A stretch of DNA of 64,000 bases from Acanthococcus lagerstroemiae (Eukaryota; Arthropoda; Insecta; Hemiptera; Eriococcidae). The DNA lies in assembly GCA_031841125.1 (NCBI GenBank), contig CM063108.1, forward strand, positions 5,253,683 to 5,317,682. Reading direction: 5' to 3'. The notes beneath the pieces were generated by a model. That model had not been told where the DNA came from. It did no database searches and saw only the letters and a program-made list of their open reading frames with translations. Made by a program: the position numbers and the translations under genes. This document shows positions 1 through 64,000 of this stretch, piece after piece. Position 1 is the first letter of the stretch, and every line of letters starts with the position of its first letter.

Positions 1-230
1 TATGCGCATTTAAGAACCTTAGACTCTTCAAATTCATTAAGACTTTTCTAACTTACTTACCACCTGCTAAAATTGTCGTAAACTCGTTCGTCTTTTTATG
101 ACTTCTAGGCTTTATTATGCTTCTTCGTGGCATTATCGAGACTTTTTCTGAACTCTTACAGCTATGTAAGACTCATATAAAACTCTCAGGAGGTCGCTGT
201 GTGACTTGTAATGGCAAATATCTTTTCTTT
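1..230. repeat. Fuzzy repeat rich in AGACTC/ACTCTT words
   Basis: Loose, highly diverged repetition of words such as AGACTCTT, AGACTTTT and GAACTCTT, spaced about 25-30 bases apart. The same style of repeat recurs at 1370-1830, 8155-8480, 21600-21900, 45400-46240 and 62090-62240. No reading frame or mobile-element ends are visible. Confidence 0.4.
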
Positions 231-499
231 TTTAAAAATTTGAATCAATTTTCTGGCTAAGTGAATTAGTATTTTTCATTCTCATGTTGCTTAGCATTGT
301 CTGTCATTGGTTATTATTATGTCGCTTAGCATAGTTCATCGTGTAAAAATTGAATCAATTTTTTCCGAAAGTAAATCGATCACATCGATTTACGATTCCT
401 GAGGGGGAAAACGATTTAAATCGTATCAAATCGATTTTCTGTTATCGCTGTTTGCGACTCCCTCGCATCTCCTTGCAACCCGGGTTCGATTCAGGAAGT

Positions 500-740
500 A
501 CTCTAATGCAATAAATTGCGGGAAAAGTAAAGGCAAACTACCCCGGCTATCTGCCATGAAAATTGCATGATTGAAAATTACGTGAGCCCTACGCCCAAGA
601 GCAAGGACGCGACGCCTACCTTGGGATAAATTTCCAACAGAAGCCGAGAACTCTTACAGTGGGTGGTTGGGCGGTCGAATGAGCATATGGCTTGCAATGC
701 CCAAGAAAAATTACGAGTACGAAGAAACATAGAAGTATGG
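500..740 (+). repeat. Probable retroelement 3' module remnant
   Basis: The stretch holds GGCAAACTACCCCGGCT (about 532-548), nearly identical to GGCAAACTACCCCGACT in the SINE-B fragment at about 49855, followed by ATGAAAATTGCATGATTG. This wording is typical of 3' regions of RTE-like LINEs and their SINEs in insects. No tRNA head, tail or duplication could be defined, so it is probably a truncated scrap. A G-run follows at about 757-766. Confidence 0.35.
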
Positions 741-1369
741 AAAAGTCAGATTTGTGGGGGGGGGGCGTATAACGAATGAGTCTCTCCGGATGCTTTTCAC
801 TGAGTAATTTTCAGAACAGGTAGGCGCCTCTGCTCAGGAGTGTACTGAAGGAGGGAGCCCCTGAAGGTTTGAAAGTTGACTTCGGTTGGAAAATCAATAG
901 TTCCCAGTTGAAAATTTTGAAACATTTTGAGACGATTTTTCCTGGTTTTTGGGCTGGAATCAGTTGAAGGATCTCAACAATTTTTTTGCATGCTCTGCTC
1001 GCGAATTAGGAGTTGTAAAAATGTTTAGCCCCTCGCAGTTTCCTTTCGATACGATTTTGACTACAACAGGATGTCTATCGGGCATGAAAACTCACAAAAC
1101 TAGAAGATTTTTGCTCAAAGCGGGTTTTTTTCTTTTTTTTTCTTTCCATCATTATTAAAGTACTGCCAAAAGAGCTAAAAACGCATGAAATTTCCTACGA
1201 AACAAGTCTATACAAGGAGGGGAGGTATTTTTTAGAAAAAATTTGAAGTTTGGAAAATGGCATGAAAAAACAAGAAAATAGCATGAATTTTCATCTTCTG
1301 AAACTGGTGGACACCATGCTATGAGAGTAAACCCCTAAAACTCCTTGAAATTAGATAACACCTTTCGGG

Positions 1370-1830
1370 GTTCATTTGAAATTCTCCCAGACTTGTTTGG
1401 GACTTTTTAAGGCTCTTTTTATAACTGATCGATTGTTTAATATTCGTTTAAGTTGCTTCAAGATTAAATTAAGATTAAAAGAGTTCTTTTCGACTTCTTT
1501 AAGATAAGTGGATGTTCTTTAAAATTCTTCCAAACTTTCTTGAGATTCGCTGAGACTGTCCTTGACTCGTTCAAGACTTCCATTACTTCTATACCTGGTC
1601 ATGATTTCTGAACTATTTTATGTTTCTCTAAAACACCTTCCAAAACTCATTTCAAATTTCCAAACACTTGCTTAAGACTTCGTTAGACTCATCTATATTT
1701 GTTTGAAACTCGCTCCGATTCTTGTAGACTCATTTACTATAACCTTCGAGACTCTCACACTGTTTTAGGATTCTCTGAAACATATTTAAAGATTAACAAG
1801 TTCGTTCAAGACTGTTGAGTGTTGCCATTT
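1370..1830. repeat. Fuzzy tandem repeat, AAGACTT/GACTCGTT words
   Basis: About 450 bases of degenerate units of roughly 25-30 bases built on AAGACTTC, GAGACTC and GACTCGTTC. The units are too diverged to give an exact period by eye. The bases from 1830 to 2758 hold no recognisable gene or repeat beyond short pyrimidine tracts near 2050-2075. Confidence 0.4.
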
Positions 1831-2778
1831 GTAAAGATCTTCTACTTCTGATGTTGATATTGTTCTTTAGCAGGGGATCTTGCCCTTATTGCCTCCCTGA
1901 TGTACCCGCGCGTGTACCCCTCCGCTTCTACACGTCCCAAGACAACTTTGAAAATTACTGAATTTCCCTATTCACGTCGTTGAAAACCGTTAAAACTTTT
2001 CATGAACGGAGCAAGCGATGAAATGATTTCACTTGAAAAATTTGAATTTATTTCCTTCCCTCCCCCTCCCCCGCCTTTTTCGGAACAGCTTTCTATCTGC
2101 TGGTATCAGCGCTTCGGACGTTCAGACTTCAGACTGTACACTGTAATTTTGAAAGTAGACGACTATATCGACCTATGTTTCCAGTGCCGGATTTCCAGTT
2201 TGACCCGGCTGTAGATAAAACTATTTATGCCATCCTTCGTCCCTGTTTTTTTGCGTTCTCAGAGAAGAGGGTCAGTGTCTGGTGAGTAACAAGAAATTGA
2301 AGGTTTAAAAAGAAATGTCTGTACCACAACATGTTTTGAATTTTTATGCATAGAAGTGTGTTATGCCAAATATCATTGCTGAAACTTAAAAACAGAGAAC
2401 AAAAAACAGTACAAAAATTGATAACTTATTTGGTTACTATTTGAAAAACAAGACAGGAACAGTGTGTATCTGAAAACCAAAAGAATCAAGAAATAGCAAC
2501 TATATTTAATCACTCATTTGCATACAAATAAGTACAAATAGGACACGCTATAAACGTAGATAAGACTAAAAAAAAACAAAAAAAAACCATTTAGTTATCA
2601 TAAATGGTTGTTAATCATGAGGTGAGTAAAGGGGTAGCCTAAGGGGACTATTCTGCTCAAAAAACAGTCAATTTTAGTCCCGTAATAATACATTTTTAAT
2701 GCATCTTCAAGATTTTCTGGAGAGAGGGTGTAGCTGAGCAAAAAGTTAGTCACATGCATATGTGTATACAGTCGTAAT

Positions 2779-3251
2779 CTTCTTCTTCTTCTTCAAGTGC
2801 CGTATCTAATGCCGGACGTTGGTGATCGCAGTTTCTGGCTCGCGATTTTCCTGGGCAGGATTAGTCGGGGTAATTTGCCGTTGCCTTCCCCACAGGTTTG
2901 TGAGTCTTTCCTTCTCTGTGCCGAAGAGTATGCAGACGCGACTCAGTTTGCTTACTAGCTACATGTTTCACGACGTTGAGTTAGCCGTCCACGACTTTTC
3001 GCGCACAGTACCAATCTTTATGATCTGGTGATGACACACCCTGCAATTATTGTTATGCCTTATTTGTTCGAACTGGCGAGGTTACAAAATGCGCTATCTT
3101 TCCACCTCGATTGACTCTGTAGTTGCTGTGTTCACTAAGATGATGGTGGGGGTATTCAAACATCACCAGCTTTCCGGCTTTAATGGGACTCGAACCCGAG
3201 ACGCAAGTATTGCGAAGCGGGCACGTTACTACTATGTCACACAGTGACCCC
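2779..3251 (-). mobile_element. tRNA-derived SINE, family B, near full length
   Basis: Read on the minus strand, the element starts with a tRNA-like head (about 3251-3175) ending in a good RNA polymerase III B box, GGGTTCGAGTCCC. A roughly 300-base body follows, then a 3' module with AACTGCGATCACCAACGTCC and CGGCACTTGAAG, and a tail of GAA repeats. The 3' module is found again at 49835-49953. The plus-strand flanks share TATGTGTA (2759-2766 and 3252-3259), consistent with an eroded target-site duplication. The 473-base length is long for a SINE. The anticodon arm pairs poorly, so this is a SINE head and not a working tRNA gene. Confidence 0.75.
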
Positions 3252-3679
3252 TATGTGTACATAAATCATTCAAAATTTAGCGCCGGCTGTAACTAGTTTT
3301 TTTTTTTAAATGTACTTTGCCCAGCGACGACAACTATTTTGGGTTAGTTTTTTCCATTTATCGACTTTTGGTCGCCTTCAAATTTTACAGTTCTTAGCAG
3401 TTGACTATCCTGTCTGTTGTATAGAATCTGCGCTATGCATTTCAATACAGTTTTTATATTGTCACATCAGTAACTTGAAGTATCGCGTAGGTCCTGTTTA
3501 CGCGGGTAAGATTAAAATTATCGCAATACGGAGTGCCACACAGATAGTTAGTACGTCAGCAGGGTACTCCAGATGAGGCTCTAAAACGAAAATTACATTC
3601 ATCGTTTTTATGGAGCTGTTTACGACAATCGTGTATATATACCAGATGCCGGAAATACAATTCCGGATTAGAGAAATTC

Positions 3680-3966
3680 CAGGGTGTCTACTGGCCTGAA
3701 AAGCCATGGTTTCAAAAAATTACCCAAACTCGAAAAAGTCATGATATTTCATCATGTCCAATATTTCCATTACAAAAAAAAAATCAATTAATTCATATAA
3801 TGAGAAAAAAATATTGAGCGAATATTTATTATGTAAGCTTAACGCGCTCCGTGTTGAGCCCCTGGTGAGGCGCGGAGCACCGAGTTTGCCCCCCCCCTTC
3901 CATTTGCTTCTTATATTCCCCATGATAGTCATGATATTTTGTTTCCCAAATCCAGTAGACACCCTG
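3680..3966. mobile_element. MITE with CAGGGTGTCTACTGG inverted ends
   Basis: The left end CAGGGTGTCTACTGG (3680-3694) is matched perfectly by the reverse complement of the right end (3952-3966). Total length is 287 bases with no coding content. The ends resemble those of the 286-base element at 23359-23644 and the 2.7-kb element at 24572-27281, so the three are probably one superfamily. GAAATT lies close to both outer edges but not in exact register, so the duplication is unclear. Confidence 0.75.
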
Positions 3967-5219
3967 AAATTTGCGGGCAAACAGCATGTATGATTTCGAT
4001 GTACAACCGTCTAAAGTTGACCGTGGGAATGTTTGCGCTGTTGACCCTGCGACGTCAAGGGTCATCTCGATCCGTATCGGGCTGCAACAGGCTTGAGAGA
4101 ATTGTTGGACAAATCGCGAACGGTGATAATGAGTCAAGTTACAGAATTCATTCGTTAGAAGAATTGAAAAGTATGTAGTTTGATCTTGACATATGTATAT
4201 GTTTAATTTGAGACGATCAGTCCCCAAACTGATGATTGGAACACCTTGGCGACCTGTACGCGGAAGGTGAAGATTGAAATGGTTGCATTCACGAGTAGAT
4301 AGGCGATTATAGTATATTCAACAACCCAGACAATTTTGTCGTGGAAGCAGCAGTAAGAAGTAAATCTTAGCAAGTCAACTCAACCGCATTGGTACTCTCG
4401 CATGCCGAAAATACTTGCTTGTTTTCGAGTTTATGACTTTACGCGTCGTAGCCAGGTCATTTCGGATCTTTTGGGGTCGTTTTCTCTCCCTCCTTTGTAA
4501 GCGGCGGCGGATCACCGAGTGTGTTGTAACTAATCCACATCGCAACAGCCAGCTGCAGAATATACGCGCTTTTATCGTGCATATAGGAACGTGTAAAAAC
4601 GAAAAATGGAAACGTTCGTCACCGCAGTGAACTCGACCGAAATCTCACCCCGTCGAGGTCTTAAATCCGGACGACTTATTGCCGGGCACACTTGCGACGT
4701 ACTCGTCACCGTCCGCGGCCTCTCAATCACCCGAATCAACTTCATTCTTTCCACATGGATGCGGCTGTACCCTTACGATGAATCACGATATACTCGTACT
4801 ATATTAGGTACTCAGTAGGTTTACTTCTCTTTTCGCCTTCGGTAGAAGCTACAGCTGCTTTCCACGTCCTGCCCTAACTGGATACCGATTCACCCTATGA
4901 CCCAGCGTCTGCAACGCTTCCTGTAGAGTCACAAACGAATTTTGAACAGTTTTAGCGAGGTGTAAGTAAGTTTGGAAGAGCCGTTAGACTTCGAAGAGTC
5001 CAAGAGATATTTACATGCAAGAATGTCTTACCATAAGCGTAGCGTGAACCAAATGATTGGAGGAGGAGGAGTCGACATTTTTCCTAGTGAAGTGAACAAA
5101 TGAACTTTTTAGTCCCTCTACTCTCCATCTTTTTACTCATAAAAATACACATGGGGTCCGGGCTTTCCTGGTCCTGTGACGCTATGCCTATGTTGTCCAC
5201 CTGTTTAAATCTTGATTTA
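3967..5219. other. Unrecognised sequence, no assignable gene
   Basis: No repeat or mobile element is recognisable. The part around 4440-4800 is richer in CpG than its surroundings and contains a 70-codon open frame (4606-4818, plus) with no motif I know. It could hold a host exon or regulatory DNA; there is no firm evidence for either. Confidence 0.3.
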
Positions 5220-5374
5220 TATATTGGTAGCAGTATCAAGACAAATGCATTAACGTATCAGTATTGGTATTACAAAAAGCGTTCCTGTAAATTCTAGAAT
5301 CTGTATAGGAGGCAAACTGTTAATGGTATTGGTATTGATATATCGCGAAAACATTTCTGTTCTGGCATTGATGT

Positions 5375-5780
5375 CATATTAATATTCAGTATGTATGGAT
5401 GTGAGACCCGGACAACAGGAACACAAGAAAGAAGAAGGACGGAAGCATTTGAAATTTAGTAGGAATTGTCGGAGAATGTTGAAAATCAAATGGACAGAAA
5501 AGATCAGGAATGAGGAAGTATTGAGGCAAATAGGAAGGAAAACAAATTCGGAATGTAATCGTAAAGAGAAGAGTTGAAATTATGGGTCATAATATAAGAC
5601 ATCCAGGGATATTGTTATTACTGCTAGTGGGAATGGTTAAAGGAAAGAACTGTAACGGAAGGTAAAAAGTGAGTTATGAAGAGCGGATAATGGATGCAAA
5701 GTATGTAAATCCTTCTCAAAAATAAAAAGATTAACACAGAAAATAAAAAAATGGAGAGATGCAACCTACTAGTCGAGAGA
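5375..5780 (+). pseudogene. LINE reverse-transcriptase C-terminal remnant
   Basis: In plus-strand frames the pieces YGCETRTTGTQERRRTEAFE, then RRMLKIKWTEKIRNEEVLRQ, then IGHIIRHPGI in broken frames match the order seen after the reverse-transcriptase domain of insect non-LTR retrotransposons (YGCETWT, then RRMLKI.WT, then GHI.RH). Several stops and frame changes separate the pieces, so it is dead. The 5' end is truncated; no clear tail or duplication was found. The clade cannot be set from this part alone. Confidence 0.7.
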
Positions 5781-5990
5781 CTCAGGAATATACGTATATA
5801 ACCACATGCTAAAAGCAATTTATTGTAGTTTATGTATACCAGTACCAGTATGTTACTTCAGTTGGTATTTTAGTACAATACCCGTCGAACAAAATCTATA
5901 ATTTATTTGGTATTTGTATTGGTTTTGGTATTAGTATTGGTATTGACATCGGTATTGGTATTGGTTTTAGTATTAGAATCCGTATCAGTA

Positions 5991-6158
5991 AGCCACCTGG
6001 AAACACCCGAGTACTGAAATCCGCCATTTTGAGTCGCCTGGTGCCCGATGATTCACAATTCACTACGTAGAACGTGCCGGCGGATCGGATTGTGAATCGT
6101 CGGGCACCAAGCAACTCAAAATAGCGGATGTCAGTGCTTGGGTGTTTCTAGGCGTCTA
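5991..6158. mobile_element. Foldback MITE, 168 bp, with 9-bp duplication
   Basis: The element is almost all inverted repeat. The left arm from AGCCACCTGGAAACACCC to GATTCACAATTC is mirrored by the right arm with scattered mismatches, leaving a spacer of about 25 bases. GTATCAGTA stands directly on both sides (5982-5990 and 6159-6167). The flank is a GGTATT-type simple repeat, so chance help with the duplication is possible, but GTATCAGTA is not the common unit there. Superfamily unknown; 9 bases would suit a Mutator-like element. Confidence 0.75.
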
Positions 6159-6239
6159 GTATCAGTATTGGTGTTGGTATCCGTACAGCAAAAACGTTTG
6201 AGTAGTGCGATATTGATGTTGGTATTGGTGCTGGCACAG

Positions 6240-8150
6240 GAGCTGACAGTGCTTACATGAACATACATTGTACACTGAAGGTTGAATAATCTTAGCTCAT
6301 TCTTAGAACTGCTCTGACTACCTCTATGAAAGGCAGAATTGGATGTTATGGTGATAAGCATTGACAGTTTTACAAAGATTTTCGCCCCGTTGAGAATCCA
6401 GCGAATTGAACGAATTATATTCTCCTACCCTTCTCAGTCCTTTATCCTATGTCAGGGCTGATCGAATGATTCTCAGTCTCGCAGCTTTTATGGCACATTA
6501 ACCCGGGTAGTTTATCATTGCTTTTCCTGCAGTTTGTTTGCCTTGGTAGTAAAAGTATTACTGGTATTACCATCTCTGTGCTGAGAACGTATGCGTATGT
6601 GAATCGTTGTTGTAGTAGCAGCTTGTCTCACAATATTGAGTAACACCACATTCATCCTTCATATACTGGCTGTAACGTGCGAGTATAATGCCTTAATTAT
6701 AAAAATTGATGGTAGATTGCAAGGCACGGTATATCTATCTACTTTAAAAATAAGTAAAGTAGATTCTAAAAATTAATAAAATGCCATGTAAACTGAAAAA
6801 CCTCGTCGTCAAAAACAAATACCTGTTTTCATTTATTTTGTAAATCGAATAATAGATCGTAAGCTATGATTTTTTAAAGATTGTCCGCATGAAAATCAGC
6901 TACTCGATCTGAACTTTTTTCGAGTGCTGTTAGTAGTGGCGTTTTTTCAAATTTTGCGTATTGTAGAATAGGTACTTTCCAAAAATTTAACGTATCTACT
7001 GTACAGTCCGGGAAGTTTTGTGCATGTAGAGTTGACACGTCTCAGAAAAAGTGACTTGAATTGAAAGTATCCTTGTTCCCGAGGCATGCAGTGCTTTTCC
7101 GGGACCTCTGCATATCATTATTTCGAGGCCCCTTCTTTGCGTTGCACTAATTAACCACTTCTCTCCCTATAAAATTTGATACAAATTGAATTAGAAATTT
7201 TATTTAACTGAACTATTTTCAGCGTGCATCGGAAAAATCACTGGTGTTCTGGTGAGTCTCTGACCTTTAGCAATTTTACAATTTTATGTATTCTTTAACT
7301 GATCTTGTAATCCTTACTTGATTCTGGCGACTGCTACTGAAATTATACGGACTTCTGATAGCCTTACAGTAATTTTTACTGGAATCTAGTTACAATTACG
7401 AGAATTTTCAGTAAAGACTAAATCACGTGAACGTCAAAAAGACTTCCTTCTATTAATTAAAAAAAAAGAATAGCGTACGAGAGGTACCAAATTTCTTTCA
7501 GTTATCAATTTTTTTGCACTAAATGCATTGATGAGAAATTTTCAGTTACTGTTTGAGGTTTTACTTGAGAAAAGTGAACGTAAGAATATATAATTGCCGT
7601 AGACGGCGCGAGCGATTTTCTCTTGGGGGGGGGGCAGGGGGGAGTCAGTTATTTGCAGCTGTGAGAATTATACTAATTTAACCATGTCTTCATTCAAACG
7701 AATAGCATTACGTTCTTCAAAAAAAAAAAATTAATAAATTTCAGTTGAAATCTTTTTTTTTTTATGGCGAGGTTACTAACGGAACGTCCACCTTTACCGT
7801 TACAAAGCGTGTAGTTATGAACGCTATTAAAAACTGTGTCGAAGGGATATGATTCATGCGCAGAAAAGTTTCTATGGGAATTTTCATCCCAGATCTTAAG
7901 TTTTTGTTTTGGAGTGTTTTTAATTTTCCAAATGTAGCTTATAAGCAAAAATAAAATTTAACTGGCAGGTATAGTAATTAATCTTCCTCTCTTTCTATTT
8001 CACAAGCAAGGAAAAGGAGAAGAACTTACTCAGAATATTGAGTAACAAATAAAATGTGGTTTCTACTTCGTTGTTTCTTCTAATTCTGGTCAGTGGTGCA
8101 TGCAAGGATCAATCCTGGGAGGACAAAATTTAGAATCTGATGTTTTGAAA
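6240..8150. other. Unrecognised AT-rich sequence
   Basis: No gene, RNA or mobile element could be supported. There are homopolymer runs: G at about 7626-7634 and short A or T tracts at 7720-7765. Confidence 0.4.
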
Positions 8151-8154
8151 AATA

Positions 8155-8480
8155 CTACATAGTCTTGACGAGTCTTACAGGCGATCAACAAAGCCTGACT
8201 AGTCCTAATAAATTTAACTCTTTACCAGAGTCTTTAAGAGTCTGAACGTAGTCAACAAATATTTAAATGTTGGATAAATCTTCACAGAGTTTTTAGGTTC
8301 CTGACGACTTTGCCAAGTCGTAATAGAATTCTGATGAATCTCGTCAAAATCTCAAACTCGACAGACTGAACAAAATCCTCTCTGAGTTCTGGGAAATGTC
8401 ACCAGAACCTCAACAAGACTTGACAAATACAAACATTATATCGAAGAACCTAATTAACAGAGTTTTCAAAAAATTGAATG
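8155..8480. repeat. Fuzzy repeat, GAGTCTT/CTGAC words
   Basis: Degenerate repetition of AGTCTTGACGAGTCTTAC-like words at intervals of about 27-30 bases, the same style as at 21600-21900 and 45400-46240. From 8480 to 9236 only one more piece is notable: CCAAAATTGGTGGTACGTT at about 8706, which recurs as CCAAAATTGGTGGTACATT at about 31328. Confidence 0.4.
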
Positions 8481-9236
8481 AATTTCTTACGAAGTGTCAA
8501 ACTAGAGGTTTACCACGTCGTTGAAATCGAATATTTCAGCAGATTTTTTCTGTGGTCTTATGAATCAATATTGTCCATTTTAACTGTGAAATGTGGATTT
8601 CGGGGTGCGAAATCGAAGCTGCATCAATATCTGATAAAATGTACAAAATTAATAACTGAGCAGACACCTGTTTGAAATTTTGCTCAAATAATTCCATTTG
8701 AACTTCCAAAATTGGTGGTACGTTTGACCTCTCATAAGGAGAGACATTTTCTAGTGGAGAGGGAGGGGAAAGAGCTAGATTTTGCTGTATAATGATAGTC
8801 ATTTGTGCTGCACCGATCCACTTCGTGAATAAAATATTCATAAAATGAAGGGAAGATAAATGAGGTATTTTGTGATGTACACCTAGTGTAGTGGATGCGA
8901 TTATGTTCTACTGATTATCTATCAAGTTTTTCTTTGCCTATTTTACTGCATAACTTCTGAATTTGGGAAGTCATATTCGAAATTCCAGCCATGTTTCTCC
9001 ATAAACTTGAGTGGTTTTAAAAAATTCAATGAATCCCATTGATATATTTTTCTTTTTTCTAAATATTATTCCTGATTAGTAAGTGTATTAGGTTTTCTAT
9101 TATTATACGTGGTCAAACATCATGCAACGAAGCAAATTAGAACGACATTATGTTTCTTCAAGGTATATGTATCAAAATACCTGTCATTCTACATCCTACA
9201 GAGAATTTTATGATTTTGAATCAAAAAATGCAAAGC

Positions 9237-9465
9237 CAGAGACGTAACGAAGAGTTTTTTCTGGAGGGGCAAAAATAGTTGAATTCCCAACTGACTCAAC
9301 TCAAAATTCCCAAGTATTAAAATTTGTTTATATTAACTAAGGAGAAAAAAACAAAACTCTTGACTTGTTGGAATTTTTGAACTTTTGATACATGTACTAA
9401 AATTTCCCAACTCCGGCGGAGGCTGGGGGTCAAGCTGCTCCCGTGCTCCCTTATTTTCGTCCCTG
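9237..9465 (+). mobile_element. hAT-type MITE, family C, copy A
   Basis: A 229-base element starting CAGAGACG and ending CGTCCCTG, with a perfect 8-base duplication TGCAAAGC on both sides (9229-9236 and 9466-9473). The interior shares CCCAACTGACTCAACTCAAA and the block CTGACTTGTT..AAATTTCCCAACTC with the copies at 46629-46876 and, in inverse orientation, 50578-50943. It has no coding capacity. Terminal CAG and an 8-base duplication are hAT traits. Confidence 0.88.
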
Positions 9466-9473
9466 TGCAAAGC

Positions 9474-10706
9474 AAAGACCCGCGTGCATTATGCGAGTAG
9501 CGTGAAACTTTTATTTGGTTGTGTTCAAATTTTCCATCTACTGAAAAAGTTGCTTCGGTATACGTTTTTAGGAACTGCACGCACCTTATGGTCACCAGTT
9601 ATGTAAGTGAAAAAGATGAAAATACGTACACCTGATATAAATCATTGATAAGCGCGATGATTTGAGGAAGAATTTTGGTCTGTATTGTTCATAAATTTAG
9701 ATATTCGATACTAAAATTGAATTTCCGGTCGCGAAGGAAGCGAAATGACGAAGACCTTTTGAAAGCGTGCGATTCGTCAGATTTTGAAGACGTTCTCCAC
9801 GTAATGTACGCACACGTTGGCTCCAATATTTAGTACATTTGTCATCATCCTGTAGGAATAATGAAAAAGGAAAAGAGGAGAGGAAGAAAGAATGAAAAAA
9901 AAAAGAAATGTCGAAATGCCTTTCTCCGCAGACTGTTTGTAAAAGTATCGCTTTACGTGCCACACTTTAGTATTCCACGCGTATGAAGGTAAAATATATT
10001 TTCCTCCCTTCGCCGTACTCCGCCCTTTCATCGAAGCATTTCCGGGAGCGCGCGACCGACTAAAATTTTCCAGCACCTGTTGATGTGGTTCGCTTTTCCG
10101 ATTCAGATTCGTCTCTTTTTTGTGTTTTTCCTCTCTGCCTTCCTTTTCTTCCATCATTCCGTCCGTGACTTCGTAACACGAACATGCGTACAGTATGGGC
10201 ATAATTTCGTCGAATGAATCCTATATTCCATGTGTAGCCATTCTGATGATCCGACTTTTCGGAGCATTTGGACTCGAGTTGAATGGCAAAACCGGTTTTA
10301 ACGAGCTGGCTCCGATAGTGCCCTTTCTCACCAAAACGTAGAATCAGGATCGGTTTTAAGATTGGCGTTATTCCGACAGGCTTCGTTAGATTTCAGATTG
10401 GTGAACATCTGGTAGCGTCCATGTTTCTCATTTCACTTTCAACACAGTTCTTGATAAAACATTGACTCAAATGAGCAATGATATTTAATAACTTAATTTT
10501 TGTTTTATACTCGGGAAAGAGATGTATCTTATCTTAATTAAATCCTTCGGAGGTTTTTTTTTTTTTTTTTTTTTTTTTCATATAATGAAACATTGTTTTA
10601 CATGGAAAGAAAAAAAGACAGTTGAAAAAGAGAGAAAAAAGAGTTCGATCGCTGTACAGAAGGACATTGCTATATGGATATGTCGTCCAGGTCATCGCGT
10701 TGACGC
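9474..10706. other. Unrecognised sequence with a 141-codon open frame
   Basis: A minus-strand open frame at 9777-10202 is the longest here. It is basic and Ser/Lys-rich at first, then has one hydrophobic stretch, with no known motif; it is probably fortuitous. A T tract of roughly 25 bases lies at 10554-10579. No repeat family member was recognised. Confidence 0.3.
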
Positions 10707-11057
10707 TGGTGGCGCAACAAGAAAATTGCCGCCTGAGGACAAAAAATGTTTTTCGCTGCCTACCCCCGCCCACGCCTATTGAAAATTCAGTTTTGTAATT
10801 TTGTAACTTCACTACCGCTTTTTGGTACTCTCAATAATTTACGCTCGATGTGAAGATCAGAAAACTGGACTGCACTGATATGAAGACCGCGATGACGTCA
10901 CTCATGTAATCGGTGCCGGCGACAGCAATATTGAAAAAAATCATTTTTTTGTTAATTTTCCTGATTGAATGAAAAAAAATGAGCTTTGAAAATTTGCCGC
11001 ATTTTTGGGAATATGCCGTTTGAAGACATGTCATCCTTGTCCCTAGTTGCGCCACTG
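10707..11057. mobile_element. hAT-type MITE, 351 bp
   Basis: The right end read inward is CAGTGGCGCAACTAGG; the left end is TGGTGGCGCAACAAG, giving inverted ends of about 15 bases with few mismatches. Flanks are GTTGACGC (10699-10706) and GTTAACGC (11058-11065), an 8-base duplication with one difference. There is no transposase inside. CAGTGGCG ends and an 8-base duplication are typical of hAT elements. Confidence 0.8.
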
Positions 11058-11246
11058 GTTAACGCGCATACCCACATTCCAATGCCTTCCTTAGTCAACC
11101 ATTCTCGGCCTCGCTCGGCTGTCTCCGTGTCGGCCTGTTGAAACGTGGTGGAACGAATGACCACAAAAAGAGGAATATGTAACTATATTACATAATGTAT
11201 ATTACATAATGTATATCGCGATGGTGTAACGTTTTTTTAAACGGAA

Positions 11247-11330
11247 TTTTGACATTTTTATGTCTTTAGTTCGGCCCACAAACCAGAAAAACGTTACTTT
11301 CACGCGCCTTGTTAATAATAATAATAATAA
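11247..11330 (+). repeat. Retroelement 3' end with TAA tail, copy 1
   Basis: The stretch from TTTTGACATTTTTATGTC through AAAAACGTTACTTTCACGCG to a run of six TAA units is repeated with few changes at 39334-39420. A shared 3' end followed by a short repeat tail on different flanks is the mark of a LINE or SINE 3' terminus. Just upstream, TATATTACATAATG occurs twice in tandem (11187-11214). A perfect hairpin CCTCGCG-GAT-CGCGAGG follows at 11338-11354. Confidence 0.6.
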
Positions 11331-11454
11331 CAAGCGACCTCGCGGATCGCGAGGTAGTAACAGGGTGTTTGCCATTGGGACTATGCAAATTGTAGAAGCG
11401 CTAGTGTAGAATAGGTATTTTTTGATAAGCGAATGATGCTCTAAGAATAACACC

Positions 11455-11600
11455 CGTATTCAAGAACGTTTCTTAAGTTATACTTGGACTTAAGCGATGC
11501 TTAAGAACTGATTTTCTATTCAAGAACGCTACTTAACTAGTTTTAAGCAATGATTTTGTAGGAAAACTTAAGTCTCCAAGTTTGGAGGGTCGGTCAAGAT
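11455..11600. repeat. Short direct repeat with CTTAAG motifs
   Basis: TATTCAAGAACG occurs at about 11457 and again about 61 bases later, each followed by CTTAA words (ACTTAAGCGATGCTTAAG). This looks like a diverged local duplication. No gene is visible. Confidence 0.35.
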
Positions 11601-13190
11601 TTTCGACTTACTTTTTCCCCCCGACCCGGGAAAATAAAAGCTCAGGACGCTACACGCACATCATGGAAGTTCAAGGCTTCGAACTGTGAAGCTGCAAACT
11701 GCAATCACCCGGCAGACTTTGATCAACACAGAACATAGGTACTAGAAAACTAGAATACATCTCCATTTTCCGTTTAATTCATTCCAAGTAGTAAGCAGAA
11801 ATCAAACACTCTACCTTTACAAGACAAAAAATAAATTCAAAGGACATAAATCCAAGGAATTTAAAAACTCAGGAGGTTCAACAAATATGAACTGTTAACT
11901 GCTGATAATAATTCAGAGGGACAGGAATTTTGTTTTGATTCAAATAAACGAGGAATTTTACTTCCATTCAAATAAAGTTGTGTTCTCACTTCAGAAGATG
12001 CACATTAATGTGTTCTCACTCCTCATTACAATGTTTATAAGACGAAAAGACATTAGCTCTATGCTCCACTCCTGTGAATTCGTGAACCGTTAATGCGAGA
12101 AAAATAATCTGTCATTTCAAAAACAAAACGTGATCTGCCAATTATTTATTCACATTTTTCATCAATTCCGCTACACGATTATAATAGAAGTTCAAATTTG
12201 TGGTTGAAGGCATGTTTTTGGTTTTGGATGATTCCTCGATCCTGACTGATAACAAAAGACGAAAGTAAATAGTCAAACGAGAAACGAAATATTCGTGAAA
12301 GACCTCTGAAACAGAATACCAAAATTACCAATTACTTTTAATACTGCTAACATATTTATGAGACATAACTCACATCGCATTATTCCTCGGAAAATTTCCA
12401 GATAAGAGTACCACAGAATGTTGCTTGTACTTGGTTCGATTCAAATACATTATACACGCTAATTCAGCTGAGAATCCATTTCATACAAACAAACAATACA
12501 CTTACCTCTTCTAAATCCAGTTAATGTCTTAACTTTCTTTGAGGAAATAGTTCCTTTTGTAGAACAGAGTCTCACAATTATACTGTTATGAGTAAAATAC
12601 CAATCGAACCACACACCTCCGCCTTAAGACCGATCTAACCATCTAAACGCAACTGAGCTAAAACTGAACTAAGAACTGTAAACAATTCACTCGTATTTAA
12701 AGAAAAAAAATGAAAAATCAATTGCAATAGGGTGTTTGCTTGCAGCGCTCCGCGCGGCGAACACCCTAATAAAACTACTGACTGGACTTCTATACATGTC
12801 ATTATATACGTATTCAAGACATGGACAAAATTGAAGAAACTGGAGAGGCTATAGGAGAAATTACATTGAATACAAATGGTTGATGAGAAAGTTCGCGTTG
12901 CTATTGATGCAAAAACGAGCTCCGAGGAACTTTCTTTTTCTTTTTTTGCAGGAAAGAAAAGGACTTTAATAGATGAAAGTACGCTGAATCTTTTTCATGA
13001 TGATCAATTTTTTCAATAATTTACTCTTTTAGTAGTTATTTTGTTTCAAAAGTTTGAATGCAAACTTGCCGAGAAAAAATTGATACGCAGAGCTCGTTAG
13101 CTTCCCGAAATAGGAACGCGAAAACTGCACCATACTACAAACTGATAAGAAAAATGTGAACATTGTAAAAGCCCTATAAGGCTAGAGTTT
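11600..13190. other. Unrecognised sequence; one strong inverted repeat
   Basis: The only clear structure is an inverted repeat at 12729-12767: AGGGTGTTTGC and GCGAACACCCT around a GC-rich loop. No coding sequence or mobile element could be supported. Confidence 0.4.
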
Positions 13191-13261
13191 TTTGCAGTGG
13201 CGCTACATGGTGGCGTAGCCGCGTACTATTACATAACTGCGGACACGATTTTCGCGTTGTG

Positions 13262-14023
13262 TCACTCGCTACCTTTATATTGTACTGTGGTGGCCACAAC
13301 AATTTTTTGGGGGAAATAGAAACTTTCTTCGAAGCTGTTGGGTCCGTCCAATAGGCAGGTACGTCTGTAACGCTGGTGTTCCCTCGATATATACTCGCAG
13401 TAGAATAGCACCGCCGCTACGTGAGTGCAAACACTATCAAGACCTGCCATGCAATCACAATGGCTCGCTTCTATACTCATATCATGTTTGAAAATGATCC
13501 ACGGACTCAAATCTGCCTCATTAACTGCATACGAGTGTGTCACCTGAATAAAATATATTACACTTTGTGAAAACAGAATTGATCGGTCGCTGTTAGTGAT
13601 AATATTTACTGTTCATGGACCCCGAATAGGAGGTTGCAGTATCAATGAAGAAAGGCTCATTTCAAACACAATATTACTTACTTTACCAACAACAAGATGA
13701 CTTCCATTCAAATTCAGACATTTTACGCGATTGACCCATCCACTGAGAAATGTGTTATACGCTTCCAAAGACTTGTATGCCTTCAGTTCTTCACAAGTGT
13801 AGTACGATACTTGAAGTACAAGATAATTATAAATGTCAATAAGAGAAAGAACAGGAAACGCGTTCTCATCGCGAGTGAATTTAAGTTTCAACTTATTATT
13901 ATAGAGATCTATATTAATGGAAGAAATTTTTTTCAAATATTCTTCTTTTATGTTTCCTTGCAGACCAGCTGCGTAAGGACTTAATACTATATTATTATTA
14001 ATCGCTAGAGGTGAAACCCCCAC
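13262..14023 (-). pseudogene. SWIM zinc-finger (YqaJ-associated type) protein remnant, two exons
   Basis: The upstream exon (about 13969-13682) contains SYYTCEELKAYKSLEAYN and FLSGWVNRV and ends ..GGTAAA/GTAAGT, a canonical donor. After 138 bases an acceptor TTTTATTCAG opens the second exon at 13543 in the same phase with VTHSYAVNEADLSPW. It then gives a SWIM zinc finger, C-x-C-xn-C-x-H, in SHCDCMAGLDSVCTHVAAVL. The order SLEAYN, SGWV, GKV.HS, SWIM matches arthropod proteins in which a SWIM finger precedes a YqaJ-like nuclease domain. After EYISRE the homologous text (VTDVPAYWTDPTASKKV) moves to another frame, so at least one frameshift is present and no nuclease domain follows. It is a decayed copy, either a host family member or a mobile-element gene. 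Confidence 0.7.
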
Positions 14024-14029
14024 AGGGGA

Positions 14030-15980
14030 GGTTCATTCTATAGCGAAGACACTTTTCAAAAAAACTTGTTTCCATTATTCCGATTCAAATTTCAAAATTG
14101 TTCGCAAAACGGCAAAATTAACCAACATTTAAAAAAATATACTCTCAGTAGTGATAAGAATCACGTCCAGCGAGATAACATTTCAGGGGAATGATAGGCT
14201 TCCCAGCAATAGTGTGAAAGCCTAATACAGGAATGAATCGCAGAATATCTGCTGATCAACGCGAGCCAGTACTAATGTATAATGTTTTCTTTTTGTTCCA
14301 GGTAAATGGTGCTGCTTGTAATACACTCAGTCTAGAAATAACCATTATACAAGTTCAGGTAGTACGTACTCTTAGAATATATCATCGTATCGTTAATTTT
14401 AACCAGCATTTTCGAAAGGCTCCCCCCCCCCCACTTTGTTGAACCGATTTCTGTGTGATTAGAATTGGCGGTTGAAGTGGTATATTCGATGTCGCACGCT
14501 GAAGTAGTTCCCACATTTATGAGAAATTCTTCGAGCTTGTCAGCGAGCTGTTTACGTACTTGCATCGTCGAATGTCGCTAAATTCTTCTGTGATGTGTTC
14601 GACGAATTTCGCGCCCAATATTAATGAACTGATAAGGTTCGTTATCGGGGCCGGATGTAGGCTGAAATAGCTTTTCATCCACACGAGTACGTCTTCGCCG
14701 GGAAGCAATGCGAATAGATGAAGGTATTGTCGAGTATTTTCGGCGTGTTCTAGCGTCTCGTTTACGATCTCACGCCGAAGGACCATTATTCTACGACCAT
14801 CTCAGTCCTTCATCTCGGCACCGGTGATGAGCGACTCGGTGATTTCGAGAGTAGAACCAGACACATGCTCCGGTCTCCGGAGTTGTGCTATGTGTTGACA
14901 TGTCAATCAACACGAGGAGCGAACTGGCTCCTCCGTTCTGCTGTTTGATGTCAAATTAAAAACACATCTACTTGTTTGTTGTTTAACCGTGCGACTGTAT
15001 TCAGGACCAAGACTTTTTCCTCCACTTATTAACTTTTTCTTTTTCTTTCTTTGGTCTGTTACTGGTGACCGTAAAGAACAACTTTTCAAGCGCTGCGTAA
15101 TAATTAAATCAACAGCGCTCTTTCTCTTTCATACGCACTCTTTCTCTCTTTCTTCGGGGGTATTAAAAACGGTTTTATTATTCGCGCTGATAACGCCTCT
15201 ATGTGTACCGTATATGGAATAATTAAAAAATGCAGAGTATTTGTAAGCAGTGGAAGAAGAAAAAAAAAGTCTTGTGTACACGTCTACACATTTAATGTGT
15301 ACATTCGTCATCGTTGAAGTTTTCGAAATACGAGCATAGTAGCTACACGTGATTAGTCACTGGATTTTGACGTCATGTGTGCTGAATAGATTATCGTGTG
15401 TGTACTTAGGAGTACCGTATACATTCTTCTAATTCTTGGTTTTAGTCCTGAAGATTAGGCAGCATGTGCGGTGACGATTAGTATAGTTAAGTTTCGTAAA
15501 ATATATTAATTTTTTCAATGTTCATTGAAATATTCCGTGGAAATTTTCAAAATAAATTTCAAACGTGAAATTTATTTGCCAATTAGCGGTAATTAATCAG
15601 CTATTAACGTTGAACAATTTCATAAATTGGCTTTGCTTGTCTGCTTGTCAGTCGTCATCGCTATAAAAATGATGAATAAATTTCAGAATTTCATTTGGAA
15701 ATTTATCCTCGCGAAATATTTTAGGAAAAATTTCATTTCATGTAGTATTTCGGTGTAAAATATTTCATTTTCATCGCATAAGTGTGAACGATGTCGACAA
15801 TGCGTCTGCAGTCTTTACTCTGTAATGAGCACTAAGTGGGGAAACGGGAAGTGACCTCATACAGGGTCTTTCACAATTGGTTCTCCCCTTTTTTTTTTTT
15901 TTGATTGCGAGGTTGAATCTTCCCGGCACAAAAATGAATCATGAAGTGACAGGTTGTAGGTTTTTATGGGGGAGGAATTC
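14030..15980. other. Unrecognised sequence upstream of the SWIM remnant
   Basis: A minus-strand open frame at 14517-14786 (89 codons) has a plausible helical composition but no motif I can name; it could be an upstream part of the SWIM remnant or a chance frame. Near 15530-15780 there is loose repetition of AAATTTC/GAAATTT. Homopolymers occur at 14421-14431 (C) and 15889-15902 (T). Confidence 0.3.
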
Positions 15981-15989
15981 GGGCTCGAA

Positions 15990-16560
15990 TGTACCACCAG
16001 CTTGGAATCTCGAGTGTATTACCGAAATACATCGACATAAAGGTTTCTTGAATTGCTCATTTCAAACATCGAATCAGATCCCGAAAACCAAATTTCGGAC
16101 CCAAAAAAGGATCTAAATTTAATTAGCTTGAATTGAATGAAGTGTCGAGATATGGGTGCTTCGGGTCGGTGATTTCGAATATTGTATCTGATTCTTGATA
16201 CGGTCTTAATTTGGGTACAAAAATATCCAAATTTCGGACACGGAAACAACGAATTGGAAATTGACTCAAATAATTGAACAAAGTATCGAAGTAGGGGTTT
16301 CTTGTTCAATTAATTTCTAGTATTGCGTCATGTTTTTGATACAGCCTCGATGTAGGCCCAAAAATCTAAATTTTATACCTGAAATTCTGGAAAAGTGAAT
16401 TGACTTTCATAATTAAACAAATTACGAGACGTTTATTTTTGGGTGTCGCTGGTTTCGAATATAAAGTTAAATTTTTGATCTGGCCTCGATTTGGCCCATA
16501 ATTTCAACATTTTCTTTAGAATGCTATACCAAGTGATTCGACTCCCTATCTAACTAATGT
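15990..16560. repeat. Fuzzy tandem repeat, about 130-bp unit
   Basis: Three to four strongly diverged units share the order GAAGTGTCGAGATA, GTCGGTGATTTCGAATATTG, TTGATACGGTC, then AAATTTCGGAC. Related single units appear at 17570-17700 and 26510-26700, on the same strand (GTGTCGCTGATTTCGAATAT in the latter). Dispersed, same-worded but poorly conserved arrays suggest an old satellite or a mobile element that amplifies in tandem. Confidence 0.55.
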
Positions 16561-16604
16561 AAACTTCGTGTTTAGAAAATTGTTAAGCTAATTTATGCCA
16601 TCAG

Positions 16605-17190
16605 ATAGCGCCACTGTCGTGTTACTATACTTTTACATAGTGTTAGAAGTTGGTTATATTTTTCGATTTCACTCGAAAAATATTAACTTTTACAAAAAAA
16701 AATAAAAAAACCTTAATTTATTAAGTGTGAAATTTCATGTCCGATGAGTAGGTGTACGAGTGCAATAAACGAAGAAATGGTTGTAGTGTTTGTATTATAA
16801 GCGTTTTATGATTCCTGAAATTTGCAATCTGCAAATACAACTTTTTGATTTTTAAGTAAATTTCAATAGATTTCTATTAAATAATGATTTTATCTGAACT
16901 GAATATTTAATTGAACATTATCATTTGTCAGTGTCCATGAATAATCTCAAAATTGTATTTGCAGATTGCCAATTTCAGAAGTATGGAACGCTAATGATGC
17001 AAGAACTACAACAATTTTTTCATTTTACGTATTTGTATACTCAGCTGAAGTGAATTGTACGTTTTATAAATTAGGTTCTCTTCATTCGTACATAGAAACG
17101 AATATTTATTGAGGAAAGTCGAAGAAATGTGACCAGCTCCCATGTAGTGCTGTGAAAAGTAGAGTAGTTAGTAATTTGACGATGATGCTG
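16605..17190. repeat. Long imperfect inverted repeat (hairpin), arms about 230 bp
   Basis: The inner arms are nearly perfect: CTGAAATTTGCAATCTGCAA (from 16815) against its complement at about 16951-16978. Similarity continues outward with mismatches through GGTTGTAG/CTACAACA, CCTTAATTTATT/AAATTAGGT and TACTATACTTTT/AAAAGTAGAGTA, to about 16620 and 17170. The loop is about 100 bases. It could be a foldback DNA element or a locus whose transcript folds into long double-stranded RNA. No target-site duplication was identified. Confidence 0.65.
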
Positions 17191-17758
17191 GTAATCTATT
17201 TGTTTTGTGGCGGAACTGTGAAACTGCGCTTGTTGAATCACTTAGTTATGTATCACTTCGATTCATCCCATCAAATTGAAAAAATATAAATTTAAAATTT
17301 AAAAATGAATAATTTTTTTGGGGGGGGGGGGGTTTGCCCAATACTTTGATCCTACTGTGATTTTACTTTCAAAAGTTGAGTCGTGTATTGAAATACAGTT
17401 CTTTCAGATGGCATTATGAAATAATGCATAAGACTTTTCATTTATACCTGTTATGGGCTTCAAAATTATAAACATCTGTATTACTTTTTTCAATAACTGA
17501 ATCCAACTTGACTTGCAAAATTGAGCCGACAATCACATTAGGGTATTTTTGGCGCGTTTTTGGAATATTTTAATCCAGATTTTCATCGTGCACGGATTTG
17601 AATCCCACATTCAATATATTACCATATAAAGAGGTAAAATTGTCTCGGGTGGGGGGTTGTTGATTTCGAATATCGCTTTATATCTTTAATTTAGCCCTGA
17701 TTTGAACTCCAACATCAACATTTTGCCAATCCTTATTCTTATATTCTCTTTGATAAAG

Positions 17759-17970
17759 GTCTGGTTGGCCGAGTGGATAGCGCGCTGGTCTCGGAATCCG
17801 AAGGTCCTGGGTTCGAGCCCACGTAGCAACTCGCTCCATTTCGACCGAGGACGATTTTTTGGCAAGATGATAAGAGGGCTAAGATAGCTCTTACAGCCTC
17901 CCCGACCTCTCAAAAGTAATGCTCGAAAGGGCGGATTCCAGGTCTCGGGTTGAGAGTAAAATTAGAAAAG
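17759..17970 (+). mobile_element. tRNA-derived SINE, family A, copy 1
   Basis: It begins GTCTGGTTGGCCGAGTGG, which contains a good A box, followed 40-odd bases later by the B box GGGTTCGAGCCC. The body includes CAGCCTCCCCGACCTCTC and AATGCTCGAAAGGGCGGATT and ends ATTAGAAAA. Three more copies lie at 33152-33355 (plus), 37413-37630 (minus) and 41230-41421 (minus). Length is about 212 bases. The head resembles a tRNA, but the acceptor and anticodon stems are imperfect, so it is not a working tRNA gene. Confidence 0.9.
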
Positions 17971-20078
17971 AGACTTATATTTTCTTCGATACCTTTCCTT
18001 ACAAACCTCGTGGTACGTTCGTACTTTTCTTTCGAAGAGAGAAAATGTTTTACCGCGAAAAGAAAATCTCGTGAAGATCCGAATTCGCGATCAAAAACAA
18101 AAAAAAAAGAAAAAAAGAGTGGGCTTATTTGTGAAACACCCTGTTTATGAAAAACCATTCGTTTTTCACTGAGAGTTGACACTCGAATTCAAGAGCATGC
18201 AGGAGTATTATTTATAAGCATGGATACTGATACGGATGCACTGGCGTAATCAAGGACTTTGCAACTTCTTCAATAGTGGTTTTTCCAATTTTAGCACTCA
18301 ACACCCTCACGCCCTTCGATCGAGACCAGACCTCCTCCCCGACCACTTGGCTGGCTACGCGACTATAGGTTCTTCGTGGTTTCGGATCTTCCAGTCGTCG
18401 TCCGAGTCTGTTTGATCGGTATAGCAGAAATTTTTCAGAAATCTTTCCAAAATGATACAGAGGAGGAGGCGTACAAAAGTAAAAGAAAATAACTACGATC
18501 GCTGAATTCTGAGAATTGGAACGTCGATGTCCCTGAAGAGGCATAAATATTTGCGACGCGTATAAATTTATATGTGACTCGTTATGTGTTCATCGAGTTT
18601 GGTGGACTTGGTGCCATATATCCTCGTAATATCGTAATATTCGTATGATATGTGTGACATAATTAGGTATATGCTGCAGGTGTCCGTATTATCACATGGC
18701 CAAAGTTGGTTTAGTTTTTAATTCCAGAGAGAATGATTAATCGATTGAACGTATATAGGCTATCTGGTAACGGACCGTAATTAATGTTAGTGGCATTTTA
18801 CGCGAGAACGTTATTTAGCTACTCGGGAGTGAGAGTTGGCAGTTTAATGGGGATTAATTGATATCGAAGCAACCTCGTACGTCGGAACGGCTTATACATT
18901 GGTCACTTGGTCAGTATCTCGTTCGAGCTACAATTTACAGTTCTACGAATCACGAGACATATCCGGATCAGCATCCCTCGACTGAAAGTTATAGATACCT
19001 AGTATGGTTTCTTTTAAGTCTGTATTAATAGCTACAATTTTTTTGTCTTATTTTGCAAGTATGTGGTAGATACTTTTTGATGAGCAAGTTCGTCATAGTT
19101 CTGTCGAAAATTTCTGAGCTGCCACCTTTTTCGCACAACCTCTCTAATTTTTATAACGGTGTATTGCAAGCGGTAAAATTGACAGTACGCCTCGCGTATT
19201 TCTATTATTCTAAAGATGAACCTAGTAAGAGATGGTAGTCAGTTGTTGCCTTTAATAGCTCAGTATAGGGCGTTGGCCGGTCAGCTGAGTCCAAAACTTT
19301 GCTACTTTTCGAAAAAGTCCCCCGTCCTCCTAAAAGTCCCTCTTTTTGAGAGAAAATCCAAGATATATCCAGAAGTAGGGTATTTTTCTGAAAACTGATT
19401 GGACAGACTGCAACCAATAGGAGCACACGACTAAACAGGTTCACCATACTGTACTACTCTCGACTATGACTACAGGACCACAACAGACAAAAGTCTCATT
19501 TAGGATACTCCACTGATGATAGCATAACAGCCGAAAGCGCTCCGGGCTACAGACGAAGAAAAAGTGAATTGGCACTCCCTACAAATGGAATATTACCAAG
19601 TTCACTCACACTCCGAAATGGACACAAAACAAAAAAATACAAAGAATAAGTTTCGAGCTGTATGCTGGTTCAAGAAAATTTTTGCATAGTCAAACTATTC
19701 TACAAGTTAGTAGAACATTGAACATCTGCGAACATGTAAAATGGGATCTGACTGAGTTTTAAAGTGTTTCAAGAGAGTGAGTTTGTCACTAAAAGTCTTA
19801 AAAGAGTTTTAAAGAGAGTGATTTAGTGTGGTTGGGGACTGAAAAAGTCTTATCTAATACCTTTCTTCTAAATCTAACTAGTGTGAATGAATCATAAAAC
19901 GAGCTATAAAGTAAATGTTGGTGTCTTCATCAATGATGTCTTGGTTAATCTTAATGAGTATTGAAAATTCTTCGCAACATCTTGAGTAAATTCTAATAGA
20001 ATAAAAAACCTCGAGTTCGCCTGGTCTATTATTACATGTTTAAGACTTATGGGTTAGAGAAAACTTATTTTAGGCTTG
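17971..20078. other. Unrecognised sequence
   Basis: No gene, RNA or repeat family member could be supported. The part 18700-18960 is non-repetitive, with words such as GATTAATCGATTG and GGATTAATTGAT, so it might be regulatory DNA. Near 19760-19850 AAAGAGTTTTAAAGAG-like words repeat loosely. Confidence 0.3.
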
Positions 20079-20090
20079 TTCTTCGACGTA

Positions 20091-20531
20091 GGTGGTTTGG
20101 TGGCCGAGTGGATTCGAACGCTGCCTCCTAAACCACGGAACGCGGGTTCGAATCCCAGTACGGAAGGCGAATTTTAACATTAAATATGATAATAAAATAA
20201 CAAAGAAATACAAGAATATATGAAAAACTTTGCCGCACCAATTGTAGCAAGAGATGACGTTCAATTTCATTGTTCCGCCGGAATTCAAAAAGACTACAAT
20301 TGGGTTAGCCACACCTATGGACTACTAACACCTGACTAGTCTGGTGTGCCATGTAGGTTGCATACCCCTTATAGAGAAGGAAAACTCTTTCATAATCGTT
20401 CCCCAGTAATGGCTTGTTACCAAGGGGAATTAGACTATAACCCTTGTATCAAAATAATTGATCAAGGAGGTCTATGTCCCAGTGGGTGGACCGAAACATC
20501 TGTTTCAAGGCTGTATTTATTTATTTATTTA
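20091..20531 (+). mobile_element. tRNA-derived SINE, family C, with TTTA tail
   Basis: A tRNA-like head (about 20095-20167) carries the A box TGGCCGAGTGG and B box GGGTTCGAATCCC. A body of about 350 bases follows, with GTGGACCGAAACATCTGTTT near the end, then a TTTA repeat tail. TTCTTCGACGTA stands exactly on both sides (20079-20090 and 20532-20543), a 12-base duplication. The body does not match family A or B. This is the only copy in the window. Confidence 0.85.
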
Positions 20532-20543
20532 TTCTTCGACGTA

Positions 20544-22640
20544 AGGGTTGGTACAGTGACGTCATTCCTGCTTTAGTCAAGTGTCAGTAGCCAGCAACCA
20601 ACTCGTGTTCTTATAGTAAATTAGGGTGGTTTATCCAGTAAAATTAGATTACGAAGACATGATAACATCATGCTTGATTTTATCTGCAGTCAGTAGCCAA
20701 CAGCTTGTAAATTTTTTTAACATGGCAGAGATGATCGTCAAGCAGTATGAAAAACTGAAAATATTTGCGTAGGTACGTTTGTTTCACGAATAAACAGAAT
20801 AATCCAGAAGCAGAATTGAAATCCAACATCCGAAATCTCTTTTAAAATGAACTTAAAATAAGAATCTAAATTCTTTGAGTAGGACCTATAATCAAAATTC
20901 GGAATCCGGATTTCAATCCGAATTATAAAATCCCTCTTGAAAAAATGACTGGAGAACCCTAAATCCTTCTCAAAAGAAGAAACTTGAAATCAAAATCCGA
21001 GTTTTGTGGATTTTGGATTTCAAATCTTGAGAAATTTAAACCTTTTGTGATGCCACTATTGAATTTATTTTTAGGAAAATTGATTGCTAAGCCGAGGAGG
21101 AAGGTTCCTATATTAGGCTCCTTTTTTTCGCAATAAATGAAAACATGATTGTAGGAGAAAATCACTTGTTCACAAAGGCCCTGGAAATTATTAACACATT
21201 TTGGATTTTTCCTAACCGCACAAATTTGGAACCACCTTTTAAAGAAGAATTTGAGAATGAAGTCCCTTAAATTTCCCATTTTAATTTTCTAGTTGAGTAG
21301 AGACACTTATTAGTATGTATCATTTACATACTGCTGATAATCGTAGATCTGATAGCTCAAAAATACAAAACTCAAGAATACTTGTTTGCCTCTGCTTACT
21401 CATAAAAAACCTAATCAGGAGCAAAGATGTGCGATCGAAATCTCAGTAGTTCTCCTCCTCTATAGTCTCGATAGCCAGTGCACAAGTATATCTCTCTGTA
21501 TACTAAAAATCTGCCACATACCGCCTCTCACCGGCTCCATGAAAAAATGAATTTAAAGCCAAAAATCAAGAATCTGGCGCCAGTGTTCTTTTTGATCTCC
21601 ATATTAGAGTCGTAACGGAGTTTCTTAAAGTGGTCCGAATAAAATCTAAGTTAGCAAAGTCTAAATGAATCTAATCGGGATCTTAGCCTTGACTTTCTTA
21701 ACGAGTGCTAATGAGGCTAATTATTTTTACATGAGTCTGGAAGCATAAGCATTTCCAAAAAGCCTGATTAGTCTCGGCGAACGTTAAAGACTTCCGACCG
21801 AGTCTTAGCAGAGCCTGAATATAAGTCCAAATAAGTTATAACTTTGACTGTAATGCTAATCATAAGTCCTGTGGGCATGTTAATGATCATTAACGAGGTG
21901 TAACTGAAATATTCTTGTCTGTAAAAGCCCAATATTCATTGTGAAGTGAAAAGAAAAAGTAGAGGCGTACTGAGAAGGAAGGATAAGTAAGTACATTCTA
22001 CACCTTTAAAATTTTATGTAGTTGATAAAATGAAGTCTCCAGTTGTAATCCTCATGCGTGTAGTGTTTTATTTGTAGCCTACTTTACCTTAGCTGATTAT
22101 TAAATGAAGTACGCAGAACGGTCAGACAGTTCGACAACGCAATTTTTTTACGATTTTCACGAGTAGCTTATGTGTGTGTATTTATTATAAAATTGAAAGT
22201 CAAGTGCTCGTGAGTAGTTTGTGATCGGGAATTCGTCGATATTATTTGTTTTGTACCGCAACACGTTCTCGGTGATACGTAAATCAGCGGAGTAAAGAAA
22301 TATCGATAACGACTGTCTTGGAAATTTGTATACTTAACTGATAGAAAAAATGTGTGAAAAGTACATGGTTCCTCATATATAATTTAGTACTCTACTGAAT
22401 GTTTCGTATTTGTGGACGCGGGTCAGGATTTATGTTATACAAAATTGGTCAGCTGTCTATAAAAACTCATACAACGTGTGGTATGCATGCTTCATTTGCT
22501 GATTCCGAAGTCCATTTTTCTCGCTTCTTTTTTACGAGCCCATTGGCCATGAGACTGTAGTTCCAGCGTTAAAAAAAGGATTGAAGGCAGCCGGCCATTA
22601 TTAACCGATAGACGGTGCACCGCCCTGGAAGCTAAATAGC
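20544..22640. other. Unrecognised sequence with a fuzzy repeat at 21600-21900
   Basis: Apart from degenerate GAGTCTTAG/GTCTAAAT/CCTGATTAGTCTC words at 21600-21900, like those at 8155 and 45400, nothing is recognisable. Words such as AAATCCGAA recur loosely at 20820-21010. Confidence 0.35.
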
Positions 22641-22765
22641 AATTAGTCTCAAGAGACGAAAAATAATGGAGGCAATGCCAACTAAATGGCAGTTCAGGTG
22701 TAGGAAACTATAGTAGGCTGGAAAGAAAGCTAGGGAGCTAAATGGCAGTTCATTCTGAGGCAACT
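22640..22765. repeat. Short local duplication, CTAAATGGCAGTTCA
   Basis: CTAAATGGCAGTTCA occurs twice about 57 bases apart, and a third, weaker form (GCTAAATAGCAATTAG) lies just before. It adjoins the truncated end of the minus-strand LINE. Confidence 0.5.
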
Positions 22766-23745
22766 AATAAGTTAGGTTAGGAGCATCCTTTGAGGCATCC
22801 TACTACAGCTCAGTTACTTCTACTCATTACTCCCGTTCCTACGGTATTAATAACTCAATTTCACCGAAAAAGTGACTTACTTGCTTCTTTCCCTGTACCT
22901 TTCAAATTGTCTGTTTCGTTTCTTGGTGATCCTATCGGAGGTTCCTATGTCCATTTCAGTTCATTGTTTTTTAAGAAGAATTTATTTAATTGTTCTTGGT
23001 AGTCTACTAGCTTGTCCCCATTTATGTTTCTTTCCCCATCCGTATTCCCTAATACTTCTTGATTGATCGTCCCCCTTCCCCACCTCGGAATTCCAGTCCC
23101 CTATTATTATAGTACTCTCCCACTTTTATTATTGTTTCTTCCAGCTCTTTCTAGAATTTTTCAGTGTTTTGTTCTTCCACCCCCATTGTTGGGGCGTAAA
23201 TTTTAATTATTAATATTTTGATTTTTTTTTGTGACCTTTATTTTCAGCAGGTAAATTCCTTCCGAGATCCCTTTCGTTATTGTCATGTCTTTTTTTATTT
23301 CTGAGTTGATGTAAAACCCTACCCCGTATGTCCCTTCGTTTGTCCATATTGATAAACAGGGTGTCGATCGATACGGGAAATCCGGGAAATGTACAGGAAT
23401 TTCAGGGACTCGGGAAAAATGCGGGAAATATACGGGAATTTCAGAAATTTCAGAATCGATACGGGAAATTGGCCTAAGCAATCGATGCTGCTACCAGCGC
23501 GCCGCTGTGCCTTGCTATAATATAAAAATAAACTTCTGAAAACCCAAAATTACCTCCCCAATAACTTGAAAATATACGGGAATTTCGTAAATTTTAATCC
23601 GGGAAATATACGGGAATTTTATTTCAAGCCTCTGGTCGACATCCTGATAAACAAGGTGGCCGGATTTTTTATCATTTAATACTTCCCCTTCTTTTCTAAT
23701 CTCTGAAAGTCCGATAATATCTCATTTGATACCCTCTATTGGTCT
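22755..23745 (-). pseudogene. LINE ORF2 apurinic-type endonuclease domain remnant, split by a MITE
   Basis: Reading the minus strand downward from about 23745, the frame gives DIIGLSEIRKEGEVLNDKKS and GHLVYQ. It is then interrupted by the element at 23359-23644. It resumes with YGVGFYINSEIKKD, GISEGIYLLKIK, IYAPTMGVEEQNTEKF, GDWN and finally NKFFLKNNELKW. This order (GLSE, G.GFYIN, IYAPT, GD.N) is that of the endonuclease domain of non-LTR retrotransposons. Frame changes and stops show decay, and no reverse transcriptase follows below 22755. ORF1 of what is probably the same element lies upstream at 24285-28520 in three pieces. Confidence 0.8.
23359..23644. mobile_element. 286-bp MITE inserted in the LINE endonuclease
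   Basis: Ends are GGGTGTCGA and, inverted, GGATGTCGA. The 9-base sequence TGATAAACA flanks both sides (23350-23358 and 23645-23653). Removing the element and one copy joins the LINE frame across VYQ/YG, so the insertion is unambiguous. The interior repeats ACGGGAAAT and GGAATTT words many times. A 9-base duplication and GGG ends suit a Mutator-like (MULE) origin. The CAGGGTGTC ends link it to 3680-3966 and 24572-27281. Confidence 0.88.
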
Positions 23746-24284
23746 CTCAAATTCATGTACCCTGTACTTATACCAGACTCCTACAATTAAAGTGTAGAAG
23801 GTTGAGTTGGAATTCGCTTTGTTGTCCACTTTTCTTGCTTTTTAGAAATTCATTAGAAATACTTATTTTATGGGATACGGAGGTAATGCAGAACCCCCCC
23901 CCCCCGCCCCGCCTTCCGTTGCTGCAACTTATATTGTGGAAATGTTGGAGTTTGGCTCACTACACCAATGATCCGTGCCACTTACATGCTACTCTTTCCT
24001 TGCTGCTGTTCCCTGTAATCATGCTGTCCTCTTGGTGTCATTGTTGATTTCGCTGGTACTGCTTCCATTCGGTTGGTCTAGAGAACATAGGGAACTTTTC
24101 CATGTGGTCCGCTGATGCTGATGTTGTGTTGTAATTTTTTCTACCTTGCTCGTTATCTGAATTTTCTTATTAACGCTGACTGTTTTGTCCTGTGGGCTGC
24201 GCTGTTCTAGGGTTCTTTTGTTCCTTTTCTCCCTGTCTTCTTGGTCTTTGGTCTTCGGTATGTTTTTCAGCTCGTCTATATTTT

Positions 24285-24571
24285 TTATTTTGATGGTATA
24301 GATTTTCCCTCCCTTTTTCTTGCTAGTACGTCACCATTCCCCGTCTTTACAAATACGATTGTCCCTTCGTCACGACATATTTTGGTTTCTCTCAGTATTT
24401 CCTTGCGTTCTCCATTGAAGTGTTGTCGATTTATATTGGTGACCCCCTCTATCGCTAATTTTTTTACTTTACCTTTCTTTTTGATGTTGTTCTTGACCTC
24501 ATTGTTGCTAAGTTTTACTATAATTCCGGGTGTTCTTTTCTTTCCTCCAGTCCGTGAGCCGTATATATACA
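24285..24571 (-). pseudogene. LINE ORF1, C-terminal part
   Basis: The minus-strand frame reads IYGSRTGGKKRTPGIIVKLS, then ILRETKICRDEGTIVFVKTG and a basic end NGDVLARKREGKS. A pattern of PIIV.L followed by L.ET.K...G.I.FV...G.VL.RK is that of the RNA-binding C-terminal domain found in ORF1 of many non-LTR elements and in baculovirus FP-like proteins. The start is cut by the Mutator-like element at 24572-27281; the frame continues on its other side (27285-27386). A roughly 500-base stretch of broken frame links it to the endonuclease below. Confidence 0.7.
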
Positions 24572-27281
24572 GGGTGTCCATTCTCTGGAAAATCTGGAAA
24601 ACCTGGAAAAGTCAGGGACTTCTGGAATTTTCAGCATTTTCCACCTAAAAGTCAGGGAATTTTGTGAAAAAATCGACTGCGAAATTCTGTAGTATGTCAA
24701 ACAGATTTTACCCCATTTCTTATTAAAAAAATTTTCCTGAGCGAACTCGTATCTTTTTTCTTTCACAGGAGAAGGGAGGGCGTGGGTATTACAACTCCCT
24801 CTCCTATCGCAGTAGTAGATACAGAGTGTGATGGTGTGATGAAATCGTTTTCATGGTATTTGTTTCGCGTCTACATCTTTCTATTAAGGCTGCTATACAC
24901 TTAAATGTATTTTGTGACTTTTCATAAACCATTTCACGAAAAATATGACGAAACGCGAACCAATCCCTATACACTTCTCCCAATATCAGCTGTTTCGTGT
25001 TTTCATCTCAGTTTGTTCGCGAGAATTAGAAAATCAGCGCGAAAAGACGCGAAAATGATAAAATATTCGGTCTAGCTTCTCTCCCTAGTGTAATGATTTT
25101 TTTGAGAAAGTCGTAATGAAACGAAAATTTAAAAGCCAATAAAGTTACCTTCTGGGACATCCTGCCATCGGGTTTTTCTTCGTTCCTCTCGCCTTCGCAA
25201 ATGTAAATAAGGGTGAATGAAAGGCACTTCCGAGATTTTGGGGCTAGAGTAATTAATCCACAAGATTTTAAAAAAATCTAAAGACTGCATGATAATTATT
25301 ATCGCGTTACGAATGAGTCCATTGTTTCCAGATATATGACCTTATATTGTATCTGTCGATACTCTTAAATTGAAGCCTCTTCCGCCCCCCCCCTGGTGCT
25401 ATAATTTTCCAGATCCTAACCACCTTTTTACTTTCATAGCATTTGTCGTTAGATATGCTGCAGCTTTTTCACCTGGGTTCTAGAATTCATTTTAATAGTT
25501 ATTTTCCCTCGGCATGCACTTATCAGCACGCAAAAAAAAAAAAAGAAAAGTGCATGCAATATCGACAGTCACAATGAAAAAGACAAATGAATGCAATTAA
25601 AAAACAGGCCTCACGAAACGAAAATTAATTGAATGCAAAAAGTAAATAATAATTTATACTAGTGAACGTAAAAAATTTACTGAGTTAAGAAAGCCTTCTT
25701 CGCTTTCGCAGGGTGTCCTCTTTTAAGTTTCTAACCCAGAGGAACATTTTTTGCAGTGACCGGTACGTCGACTACTTTTTGTTTAATAAGTATGCCTAAC
25801 CTGTGCTTACAAACGTGTTTCTTCAGAAAAATGGAGCACGAGCAACTCGAATCAGTAAGCTGCTGCACTGGGTTTAGCGTTAGAGACCAAATGCTGTATC
25901 GGTGTTCTTTGAAACTATCCCAACGTTTTCCATGTACCCTCCAATTTTTATGCTTAGCCAGTAGTGTCGGTGTCAATGGTTTCTTGCAGGTCACTGACCC
26001 AACGAAGTTCTGCGTGAATCCATATGTGACGTCGAGGCTGTTGAAATACCGGTGTATTTGCTGAAGTCCAATGATAATAGCCGACGTCCACATCTTATGG
26101 ATGATAAAGTCTCGTCCCAAACCTTGTCGCTCCATGTAGGTACTTGATTAATCAGTCAGTTCTCTGTCTAGCTAGCTGGTCACCGGGTTCTCACAAACAT
26201 GAGCATGTTTACACCCTCAACCTAGAATACCTATTTACACATCTGTTTTTTTTTCTTCATTTTTTTACATTACGTGCACGTTCCTGTCCTCTTTCGTTAA
26301 TATTTCTTTTCAATTTCGTTGTTCCACTTTTCCTTTTGCTTTTTCCTGTTTTGCGTGCAAAATCTTTTTTTCAAGCGTGCTGTTATATTTTCCCCTTTCT
26401 TTCTCCCTAAACCATTTAGGCTGCACGAGGGAGGGGCTAATTCCGGTTACTCTAATTTTCCTCAAGTTTCAAATTCTTTACGAGATTCTAAGGTCAATTT
26501 TTTGGACAGGATAGCCAACCAAGCTCTGTGTCGCTGATTTGAATATCGCCTCAGATTTTTATACGACCCCTTCCAGAGTACTGTCATAATACCAATTCAA
26601 CTTCTTCGACGAAAAATTGCGCGAAGTGTCGAAATAGGGGTGATTTTGTGTCGCTGATTTCGAATATCGCTTCCGATTTTTAATCTGGACCAAATTTAAG
26701 CTCCTGTGCTTTTTCAGTTGAGAAATTTTTATGACGTTATTTTGTTAAGCAACACTTTGAATAAATAAAACTGTATTTTTACTTTATTCGGTGGCTTTAA
26801 TTAGAAAGGGTGAATTCCGAGTCAACCGTTGCTTGTCCTACGCTCTTGCTACCTCATTGGTCGCACCAGGAGGGACAGGATCCAAAAATGACCCCTAAAA
26901 TCGAATACAGCGACCTCGAAAACCTATAAACGAATTTTCGAATTTTATTCTTTCATCCCGCCCCTTCACGGTTGGCATTAAGTCGTACGAAAAAAAAATC
27001 TGTGAAGTCGTTAATTGACATCGCACCACGCTGCAGCCCATAGAGCGCGTCTTTATTTCTATCATTAAATTTTTACACCCCCTCTGCCACAACTTCATAA
27101 GCATACGGTAGTAAAAAAAAAGTTTGTGGAGTGATTGATATTCGCCGCTCACGATGTTCGAAAAAATTTGATCCCCCCCTGCATGTGTAATTTGTATTTG
27201 AAGGGTCTGGAAAAGTGAAAAAATTGGCCTGGAAAACCTGAAAAAGTCAGGGAAAATCATTTCCGAACAAGAATGGACGCC
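24572..27281. mobile_element. Mutator-like DNA transposon, 2.7 kb, decayed
   Basis: The left end CAGGGTGTCCATTCT (24570-24584) is mirrored by the right end read inward, CAAGGCGTCCATTCTTG (27284-27268). Just inside both ends lie GGAAAA/CCTGGAAAA/AAAGTCAGGGA words. The two outer flanks are consecutive parts of one LINE ORF1 (KEYEIY on one side, IYGSRTGG on the other), which shows these are the two ends of one insertion. The flanks are AT repeats, so the exact duplication cannot be read. Inside, on the minus strand, is a SWIM-domain transposase remnant (25663-26135). A fuzzy GATTTCGAATATCGC repeat lies at 26510-26700. Confidence 0.75.
25663..26135 (-). pseudogene. SWIM-domain transposase C-terminal remnant (Mutator-like)
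   Basis: A minus-strand open frame of 134 codons ends in RWDSFKEHRYSIWSL, then a SWIM zinc finger with C-x-C and C-x-H (SSCSCSIFLKKHVCKHRLGI), then VPVTAKNVPLG. A TAG stop follows, but the frame continues KLKRGHPAKAKKAFLTQ to a second stop; this basic K.KRG.P.KAKKA tail is the usual end of this family, so the TAG is a premature stop. SWIM fingers close to the C terminus are typical of Mutator-type transposases and of arthropod proteins derived from them. The catalytic DDE part is not recognisable. Its place inside inverted ends supports an element-borne gene. Confidence 0.78.
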
Positions 27282-27284
27282 TTG

Positions 27285-27386
27285 ATATATTTCGTATTCC
27301 TTCAGTTGCAAACCCATTTCTCTTTCCTTCGCGTTCCTCCTTTGAGCTTGGGATCCCATTCAAAATAATATTATTTTTCCTGCTAT
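27285..27386 (-). pseudogene. LINE ORF1, middle part between two insertions
   Basis: About 100 bases of minus-strand coding remnant read NNIILNGIPSSKEER, then shift frame to GLQLKEYEIY. RKNN..LNGIP is the usual junction after the coiled coil in LINE ORF1 proteins. It is the short bridge between the plus-strand LINE (27399-28280) and the Mutator-like element (24572-27281). Confidence 0.65.
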
Positions 27387-27398
27387 ATTTTCCTGTCT

Positions 27399-28280
27399 AA
27401 TCATCTGAGATTTGCTAATGATATTGTTATTATAGGGAAAAGCAGCAGGGAGCTTGAAGCAATGGCGGAGGATTTGAGGAGAGAGAGAGCAAAAACTTTG
27501 GTCTAACAATAAACTACGATAAAACCAAAATTTTGACCAATATCGAACACTTTGATCAGATTAGCATGGAGAATAACAATATCGAAATAGTTAAAGATTA
27601 TAAGTATCTTGGCCAAAACATGACCATAGAAAATAGAACTAAAAACGAAATCAGAATCAGGCAAGCCAATGCCTGGAAGGCGTTCTGGCCCTAAAGGGAT
27701 ATTCTTAAGGGGAAACTTTAATTGCAATCTAAAATAAAAATACTTGAAAGTACTGTCTACCCGGTACTGACCTACGGGGCGCAAACGTGGGCCTGTACTA
27801 ATAACCAAATGCATAAAATGGAAACAACGCAACACGCCATGCTAAGGAACATATTGGGCATAACATTAAGGGACAAAATCCACGTTTCGGAATTGTTCAC
27901 CGAAACAAAAACTAAAAACATTGTCATGATCATCAAAAAGCTAAAATTTAACTATGCAGGGCATGTTGCGAGAGAAGTCAGGTTGAAATGGAACGGAGTT
28001 TCCACTTTGTGGACCACGGGTGAGGGAAAACGCAAAGTTGGGAGACCATCGAAAAGATGGGTAGATGAGGTGATCGCGATGGCCGGCCCCAATTGGGCAC
28101 AGAAGGCCGCAAACAGAAAAATTTGGTTAGATTTGACCAACGCTCATACCCAGAACTGGGTGGCTGGGTGAGGAACGAGACCAACTCCCCTCACGAACCT
28201 ATCGACTCGAAGTAACTATTCCGTCGATTTCGTTCCGCCGAGCCCGCGAGCTTGTAATAAAATAATTTAAAAAAATAATA
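27399..28280 (+). mobile_element. LINE fragment (reverse transcriptase C-terminal half) with 12-bp duplication
   Basis: It begins inside the reverse transcriptase at the catalytic box, LRFANDIVIIGKSSRELEAM; FAND replaces the usual F/YADD, so the second box residue needed for catalysis is altered. It continues GLTINYDKTKILTN and DYKYLGQNM, then, after a stop at about 27692, an open frame of 149 codons (27722-28171) with VYPVLTYGAQTWACT, NILGITLRDKI, GHVAR and GRPSKRWVDE, the standard post-RT region. It ends with an A/TAA-rich tail. ATTTTCCTGTCT flanks both sides (27387-27398 and 28281-28292). It is a 5'-truncated, dead insertion into the minus-strand LINE. Confidence 0.9.
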
Positions 28281-28292
28281 ATTTTCCTGTCT

Positions 28293-28545
28293 TCCAGACT
28301 CCGAGATAGGTTTCCATTTTCGCAGCTCAGCATCGCCACCTCCTCCTTTAGTTCTTCATTTTCGTCTTTGAGTATCCCTAGTCGTGCATTAATGTTTGAT
28401 ATATCGTTCTTATTAATGCTAGCTACTTCACTTTGGGTGACCCTCTACTATCTGCTTTATGTTCCTCAGCTCCTCCAGAATAAGTCCTTCCTCCTGACAT
28501 ATCTGGTCCGGATACCGAATGTATCGATTGCATATGTACTAATAC
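28293..28545 (-). pseudogene. LINE ORF1, N-terminal coiled-coil part
   Basis: On the minus strand, EEGLILEELRNIKQIVEGH and, after a frameshift, GILKDENEELKEEVAML and NGNLSRSLEDRK form a heptad-rich, Glu/Lys/Leu coiled coil. Removing the plus-strand LINE and one duplication copy joins SLEDRK to the NNIILNGIP stretch at 27386, as expected for a LINE ORF1. A plausible start lies near 28538. The element therefore ran from about 28545 down past 22755 before it was broken. Confidence 0.65.
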
Positions 28546-29735
28546 TGTTCTTGTTACCGCTTGCTTTTCACTGGTCAATTCTTGCGCATAAAAACTGAAC
28601 CGTACGTAACCCGTTGCACGCGAAAACTCACGTTATCTTTCTTGTCTTATCTTGACCGAACTCTTCTTGTACAACCCAAATCAGTAAGAAAACCTCAGAT
28701 AAGACGTCCATTTGAAAAATTTTCGAACCCCGTCGCAATTTCCTTTCGGTACGTTCTTGCCTCCACCGGTTCGTATTTTTCTCTGATTTTGCACGCTACT
28801 CTTCATCTGATGCTGCGAATACAAGCATGAATTTGCTATTTGCTACGTACCACCAGTGTATGCAGCCCTGCACAGCCTTCGGAGAGCTCATCTTGCGATA
28901 CTCGATACCTGTACAAGTCGGCCGACTATCATCATCGGAATTAGCGTGCTCGTGATCGCGTCTAATCACGCGCGTAATTAGACCAGAGTCCTAATTACGG
29001 ATTAGCCAACTAGGCGTTTTCCGTATTTATTATTCGCCGATATGGTCGTCCGTAATTGCAAGGCGGCTTCCGGCCACCCCATCGACGTATACGCGACCAC
29101 GAGACCGACTACTAGATAATGTGCGAGCTTTTATCATGGGCGGCGGCATCGGGCTCGCCGGGCTGGTTACCGACGGACAAGGTAACGTCGTCATTAAGAC
29201 TCACCTATGGTGATTCTCTGCTGTTATTGTTGTGTCGTTTTCCTCTCTGTTTCTCTTCCTTTCATCGCATAGGTAGGTGTACATATTCGGATCCGAGTAA
29301 CAGAGCAGCAATTTACCGGCGAGAAAACGCGAAACTTGTGATCAAACGCGTGCACAGACTGGTGTTGGAAAAAGAGAAAAAAATGATAAAGTAAAATCGA
29401 AATCTGCCCTAAATACGACAAATAGTAGAAAGCGTGTGGGTTTCGGCCGCCGCGAGACCACGGCGAACCCTTTTTCTCGGTAAAGCGGGAAAAAGCATTC
29501 GAAGTGACCGACTGACCATCGACACAGTCATTTTAAAAACTGTATTCGAATAGCTGTACTCGAAAAAAGAATGAAGCTGAATTAATCAGCCGAGAAGAAT
29601 ACGGAGAGTCGGTACGACCACTTACAGCTCATTTGAAATTCAGCCAAGAAAAAGCGATCGCTAATATTTATTAAACAGACGGATGAGTTATTTCGAGAGC
29701 AAAATCGATTTAATTGCGCCGGCCGGTACGCGTAT

Positions 29736-29738
<3 letters not shown>
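28546..29738. other. Non-repetitive CpG-containing stretch, possible host regulatory or 5' exon DNA
   Basis: From about 28860 to 29520 the sequence has more CpG and less homopolymer than its surroundings and matches no repeat seen here. Around 29119-29185 the stretch GGGCGGCGGCATCGGGCTCG runs to GGACAAG/GTAACG, which would fit a splice donor, but the coding potential is weak. No gene can be claimed. Confidence 0.3.
28936..29012. promoter_or_regulatory. Cluster of homeodomain-like TAAT sites
   Basis: Within 77 bases lie GGAATTAG, GTCTAATCACG, CGTAATTAGAC, CCTAATTACG and GGATTAGCC. GTCTAAT and ATTAGAC form an inverted pair around CACGCGCGTA. TAATTA is the core of many homeodomain sites and GGATTA that of Bicoid/Otx-type sites. 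Function is inferred only from site density in non-repetitive DNA. Confidence 0.35.

Positions 29739-29784
<46 letters not shown>
29739..29784. repeat. TG dinucleotide microsatellite, about 23 units
   Basis: An uninterrupted TG run of 46 bases, followed by a G-rich stretch (GGTAGGGGGGAGGGGGC). Likely length-polymorphic. From 29785 to 31040 no gene or repeat was recognised, apart from a G run at about 30450-30458. Confidence 0.95.
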
Positions 29785-29785
<1 letters not shown>

Positions 29786-31039
29786 TAGGGGGGAGGGGGC
29801 ACTAGAGCAGATCGACGACTGACAATATAATTGGCTTGTGACGGAGGAGATGGCGTTGAAACGAAAACCATAGAAAAAAAATTTGGCTGCGTTCATTTTC
29901 TGCCGGTGACTTCTGACTCGTTCGACGTATTATTGGAATAATTTTTTTATATTGCTCAGCGTCGGACTGCCCACGTAAAACCGTGCCTAGTGAATCACCG
30001 AGGAGGGCCTAGCGAGTTGAAAAATTCGTGCATTTGCTCGTCAAAGATTGTTTATGAGCCTCCCCCTCCGCTCCCCCCACAAGACCTAATAGCTTAAACG
30101 CCGAAGGCTCAGTGTTTGGCCAGTGCGACTTTAATTTCACTGGTGTAGGTGCAGCCGCCGATGAAGAGCTTTCATTAATCATATCCTTAGGTAGAGAAAT
30201 CGGCACTTCGTTGGTGTAATCCGGGATGTCACTTTAAACGTATTTCAGAAGGGGACATTTCTGCGATTAATCCACGTAATCCTCCAAGATCTTCAAATGA
30301 CTGAAATCTTTAGAAAAATCCTTGAATTTTGCGAGGCGCATAAAAAATCTGCAGTCATAGAAGAGAAATCCCGGGGGTTGGCAACCCTGTGACTGTCGCA
30401 TATTTAGCGGTCGCGTCTCGTTATAATTTTATGCCCCCTTTAATTTATCGGGGGGGGGGCGTACCTGTCGCGTCACCGGTACTCATATATTAGGGTGGAA
30501 AGAAAACAATTTTTTCGCAAAGCAAGTAAGTGGAGGGAAAGAGTGCGCAAAAGGTGTCTCTCGAACTAAAAATGTAACTTTTTTTAAAAATTAGTTTATG
30601 CTTAGAAAGTGCATATAAATGGATTAACAGTTTGAGAAAAGTGCATAGAATTTTGCAACGTATTCCCGGTAGGTGACTCATACATTAATCAAGTCGTCTA
30701 GGTTTTATAATTATGAATTATTTGGCAACCTTGTATGAGAAATTTGCTAATTTTTGCGAATTCTTTGATCTGGATGTCTGAGCTAAACTTATACATGATA
30801 ACTCAGTTCATTAAGGTTGTATTTACATTACCCATCCTCGATAAGGTTCTAGTTACGTCAATTAGTATGATATCAGTTGAAGTTGGAAGAAAAAAATCAA
30901 GAAATTAGTGTCACTCTTTTTCTGAGAATTGGAAACAGTGTCTTCAAGTGGCATGCATTATACAAAATGTAATGAAATAATTCAAATTTTACTACCATAA
31001 AAAACTGATTACGATACTTCGTTTGATTTTCCAAGTTTA

Positions 31040-31395
31040 ATTGATCCCTTCCCCCTTCAAGATAAAGTTTGAGTTGGTGGTGTCCAGATTAACGACGTTG
31101 TTCAGTTTTTCACTCCAAGTTAATTGTGTTCATTTGATGGAGAAAATGTTGAATTTGTGGTCCTAATCGGAGCGAGCTCAAGAACGTGGTACGATATTCA
31201 AAATTAGCGACCTCCTCCACACTCACCCCTTACAGAATGGCCAACTTCCTGATGCGATATTTAAAATTAGCGACCACTCAAGGAATCCGTATTTCGATAT
31301 ATTGCTTGGTCCCTTTCCATTCAAAATCCCAAAATTGGTGGTACATTCGAGCTCATCTTTCGGGTGAGAGCAAACGTTTTACCCCGAGAAGAAAG
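31040..31395. repeat. Fuzzy repeat with AAAATTGGTGGTAC words
   Basis: CCAAAATTGGTGGTACATT at about 31328 matches CCAAAATTGGTGGTACGTT near 8706. ATTCAAAATTAGCGACC and TTAAAATTAGCGACC occur at about 31195 and 31260. The units are diverged and of uncertain period. From 31395 to 32840 no gene or mobile element could be supported; a partial end ACAGGGTGCATCACGAATTGG lies at 31848. Confidence 0.35.
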
Positions 31396-32844
31396 TCACT
31401 TTAAGATCCATGTTCATCCCTTGAAGGTCTGACTTTGCAATAAAAAGAAGAAAAGAGAAAATCCAGCCGTATAAAAAGGGCGCCCTTGTTAATCTGGACA
31501 CAGTGGGGAGAACTGGTTTTTGTTTAATCGTGAAAGCATTTGCTGAATCAACAAGGATGTGACTGAATATATCCTCTGCGTTTTTTCCGTTTTTATATAT
31601 TTTCATAGTTTGCGGACTCAAAAGGTCCACATTCGAGATATCTTTCTCGGATGCGGATAATTTGAGGTTACTAAAAATGGCCACGAGTTCTGAGATTTTT
31701 GCGTTTTTTCCCCCTTTCATTAATATGTTGGAATTGTGTACTGGATCTACCGCTCAATACAAAACATTATCATTTTTGGCAATTGGACATGGTGATCTGG
31801 AAGTCAAAGAAAATTCATCCGAGCACGATACTTTCTTGACTCATTATACAGGGTGCATCACGAATTGGTATTTCAGTATTTTTCGAGGTTCTTTCACACT
31901 TTATCTCATTTAACACTACTCATGCTCCATGGAAATCATTTTATGACTTCGTTCCATGGTACAAGAAAGGGGGGCACTATGTCGTCCCGCTTACTTTATT
32001 CGACTCAGATTTTTGAAAAAGTCCATAAACGAGTCACTGATCCGCTTTCGGTACTTTACCTTATATTTTAGAAAATAGGTCTCTTTCGTTTCTCTCACCT
32101 AATCATAATTTCGAGCTTCCGATCTATATCGACCAGAGCATTCGACTGCCACTTTGAGGTTCACGATTTAGAAACTGATACCGAACTATAACTGAAAGAG
32201 GTTTTCTACAAACCACATATATGTCTATCAGGATGTAGAATGATCGTCGTACCTATACTAGACGACCACGCCAGATGAATTAGAATTACAAACGAGGCAG
32301 CTCTAATAACACGTTGCTGGCTTGCGGATCAGAAGATAAAAAAAACGAATTCACGAGACTGCCATCAATCAGGCGAACAACGATGAGTTGATTAGAACCG
32401 ATTGACTTCGAAATGACGCGCTCGATTAATTACCCGGCAATTTTTGCAGGCGTTTTTATACTTGGTTCTTGAAAAATGACGCCGCTAGGTATCTTTTGTT
32501 TTAGCTTGTTTAGAGTACATACACCGAAAAAAATAAAATCAGCTTCTATTACGCGCTTCCGATATATTATAAAATTTTGTATTACTAAGTCGTAAGTGCT
32601 GTTTTTTGGCATTTCTAGTTCGTCAGTATTATGTGTCTTTGCGCATTAGATGCAGCATGACTGCCGTTGCAGTCGAAGAAAGGGACACAAAAGCCGACAG
32701 ACGCAGTAGGAAGCATTTTTGTGAAAATGAGCTTTTTTCTTGCTGGTTCATCCGCCTGAAAGTTCTTTCATTTTCATTATGCTGTACTTTCACCCTACTA
32801 CTAGCTTTGGCGGCGAGTATGTATTTTTATCTTTGTGTTAGGTA

Positions 32845-34440
32845 GCATTGTATGCGCCATGTGCTCAGACCTTGTAGTCCATTGCACTTTTTCTCAAGTT
32901 CGCTCTGTAGCCTCACTTTTACAGTCAATGTGAGAATTTTACTGAGTTCTATCCATTTGACGCATCAATGCTTCGTGTCTTGTCCCGGCTATTGTTGGGC
33001 ACTGACATATGATGTGATTCGAGGTTTCTGCCTCTTCTCCACAGTGCCTACGGGAGCTGCTTTTCGCCATTTCTATTTTATACCACGTGTGTTTTGTAGC
33101 CCCGTGACCAATTAGTAGTCCGACCATGAGAATTGCATGTCTTCTGTCGAGTCGTAGTGGATAACGCGCTGGTTTCCGAATCCGGAGGTTCCGGGTTCGT
33201 GCCCACGTAGCAACTCGCTATATTTCGACCTGGCTCGGTTTTTCGGTAAGACGAGACGAGGTCTAAGACAGCGCGAACGGCCTCCCCGACGTCTCTGAAG
33301 TAATGCTCGAAAGGGCAGATTCCAGGGCTTGGGTTAAGAGTGAAATTAGAAAAGATGAGCCCTACCTAATAAGAACTCAGCGTACTTACCAGGGGCGTCC
33401 CCTATCAGTGCTTTGCTCACTTTAATACTACTGACCATTCACTAGTGCATTTCCATCTGCTTCCTTATACAAACCTTCATCTTGGATTTTATGACGATGC
33501 TACAGGAAGACACGGCCTGGGCGTTGCCTGTTCCTTTTTTATGCCCTCCTTTGCTAGCTTGTCAGCTTTCATGTTCCCTTTTATGCCGCAGTGCCCCGGC
33601 GTCCATAGTATAGTGAAATGGTTGTCCTGAGTATGGGTGTATAATTTGTTAATGCAGGCCGCCATCACCAAGGATGTAGTTTGGTATCCCAATAGTGCTA
33701 CAAGCTGTTTGTCTATTTTGTAGAAGTATTGATCTGCTTATTAACAAGGATCTTCGGCTGGCTTCTATCAACGGCCACTGTGATCGCCATTACCTCTGCT
33801 TGGAATATAGTGACGCCCGCACCCGGTGGCAGCACTGAGTAGTTGTCAGCGCCTTCTGCATTCGTGATTCCGATTCATACCCCTTGATTATTCTTTGAGG
33901 CATCTTCACACTGCACAAGCTCCTCTTTTTGTAGAATGCTTGCCACCTCTTTTCCCGTGCCTCCCGTGTATCAGTGCACAGTATGGCTTGTCAAAGAAGT
34001 GTTCATCCGCGATTCGGTCCCTCGGCATCCCAAAACATTTGTCCATCTTCCCCACCATCTCCCATATTCTTCCATGACCTGTTTCTCGGGCTCGGAGGTT
34101 TAGTTGGCCCAGATGATAAACCCCCGTTATTGCAGCTGCTTCCATAGCAGTGTGAATGGCGGCAGTTTTAGAAGTCTCTTAAATGCTTTTGTCGGCTCTG
34201 TTTTAATTGTTCCCGTCGTCATCACACTCGCCAGCCTTTGCAGGTGGTCCAGTTCCTCCCTGACTTTGGCCAGGCGGACCTGGCCCCAGCACACATCTGT
34301 CGCGCATGTGATTCTGGGACGTACTACACTGGTATATATCCAGTGCATCAGTTTAGGAGAGAGTCCCCCGGTCCTGCCGACAAAGATTTGGCAAGCTTAA
34401 GGAGCCTCAATCCCTTTGAGCATATTTGCTGAGAATTTCT
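32845..34440 (-). pseudogene. LINE with RNase H domain, 3' part, decayed
   Basis: Minus-strand pieces in order: HWIYTSVVRPRIT with HLQRLASVMTTGTIKTEPTK (post-RT region, 34348-34127), a bridging frame with NLRARETGHGRIWEMVG (34145-33906), then HFTILWTPGHCGIKGN and MKADKLAKEG (the C-terminal part of an RNase H domain, about 33630-33530). After an interrupting SINE come LDRRHAILMVGLLIGHGATK and a zinc-finger-like C-GE...H-C ending (HCGEEAETSNHIICQCPT). RNase H after the reverse transcriptase marks clades such as I, LOA and R1-like elements. Frameshifts make it inactive. The 5' end is truncated near the minisatellite. Confidence 0.8.
33152..33355 (+). mobile_element. SINE family A, copy 2, nested in the RNase H LINE
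   Basis: Starts within the A box region (GTAGTGGATAACGCGCTGG), then B box GGGTTCGTGCCCACG, CGGCCTCCCCGACGTCTC and AATGCTCGAAAGGGCAGATT, ending ATTAGAAAAG. The first dozen bases of the head are missing compared with copy 1. LINE coding sequence continues on both sides, so the SINE inserted later, in antisense to the LINE. No target-site duplication was recognised. Confidence 0.85.
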
Positions 34441-34494
34441 CATCCGCTCGCTTACTATCAACCCTTCCAGGGCGCTAAAAATATCTGTGAATTC

Positions 34495-36125
34495 TCGGAA
34501 TCACATCTCACATCGCTTCACGCCCGCTAACAAGTTGGTGACTCGACACGGTTTCAACATCGCTTCGCGCTCGCTGACCGGTTCATGACCAGGGCATGGA
34601 TTTATATGTAATCACTTTTTTTTTTTTCTGTTGGCCTAGAGGAGATATATCCAATACCCTTTTCCGTTTCAGGTTTTTTTGAATAAAATGAGCCCAACTT
34701 TATTTTGCATATTTGGTCTAAACGAGCATATTTTAGCCACTTTTCGCCCATATTTAGACTATTTCAACATATTTACCTAATTTTTCTATTTCTAAGCACA
34801 TCTTCCGCCGCTTTCACGTTTTTTTCTTTAGCACACGTTGAAAAAAAGTACGGGAAAAAATGGAATTGTGGATTCCGTGTCCCTATGCTACACTAGCTAA
34901 TTTTTACAACTAATGTTGTTTCAGGCACGCGTTGATTCGTATCGATTTTCTTATCTAAAATAAGTTTCTTTAAAATTAGCATAAAATATTGTCCATTATG
35001 GAACATGTTTCTTCTGGGTCAAAAATGTCAGCCATTGTGACGTTTGTTTTCTAGTTACAAAATAAATTTATCAATACGTTGAACTGGTTCACCTTAATTT
35101 GAAATATAACTCTTTTCTCCCGTTTCTGTATCTTTCTCTTGTATGTTGTCCTTTAATAGACACACCACATCGAGCTCTTTAAAATGAGACCCATATTGTT
35201 TTCGCATATTTTGCACGTATTTCAAAAAAAAAATTCATATAACGTATTTTTAGCGCATAATATAGTTATGCGCACATTTCTAATTTTTAGCGCATAATAT
35301 ATGCGCATATTTTTAATTTTTAGCGCATAATATATGCGCATATTTCTAATTTTTAGCGCATATAAATCCGAGCCCTGTTCATGACTCATTGGGACCCCAA
35401 CATCGCTTCATGCCTGCTAACAAGTTCGTTGACTCGTCAGGGTCCCAGTATCGCTTCACGCTCCCTAACAAGTTTGTGGACTCATTGAGACCTCAACATT
35501 GCTTCACATTTGCTAAGGAGTTAGTGACTCATCAGGATCCGAACATCGCTTCTCGTCGGCTAACGAGTTCGTGACTCGTCCGGGTCCCAACTTCGCTTCA
35601 CGTCCGCTGACAAGTTCGTGACTCATCAGGGTTCCAACACGCTTCATGCCTGCTAACGAGTTCGTGACTCGTCAGGGTCCCAGTATCGCTTCACGCTCCC
35701 TAACAAGTTTGTGGACTCATTGAGACCTCAACATTGCTTCACATTTGCTAAGGAGTTAGTGACTCATCAGGATCCGAACATCGCTTCTCGTCGGCTAACG
35801 AGTTCGTGACTCGTCCGGGTCCCAACTTTGTTTCACGTCCGCGGACAAGTTCGTGACTCATCAGGGTTCCAACATCACTTCATGCCTGCTAACGAGTTCG
35901 TGACTCGTCAGGGTCCCAGTATCGCTTCACGCTCCTTAACAAGTTTGTGGACTCATTGAGACCTCAACATTGCTTCACATTTGCTAACGAGTTGGTGACT
36001 CATCGGGATCCGAACATCGCTTCACGTCTGCTAATGAGTTCAGAGTTTGTTATTCATCGAGGTCCCAACAGCGTGTTTCACGCCCGCTGACGAGTTCATA
36101 ACTACATTGCTTCACGCCTGTGAGG
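34495..36125 (+). repeat. Minisatellite, about 47-bp unit with 235-bp higher-order period
   Basis: The basic unit is near CAACATCGCTTCACGCCCGC, then TAACAAGTTCGTGACTCATC and AGGGTCC. Two units lie at 34495-34589 and the rest at 35378-36125, separated by a hAT element. Within the right block a set of five units recurs almost unchanged: the word GGGTCCCAGTATCGC starts at 35440, 35675 and 35911, giving periods of 235 and 236. Units within a set differ much more from each other than the same unit does between sets, so recent growth was by whole five-unit blocks. Confidence 0.92.
34590..35377. mobile_element. Non-autonomous hAT element, 788 bp, inside the minisatellite
   Basis: The left end CAGGGCATGGATTTATATG is mirrored by the right end read inward, CAGGGCTCGGATTTATATG. 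The 8-base duplication TTCATGAC is perfect (34582-34589 and 35378-35385) and lies in the minisatellite unit, so the array was cut by the insertion. Near the right end TTTTTAGCGCATAATATATG-type subterminal repeats occur three times (about 35249-35368). CATATTT words repeat near the left. No transposase frame is present. Confidence 0.93.
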
Positions 36126-37397
36126 TTTGTCGGAAAAAGGAAAAATCGTGTTGGAAAATCATGAAAATTTCGCCGCCTATTGGATAGATTTTGCTGCAAA
36201 TCAATAGCGTTCTATTCCTAACTATGCTCTATAGATTCATGTAACTTCATTCCTTCTCGAGCTATCATCAAGTCAAATTGTGTGTGTTTGTGTGAAACTT
36301 TACCCCCACCCTGCATCACCATTAGACCAAGACTAGTACCAGATTTTTTCACATATGTAGCATACATTGAGATGCAGACCTTACAGTGCCCAGCACCCCA
36401 GCAGTTAACGGATACCCGCCTCCATCTTCCGCCGTGTTTTAAACTTCTCGCAGCTGCCATCGTGATCGTCGAATTTCCCAAGTGCGCCGCAGTTTTATGC
36501 CCGCGAAAGATGATTCAATGGCGAAATACAAACTCCACGGAAAATAAAGACGACAAGCAGTTTATCAGCTTAATAAAAAGCTTATCTGCGGAATGTATGT
36601 ATTTATTACCGCGAGTACACGGAGGGAAAAAAATACACCAATGATTCTTCGTTCAATTTTAAACCGATTATTAGCGGTATACGACTTACTCGTAGCCGCA
36701 CCTTGTTCGCAGCCGTTCGTGCTATACTTCGTATACCTTAAGCCGTAAGTACTAAGTAGGTACGTATAACACCAATATACTCTCTCACACGGCTTATGTA
36801 GTGTGTACTCTGTGTAGTATCGAATAAATCTATTTACGACAGGCGTCTGTAAATTATATACTGTGGCGACGATCGTAATTACCATTGACGAATTTGGCCC
36901 GGCTCGTATTCATTTCTAAAATCTCACACAAAACACCGATCGAACGAGGAAACACGCTACGAAGCGAGGAAAAAGTGTGCAGTGTGCATGATAAATCTGA
37001 ATACGGAAATTCTACAATTGAACACGTTTCTTCATGTGCGAAATTTTGATAAACACCGTCGGTCACGAACCATGTACTATGATACGCATGACAGGAGGGT
37101 CAACTTCTAAGTTCGATAGAATCTTCTACAGGACGAACCCTAGTACCACCTTCTCAGCTTGAAATTGGCCAGACAAGGTGTTTCTCAGTTTTAAAGGAAT
37201 TTTTCGTCGAAATTTAATGTTTTCGCGGAATAGTACTTACCGGTCATTCATTAACAGTATCCCGGTTCAGGGGGGCCTGTCAGAAAATGGTTGTGGTTCT
37301 CATCGAGAAACTATTAATATCAAACATAGCATTTGTTGAGTCGCTTGCTTCGTTTCTGAGATCATTTGAACTATAACCCTTACCTGTCGAGGTCCAC
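36126..37397. other. Unrecognised sequence
   Basis: No gene, repeat or mobile element could be supported. A 120-codon plus-strand open frame at 36282-36644 has no recognisable motif and overlaps an antisense open frame, so it is probably chance. Confidence 0.3.
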
Positions 37398-37412
37398 AAG
37401 GAGATGTAACCT

Positions 37413-37630
37413 CGGTTTTCTAATTTTGCTCTCAATCCGAGCCCTGGAATCCGCCCTTTCGAGTATTACCTCAGAGACGTCGGGGAGGCTGTCAGGGCTG
37501 TCTTAGCCCTCTTCTCTTCTTGCCGAAAAACCGGCCTAGGTCAAAATGTAGCGAGTTGCTATGTGGGGTCGAACTCGGGACCTCCGGATTCCGAGACCAG
37601 CGCGCTCTCCACTCGGTCAACCAGACCCCT
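37413..37630 (-). mobile_element. SINE family A, copy 3, with 15-bp duplication
   Basis: Read on the minus strand: GGTCTGGTTGACCGAGTGG, B-box region GAGTTCGACCCC, ACAGCCTCCCCGACGTCTC and AATACTCGAAAGGGCGGATT, ending AATTAGAAAACCG. The flanks are AAGGAGATGTAACCT (37398-37412) and AAGGAGAGGTAACCT (37631-37645), a 15-base duplication with one mismatch. This defines the full SINE length as about 218 bases and shows LINE-type insertion. Confidence 0.95.
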
Positions 37631-37645
37631 AAGGAGAGGTAACCT

Positions 37646-38367
37646 GAAACTTGGACTAATGCGATTATGTCTGTTCCTACCGACTGTTAAATTCTAATTT
37701 TATGCTTGTTTGATCTCCGCTTCTGTGATTTATTTTTGTGATCATGTTTTTAATTGTGAAGATGTAGAGCTCATTATCTCCTCGAATTTCTGGAAACCAA
37801 AATTCCTTTTCGTGATAGGAGTTGCGATTTCTGAATATATGACATAGCGAGGAAAATCTAACAGTTTATCCGTTGTAGCTACTCGTATATGAATTACTGC
37901 AGAGAACTGATACAAACCAACGGGTCCGGTTATTCGTTTCCTCTTACCTATTCATCTTTTGCTATCGATAATGTACATTATAAATTACCAATCAAAAATT
38001 TATTTTATTACTTTTTCATCCTTTCTGTACAACAGACTTGCGATACCCGTCTGTAACCAGTGGCTAGCCGGCGATTTATCGTCCTTTTAAAATTCGTAGG
38101 CTTTGGTTAGTAAGTCCTCACTTTTATAGTTAAATAGGTGGTAGGTCGCTTTAAACCTTTGTAACTATAGTGTCTCGTGAGGAAAGGTGAAATGGGCACC
38201 ACTCTCGTGGATAAGAGACGAATCTGACTTCAATATTATAAGGTTCAGGTACCGTATTTTTCTTCTAGTATATACTGTACCATCCTTCAGCGAAAGGCTA
38301 AGCTAACTGCAACGGTAGAATGGTGTGTGTGGGGGGGGGGGGTGACGAAGCTCAAAGATAAGTGTTT
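37646..38367. other. Unrecognised sequence
   Basis: No assignable feature. A G run precedes the duplication at 38331-38342. Confidence 0.35.
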
Positions 38368-38511
38368 TAGACAATTGGGTGTCACAGCTGTGATGATACT
38401 AAGTGTGGGACCGGATGTGTGATTCTGATCACCTTGTTTGAGACAATTGGGTGTCACAGCTGTGATGATACGAAGTGTGAGACCGGATGTGTGATTCTGA
38501 TTACCTCCTAC
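38368..38511. repeat. 72-bp tandem duplication with TCACAGCTGTGA palindrome
   Basis: GACAATTGGGTGTCACAGCT starts at 38370 and again at 38442. The two copies differ at only a few bases over about 70. Each contains the perfect 12-base palindrome TCACAGCTGTGA. No mobile-element ends are visible. Confidence 0.9.
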
Positions 38512-38984
38512 ATTAGAAGACAATCAAAATTCAGCCAACTGTTCTGTGATTTTCAGATTTTGAGATAACGCCCCTAAGAAAAAGCTTAATCCTGTATGAG
38601 TCTGACTGGCGAACACCGAAAGCTCCAAGCTGGTGTACCGCTCTGAATTCCAGCATAGCTATTGTACAATCCTTTACGATTATCCGCCTGAAAACACTGA
38701 CCGATAGAGTGGTGTCGATGTGTGCTCCACCCTTTTCGATAGTTCATGTTATTCTGATGACATGTAGTCTGATACGCGAGACTAATCTTGATGAAGTGTA
38801 ATTCTATCCGATCCAGAATCGAAACGATCACAAGTATGTTACTTCATAATATTAGTGTAATTCCTGTTTTATGCTTATTAGCAAAGCCCGGATTTTTAGG
38901 CAAAAGCCCCCCCCCCCTAGCTTAGCCTATTTTGTCTTCTGAGGTTTTTTGGACAAATCAGGAAACTCTGAAACCATTAAGCTA

Positions 38985-39179
38985 AAGCGGTGTTCACACG
39001 AGCGTCCACATCGCAGCAAATTTGACGCAGCGAATCAGTCGCAAAAAGTTGAACATGTTCAACTTCTGCGTCTAGACAGCGTCTCGCCGCAGCGTCAAGT
39101 GTTTACATGTTCAAATGGAGCAAATTGGTCGCTGGCGACTGAATTCGCTGCGTCTTGGACGTTCGTGTGAACACCGCTT
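38985..39179. mobile_element. Palindromic MITE, AAGCGGTGTTCACACGA ends
   Basis: The left end AAGCGGTGTTCACACGA(G)CGTCC is mirrored by the right end read inward, AAGCGGTGTTCACACGA(A)CGTCC. Length is about 195 bases, with further inner symmetry (GTTGAACATG/CATGTTCAAC and CAGCGAATCAGTCGC/GCGACTGAATTCGCTGC). No coding content. TA or TTAA lies next to the ends, but no certain duplication can be read, so the superfamily is open. Confidence 0.8.
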
Positions 39180-39333
39180 AACTTTAATATGGTATTTTTT
39201 GGATTATCTCTTAAAAATGACATTTTCATCTAAAAGTGATATTTTTAGAGACATTTTCGAACTGTTTCGGGTAGAAACCCTGTTTTCGAAACTTGTCAAT
39301 TTTCAATTTTCGATCTTTTGAAAAAAAAAATTA

Positions 39334-39420
39334 TTTTGACGTTTTTATGTCTTTACTTTGACACACAAACCGGAAAAACGTTACTTTCACGCGCCACGTT
39401 AATAATAATAATAATAATAA
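39334..39420 (+). repeat. Retroelement 3' end with TAA tail, copy 2
   Basis: TTTTGACGTTTTTATGTC to AAAAACGTTACTTTCACGCG and a run of TAA units matches 11247-11330 with few differences. The following ACTACTGACTCGACT resembles ACTACTGACTGGACT at about 12772, which may be chance. The part from 39421 to 40368 has no recognisable feature apart from a 104-codon open frame (40007-40321) without a known motif. Confidence 0.6.
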
Positions 39421-40368
39421 CTACTGACTCGACTAGAGGCAAAATGTGACATCACAGAGAACAGTATTTTTGGGTACAACCAATTTATTTACGGAGAAAT
39501 AAGCGGAATTGTCCTTTTCCTTATGGGGAATTTTGTGTTAAATTTCACTACGTATGTGAGATCTCAATTTTTCAGCCGAAATTTTGGGTATCGAGTTTTC
39601 ACACTTAAATATACCAATTTTTCTTTTGAGAATGCAATCGAAAAAAGTGAAAATTCCGTCTGAAATAGTCTCGAACAAGTCCGGAGTAGTGTTAAGAAGT
39701 CTTGTAAACATTGCTGCCAGAATTTTGAAGGGTCTTGAACTAGTTTTAAAGGGTCTTGAATAATGTTTAAATCTTTTTGAACCTCCAGTATCTCAAGCGA
39801 AATTTGAATGAGAATATAAGGGCCGTGGAAAGGGACGTGGTTTTCCAAATTAGAATCATATTGGAAGATTTTCTGAGAGCATGGTATGGGGAGTTGAGAG
39901 TTTTATAATATGTTCAGAGTAGAGGAGATAATGTTTTCATGTTCGATCACCATTATTGTTATTATTACACTACACCACATTTTGAGATTTTGTAAGAAAT
40001 AATGACATGAGAACATATGATTCTAGAAGTATTTTCAACGAGGAATTAAATGCAGATGTTAATTTTTGGGTTATAGTTCATTTTTTTTCTTATCTCTTAA
40101 ATGCGAATTTTATTATCATCAAGATGATACCACTGATCAAACAACTATGCGCGTTCAGTATTGTTATCAGTATCAGTTTAGCTATTCGTGAACGACAAAA
40201 AGGAATAAAACGAGAAAAATTTGATAAAATTCTAATTTTGAATATGGAAAACGAGAGGTTCTCGAGAAAAATAGTCAACGCCATCGTATTCAGCATTCAA
40301 AATGTAGCTGGAATCATGTAATCTCGTCCCATTGTTTTTTATGCTGTTGTGTAGTGTTATTTTAAGCT

Positions 40369-40542
40369 ATGTATTTTATGGATTTGGAAAATGTAAGGAA
40401 ATTCCATGTGTCACCAAATGATGTTCTCGACATGTGCTTCGCCGCCAATGCGGATCGCAGATCTTGGCTTCTGGCAGCAGTCTCGGGTGAACACGATTAC
40501 GAGTATATGGCTGGCAGTCCAATAATGGAGACAACAGGCTGA
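40369..40542 (+). CDS. Possible short host ORF or exon, unrecognised
   Basis: A 57-codon open frame from ATG contains KFHVSPNDVLDMCFAANADR and SWLLAAVSGEHDYEYMAG. Its composition is balanced, unlike the homopolymer-like chance frames nearby, and the DNA is less AT-rich than its surroundings. I do not recognise the protein. About 280 bases downstream, GTACGGCT/GTGAGT would fit a splice donor. It could be part of a host gene or chance; confidence is low. Confidence 0.2.
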   Translation: MYFMDLENVRKFHVSPNDVLDMCFAANADRRSWLLAAVSGEHDYEYMAGSPIMETTG

Positions 40543-41228
40543 CAACGAACCGGTCTCTTTCGTAAACTGATACGCACCTTAATTCGTTTTTCCTTTTCTT
40601 TCCTTCCTAATTCATTTCAGATAGTGTGAATTTAATGTCCCTCTTAATGACGTAAACGCTGAAAAATCGACGAAGCGGAAAGCACAATAAAATTATCATC
40701 GTGTCCATCTATCCGAAAGTATACTTGGCGCCTAATTCGTTTCCACTTCGGAGGCACGCATGCGGTCAGAACTGGAGGCGATTCGATGCTCACTATTACG
40801 AACAGAGAGATTCGTACGGCTGTGAGTAACGACCGTCCGCCTCTAATCGCAATATTATTGTAATATTATTCGAAAAGCTCAAAGAGTTATTCTCGAAGAA
40901 ATTCTATTTTTTCGAATACCGCTTGAGGCTACCTGTGCAAGTGCATATCGATTGGACACAGAGGCGGACTGGCGGTACCTTCCAATTTCAATGCTACATT
41001 TCGACGTGCGTGGAAACACGAGTATTGATACGATATTGTTGACTCTGAGAACGAGTGAGCATTCGCATAGATATTCTGGAAAACTGGATGTAAAACTTGA
41101 TTGAAAAGGAGACAATTCCGAGTAAGGTGATTTTTGTCAAAAAATTAGGCATTATGGTTCTAACGAACATACCATCATCTCTACCCCTTGTTCTAATTCT
41201 GTAGAATGGTTCGAACTGCCCGGAACTC
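40543..41228. other. Non-repetitive sequence, no assignable gene
   Basis: CpG content is above the window average at 40720-41050 and no repeat family is present. A possible splice donor GTGAGT lies at 40822. Nothing firmer can be said. Confidence 0.3.
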
Positions 41229-41229
41229 T

Positions 41230-41421
41230 TTTTCTAATTTTGCTCTCAACCCGAACCCTGGAATCCGCCCTTTCGAGCATTACTTCAGAGACGTCGGGGA
41301 GGCTGTTACGGCTTTCTTAGCCCTCTTCTCTTCTTGCCGAAAAACCGGCGCGAGTCGCTACGTCGGCTTGAACCCAGAACCTCCGGATTTTGAGACCAGC
41401 GCGCTATCCACTCGGCCAACC
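41230..41421 (-). mobile_element. SINE family A, copy 4
   Basis: Minus-strand reading: GGTTGGCCGAGTGGATAGCG, GGGTTCAAGCCGACGTAGC, ACAGCCTCCCCGACGTCTC and AATGCTCGAAAGGGCGGATT, then AATTAGAAAAAG. Compared with copies 1 to 3 about 15 bases are missing between the tRNA-like head and GCCGGTTTTTCGGC. No target-site duplication was recognised. Confidence 0.9.
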
Positions 41422-41689
41422 AAGGTTACTTCAAAAATCTCGGCACCTATAGAAAATGAAGAATATGTCTTGAAACAAAAATTGTTCGCACCGTATTTAC
41501 TATAAAAATGGTTACTTGTACTTTTTTCATATATAACCTAAAAAAAACCTTAACAGTTGGCTCAAAATAACTCTTGTAAGCAGTACATACTACACACAAT
41601 ACACATTACTACAGGCCTACATTTTTCTTTGTTTGTAACATTTCTTACTGAACTACCTATAGTAGGTAACTAGGTATCTAAAAGGTGAT

Positions 41690-42570
41690 ATTGCGGGTAA
41701 TTGCTACAGCTCTTTCCGTAGAGCGTTAGGAAGGAGTCTCGCTTTTCGGCCAATCCGGGCCAATCCTTGAGGTATTGGTGGGCCTCACAAACCTACGTTA
41801 TTTACACGAACCGTGACAGTAGGTCGCTGAAGTTGGTCGCTTCAAACGACGTATTTCAACCGCCTCTGTTACTATTTGCTGGGCTTCTGGGTTGTCGTAT
41901 TTTTCAAGCTTATCTAGATGTTTGCCAGACCTTAGATTGATCTCCTCATTAACTGGTGAAATTTTGAGGTCCTTTCGAGTATCATCGTTCCGTTCAAAGC
42001 GGTATGCTCCGACTATTGTCCTGAGAGCAACGTTTTGGCATGTTTCGATCTTATTTATAGTGGAGGTGCTAGCACATCATGCCGTACGTCCTAATCTTTT
42101 GAATTCCAAGAATATTGGAGAATGTTGGCCCAGCAGCCAGTACAGTTTCCTCATTTTATCTTTGACTTCCAGCTTCTTCAATCTGATATGCTCCTTCCAA
42201 TTTAGGTGGATATCGAAGTGGGTTCCGAGATAGCGAACTGCGTCAGTTTTGATGTCAGCTGTTCTCCCAATCGTTGCTGGTTGATATAGCGATAGTTTCT
42301 CAGGGTGAAGATCATGTGTTTTGACTTGGCGGAATTGATCTTGATTCTCCCCTTTTGGGTCTATGTTTGTACTGCCTTGAGTGTTCCCTGTAGCTTCTGC
42401 GCTGACTTACTGTAGTTTTCGTGTACTGCCGCTATTCCGGCGTCGTAGGCAAAGGTTGCCTTTAGCACTTCCCTTTTTAGTGGGATATCGGCTGTATATA
42501 GGAGATACATGATCGGTCCCAGTACGCTCCGCTGTAGGACTCTTGCCTCGATAAATCAGTTGATTGGGTA
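41690..42570 (-). pseudogene. Jockey-type LINE reverse transcriptase remnant
   Basis: Minus-strand pieces in broken frames read VLQRSVLGPIMYLLYTADIP, then a catalytic-box region altered to FAYDAGIAAVHEN (normally YADD), then KGRIKINSAKSKHMIFTLR, MYWLLG-like text and TINKIETCQNVALRTIVGAY. The last piece is ISPVNEEINLRSGKHLDKLE. The phrase GPI.YLLYTADIP followed by KINE.K..H..FTLR is characteristic of Jockey-clade elements. Multiple stops and frameshifts are present and the endonuclease and 5' part are absent. Confidence 0.8.
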
Positions 42571-42749
42571 TTTTTCTCATTTTACTGAGTTTGGATATAA
42601 GAAGAAGTCCAAATTTTTCATTCGGCAGAATCCCACCTCTATACCTTTCCGTTCCTGGAAATTTTTCTGTCCCCCATGCTCCTACCTCTTATTTATCAGT
42701 GTTCTAAATTGTGTTTGTTTGTAAAGCGGCTGTCAAAATAGAATTAAAT

Positions 42750-43270
42750 ACCGTATGGATATTGAATTCTAGGTTACCAGGGTTGCTGAATTCATTTTTG
42801 CATCTGTTTATTTGAAAAGTCGGAACTTCAGAGGAGGTGAAAGTGGCTCAAAATTGAACGAGAGGAGAAATGTGACATGGGTATCAGGGACTAGGTTTTC
42901 ATGGTAGCTAAATCCGTTTTTGGTATCATTATTTTACTCTCAGCTGAAAATTGTGGTACTGGGGGAAAAAGAACAGGCAAAATGAAGTCAAATGCTGGAT
43001 GGATATCAAGAACTAAGTTTCCGGGGTCGCTAAATTCATTATTAACATCCATCTGATCCTAATTTGAAAATTTTGGTTTTGAGGGAAGAACGAGGGAGAG
43101 GGGGTCAAAATCGAACGAAACATAGAGTGCGATATGAATATTCAGTACATTGTAGGTTTTCACGATCGCCGAATGGCATCAGATATTCTCTCTGCTCAGA
43201 ATAGTGGCTCTGGGAAAGTAAGGAGGTAAATTGAGGTGTAATACAAATAAACATAATACTATACATTTTC
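42750..43270. repeat. Fuzzy tandem repeat, about 135-bp unit
   Basis: About four diverged units follow the order GATATCAGGAACTAGGTTTC, GGGTCGCTAAATTCATT, CATCTGATTTTA, TGAAAATTGTGGT, GGGGGAAA..GAGG and TCAAAATTGAACGA. Units start near 42757, 42885, 43010 and 43135. Purine-rich runs recur in each unit. No coding capacity. Confidence 0.6.
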
Positions 43271-43279
43271 GAGCCGCTG

Positions 43280-45395
43280 AACTCTTTTTTTTTTCTTTTT
43301 TCATACTACCTGTCAAAATCTGTGGTACGGGAGAAAGTAGGAGTCAACTTATTAAAGTAATCTTTCCTAGACATAACAAGTTGATGTATATGGACTTTTC
43401 TAAAAGAATCTCGTTTACGGAGAGTTGTGAATAGATTATAGATACGGTTGCGCACTGTATTTTTAATGCACTGCCGACATAGTATTGACATTTTGGGTAT
43501 AAGAAAAATCTCCCTTGTACCCAAGTTCATATTCACCCTTGTACCTTGCGACCCCAGCCCCATCACTAATGCCATAGTTTTCGGAAGGTAGAGACAGTGT
43601 CATAAACAACGAATTAAGCGACATTTGGAATCCTGTATTCAATTTCTATATTGCATTTTAGACTCTGAACCTCTCGTCCCCTGTTCACAGTCCCAGAATT
43701 TTCAATTCATGGGGCAAGCAGATACCGAAAACACGTACAGCTACCGAATATTGTATATTTTCCTTTTAATTCTGTTCAGATTTGGACACCTCCTCTCCCT
43801 TATATCAGTTATCATTTTCCTCACTTAGTCCTGAAATTCTGAGGGCAAAACTGGTGCCGCAAATGAATTCGGCTATCATGAAAACCTATTACTGGGTCGA
43901 AACGAATACAGTTGCTAAAGGTTCCTGTGTAACAGAATCCCCGAATGTTGCCTATATGACAGAAAGAAGGAAAGAGGAAAAGCGACCTTTTTTTCTTTTT
44001 TTTTTCTTGCCCGATAATTTGTGTTCATTTTTAATGCTACAGACAGTCGCCGACGTTTGTTCGTCGGAGCGCGTTCGAAATTAGGTCTACATGTTAATTA
44101 TACGGTCATTTGACGCGGGAGGCGAAAATTCGAGTATACTCTGTCCTTGCGGCCAAAGTTAATCCTTTTTTTTATCGCTTGTTTGAAGAGAGAAAACGTG
44201 CGAATGAAGAAAAAAAAGGTTGAAGAAATGAAAAACAAAACCCCTAACGTGCTCAAATAAGCGCTGTGTATACTGCTAAATAAATACCAAAAAGTGATAC
44301 GAGTTGAAGGGACGTTGCTCGTTTTTTCCTCCTCGTTCGGGGACTCTTCAAATGATCGCAATTTTTTGCTTTAATTACGCGAAGACCTTCCCGATGAATG
44401 ACGTTAGATTACTTTGAAATAATACTCGTATAATGGGCGCGTCAGCGTCGTAAAATCCCTTTTTCTTTGCCCACTTTCCTCAGCGGAGCTGTTTATGCAC
44501 GAGAAACGATTAGTTCAAACGAAATATCATCGGCGAACGTTCTCGTTTTTATTTTTGTATTTTTCAAATCGACCCGCAGGAGTGAGATTTACTAGATGGA
44601 AACAGATCTGTCGGAAATTTGTTTGAGGATCGTTCGGGCGCCTCGAAGCTTAGGCACAAATTACTAATTTTTCATACGAGCGGCTAAAATCTAACTAGCG
44701 AGATTGAAATGTGCGTTTTGTTGACTGTATTTCTGAAGTAATTTAATTAACGAGAGTGTGTGATTATGTAGCCGAGCTAGGGGCCACGGGGTCGCGAACC
44801 AGCGCCGGGCGTATAGCCAAATGGCGTTAAACTTTTCACTCGCACTGGCCCAATAGTGACATTCACTTCACAACTGTTTCTGAAAATTTAGAAGTGTTAA
44901 GGATTTAGCAGTAGGGACCCGTGACGGTCGCGTAAAAGTGCCCCAAACTTGAGAACTCCAAATTTCGTCCCTTTCGAGGTGGGATAACATGTTGTGCGAC
45001 CCTATAATTCTGCAAATTAATGCTATTCTGAGGTACTCCGAATTCCGTTTATTTGGCGAGGAGTGGGAGATGAGTTGTACATTTTAAATAGAACCGTGAC
45101 TTCGGAGTACGAAAGTTCTGGAAGTGAAGAGATTTTGTCCCCTAGGCATGGGTGACTCTTGAGGGTGGGGACAAACGCAGCATTATTCCCCTTGGATTCT
45201 CAAAAAAACGCTGTACCTTATCGAGAAAGACATTTTCCTATAGAGACGTCTTTGTTCCCCCCTTCTGGAACCACCATCTTCTCTTTTAAAAAGTCAGGTG
45301 ACGCCTGTAGCGAAAACCACCATTGTATTAGCACCACTTCTGATCCATTAAGTGGAGACAGTGCTATTAATTTGTGATATAAGCACCTTGCTATT
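43280..45395. other. Unrecognised sequence
   Basis: No gene or mobile element could be supported. The stretch 44380-44830 is non-repetitive and has more CpG than average. At 43284-43297 and 43989-44006 there are T-rich tracts. Confidence 0.3.
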
Positions 45396-45399
45396 GGAT

Positions 45400-46240
45400 A
45401 ACGATTAACCTTGATGTAGTTTTAATGAGCCTGAAAACAATCTTGACCGAGTTCATGGAATCATAATTGAGTATCATCCAATGACATTAGTTCTAATTAG
45501 TCTTAGCGTAGTTTTAACGTATTTCAATTGAGACTTCACTAGATTCAGTGCGCTTGTACATTGACTTAACGAGTTTTCACGGGTCTTATGCGTCTATACC
45601 AATCTGAACGGGATCTTGTCTTCAAGTAGTCTAAACAACTCGTTAATAGACTTAAAAGGGTCAACCAGTTCTAACCTGGTCTTAACTAATCTTACCAAGA
45701 TACGAAGAGTCTCATCAATATCCTCTGTTATTAGAAAAATATTTGAGTCTTGACAGAGTCTTTACGTATTTTAACATTGATTTAACGAGTTTTAATATCT
45801 TTAGTAGAGTTTCCAAATGCTTTAGCGGAAGCCTTACTAATCATCACAAATTTTAATAGGGTGTCGCATCTAGTCTCAACGTGATTGCAAATTGAGTTGC
45901 ATTAACGTTTCAGCGGTTTTACGTCTGAAAAAAAGCAAACAATTTTAGCTTAGTCATTACTAATCTTAACTAGATTTCAGTGGTCTTAACAGAGCATCAG
46001 ATAGTCTACCAGAATTTAATGAGTTTCAGTTAGTTTTACTGCGGGCTTCCGGAATCTGAACTGGGTCCGAAGGAGGTACCATCAGTCTTTCTCCTAGTGT
46101 GTGTACTGAGAATCTAACCTCTACCTGAATTAGTTTTGCCATGAGTTTCAGGAATCTGAAATGAGTCTTACGGAGATACTATCAACATTCCTCCCAAACG
46201 AGTGTATTACGTAAGAACGTAACTTCAACGCCCTCCTGAT
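45400..46240. repeat. Fuzzy repeat field, GTCTTAAC/GAGTTTTAA words
   Basis: About 840 bases in which AGTCTTAACGAGTTTT-like words recur every 25-30 bases in varied forms (TAGTCTTAGCG, CGAGTTTTCACGGGTC, TGGTCTTAACTAATC). This is the longest example of the repeat style also seen at 1, 1370, 8155, 21600 and 62090. No reading frame. Confidence 0.5.
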
Positions 46241-46628
46241 TGGGAACCAACACTAGATGAGTTGGCTACCTGAAATCTGAAAAATGGCTGGGGTAAATGT
46301 TATCCTAGAATCCAGCCAGGCAAGCAGCCAGCAAGTAAGCGAGTCAGACAGCGCGTGAGAAAGCGTATCCTTCATCTTGTTTCTCTTAGCATACTTTTGT
46401 ATACGTATGGTTTTTCTGGACTATTTATCAGAGAAGCATGAAGAAAAAGCGGCGGTCCTTCAGTACGAGTCAACTAATCTGAGGAAGAATAAGTTGCGCA
46501 TCCTCGTTGGGTTTTCTGTTAACTTTCGTAATTCAGAGACTGTATACTCGTCAAAGAAACAAAGGTGAAAAGGAATTCTGATTTGTCAGTTTTTTTTTCA
46601 GTGGAGATACTGTCACTAATAGCGGAGC

Positions 46629-46876
46629 TAGAGACGTACCGAAGACGTGTTTTCTGGACGGGGGGAGGGGGTCAAAAATTGTGAAAGTCCCAACTGGCTC
46701 AACTCAAAATTCCCACGTATTACTGTTTTGTTGTTGTTGTTGTTGTTGTTGTACTGGCTAAAAAAAGAAAAAAACCTTCTGACTTGTTATATTTTGGATT
46801 TTTCCAACTTTTGATCTATCTGCTAAAATTTCCCAACTCTGGTGAAGGCTTCCGTGCCCCCTTATTTTCGTCCCTG
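46629..46876 (+). mobile_element. hAT-type MITE, family C, copy B
   Basis: It starts TAGAGACGTACCGAAGA (consensus CAGAGACG) and ends CCCTTATTTTCGTCCCTG, as in copy A. The shared interior includes CTCAACTCAAAATTCCCA and CTAAAATTTCCCAACTC. A TTG repeat lies at about 46731-46752. No matching 8-base duplication could be read, so the flanks have diverged or one edge is altered. Confidence 0.8.
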
Positions 46877-49020
46877 ACTGAAATGGTAAATTTTCCCATT
46901 TGCTGAGTGAAAAATTCCTAGAAGGGGTTGTAAATTGCCACCTATCGGTAGGGTCCTGAGCGGAGCATCAAAAGGGGAGCGTTATATTTGGACTAGATTG
47001 TCCTTCCCTGCGTGAACTTAGAACTAGCTTATTTTACCTCCCCCCCTCCCCACCTCTGGCTCTGTTGCGTCGAGTCTTTCTTTTTTGTATCTCTGTGATA
47101 ACGATACCTTACTGTACCTATCTTTCTTCATCTTTTTCTAAATTAAGTTTCAGTTTCAGTTCAGAGTTTGGATTTTGGTTCTCTAGAATTGGCTTACGGG
47201 TACCTTATCGAGTTCGGGTGTCCGGTGCTCAATTTCATCGGGTTTAGTATTCAGTATTGTTCATTTTCTCGGCTTTTATCTATTTATTTTTTCCGAGGTT
47301 GGATTTGGTGTAAGTTCTGGTTCGACTTCTCCGGTTCGGTTGCATTATTTTCTATCGCTGACTTTTTGACGAACTGCTCGTTCAACGTCGTCGGTCTCAG
47401 GGATGGTTATACGGGAACGTCAGTCGGTACCAAGCTACGAACACCGATGCTTATTGTGTGTTCAGCACTTCCGTTCTCAGGAGAAACCATTCGCACCGAC
47501 TCTCGATGTTGATCTCGATCACTTTGTGCAAGACGCTCGAACGTCTTAGGTGCGAATTCCGGAACTCTTTTTCGTTTTTCGTCGCCTTTATTTGAACGGG
47601 CGTAAAAATTAAATATTTACCGACGCCGTTCGGGCGAGCATATCGACGTACAGTGAAAATCTCTGACATAGAGGCTTTGGAAGTCTATGCGCGATGAACT
47701 GGCGATAAAACCTTCGCCAGTATGTGCGCGGGTTGGCCATAATGTCGCATCATTTGCATTATGTGAACCAATTCAAGCCGTTTTCTCAATGGTTAAGGAG
47801 ATGAACAAATCCAAACAGTCTATTAACGTGTGATGTATACGGTGTGAGATCTGAGAGGGGAAACTAGCCCCTATAGTATGGCCATTTTTCCAGGTCGGCA
47901 ATTCGAAGTTCAGGGCGGGGAGGGGGTTAACAATTTCAGCTTCCAACTTTCTGTAAACATCAAGCAAAACTAAAAAATGAACCTTGATTTCGGAAAATCT
48001 TCTAGAAAGCAATTTGTCAGCTGAGTGGAGGCATCGCTGCCTTTGTTCTTTCTATCCCATCCCCCTTGATTTCACGGGTTAGGAAGAAAATCTAGCGTCG
48101 GTGATAAGGCGCGTCAGTTCATTCGAATCTGAATACGATCGAATTTCGTCCTTCAGATTTGCGTAAGAATGTTTTCGCTGCATCCTGGAGCGCCACAATA
48201 TTAGGTGCACGGTTGCACACCTCTTTGCTGCTAATTAGATCTAATTAACGCGAGCGTTGAGCAGACGGGTTGGGCGGAAAAACGCGTGTAGTCTACAATT
48301 AAAGATACTCTGCAAACTGCGATTGGTCATGAAATGTCAAGTCACCTCCTGGACCTCGATCGGCTATCTTCAGAACGAACGTGACACTGATGGCACTGAA
48401 AAATATATGACCGAAGAAGGTGCAGACGATATACGAACATTCGTACTCTCAGTGTGGTACACGCTGCAATTGCATACTATGTATGCGGATCGCTAATGTG
48501 CTTTCGTGAACAAACGTGTCACAGTAAACGAGAGTGACAATATCGGTCGCCATTATCTGTTCGTGTACGTTTACGCCGTGACGTGGAAATTACCATAAAT
48601 GATTGCAACTGTCACCGGTATACAGTCGACACCTATCACCAGTCACCACACAGTAGCATGCTGTTAAGACTGCTGTGGAACCGCTGGTAGCTTGGTGCGT
48701 TCTTATAGAAAAGGCCTGGAGCGAGGTCGACGTGTAAATAAGCCAATGACAAGGCCAGTTGATATCTTGAGGCATCAGGTGCGTGAGGTGAATGAACCTT
48801 TCAACGAATTCAACAGATTATAGAAGTGTTCTTGTCTGCACGACCTTTAGTGAGCTGTAGATTTCGGGTGAAAATGTACCTTGGCGTTTGCTCTTGCCAC
48901 TACCAGCTGGGCGACTGCAAAACTGGATGGTAAGAATAAGGGGGGGGCGTAAAACCCACGTGCAGATTGCGTTTATTATTTCATACTAGCTTGTATGGCT
49001 GATTAGTGAGATATCATTAT
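46877..49020. other. Unrecognised sequence with a 16-bp palindrome
   Basis: No gene or repeat family member is recognisable. At 48232-48247 lies the perfect palindrome TAATTAGATCTAATTA, containing two homeodomain-like TAATTA cores, in a non-repetitive CpG-containing stretch. AAGACGCTCGAACGTCTT at about 47530 forms a 6-base stem. Confidence 0.35.
48232..48247. promoter_or_regulatory. Perfect palindrome with paired TAATTA cores
   Basis: TAATTAGATCTAATTA reads the same on both strands and could bind a homeodomain dimer. There is no gene evidence nearby; the regulatory role is a guess from the motif. Confidence 0.25.
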
Positions 49021-49245
49021 CAGTGGCGTGCATTTCCAGGCAAGCAAGGTAAGCGCCGCTTACCCTGAAAATTCCCGAGAAAATAAGTTTTCATATACAA
49101 TATCACTTTATTAAAAAAAGATACAATAAGATGTACCGGTGGGTCTACATAAAAGAAAGGGGAAAAAAATATTTTTACTTCAAGGGAAAAAAAAAAAAAC
49201 CGAAACAATTTCTTCTTTTCTTCTTCTTTCGGGTATTGGAAAACT

Positions 49246-49635
49246 TCATTCCAAATCTTCTTCCGAAATGGATAATGATTCGCTCATGGAAGAGCCCGAT
49301 GGATTCATGACCATTTTTAACGATGAATAAGAGCGCTTCAAGGCAGTATGCATTCTTTTCAATTCTCGTTTTAACGTGTAAACATCGTCCTCATCATTGT
49401 TGAACGTTGGAAATGTTTCGAATATGTGTGAGCAAGCCATAGATTCAAACAGTTTCAAATTCAGGTCATCACTTTTTAATCGATATAATGTTAGAGTCTT
49501 GATATGTGGGCGAAATTCTGTTCCAAGTGTGAAAATACCAGCCTGTCTCAAAAATTTGAATTCTGTGCTGTTGTCCACTCGTATGAACTGTTGAATCTCT
49601 AAATACATATTCAGTACGATTTTCATAATTTTCAA
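49246..49635 (-). CDS. Unrecognised 129-codon open frame in the hAT element
   Basis: A minus-strand open frame with ordinary composition, including FLRQAGIFTLGTEFRPHIKT, the helical stretch YTLKRELKRMHTALKRSYSS and an acidic Ser/Glu-rich end (SESLSISEEDLE). Frame-shifted text upstream (to about 49780) includes GCQCRSRRNQKVYC. I do not recognise a family. It may be the remnant of another element-encoded protein; being open for 129 codons with normal amino-acid use makes pure chance less likely, but nothing else supports it. Confidence 0.3.
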   Translation of the reverse strand: MKIMKIVLNMYLEIQQFIRVDNSTEFKFLRQAGIFTLGTEFRPHIKTLTLYRLKSDDLNLKLFESMACSHIFETFPTFNNDEDDVYTLKRELKRMHTALKRSYSSLKMVMNPSGSSMSESLSISEEDLE

Positions 49636-49834
49636 TTCGGTAAGCGGGTGATTTGCTTTTCCTTATTGATTTTTTAGTATGGCTAGGAACTGTGGTGCCA
49701 GTTCCTTCACAATAAACTTTCTGGTTTCTTCTACTTCTGCACTGGCAGCCAAGCTTTCCCTTTTTCAGAATCTCTATCACCCTTAGAACTGGTTCAAATT
49801 TTACAGTCGATGAATATTTAGCTTTGAGCTAGCA

Positions 49835-49953
49835 ACGGCAATGAGGAAAGCAATGGCAAACTACCCCGACTAAGGCTACCCAGGAAAGTCGCGTGTCAGA
49901 AACTGCGATCGCCAACGTCCGGCATCTGGTACGGCACCTGAAGAAGAAGATAC
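49835..49953 (+). mobile_element. SINE family B, 3' fragment
   Basis: From GCAACGGCAATGAGGAAAGC through GAAACTGCGATCGCCAACGT to CGGCACCTGAAGAAGAAGA it matches the 3' part of the SINE at 2779-3251 with few changes. The tRNA head is missing, so it is 5' truncated. It lies inside the hAT element at 49021-51130. Confidence 0.85.
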
Positions 49954-50359
49954 AATATCAACTTCAACTTGTAACAAATAAAAGATAATGAAACATGGGA
50001 AAAACAGCGACTGTATTGACGCTTATGCTCAAGTATACATATAATAAATTCACGGGAGAGTGAGGAGATAATTGGAACAGAAGCATATCCAATCCTCGTA
50101 CATGTGTATATTTATATAGGCCAGCGAGGTATGCGTCGGATCTAACGCTTCCTTTCCATACTGCATGCATCGCACGACTTACACTCCGCCTCTGTGTTAA
50201 TTACCAACACAAAAATACACTAGCATGTTTAACGACAAAACCTGTGCGTTTGGTTGCGTGTTCTGGAAGCGCTTTGAGTCAGGCTTGGCTACACGCGAAC
50301 GTCGAAGTTGACAGTGAAACGTGATTATGTTCTTCTACTAGTCAACGCGTTATGTGTGA

Positions 50360-51037
50360 ATGCTCTTTTTTTTTTTGCCCACAAAATGCGTATTTAAGAT
50401 CTTATTGGAAACCCGTTTTCACGGCTTACTCTTAATGAACAATCAGAAATTGAAAACTGAGCAAAAGAAAGCTGGTTCGATTTTTACTAGACATTTCCAC
50501 ATATCGCAGTATGAAAACATTTCGTGGTTAACCAGTTGTGAAGATGGTGGAAAACTGTTTTGTTGGCCATGTCTATTCAGGGACGTGCCGATAGAGGGGG
50601 CAACTCCCTCTCCCCCGTCTAAGAATTTTTCGTTTAGCAGTTGGGAAAATTTATTATTTTCATCAGGTGGAGTTGGGAAGATCCAACAAGTTAGGTTTTC
50701 CCCCTTGTTTTGATACTTGGGAATTGAGTTGAGAAGTTGGAAAAATCCAACAAGTTAGTTTTTTTTTTTTTTACTTTGATGTTTGGGAATTTTGAGTTGA
50801 GTCAGTTGAAAAAATCCAACTAGTCAAAAGTTTTTTTTTTTTTTTTTTTTTGATACTTGGTAATTTTGAGTTGAGTCAGTTGGGACCTTCACAATTTTGC
50901 ACCCCCCCCCCTGCCCCATGAAAAACTCTTTGGTATGTCCGCGTGTCTGTTATTCATCAGAGAAAAGAATAAATGCATTTATTATTTAATGATCCTACAT
51001 AGGGATTCGACAACTTGAACAATTTGATCAATGCTGT
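50360..51037 (+). pseudogene. hAT-type transposase N-terminal zinc finger (TTF type), interrupted
   Basis: The frame reads FKILLETRFHGLLL, AGSIFTRHFHISQY, SWLTSCEDGGKLFCWPCL, is interrupted by the MITE at 50578-50943, and resumes CLLFIREKNKC, then GFDNLNNLINAV with one TAG stop before GF. The order of W-L..C....K.FC.PCLLF and GF.NL..L..A is that of the TTF-type zinc finger at the N terminus of hAT transposases and related ZMYM1/ZNF862-like proteins. Nothing of the RNase H-like catalytic core follows. The MITE entered exactly between the two halves of the CLLF codons. Confidence 0.82.
50578..50943 (-). mobile_element. hAT-type MITE, family C, copy C, internally expanded
   Basis: In inverse orientation to copies A and B, it runs from CAGGGACGTGCC to GGTATGTCCGCG and is flanked by TGTCTATT (50570-50577) and TGTCTGTT (50944-50951), an 8-base duplication with one change. 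Inside, a unit of about 70 bases (TTGATACTTGGGAATTTTGA, GTTGAGTCAGTTGG, AAAATCCAACAAGTTAG, then a T tract) is present about three times, making this copy about 366 bases against 229 and 248 in the others. Confidence 0.88.
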
Positions 51038-51239
51038 TTTGTAGTTGTATGTTTCATACTTTTATTCTGATTTTTACTTCACCGCTAGGCTTATCGCTTA
51101 CCTCCTAGGAAAACTCACCGCACGCCATTGAATACTACACTCGATTATAAAAGCATGATATTCGAAATGTCGGTATCTAGAGCAGAACCTCCCGGCCAAA
51201 GTGCCGCGGATCTTAACCAAGGGTACCATAGAACACAGC

Positions 51240-53480
51240 TGTGAAAACGTGACCAGAGCCATAATCATAACTATAACATAAATTTGTGAGGTAACTGTAA
51301 GATAACCGTAACAGATATTCAAAAGGTCGGCATAGAACTATAAATAATAGTTGAAATTGTGAAATAACCGGTTATTTGGCCGGATTTATGTTTATTACCC
51401 GCTACTTAAATATTAATAACCGTTATTTTAGTTGGTTTTTAAATACGCATAACGTAACAGTAATTTATTTTGTCGTAATAATTACATACTGACTGATAAC
51501 CAAAATTTTCAACCGTAACCATAACATAAATGTGTGAAATAACTATACGATAACCATAGCAAATATACGAAAAGACAACATAAAATTGTAAATAACGGTT
51601 AAAATTCTGAAATTTATTCAATCTAATTTGTGAGGCTTGATTGTTAGCTGCCATTATTTTCACTGATACCGTAAAAATGACTGATTCTGTAACAGCCATA
51701 ACACTTCAGATGATTTTCATTATATAAATGTGTTAAATAACTGTACAGATACTTATCCGAAAAATCAACATAACGCTGCAAATAACGGTTAAAATCTGAA
51801 ATAGCTGGTTAGTTAGTCTAATTTGTGATCACTTGACTACTATATAACTCAGGCCCGTAGCTAATACCAGGACAGCCAGGGCGAAGCTCTGGCTGGCAAG
51901 CGCGCCTCCTTGGGTAGCACATTCTTTTAAAAAAAAATAAATAAAAAAATAATGAATGATGCGAGCGAAAGTTTTTTGTGTTGTACCCTTATGGCTCAAA
52001 CCCTAGTCGACTATCAAATGTCCTGGCACATACAAGCGGTTAGCTACGGGCCTGACACAATTGTAAAAAACTGTGTGAAATAATCGTAATATCGGATATC
52101 CAAGAGGTCTGCATAAAACCGGGTGTCTAAAAGGCCAGCAGAAAACTGTAAATAACTGAAAACGTAAAAAAGCAAGTTGTAATCATTCACCGTTATTTAA
52201 CAAAGGTTAATTGTTATTACTTAACCGTAACATAATGTGAGAAATAATACGATATCCAAAAAGTCAACATTATAAATTATAACTGTTGAAAGGCTTTGCC
52301 CAAATTTTTGATTATTAACCATAGCCCATTATTGTTACTGGATTTTACATACGCATATTAGCTAAATTTGCAATAATAAGAACTAGCTAAGCTACCCGCC
52401 ACTTCATCATCGGTGGTGCACAATAATTATGGATAAAAATTATTATTTGTTTCAATGGTAATTGATCAGCCTAAACATTCGGATTGTATTCCATTTCAAA
52501 AGAAAAGGAACTTCATAGGAGAGCAGGAGGGTAGAAGCAGAAGTAGAAATTGACAACTCTTCACCACTCATATCTGATAACACTCTTATTGTCTCCCCGT
52601 CAAAATTAACGCAATTTCTTCGAAATTGTGTACTTACAAATCTTGAAGTACTCGAATTTGAAATTTCAGTCCTCCCATTTCCCATGCACATAAAAGTTGG
52701 CCGAATGATTGGCACTTTTTTTTTCTTTTTTGAAAATTACCGACTTGAAACCGATTAAATTATTTTGTTTTCAATCAGAAAAATAAATTTATGCCTCCTT
52801 TGACCTTTGAAAATGTTGGACTCATTTTCAAACATTTCAGAACTTTTAAAGATATTTTAGAAATGTTCTGGACTATTTTTTATAGCGGGTCAAATGGTAA
52901 CATTGACGCGTTCGGTCGTACTCCATTTCAATGCAATACTGTAATCTTCCCATAGATAGCGTTGCGTACGTCGTGACAACCACTTCGACATAATACTTGC
53001 GTTGTGTTCGGTGTTCTTTGAAAATCGATTATTATTCATTAATAATTTTTTGTGAAATATATCTCAAATTCTAGAGGAGGTCAACAGCTATAAGATACCA
53101 CAAACGCCAATGGTCGTCAGTGGGCGGTTGCACTGGAAAATGAGCATACACAAAAACCTACTTTTCCTTTTATATAGTAGATTAGATTATAACGGTATGA
53201 TTTTCGCAACCATAACATAAATGTATGAAATATCCATAACATAACCATAACACATGTCCAAATGGGCAACGTAAAACTGTAAATAACAGTTAAAATTTTG
53301 AAACAATAGTTACCGACCTAATTTGTAGTTATTAACCGTTTTTTCATCGTTAATGACCATAATCTTTGTTAATTTTTAAATACCCGTGACATAGCAGAAA
53401 CCAATGTTACAGTACTTACAACATAACAACGACATGACAGTAACAGATTTCCCAATATTCTCGGTTTTTACAGCTCTACC
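51240..53480. repeat. AT-rich diverged repeat field, about 250-bp unit
   Basis: Units contain, in order, AACCATAACATAAATGTGTG, AAATAACTGTA, GATAACCGTAACAGATATCC, AAAAGGTCAACATAAAACTG and TAAATAACGGTTAAAAT, then GAAATAACCGGTTATT and TAATTTGTG. Starts lie near 51267, 51518, 51723, 52060, 52225 and 53207. The short word AACCGTTATT and its complement recur throughout. A MITE (51850-52054) and unrelated sequence (52380-53190) interrupt the field. No coding potential. Confidence 0.7.
51850..52054. mobile_element. MITE with CAGGCCCGTAGCTAA inverted ends, 205 bp
   Basis: The left end CAGGCCCGTAGCTAA is mirrored perfectly by the right end (TTAGCTACGGGCCTG). CAGGAC-like words lie inside both. It sits in the AT-rich repeat field. 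The 8-base flanks ATATAACT and ACACAATT do not match, so no duplication is visible. Terminal CAGG suggests a hAT element, but that is tentative. Confidence 0.8.
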
Positions 53481-53489
53481 ATAAGCTAC

Positions 53490-55470
53490 AAACCATTATC
53501 AGGTGCACATTTCCCTTGCATTTCGTTTTGTACTAACAATATGACGTGTTTCTCTTAAGAACTCACTCAATGCAAAATGACATCATGTTTGAGTTACTGG
53601 TACCATCGGCTGGACTGAAGTGTCAGTCATCATTCTGTCTTACGCTATCCTTACTTACTTACTTTATTCATAACAAATTCAAAATTCTGAAAATATATTG
53701 TGGCTTCCGTAGAGCCTCGGCTTCTCCCAGTGCATTTGAATTTTAGATCGACGGGTTTTGGAAAGAAACACTTTTAAGTTTAAATGTGTTTTTCGTAGAA
53801 AGATGCGAGTGGTACATTTTTCGGAGCTTATTAGCATTTTCTCGCGGAAATTCTGCCCCTCCCCAGCTATCTTTTAGTGTGCTTATCGGGAACCAGACAT
53901 TGGCAGATTCCAGTCAAGTGACACTCTTGATAAAGTAGTCAGGAAAGAGGGTAGTTTTCCATTGTTGAGTATTTACTTCCTCGTGCCAAAGAGGTGTGCG
54001 TACGGGAATCATACAACGTTGAGTATGCCAGCCGCCAAGTATCCGCAATGCATCAGTATCCGCCCTTCCAGTACTGATAGGAACGTGCTTTGTGAGTAAT
54101 ACCTTGCTCTGGAGAACTGACGAGGGACTTCAGAGCGCGCTATCCGTCTACCTCGATTAGTATTGCAGTACCTCTTTCGTTGAAATGTTGGCGAGGAAAT
54201 TGAAATCTGTTTAATAGCTAAATAGTGGGAATCAAACTCAGGTCTCAAAGATGCAAGGTAGAGGTATGTTATCTCCAAGTTTCAGAAAAGCATACCAAGC
54301 TACGAGCGATACAAAATTACTACCACGGATTGTATCGTGATAATGGGGTAACCTGTTCCGTGAAGAATCCTTAGCTTCGACGAAATGACAAGGTCTCTTC
54401 TACCTTAGAGTTAATCCTGATGCTTTTCGGAACTTAGATACATGTCGGAATTTCATGTTTTTATGATGAAACGAAATTCTGCATCAGTCAGCTGTACTAA
54501 AAGAACCCAATTAGTGTCTGCCTTTTCCAAGGTCCTGAAGTATAAAATAAAGGAAGTTTCCTGTAGTTCGCGTCTCGGATAATGTTTTTGTCCGTCTTAA
54601 CGGTTACGTTGCTGCGCGTTACATCAAAACGAAGGTGATGCGGCGAATACGTTCAAATAAGAGCAGCCTTTCAAGTAAATTCAACGAAGAACGCTTTTTT
54701 GGTCTCATCCGACAACTAACTAGTTGGGCTTAGTTTTTCCTGGGAGCTTACAATAAGATTATGCTGTACTCGTAAGTTATTTCGAGGGGAAATTGAATCC
54801 ATCTTTGGAAGCGGTTTTATATATCCACATTATTATTATTATTATTATTTTTTTCTTCAGAAGCTCGCTCAACATTCGCTCGCCGCCAAAGTGAGGCTGC
54901 GACCGTGTTTTCGTTTGTTTCTCTATTTTTCTTCGTCATTATTCCAGAATTGCCTGCCTGGTGTTTTACATTTGAATAGGATTTTAGTCTTTGCTATGTC
55001 TCGGTCTCTCTCTCACTCGCAGTGGAATCCGGTAACGCCCCTGCGATAATCCGCAAGAGCGGCGAAAAAGACGTCCGCGTTCGTCCGAAATATGGAAATG
55101 CGACGCCGAATAACAGGCAGACTGTATGCCATTACAGGCTGAAATACTCCCACCAGCGAGGTTTCGTTTCATTAGCCTGAGCTGTGTTATATACTGCTCG
55201 GGCTGGCTGATCTTCGATTCCACTCGAGCATTCGAGCTTAACGGTAGTCGGACTGGAATATTTTACTCGCCTATGTCTCCTGCTACATATACGGTTGTAG
55301 GCCTTGCGAGTTCACCCTGTCTTTTTGGCGAAAATAACGCCCATCACAGCCGGAAACGTGGAGGCCTTTCCTCCTCATTAACGTTGATCAAGTGATGCTC
55401 GTAGATTGAGGAGGAGAAATTGACGTCAAAGGCACGCAAATATTGGGTTACGAGATAGTACAATGGCTCC
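53490..55470. other. Unrecognised sequence; weak CUB-like exon candidate near 55180-55290
   Basis: At about 55205-55290 (plus) an open frame reads STRAFELNGSRTGIFYSP, reminiscent of the start of a CUB domain (G.I.SP..P..Y). The conserved first cysteine is not present and splice sites are unconvincing. An ATT repeat lies at 54829-54849. Otherwise nothing is recognisable. Confidence 0.25.
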
Positions 55471-55479
55471 CTCTTAAGT

Positions 55480-56072
55480 TGTCATGGGGCTAACAACATT
55501 GAAATAAGAAGAGCTCAACTTACTGGAGAGGCTGTTGTACAACTAAGCCGTATTTGGAAGAGTCATGATACCAGGAAGAGAGACACGAAAATCAAAATGG
55601 TACAGACATTGATCTTCCCCACCGTGCTTTATAGAGCTGAAACTCGGACATTATGGAAAGTCGACCGAAATAAAACTGGGCCGCTAAGAACTCTGGATCT
55701 GAAGAAGGCTGCTTCGTGTGCCGTGGACAGCAAAGAGAACCAATGTGTCCATTGTGGATGTGATAGGAAGCACTGAACGGTTAAGCTCTATATGTACGCT
55801 TAGTTGAAATATGTATTTTGGTCACATCATGAGACTGGAAAATGACTATCTTGAGAGGCTGGTTATATATGGAAAGACAGAGGGTAGGTGGCTCCGTAGT
55901 CGTAGCCCAGTGAGGTGGACCGACCATATTTGAGACATATATGGAGAGCCAGTCCATGTTGTCGCAAAAAAAACACAAAAAACAGAGGACCGGGAAAAGT
56001 GGAGAAATTAAGTTGCAGCTCCGCCGGTATAGCTATGATCGGATCGATCGGCACTTCAAGAAGAAGATATCG
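55480..56072 (+). pseudogene. RTE-like LINE, 3' end
   Basis: Plus-strand pieces: IRRAQLTGEAVVQLSRIWKS, IKMVQTLIFPTVLYRAETRT, then in other frames YFGHIMRLENDYLERLVIYG, KTEGRWLRSRSPVRWTDHI-like text and a short basic end. This is the C-terminal region after the reverse transcriptase in RTE/BovB-like and related insect elements (LIFP..LYG.ET.TL, FGHIMR, GR...RW.D.I). Several frameshifts. It ends with GATCGGCACTTCAAGAAGAAG, very like the CGGCACTTGAAGAAGAAG end of SINE family B. Confidence 0.75.
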
Positions 56073-56079
56073 TGAGGCG

Positions 56080-58720
56080 TCTTCAAGCTGAAGAATTTGA
56101 ACCGGTTACCTGACGGCACGGATATCTATTCAGTAATGACTTGAGTTGGTGCAGAATGAGTACAGTAGCTTAGCTCTAGACCCAGAGAGTTGAATATTCC
56201 GCGAGTACTCGAGACACGAGTAATCATGACCAAGAACCACTAAAAACGTTTGAGGCAACAACAAAGTGCACCCCTGGGGTGCTTAGGCTACGCCTTAAGT
56301 AAAACGATTAATAAAGTTGAATCTTGCAATATGGCTGAATAAGCAGTACAGTTGAACTCAGAATAGAGTTGAATAAGCGACCTATCGGCGGGGATTATTA
56401 GGTAAGTAAATAGCCAGTCAGATGGTTAGTTAGCGAGACAAATTGACCAACAAACACAGAGCAGCAGTTTCACATTTTTTCCAGTATGATCAAAGAGATC
56501 CAATAACTTGACCCACGCCGTGCGATTTTCAGCCTGAAGAATTTTCGAGATGTATAGGAGAGAGGATAGCATATTTTTTTGTAAGTAATTCTCTCGTACC
56601 CTTAGTGCAAATTGTGGCATATAAAATTTTTTTTTTTCTTTATTAACGGCTCGAGTATATGAAGTCGGGAAGAGTAAATAGGTTCAGCTGCATATTGATA
56701 TAGACGTAGAGCAATGCCCAGCGAAAATTATGTTTTTCGCTAATCGAAAAAACTTCTAAATTTCGGTGATTCTATGTTGTTTACCCGGGCCCCTGCGTGT
56801 ATCAATTTATTTGTATCGCTGCACAACAAAGGGCCGTCGAACATGACTCGTAAATTACGGTTTAATGACACACCCGCTTCTATGTAATTTCAAAAATATA
56901 ATAAATTCTACGATCTCGTTTTTACAAACGCGTTACCCATATTTGATGACCTGTATGCTCGGGGTGCCGAATTGAAATACGTTTTCGATTGGTTTTTCCT
57001 CTGAACTGGAACTGTTCATTAGTTACTGGCGCTGGATTCCCAAGCGATTCTATCGACTCGTATCTATGAATTGGCTAACCAGCAAATATTCATCATTTCA
57101 ACGATGTTATTCAGATTGCGTTCATGCTAATCACACGCGCCACAAATTCATTTTCGACTAAGCGAGTCCGATCATTTGTACAGAATAAGCAAGAGTGGGG
57201 AGGGTACCCTCATCAACGCAATTTCTAATATGGTATGAATTGCAGGATATGGGGAATTTTCAAGTATTTACCTCTAAGGTGGAGCAGGAGCGTTCTGTCT
57301 CTCTCCAAGAGGTTGAATTCCAGTTACTCGATGTTATTTTTTTAAATTTCAAATCGGTTGGTATTCTTTCCGCTGAACAAATGAATTGTCAGACTGACAG
57401 AAACAGATTGAGTCTACGGGACAGACGCATAGGTACACATTAAATACTGGATGTAGAGAAACGGAGAGATTTTATGGCTTCTTAATCCAAGTTTTTTACT
57501 CCCGGTTCAAGATTTTTATGGTAGAGGGCGGCTTGTCCATTTTGTTGTCTATCTGGCTTGCTGGCTGGTTGGCTATGCCTGACCGGCTGGTATATTAGCT
57601 GATCGATTTTCTGTTTTTCGTTCAGAAAGTTTGTCGGTATGACAGTGCCGTAGTGGAACCGGAAAGGCCACTGAGAAATCAGTTTCTATGGATCACGTCG
57701 TATAACATACCACCTCATCTTCTACAAGTTTTTAATTTCTTTTACTCCCTTTTGTTTGCGTCTCAATCGTCCTCTCGAGCAGTTTTTTAGATTTTTGACC
57801 AGGCCTCGACTTAAAGCCTCTTAAATAGATATTTCAGGCTTCAGAAGAGGCAAAATTTAACATTAAACCCCTGTCTCTTTCGTTTTTTGAGACTAGCCTC
57901 CCTTTTGGGCAGCGAAATTCACTTTTTTGGCTGACGTTTTAACCCTAGTCTGTGATTGTCTTCGTCAACTCAGTGCGTCGGTGTAGATACCTACAAATTC
58001 GCAGCCATGTACGGCTGTGGCGGCTTGTCTGTGCTGTATCGTTAAATCAAGGGCGAGTGTACGAGTATCCGTGCATCTCTTCTAATTTACAACATAGTTT
58101 ACATCGTCGGCGTGTACGCGGCCAATATTACATTAACGGTAATGACCATTGAATGATGTTCGTGACCGTATCCTATCCCAAGAACAGTGACTTACGCACG
58201 GTGCCTCGCCTCATGAGGCGAGAAGAAACGTACATGCGACGGGAATACTGCACAGTCACACGTATCAATGTACGGGAGTGCGCGATCGTGCAGAGGTGCA
58301 CACGCCGATGAGGCCGTGCACCAGCTGCTGAGAGAGGACGGAAGAATCCGACAAAAATGCTGAAATGCGATGTTCAACTTTGTTCGACAGCCGTCGAACA
58401 TCAACGCGTCTGGCTCGAACTCTCGATTAGAGTTAGAAAGAAAAATAGAAAAATTAGTTTCCAGTCGGGGAAGCGTAGCCGGAAGGAAGCTTTTCAAAGT
58501 TAGTGCAGAGCTCGCTGCAAGGTGGAATCTAATCAGGCAATCAGAATGGTGCGATCCGTCCGCATCACATCGCATGTAGAGAAATGCCCAGTTACTTCGT
58601 TAACCCGGCCGAAACTTGCGGGGGAATGCCCGAGTTCCGACACCCAACCCAATTCGTCCGATGCTGAAGGTTATATTCACTCGTTGGCGCCCAGTACGCA
58701 CGATAATGTAATTAGATTTA
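56080..58720. other. Unrecognised sequence
   Basis: No gene or mobile element could be supported. CTGG/TGGCT words cluster at 57545-57600. The stretch 58190-58700 is CpG-rich and non-repetitive and holds open frames on both strands (127 codons minus at 58192-58575; 69 codons plus at 58370-58579) with no recognisable motif; a host exon is possible. Confidence 0.3.
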
Positions 58721-58724
58721 CCTA

Positions 58725-59170
58725 TCAAGTGAATCTACCGATATAGTCTACAGAATTGATCTACATATCTGAATAAACTGCACAGATGATCTGCAAATAT
58801 GATCCATGTGAATGATCCTCATCCACGATTTACTCTGATGATCTACAGAAATTATCTACAAAGAAGATCCACCTAAGGTAATCTGCAGAAGTGATTTTGT
58901 TAAATTGATTCATGTGGATACTTAGATCCTAGATAATCTGGCAAAATGTTCTACCTATGTACATGATCTTCATCGATGATCTACAGGTATGATCTGCATG
59001 TGCGAAGATGATCTACCTAGAAGATGATTCATCTGGATGATCTACCTTGAATGTGACCGACCTACATGATCTACCTTAAGAATGTACCGAGATGAGAAAC
59101 TAAAATACGATTGTAGCTGATCTATTAACATGTGTTCTGTCTACACATGTATGTAGATGCTCTGCCAAGG
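58725..59170. repeat. Fuzzy repeat rich in GATGATCTAC
   Basis: GATCTAC, GATCTGC, GATCCAC and GATGATC words recur every 10-20 bases for about 450 bases, with no exact period. The degeneracy suggests an old simple repeat. No coding frame. Confidence 0.7.
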
Positions 59171-62085
59171 TTAATAGTGTACCAAGAAAAATTGAGAGAT
59201 ATTTACATGCGTCCCAAATAAAATTGGCTGATGTACGAATTGCGTCCTAGAAGAATTGCGACATGTGGGAAAGAGCATGTAAAACTTTAATAATTATCGG
59301 TGCAGCGGTGCAGCCCATTGAAGTTTCTTTTGTGTGTGTGTGTGTGTTTGTGGGAGGGGGAGGGGTAGAATTTCAGACGCAGGTATTATTCGTTCCGGAT
59401 TGTTTCGCCAACTTCGACTTATGAATACAAACTGAACCTTATCGGACGATGCGTCACATTTTCACTCGCTTATCCCAGAAAGCAGGTTCTTTCAAGTTTG
59501 CAAATGATTCACGTCATTCTGTTTTACATGGGACGCAAATCGTGCAGTCCTTCTATTTTACATTGAACAGAGGATGCAAATCGTACAACTGAGAATTTCG
59601 TCCCATTTACCGGGACGCAGCTGACATCCAGCCCTTATGCCTGTTCACCTAGATCTTAAGGCCTTGAAAAGTTTTATGTACATATTTCAGGTTGTTAAAT
59701 CACCTGCAGTTTTCCTTTACCGGAGAGGGTCCCTAAACTTCTAGTAAGAGAAGTGGGGGGGGGGTGTTATAGACATTAAGCACAGTTTTTTCGTTTCTAG
59801 GTTACTTTGGCTATGTGACGGATTAAGATCATTACAAACTAATCGAACAGACGTTTCTCAGCATTTTCATATATCACAGACATTACAGTTATATGAACCA
59901 GATTCAGAAAATGAGGTATGGCGATTTCGCAGAACCCCAAATTTTGTCCATAACCTCCTCCTACAGCGGGATGTTCTAGACGGAAGGGTGGGATGTTCTG
60001 GACAGCTTTATTTCACGGATTTCTCAACATGAAAAATTACAGAATTTGTATGTACTAGTCACAATAATCATAATTATAATCACTTTTATTGGGAATTATG
60101 ATTGATGTTTACATCTGAATTTTCATTTTGGAACCCGGATCAGGGCTCACGCAATTACGAGTATTCCCGGCCCATGAAGAGCAAAGGCTTCTTGCAACCG
60201 ATCCCATTCTCTCTTTTTTTTTTGAAATTTTTTGATAATTTTGTGTTTTAGGAATTTGTTAATGTCAATGTCGTCCGTCGTCCCTTTTTCCTCTCGAGGC
60301 ATGATATCATCTAGAAGACAGAAAAATATGTTTCTTTTCAAATTACAATATCTGAAACCGCCCTTTGTCCAGAACCTCCCAGGTCCTGTACTCATCTTTC
60401 GATTTTATTCATGTAATAACACTTGGCTTAAGCACAACTATTTAATATGTCAGTTATGGAGTATATGACGAATCTGCAGCAATTTTCAGACCAATCTTCC
60501 TCCAGTATTCACAGTAGTACAAGCAATTTTAGTAACTTGAAAATTTAGGTCCTTATTCCGCAAAATCAAATGATATTTATTTTATTTGTTTCCATCGCTG
60601 ATAACACGAAGATTTGTATGGCAACAGGTAGTTATGAAGGGTTATAGCGTGGTTTCATTTTTCCCAACTCTTAAAAATCACAATAATTTGGGTGGTAATC
60701 CGTGGACGTAAACACCACCCGTTCATAACGATATTTTTCAAAAAGTTGAGAAAGTGTTCACTACCCACTGTTTCCATTCTGCGTTCGAGGATTTAATGGT
60801 AAAATTATTGGGTGACATGAGCGTTGAGCGCTTATTTATTCTTGTTTGCTGATTCACGGGCATACACTATTGTCAAAAAAATAACTACTCATAGACACGC
60901 TATAAAATATCTTACAGCTTCAAAGCGAACGATTAAATTACTCTGTATCTCCATTTTAATGCTTTTTTCTGCTTTAACAGAAAAGTTGACCCGCATGTAC
61001 CGCAGCATTGGTCGTTCCAGGGAAACTGCGCATGTGAATAGCGGTTGTATCCTATAGAGCACGCTCATAGGTTTTTGCCAAAAAATGTCGACTGAAATTG
61101 AAAATGCCGATTAGTATCCCCAAACGAAAGTCCGACGTCCGAACGGATCTTTTACTGAATATGTAACTTGATATCATGTATCGAAGAATCTTGTATACCT
61201 ACTACCTAGATCTTGGCTATGGAACATAGCACCATCAGTGTTGGAAGGTCACCTCCACCACCGCGTCGCATCGCGTCGTGCTAAAATCTGAACCTGTTCA
61301 GAAATTGGAGCCACATCCTGCTCTAACCAGTTGTAATTATTGCATGAGATCTCTGAGGGGTCATTGTTATAATGGACGGCAGCCACTTATTCATCATTTG
61401 AAACCGAAACTCACCTCCAAAAGTGTTATGACAATGTGAAGAATGAGATAAAGGCGTTTTAACGGAGTTTTATCAACGATGAATTGTTGGAAACTAGTTC
61501 GGCTCATGCAACTGCGAGTGAGAAATCATTTTCAGCTTAGTGCTGAGTCAACCACATTTTCACTGTAAAATAATTGTGAAACATTCGCGATATTCTGCGA
61601 CACCTATGGGACACATTTTTGGGTGTCCAGTTTCGTCTGGCTGCTTGTCTGTGTACAATGTAACTTGAAACGCTGGTGTCAGTGCTCTTACGAAATGAAT
61701 ACTTCGTTCTCCTATAGCGACAGTTTGATTTATTCCGATAAATGTGCGATGTCATCATATTCGTCACGTCGGGAAGTCCATGTCCCCAAAATGTGATATT
61801 TGCATCATAAACTCGAATATTACAAGGGGAAACAAAGCACCGCAGAGCGCCCCTTGCACCCTCATGCTCGCTTTCAAATCTTGGTCTTTCCTGGGATCTC
61901 ACGTCTCACTTGCATTACTAGGCGTGTGAAATCCTGTATCTTCGCTCTCGATCCAGATGTCTCTAGGAAAGGACGAGTATTACTACAAGATGGCATGAAG
62001 ACTTGGAAGCAACCTTCTTACTATACTGTGATGGGAAACAGACATTTCATTTAGATCTGCAGTTTCTCTTATAACTCATATCAGA
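59171..62085. other. Unrecognised sequence
   Basis: A short TG run at about 59332-59347 and a G run at 59755-59764 are the only obvious simple features. Open frames, up to 121 codons (61537-61902, minus), carry no recognisable motif. Confidence 0.3.
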
Positions 62086-62089
62086 TCCA

Positions 62090-62240
62090 ATCACATGTAT
62101 GAAAGCAGATAGTACTTCTAAAACTCTTTTCGAAAACTGGGATGATATTTCTAAGACTCTTTCCGTCTCCGTTAAGACTTACTCAGACCAGGTTAGGATT
62201 CTTAGCTCATTTGAACTCTTCTAGGACGTTGAAACGCATT
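62090..62240. repeat. Fuzzy repeat, AAGACTCTTTC words
   Basis: CTAAAACTCTTTTCG, CTAAGACTCTTTCCG, GTTAAGACTTACTC and AACTCTTCTAGGAC recur about every 25-30 bases, the same style as at 1-230 and 1370-1830. Confidence 0.4.
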
Positions 62241-64000
62241 CGAAATGATCTTTGTCCTTCTAGAGTTCCCATACCAAACTTTATTGGTACTACTAACGTG
62301 CAAGAGTCTCATTAAAATTTTCATAATTCGGTTGTACCATTGCATATGTACGTGCCCAAAGGAGGCGCCCGTGGCCGTACGTATCGTATTCTATTTCGCC
62401 AAAATAAAAATACTTACATCGTTCAGTAATAGCTCCGAATGAATATGCACTCAGGAATTTCTTCATTCGCGAAAAAAACCGCCAAATTTAGTTTAATAGC
62501 GGAATAAAAGAAAGTGCCAGAAATCTTTAGAAGTTGTAAAAAAATGTCGAGCGTGCGTGGAAATTCTTCGTATCACGTTTCCAAAAGAAAATGATGAAAA
62601 AAAACCACAACTTCATTACTTAAATGAGAAGGAGTTCGATCGGTTGCGGGAAAAACTGGTATTCTATTTACGGGGGAGGGAGAGGGGATTTATACATGTC
62701 CGACGCCACATAAAATGAACGTAAAACCCTGTCGAGTTTAAAGTACCTGTACTTAGATTTGTTCAAAATTAGTGTACCTATTCGCCCTAGACTGGAGTGG
62801 GCAGTTTTTGCCCACAACGCAACGAGAAAGTGAGAGAAAAACAGACATCGAAAACATCAGCATACAAAATGAAAACTTCTCGAGAATAAAATTTAACGAC
62901 CTTCCCCACCATCGGAATTTTAATCACGAAAAAAGATAGAATAATTAAAGGAAATGAACCGTAGCACCGTCGAATTGTACGTTTGGTGGTGGTGGGGGCG
63001 GATCTGAGCGTGCTCTCTAATGGGCCTAATAAAATTTAATGGCGTACTTTAGCCAGCCTAATTTCTGGCGTTGTCCTTCTTTTTTTAACATTTTAGAAAG
63101 AATCATTAACCCGGTGTATTTTATTTAAACTACCTTATAATATAGTGGTGTAATCGTTTTTCTTTCTTTTTTTGCCCTACCTTCCCCGACACGATTTACA
63201 TTTTTCAACTATTCGGTTTTTTATGGAAACAGTTTGGGAATTTCAGTTGTTTCTTTCTTCATTTTCTGCCGGGTGGTCGGGGGGAACCTTTTAGCTGCCG
63301 CAGTGTCGCTGATCCATTACGTAGTAAATGTAAAACAAAAGATTATTTTTCGGTTAAAAGAACTGGAAGCTCGTAACCGCGAATAATAAACTGAACCGCA
63401 ATCAGATGATGGATAAGACGCTAAAGCGATTTTTCATCCACTACTTGATTACTGCCATTCAGTCATTCGGGTAGCTTTCAGTTTGTATTTAAGGAACGAT
63501 GCGGTGTTGAGAAAAGTTTAAGAATAAAATTTCTCGTTTGACAGTATCTCTTCATTCATATTTTCTGAAAACTTGCCTATACTCCTCCCCTTCCCCCGCT
63601 GAGAAATTCTTGTGTTCCCCGTCGGAAAAAGTTGAAAATTACGAGGGCAGTTCCGTGGGTACCTCTGTCCTTCTGCTGAGATTTTTTAACGATATATGTG
63701 ATAATAACATTTGACTTCTTACAGCGTTGCTTCATTAGAAATTATGGCGAAGTTACTTATAGACATCAACAAAATAATAAATGTAAATAAACATAAATAA
63801 AAGAAGAATTATCGCGTCTATATAAGAAGAAATTGTGGTAGCAAGAGCGATTGAGGAGCCTTATTCCAAACTAAGATATTCCCCAAAAAAGATTTTTCAC
63901 TTTTTGATGGATTCTGATACTCCATATGGCTGCACTGATAATCACATGCCCGAATGTCGTATCTAACATAGTTTTTGTGTTCTAAGCAGTCGAAATTTGT
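62241..64000. other. Unrecognised sequence
   Basis: Mostly AT-rich DNA with purine or pyrimidine tracts (62672-62690, 62983-63000). No gene, RNA gene or mobile element could be supported up to the end of the window. Confidence 0.35.

What the first reader, a model, noticed from the sequence alone, without database searches (positions are those of the whole stretch)
22755..28545. One LINE broken by three insertions whose order can be read
A minus-strand LINE (ORF1 coiled coil, ORF1 C-terminal domain, ORF2 endonuclease) is cut by a plus-strand LINE fragment (12-bp duplication ATTTTCCTGTCT), a 2.7-kb Mutator-like element and a 286-bp MITE (9-bp duplication TGATAAACA). At each break the LINE protein text continues on the other side, so each empty site can be inferred. 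This gives a relative chronology and an unusually clear test of element boundaries.
Basis: partly seen in the sequence, partly recalled or inferred. Interest (0 to 1): 0.75.

Follow-up and report, generated by a model that had tools for sequence, protein, structure and literature searches.

The report
Old LINE broken by four insertions
A decayed copy of a jumping gene in an animal (probably insect) genome was later hit by three other mobile elements, one of which was itself hit by a fourth; the order can be partly worked out, but every piece is of an ordinary kind.

Summary
The core observation is right. A minus-strand LINE (ORF1, then endonuclease) is cut at three places. A paralogue in the same genome (L107) holds the LINE pieces in the same order without these inserts (at the plus-LINE site only 16 nt of one flank align). 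ORF1 and endonuclease pieces also align in order to one related two-ORF element.

Three details change. (1) The MITE's target duplication is 5 bp (ATAAA), not 9: of 19 copies with both ends, 10 have exact 5-bp repeats, none exact 9-bp ones. (2) The 2.7-kb "Mutator-like element" is two elements: a 1.83-kb element with 5-bp duplications, cut by an 885-bp element with 9-bp duplications that carries the SWIM finger. 14 of 15 fetched copies join directly across the inner site. Only the inner one looks Mutator-like. (3) The three inserts are not nested in one another, so their order cannot be read from the map. Copy-specific divergence suggests LINE first, then the 1.83-kb element (inner one inside it), last the plus-LINE and the MITE, unresolved.

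This is ordinary nested-transposon history. The LINE's reverse-transcriptase half was not found in the window.

The parts
28281..28659 (-). LINE, 5' part: start of ORF1 with coiled coil (decayed)
   Evidence: DNA match to L107 2170-2532; ORF1 of L106 residues 38-83 at 28429-28280, weak (E 0.005, sensitive run)
27399..28280 (+). Insertion 1: 5'-truncated LINE fragment of another family, from the FADD box of the reverse transcriptase to the end of ORF2 plus A-rich 3' end; 12-bp duplication 27387-27398 / 28281-28292
   Evidence: 65% identity to ORF2 protein P0005 over residues 752-976 and 75% over 725-756; 39 other places scored in the genome at 84-94% identity
27285..27398 (-). LINE ORF1 piece between the plus-LINE and the 1.83-kb element (KYSRKNNIILNGIP)
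   Evidence: L107 2926-3038; ORF1 of L106 residues 87-105 at 27390-27334, 74% identity
24570..27284 (.). Insertion 2: apparently non-coding DNA transposon, 1.83 kb without its inner insert (24570-25510 plus 26396-27284); ends CAGGGTGTCCATTC / GAATGGACGCCTTG; 5-bp ATATA at 24565-24569 and 27285-27289
25511..26395 (-). Insertion 4, nested in insertion 2: 885-bp element with SWIM zinc-finger ORF; ends GGGGAAAATATAACAGC / GCATGCC; family shows 9-bp duplications
   Evidence: 14 of 15 fetched copies of the outer element join directly across the site; among the 111 matches only the window itself covers the middle; family of its own; boundaries good to 1-2 nt
25731..26147 (-). ORF of 138 aa with SWIM zinc finger (PF04434)
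   Evidence: E 4.9e-05, above the curated cut-off
23647..24569 (-). LINE: ORF1 C-terminal part, inter-ORF stretch and start of ORF2 endonuclease
   Evidence: L107 3035-3926 at 77%; ORF1 of L106 residues 132-213 and 242-287, ORF2 residues 90-147
23357..23646 (.). Insertion 3: 290-bp MITE, ends CAGGGTGTCGA / TCGACATCCTG; 5-bp duplication ATAAA at 23352-23356 and 23647-23651
22831..23351 (-). LINE ORF2 endonuclease, C-terminal part (decayed); DNA homology ends at 22943, protein homology near 22831; reverse-transcriptase half not found

Best explanation
A two-ORF LINE inserted on the minus strand, lost its 3' (reverse-transcriptase) half and decayed. Three unrelated insertions later landed in it: (i) an apparently non-coding 1.83-kb cut-and-paste element with CAGGGTGTCC ends and a 5-bp target duplication; (ii) a 5'-truncated LINE of another family, inserted by target-primed reverse transcription with a 12-bp duplication; (iii) a 290-bp MITE with CAGGGTGTCGA ends and a 5-bp duplication. 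Element (i) was itself hit by an 885-bp SWIM-containing Mutator-like element (9-bp duplication). Shown here: boundaries, duplication lengths, empty sites, nesting. Inferred: transposition mechanisms (from known families), superfamily names, the loss of the 3' half, and the order of (i) against (ii) and (iii).
For: Paralogue L107 lacks the three inserts. ORF1 and ORF2 pieces lie in order against one related element, L106. Inner insert: 14 of 15 fetched copies join query ~931-942 to ~1827-1837 with at most 9 bp between; in the 15th (L060) query 512-1826 is unmatched and 409 bp of other sequence stands there. Duplication lengths from copies: MITE, 5 bp at 85% mean identity against 32% in cross-copy controls, 10 of 19 exact (19 of 20 fetched had both ends); 1.83-kb element, 5 bp at 73% against 27%, 4 of 12 exact (12 of 15 had both ends); 885-bp element, 9 bp at 67% against 40%, 3 of 11 exact (11 of 17 had both ends). 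Copy-specific divergence of the window copy: LINE 46/532 (8.6%), 885-bp element 53/829 (6.4%) and 1.83-kb element 69/1377 (5.0%), plus-LINE 27/863 (3.1%), MITE 6/264 (2.3%).
Against: The inner 885-bp element should be no older than its host, yet shows somewhat more copy-specific divergence (6.4% against 5.0%; Fisher p = 0.18), so the dating is coarse. It is also not separable from the LINE itself (p = 0.13). LINE divergence rests on three comparison copies. The window duplication of the inner element is imperfect. At the plus-LINE site the paralogue supports only 16 nt of one flank. No autonomous partner of either DNA element was found; the searches for one did not complete.
Confidence: 0.93

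Rival explanations
1. One reading: one 2.7-kb Mutator-like element, and a MITE with a 9-bp duplication.
For: The SWIM finger lies inside the 2.7-kb insert; TGATAAACA does occur on both sides of the MITE core.
Against: Fetched copies of the outer element join directly across the SWIM stretch in 14 of 15 cases, and that stretch is its own family. MITE copies show 5-bp and no 9-bp duplications (0 of 19 exact at 9).
Confidence: 0.02
2. The LINE pieces are fragments of different LINE insertions lying side by side by chance.
For: The pieces are decayed, and none of the window's LINE pieces that I tested against Pfam reached a curated cut-off.
Against: The pieces match one paralogue in order with contiguous junctions and one related two-ORF element in order.
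Confidence: 0.02
3. The plus-strand LINE fragment belongs to the same LINE family as the broken one.
For: Both match the same broad group of ORF2 proteins.
Against: Its reverse transcriptase is 65% identical to P0005 but only 28% to that of paralogue L107; its genome copies are 84-94% identical to it and numerous (487 first-look candidates, 40 scored), while the query 23645-24571 of the broken LINE has 10 candidates.
Confidence: 0.03

Closest known systems
Two-ORF LINEs with an AP-type endonuclease and an ORF1 with baculovirus-FP-like domain
   Same: Relative L106 has PF25298 (E 7.9e-08, above cut-off) in ORF1 and PF03372 (E 3.2e-11, above cut-off) in ORF2, plus weak sub-threshold matches to other families in the N-terminal part of ORF1; window pieces align to it in order
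   Different: Window copy is decayed and no reverse transcriptase was found; clade name (RTE-like) is recalled, not tested
hAT5 (hAT DNA transposons with 5-bp duplications, as named in PMC12730594, passages read)
   Same: 5-bp duplications for the MITE and the 1.83-kb element; CAGGG ends fit the hAT end pattern (recalled)
   Different: No hAT transposase linked to them; no long ORF seen
Mutator-like elements (MULEs), e.g. Phantom with 8-10 bp duplications and SWIM or FLYWCH fingers in some (PMC6446971, passages read)
   Same: 885-bp inner element: 9-bp duplications, SWIM finger, GG-rich ends
   Different: No DDE transposase domain found in this short copy; weak terminal inverted repeats
Transposon interruption analysis (PMC2517846, title and start of abstract seen in the listing)
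   Same: Uses insertions of one element into another as evidence
   Different: Here a single locus

Membership tests
LINE (non-LTR retrotransposon), broken minus-strand element | ORF1 followed by ORF2 endonuclease in one element | tested here: met
   Order against L106 and L107
LINE (non-LTR retrotransposon), broken minus-strand element | Reverse transcriptase downstream of the endonuclease | tested here: inconclusive
   Not found for this copy; present in paralogue L107
hAT5 (1.83-kb element and MITE) | 5-bp target duplication | tested here: met
hAT5 (1.83-kb element and MITE) | hAT transposase in an autonomous partner with the same ends | not tested
   PF05699 searches of the genome did not complete
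Mutator-like element (1.83-kb outer element) | 8-11 bp target duplication | tested here: not met
   5 bp in copies: mean identity 73% at 5 bp; at 9 bp 29% with control 28%
Mutator-like element (885-bp inner element) | 8-11 bp target duplication | tested here: met
   9 bp, 3 of 11 exact, mean identity 67% against 40% in controls
Mutator-like element (885-bp inner element) | DDE transposase, often with zinc finger | tested here: inconclusive
   SWIM finger found; no DDE domain in the frames tested; the PF10551 search did not complete
Target-primed LINE insertion (plus-strand fragment) | 5' truncation, A-rich 3' end, variable-length duplication | tested here: met
   Starts at the FADD box, ends A-rich, 12-bp duplication

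The most novel reading that the evidence does not exclude
The MITE and the 1.83-kb element, and probably a 287-bp element at 3680-3966 in the same window, belong to one DNA-transposon group with CAGGGTGTC ends. For the MITE and the 1.83-kb element this goes with 5-bp duplications and subterminal repeats in direct rather than inverted orientation. The group would be very abundant in this genome and moved by a transposase not yet identified, either hAT5 or an undescribed lineage.
Probability: 0.12. Interest if true: 0.35.

Novelty: new member of a known kind. Interest (0 to 1): 0.17.

Why it matters
It is a clean worked example of how genomic copies correct boundaries read from one sequence: a chance 9-bp repeat hid a 5-bp duplication, and an apparent single element was two. 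Beyond that it is routine genome palaeontology.

Tried and rejected
Protein searches with the endonuclease and with the SWIM ORF found nothing at E <= 0.001 (270 and 139 candidates); only the plus-LINE reverse transcriptase did (19 proteins at E <= 1 among 987 candidates). Exact DNA words from the two DNA elements had no match in viral contigs. The ORF2 alignment found no relative in viral contigs and 3 loci in prokaryote contigs, of little use here. Rfam (whole window, gathering threshold), ARAGORN, NCBIfam with P0001-P0004 and PDB sequences with P0003 found nothing. A text search for CAGGGTGTC gave 25 papers; by title none of the 24 listed is about such an element (listing only). Further paper searches were made; PMC6004678 was opened and held none of the three terms sought. 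I rejected Spy-like elements (no duplication, recalled) because 5-bp duplications are clear. Pairwise identity as an age measure was rejected because it mixes family age with insertion age; copy-specific differences were used instead. The first such count for the outer element ('28 copies') had counted six genomic places twice; one search repeats it with 22 distinct places (40/853 became 40/851), and repeats the inner element without L093, a near-duplicate of L089 (50/827 became 53/829). The conclusions did not change.

Full report
What is there. Reading 28659 to about 22831 on the minus strand gives a decayed LINE: ORF1 coiled coil, ORF1 C-terminal part, then the ORF2 endonuclease. Three inserts break it, and one insert contains a fourth.

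Is it one LINE? Yes. Paralogue L107 on contig C5 matches four window blocks in order: 28659-28276 at 2170-2532, 27391-27287 at 2926-3038, 24568-23640 at 3035-3926, 23363-22985 at 3908-4298, at 74-80% identity. Short joined flanks align to L107 across each site with gaps of at most 3 nt. The evidence is strongest at the MITE and 1.83-kb sites. At the plus-LINE site the alignment covers only 16 nt upstream of the junction, because about 390 bp of other sequence stands in L107 there, probably an insertion of its own with CAGGGTATTT...TTTAAACACCCTG ends (by eye); the 12-bp duplication and ORF1 continuity (below) carry that site. L108 and L109 also close up at the MITE site. L107 goes on into a reverse transcriptase after the endonuclease, without the stretch corresponding to P0005 residues ~212-518.

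A less decayed relative, L106, encodes a 328-aa ORF1 (PF25298 Baculo_FP_2nd, E 7.9e-08) and an ORF2 start with endonuclease (PF03372, E 3.2e-11). Its ORF1 residues 38-83 (weak, E 0.005), 87-105 (E 2e-4), 132-213 and 242-287 (E 9e-12 together) and its ORF2 residues 90-147 and 147-228 fall on the window pieces in order, so the protein resumes at 83/87 across the plus-LINE, at 105/132 across the 1.83-kb element and at 147/147 across the MITE (two ORF1 pieces appear only in the more sensitive run).

What is missing. ORF2 relatives find, besides the endonuclease pieces, only the plus-strand fragment and a small piece at 55814-56005, and the 3' parts of L107-L109 find nothing in the window better than E 0.048. 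LINEs are usually cut at the 5' end by their own mechanism (recalled), so a later deletion is the likely cause (inference).

The MITE. The genome search gave 48 matches, the window included (33 candidates, all scored). I fetched 20 copies; 19 show both ends. Flanks agree at 5 bp (mean identity 0.85; cross-copy control 0.32; 10 of 19 exact); at the other lengths from 3 to 11 the mean is 0.33 or lower, with one exact match each at 3 and 4 and none above 5. The element is thus 23357-23646 with ATAAA on both sides.

The 2.7-kb insert. Searching the genome with it gave 111 matches (2825 first-look candidates, 40 scored): copies match query 1-941 and 1827-2715, and no match but the window itself covers the middle. 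Of 15 fetched copies, 14 join the two parts within 9 bp; in L060 query 512-1826 is unmatched and 409 bp of other sequence stands there. The middle, 25511-26395, is its own family (53 matches, the window included; 128 candidates, 40 scored) with ends GGGAAAAATATAACAGCACGC and GCGTGCCGATAAATGCATGCC and 9-bp duplications (3 of 11 exact, mean 0.67 against 0.40 in controls). It carries the SWIM finger (PF04434, E 4.9e-05). In nine loci of the outer element the longest stop-to-stop frame, flanks included, was 183 aa, and no domain search was run on these frames, so 'non-coding' is a reading, not a proof. The outer element has 5-bp duplications (4 of 12 exact, mean 0.73 against 0.27). So the outer element fails the MULE duplication test, and the inner one passes it.

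Order. By nesting: LINE before inserts 1-3; outer element before inner. By copy-specific divergence (sites where at least 75% of other copies agree and the window differs): MITE 6/264 with 20 copies, plus-LINE 27/863 with 8 copies, outer element 40/851 with 22 copies plus 29/526 with 15, inner element 53/829 with 16; LINE 46/532 where L107-L109 all agree. Fisher tests: MITE against plus-LINE p = 0.54, outer 0.053, inner 0.008, LINE 0.0004; plus-LINE against outer 0.03, inner 0.002, LINE 1e-5; outer against inner 0.18, LINE 0.004; inner against LINE 0.13. These are not corrected for multiple testing, treat sites as independent, and compare sets of different size. The 8 plus-LINE copies are the closest in the list. 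The best order is LINE, then outer element with inner element inside it, then plus-LINE and MITE in unresolved order. Against it: the inner element looks slightly older than its host, which nesting forbids, so the measure is coarse.

Superfamily names. PMC12730594 (passages) states that hAT families with 5-bp duplications are called hAT5; the CAGGG end fits hAT from memory. No transposase was linked, so this stays a lead. PMC6446971 (passages) gives 8-11 bp duplications for MULEs and SWIM fingers in several groups, including some Phantom elements; PMC13359780 (passages) surveys arthropod MULEs.

Verdict. A real, well-supported nest of ordinary elements with corrected boundaries. Interest is low.

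Noticed in passing
window 3680-3966: Another MITE-like element, 287 bp, with perfect 15-bp ends CAGGGTGTCTACTGG in inverted orientation.
   Followed up: no
window 17758-17969, 33156-33355, 37416-37627, 41230-41422: Four related copies (80-88% identity) of a ~200-bp repeat whose start reads like a tRNA (GGCCGAGTGGATAGCGCGC...GGTTCGAGCCC): probably a tRNA-derived SINE. ARAGORN found no tRNA in the window.
   Followed up: partly
window 35377-36041: Tandem array with a 235-bp higher-order unit built from about five 47-bp units.
   Followed up: no
window 55814-56005 (+): Small further reverse-transcriptase fragment (38% identity to P0006 residues 463-521).
   Followed up: no
L105 and L106: LINE relatives with long open ORF1 (328 aa) and ORF2 (at least 641 aa): a less decayed family in the same genome.
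   Followed up: partly
L107 about 2510-2910: The paralogous LINE copy seems to carry its own insertion with CAGGGTATTT...TTTAAACACCCTG ends close to the plus-LINE site.
   Followed up: partly
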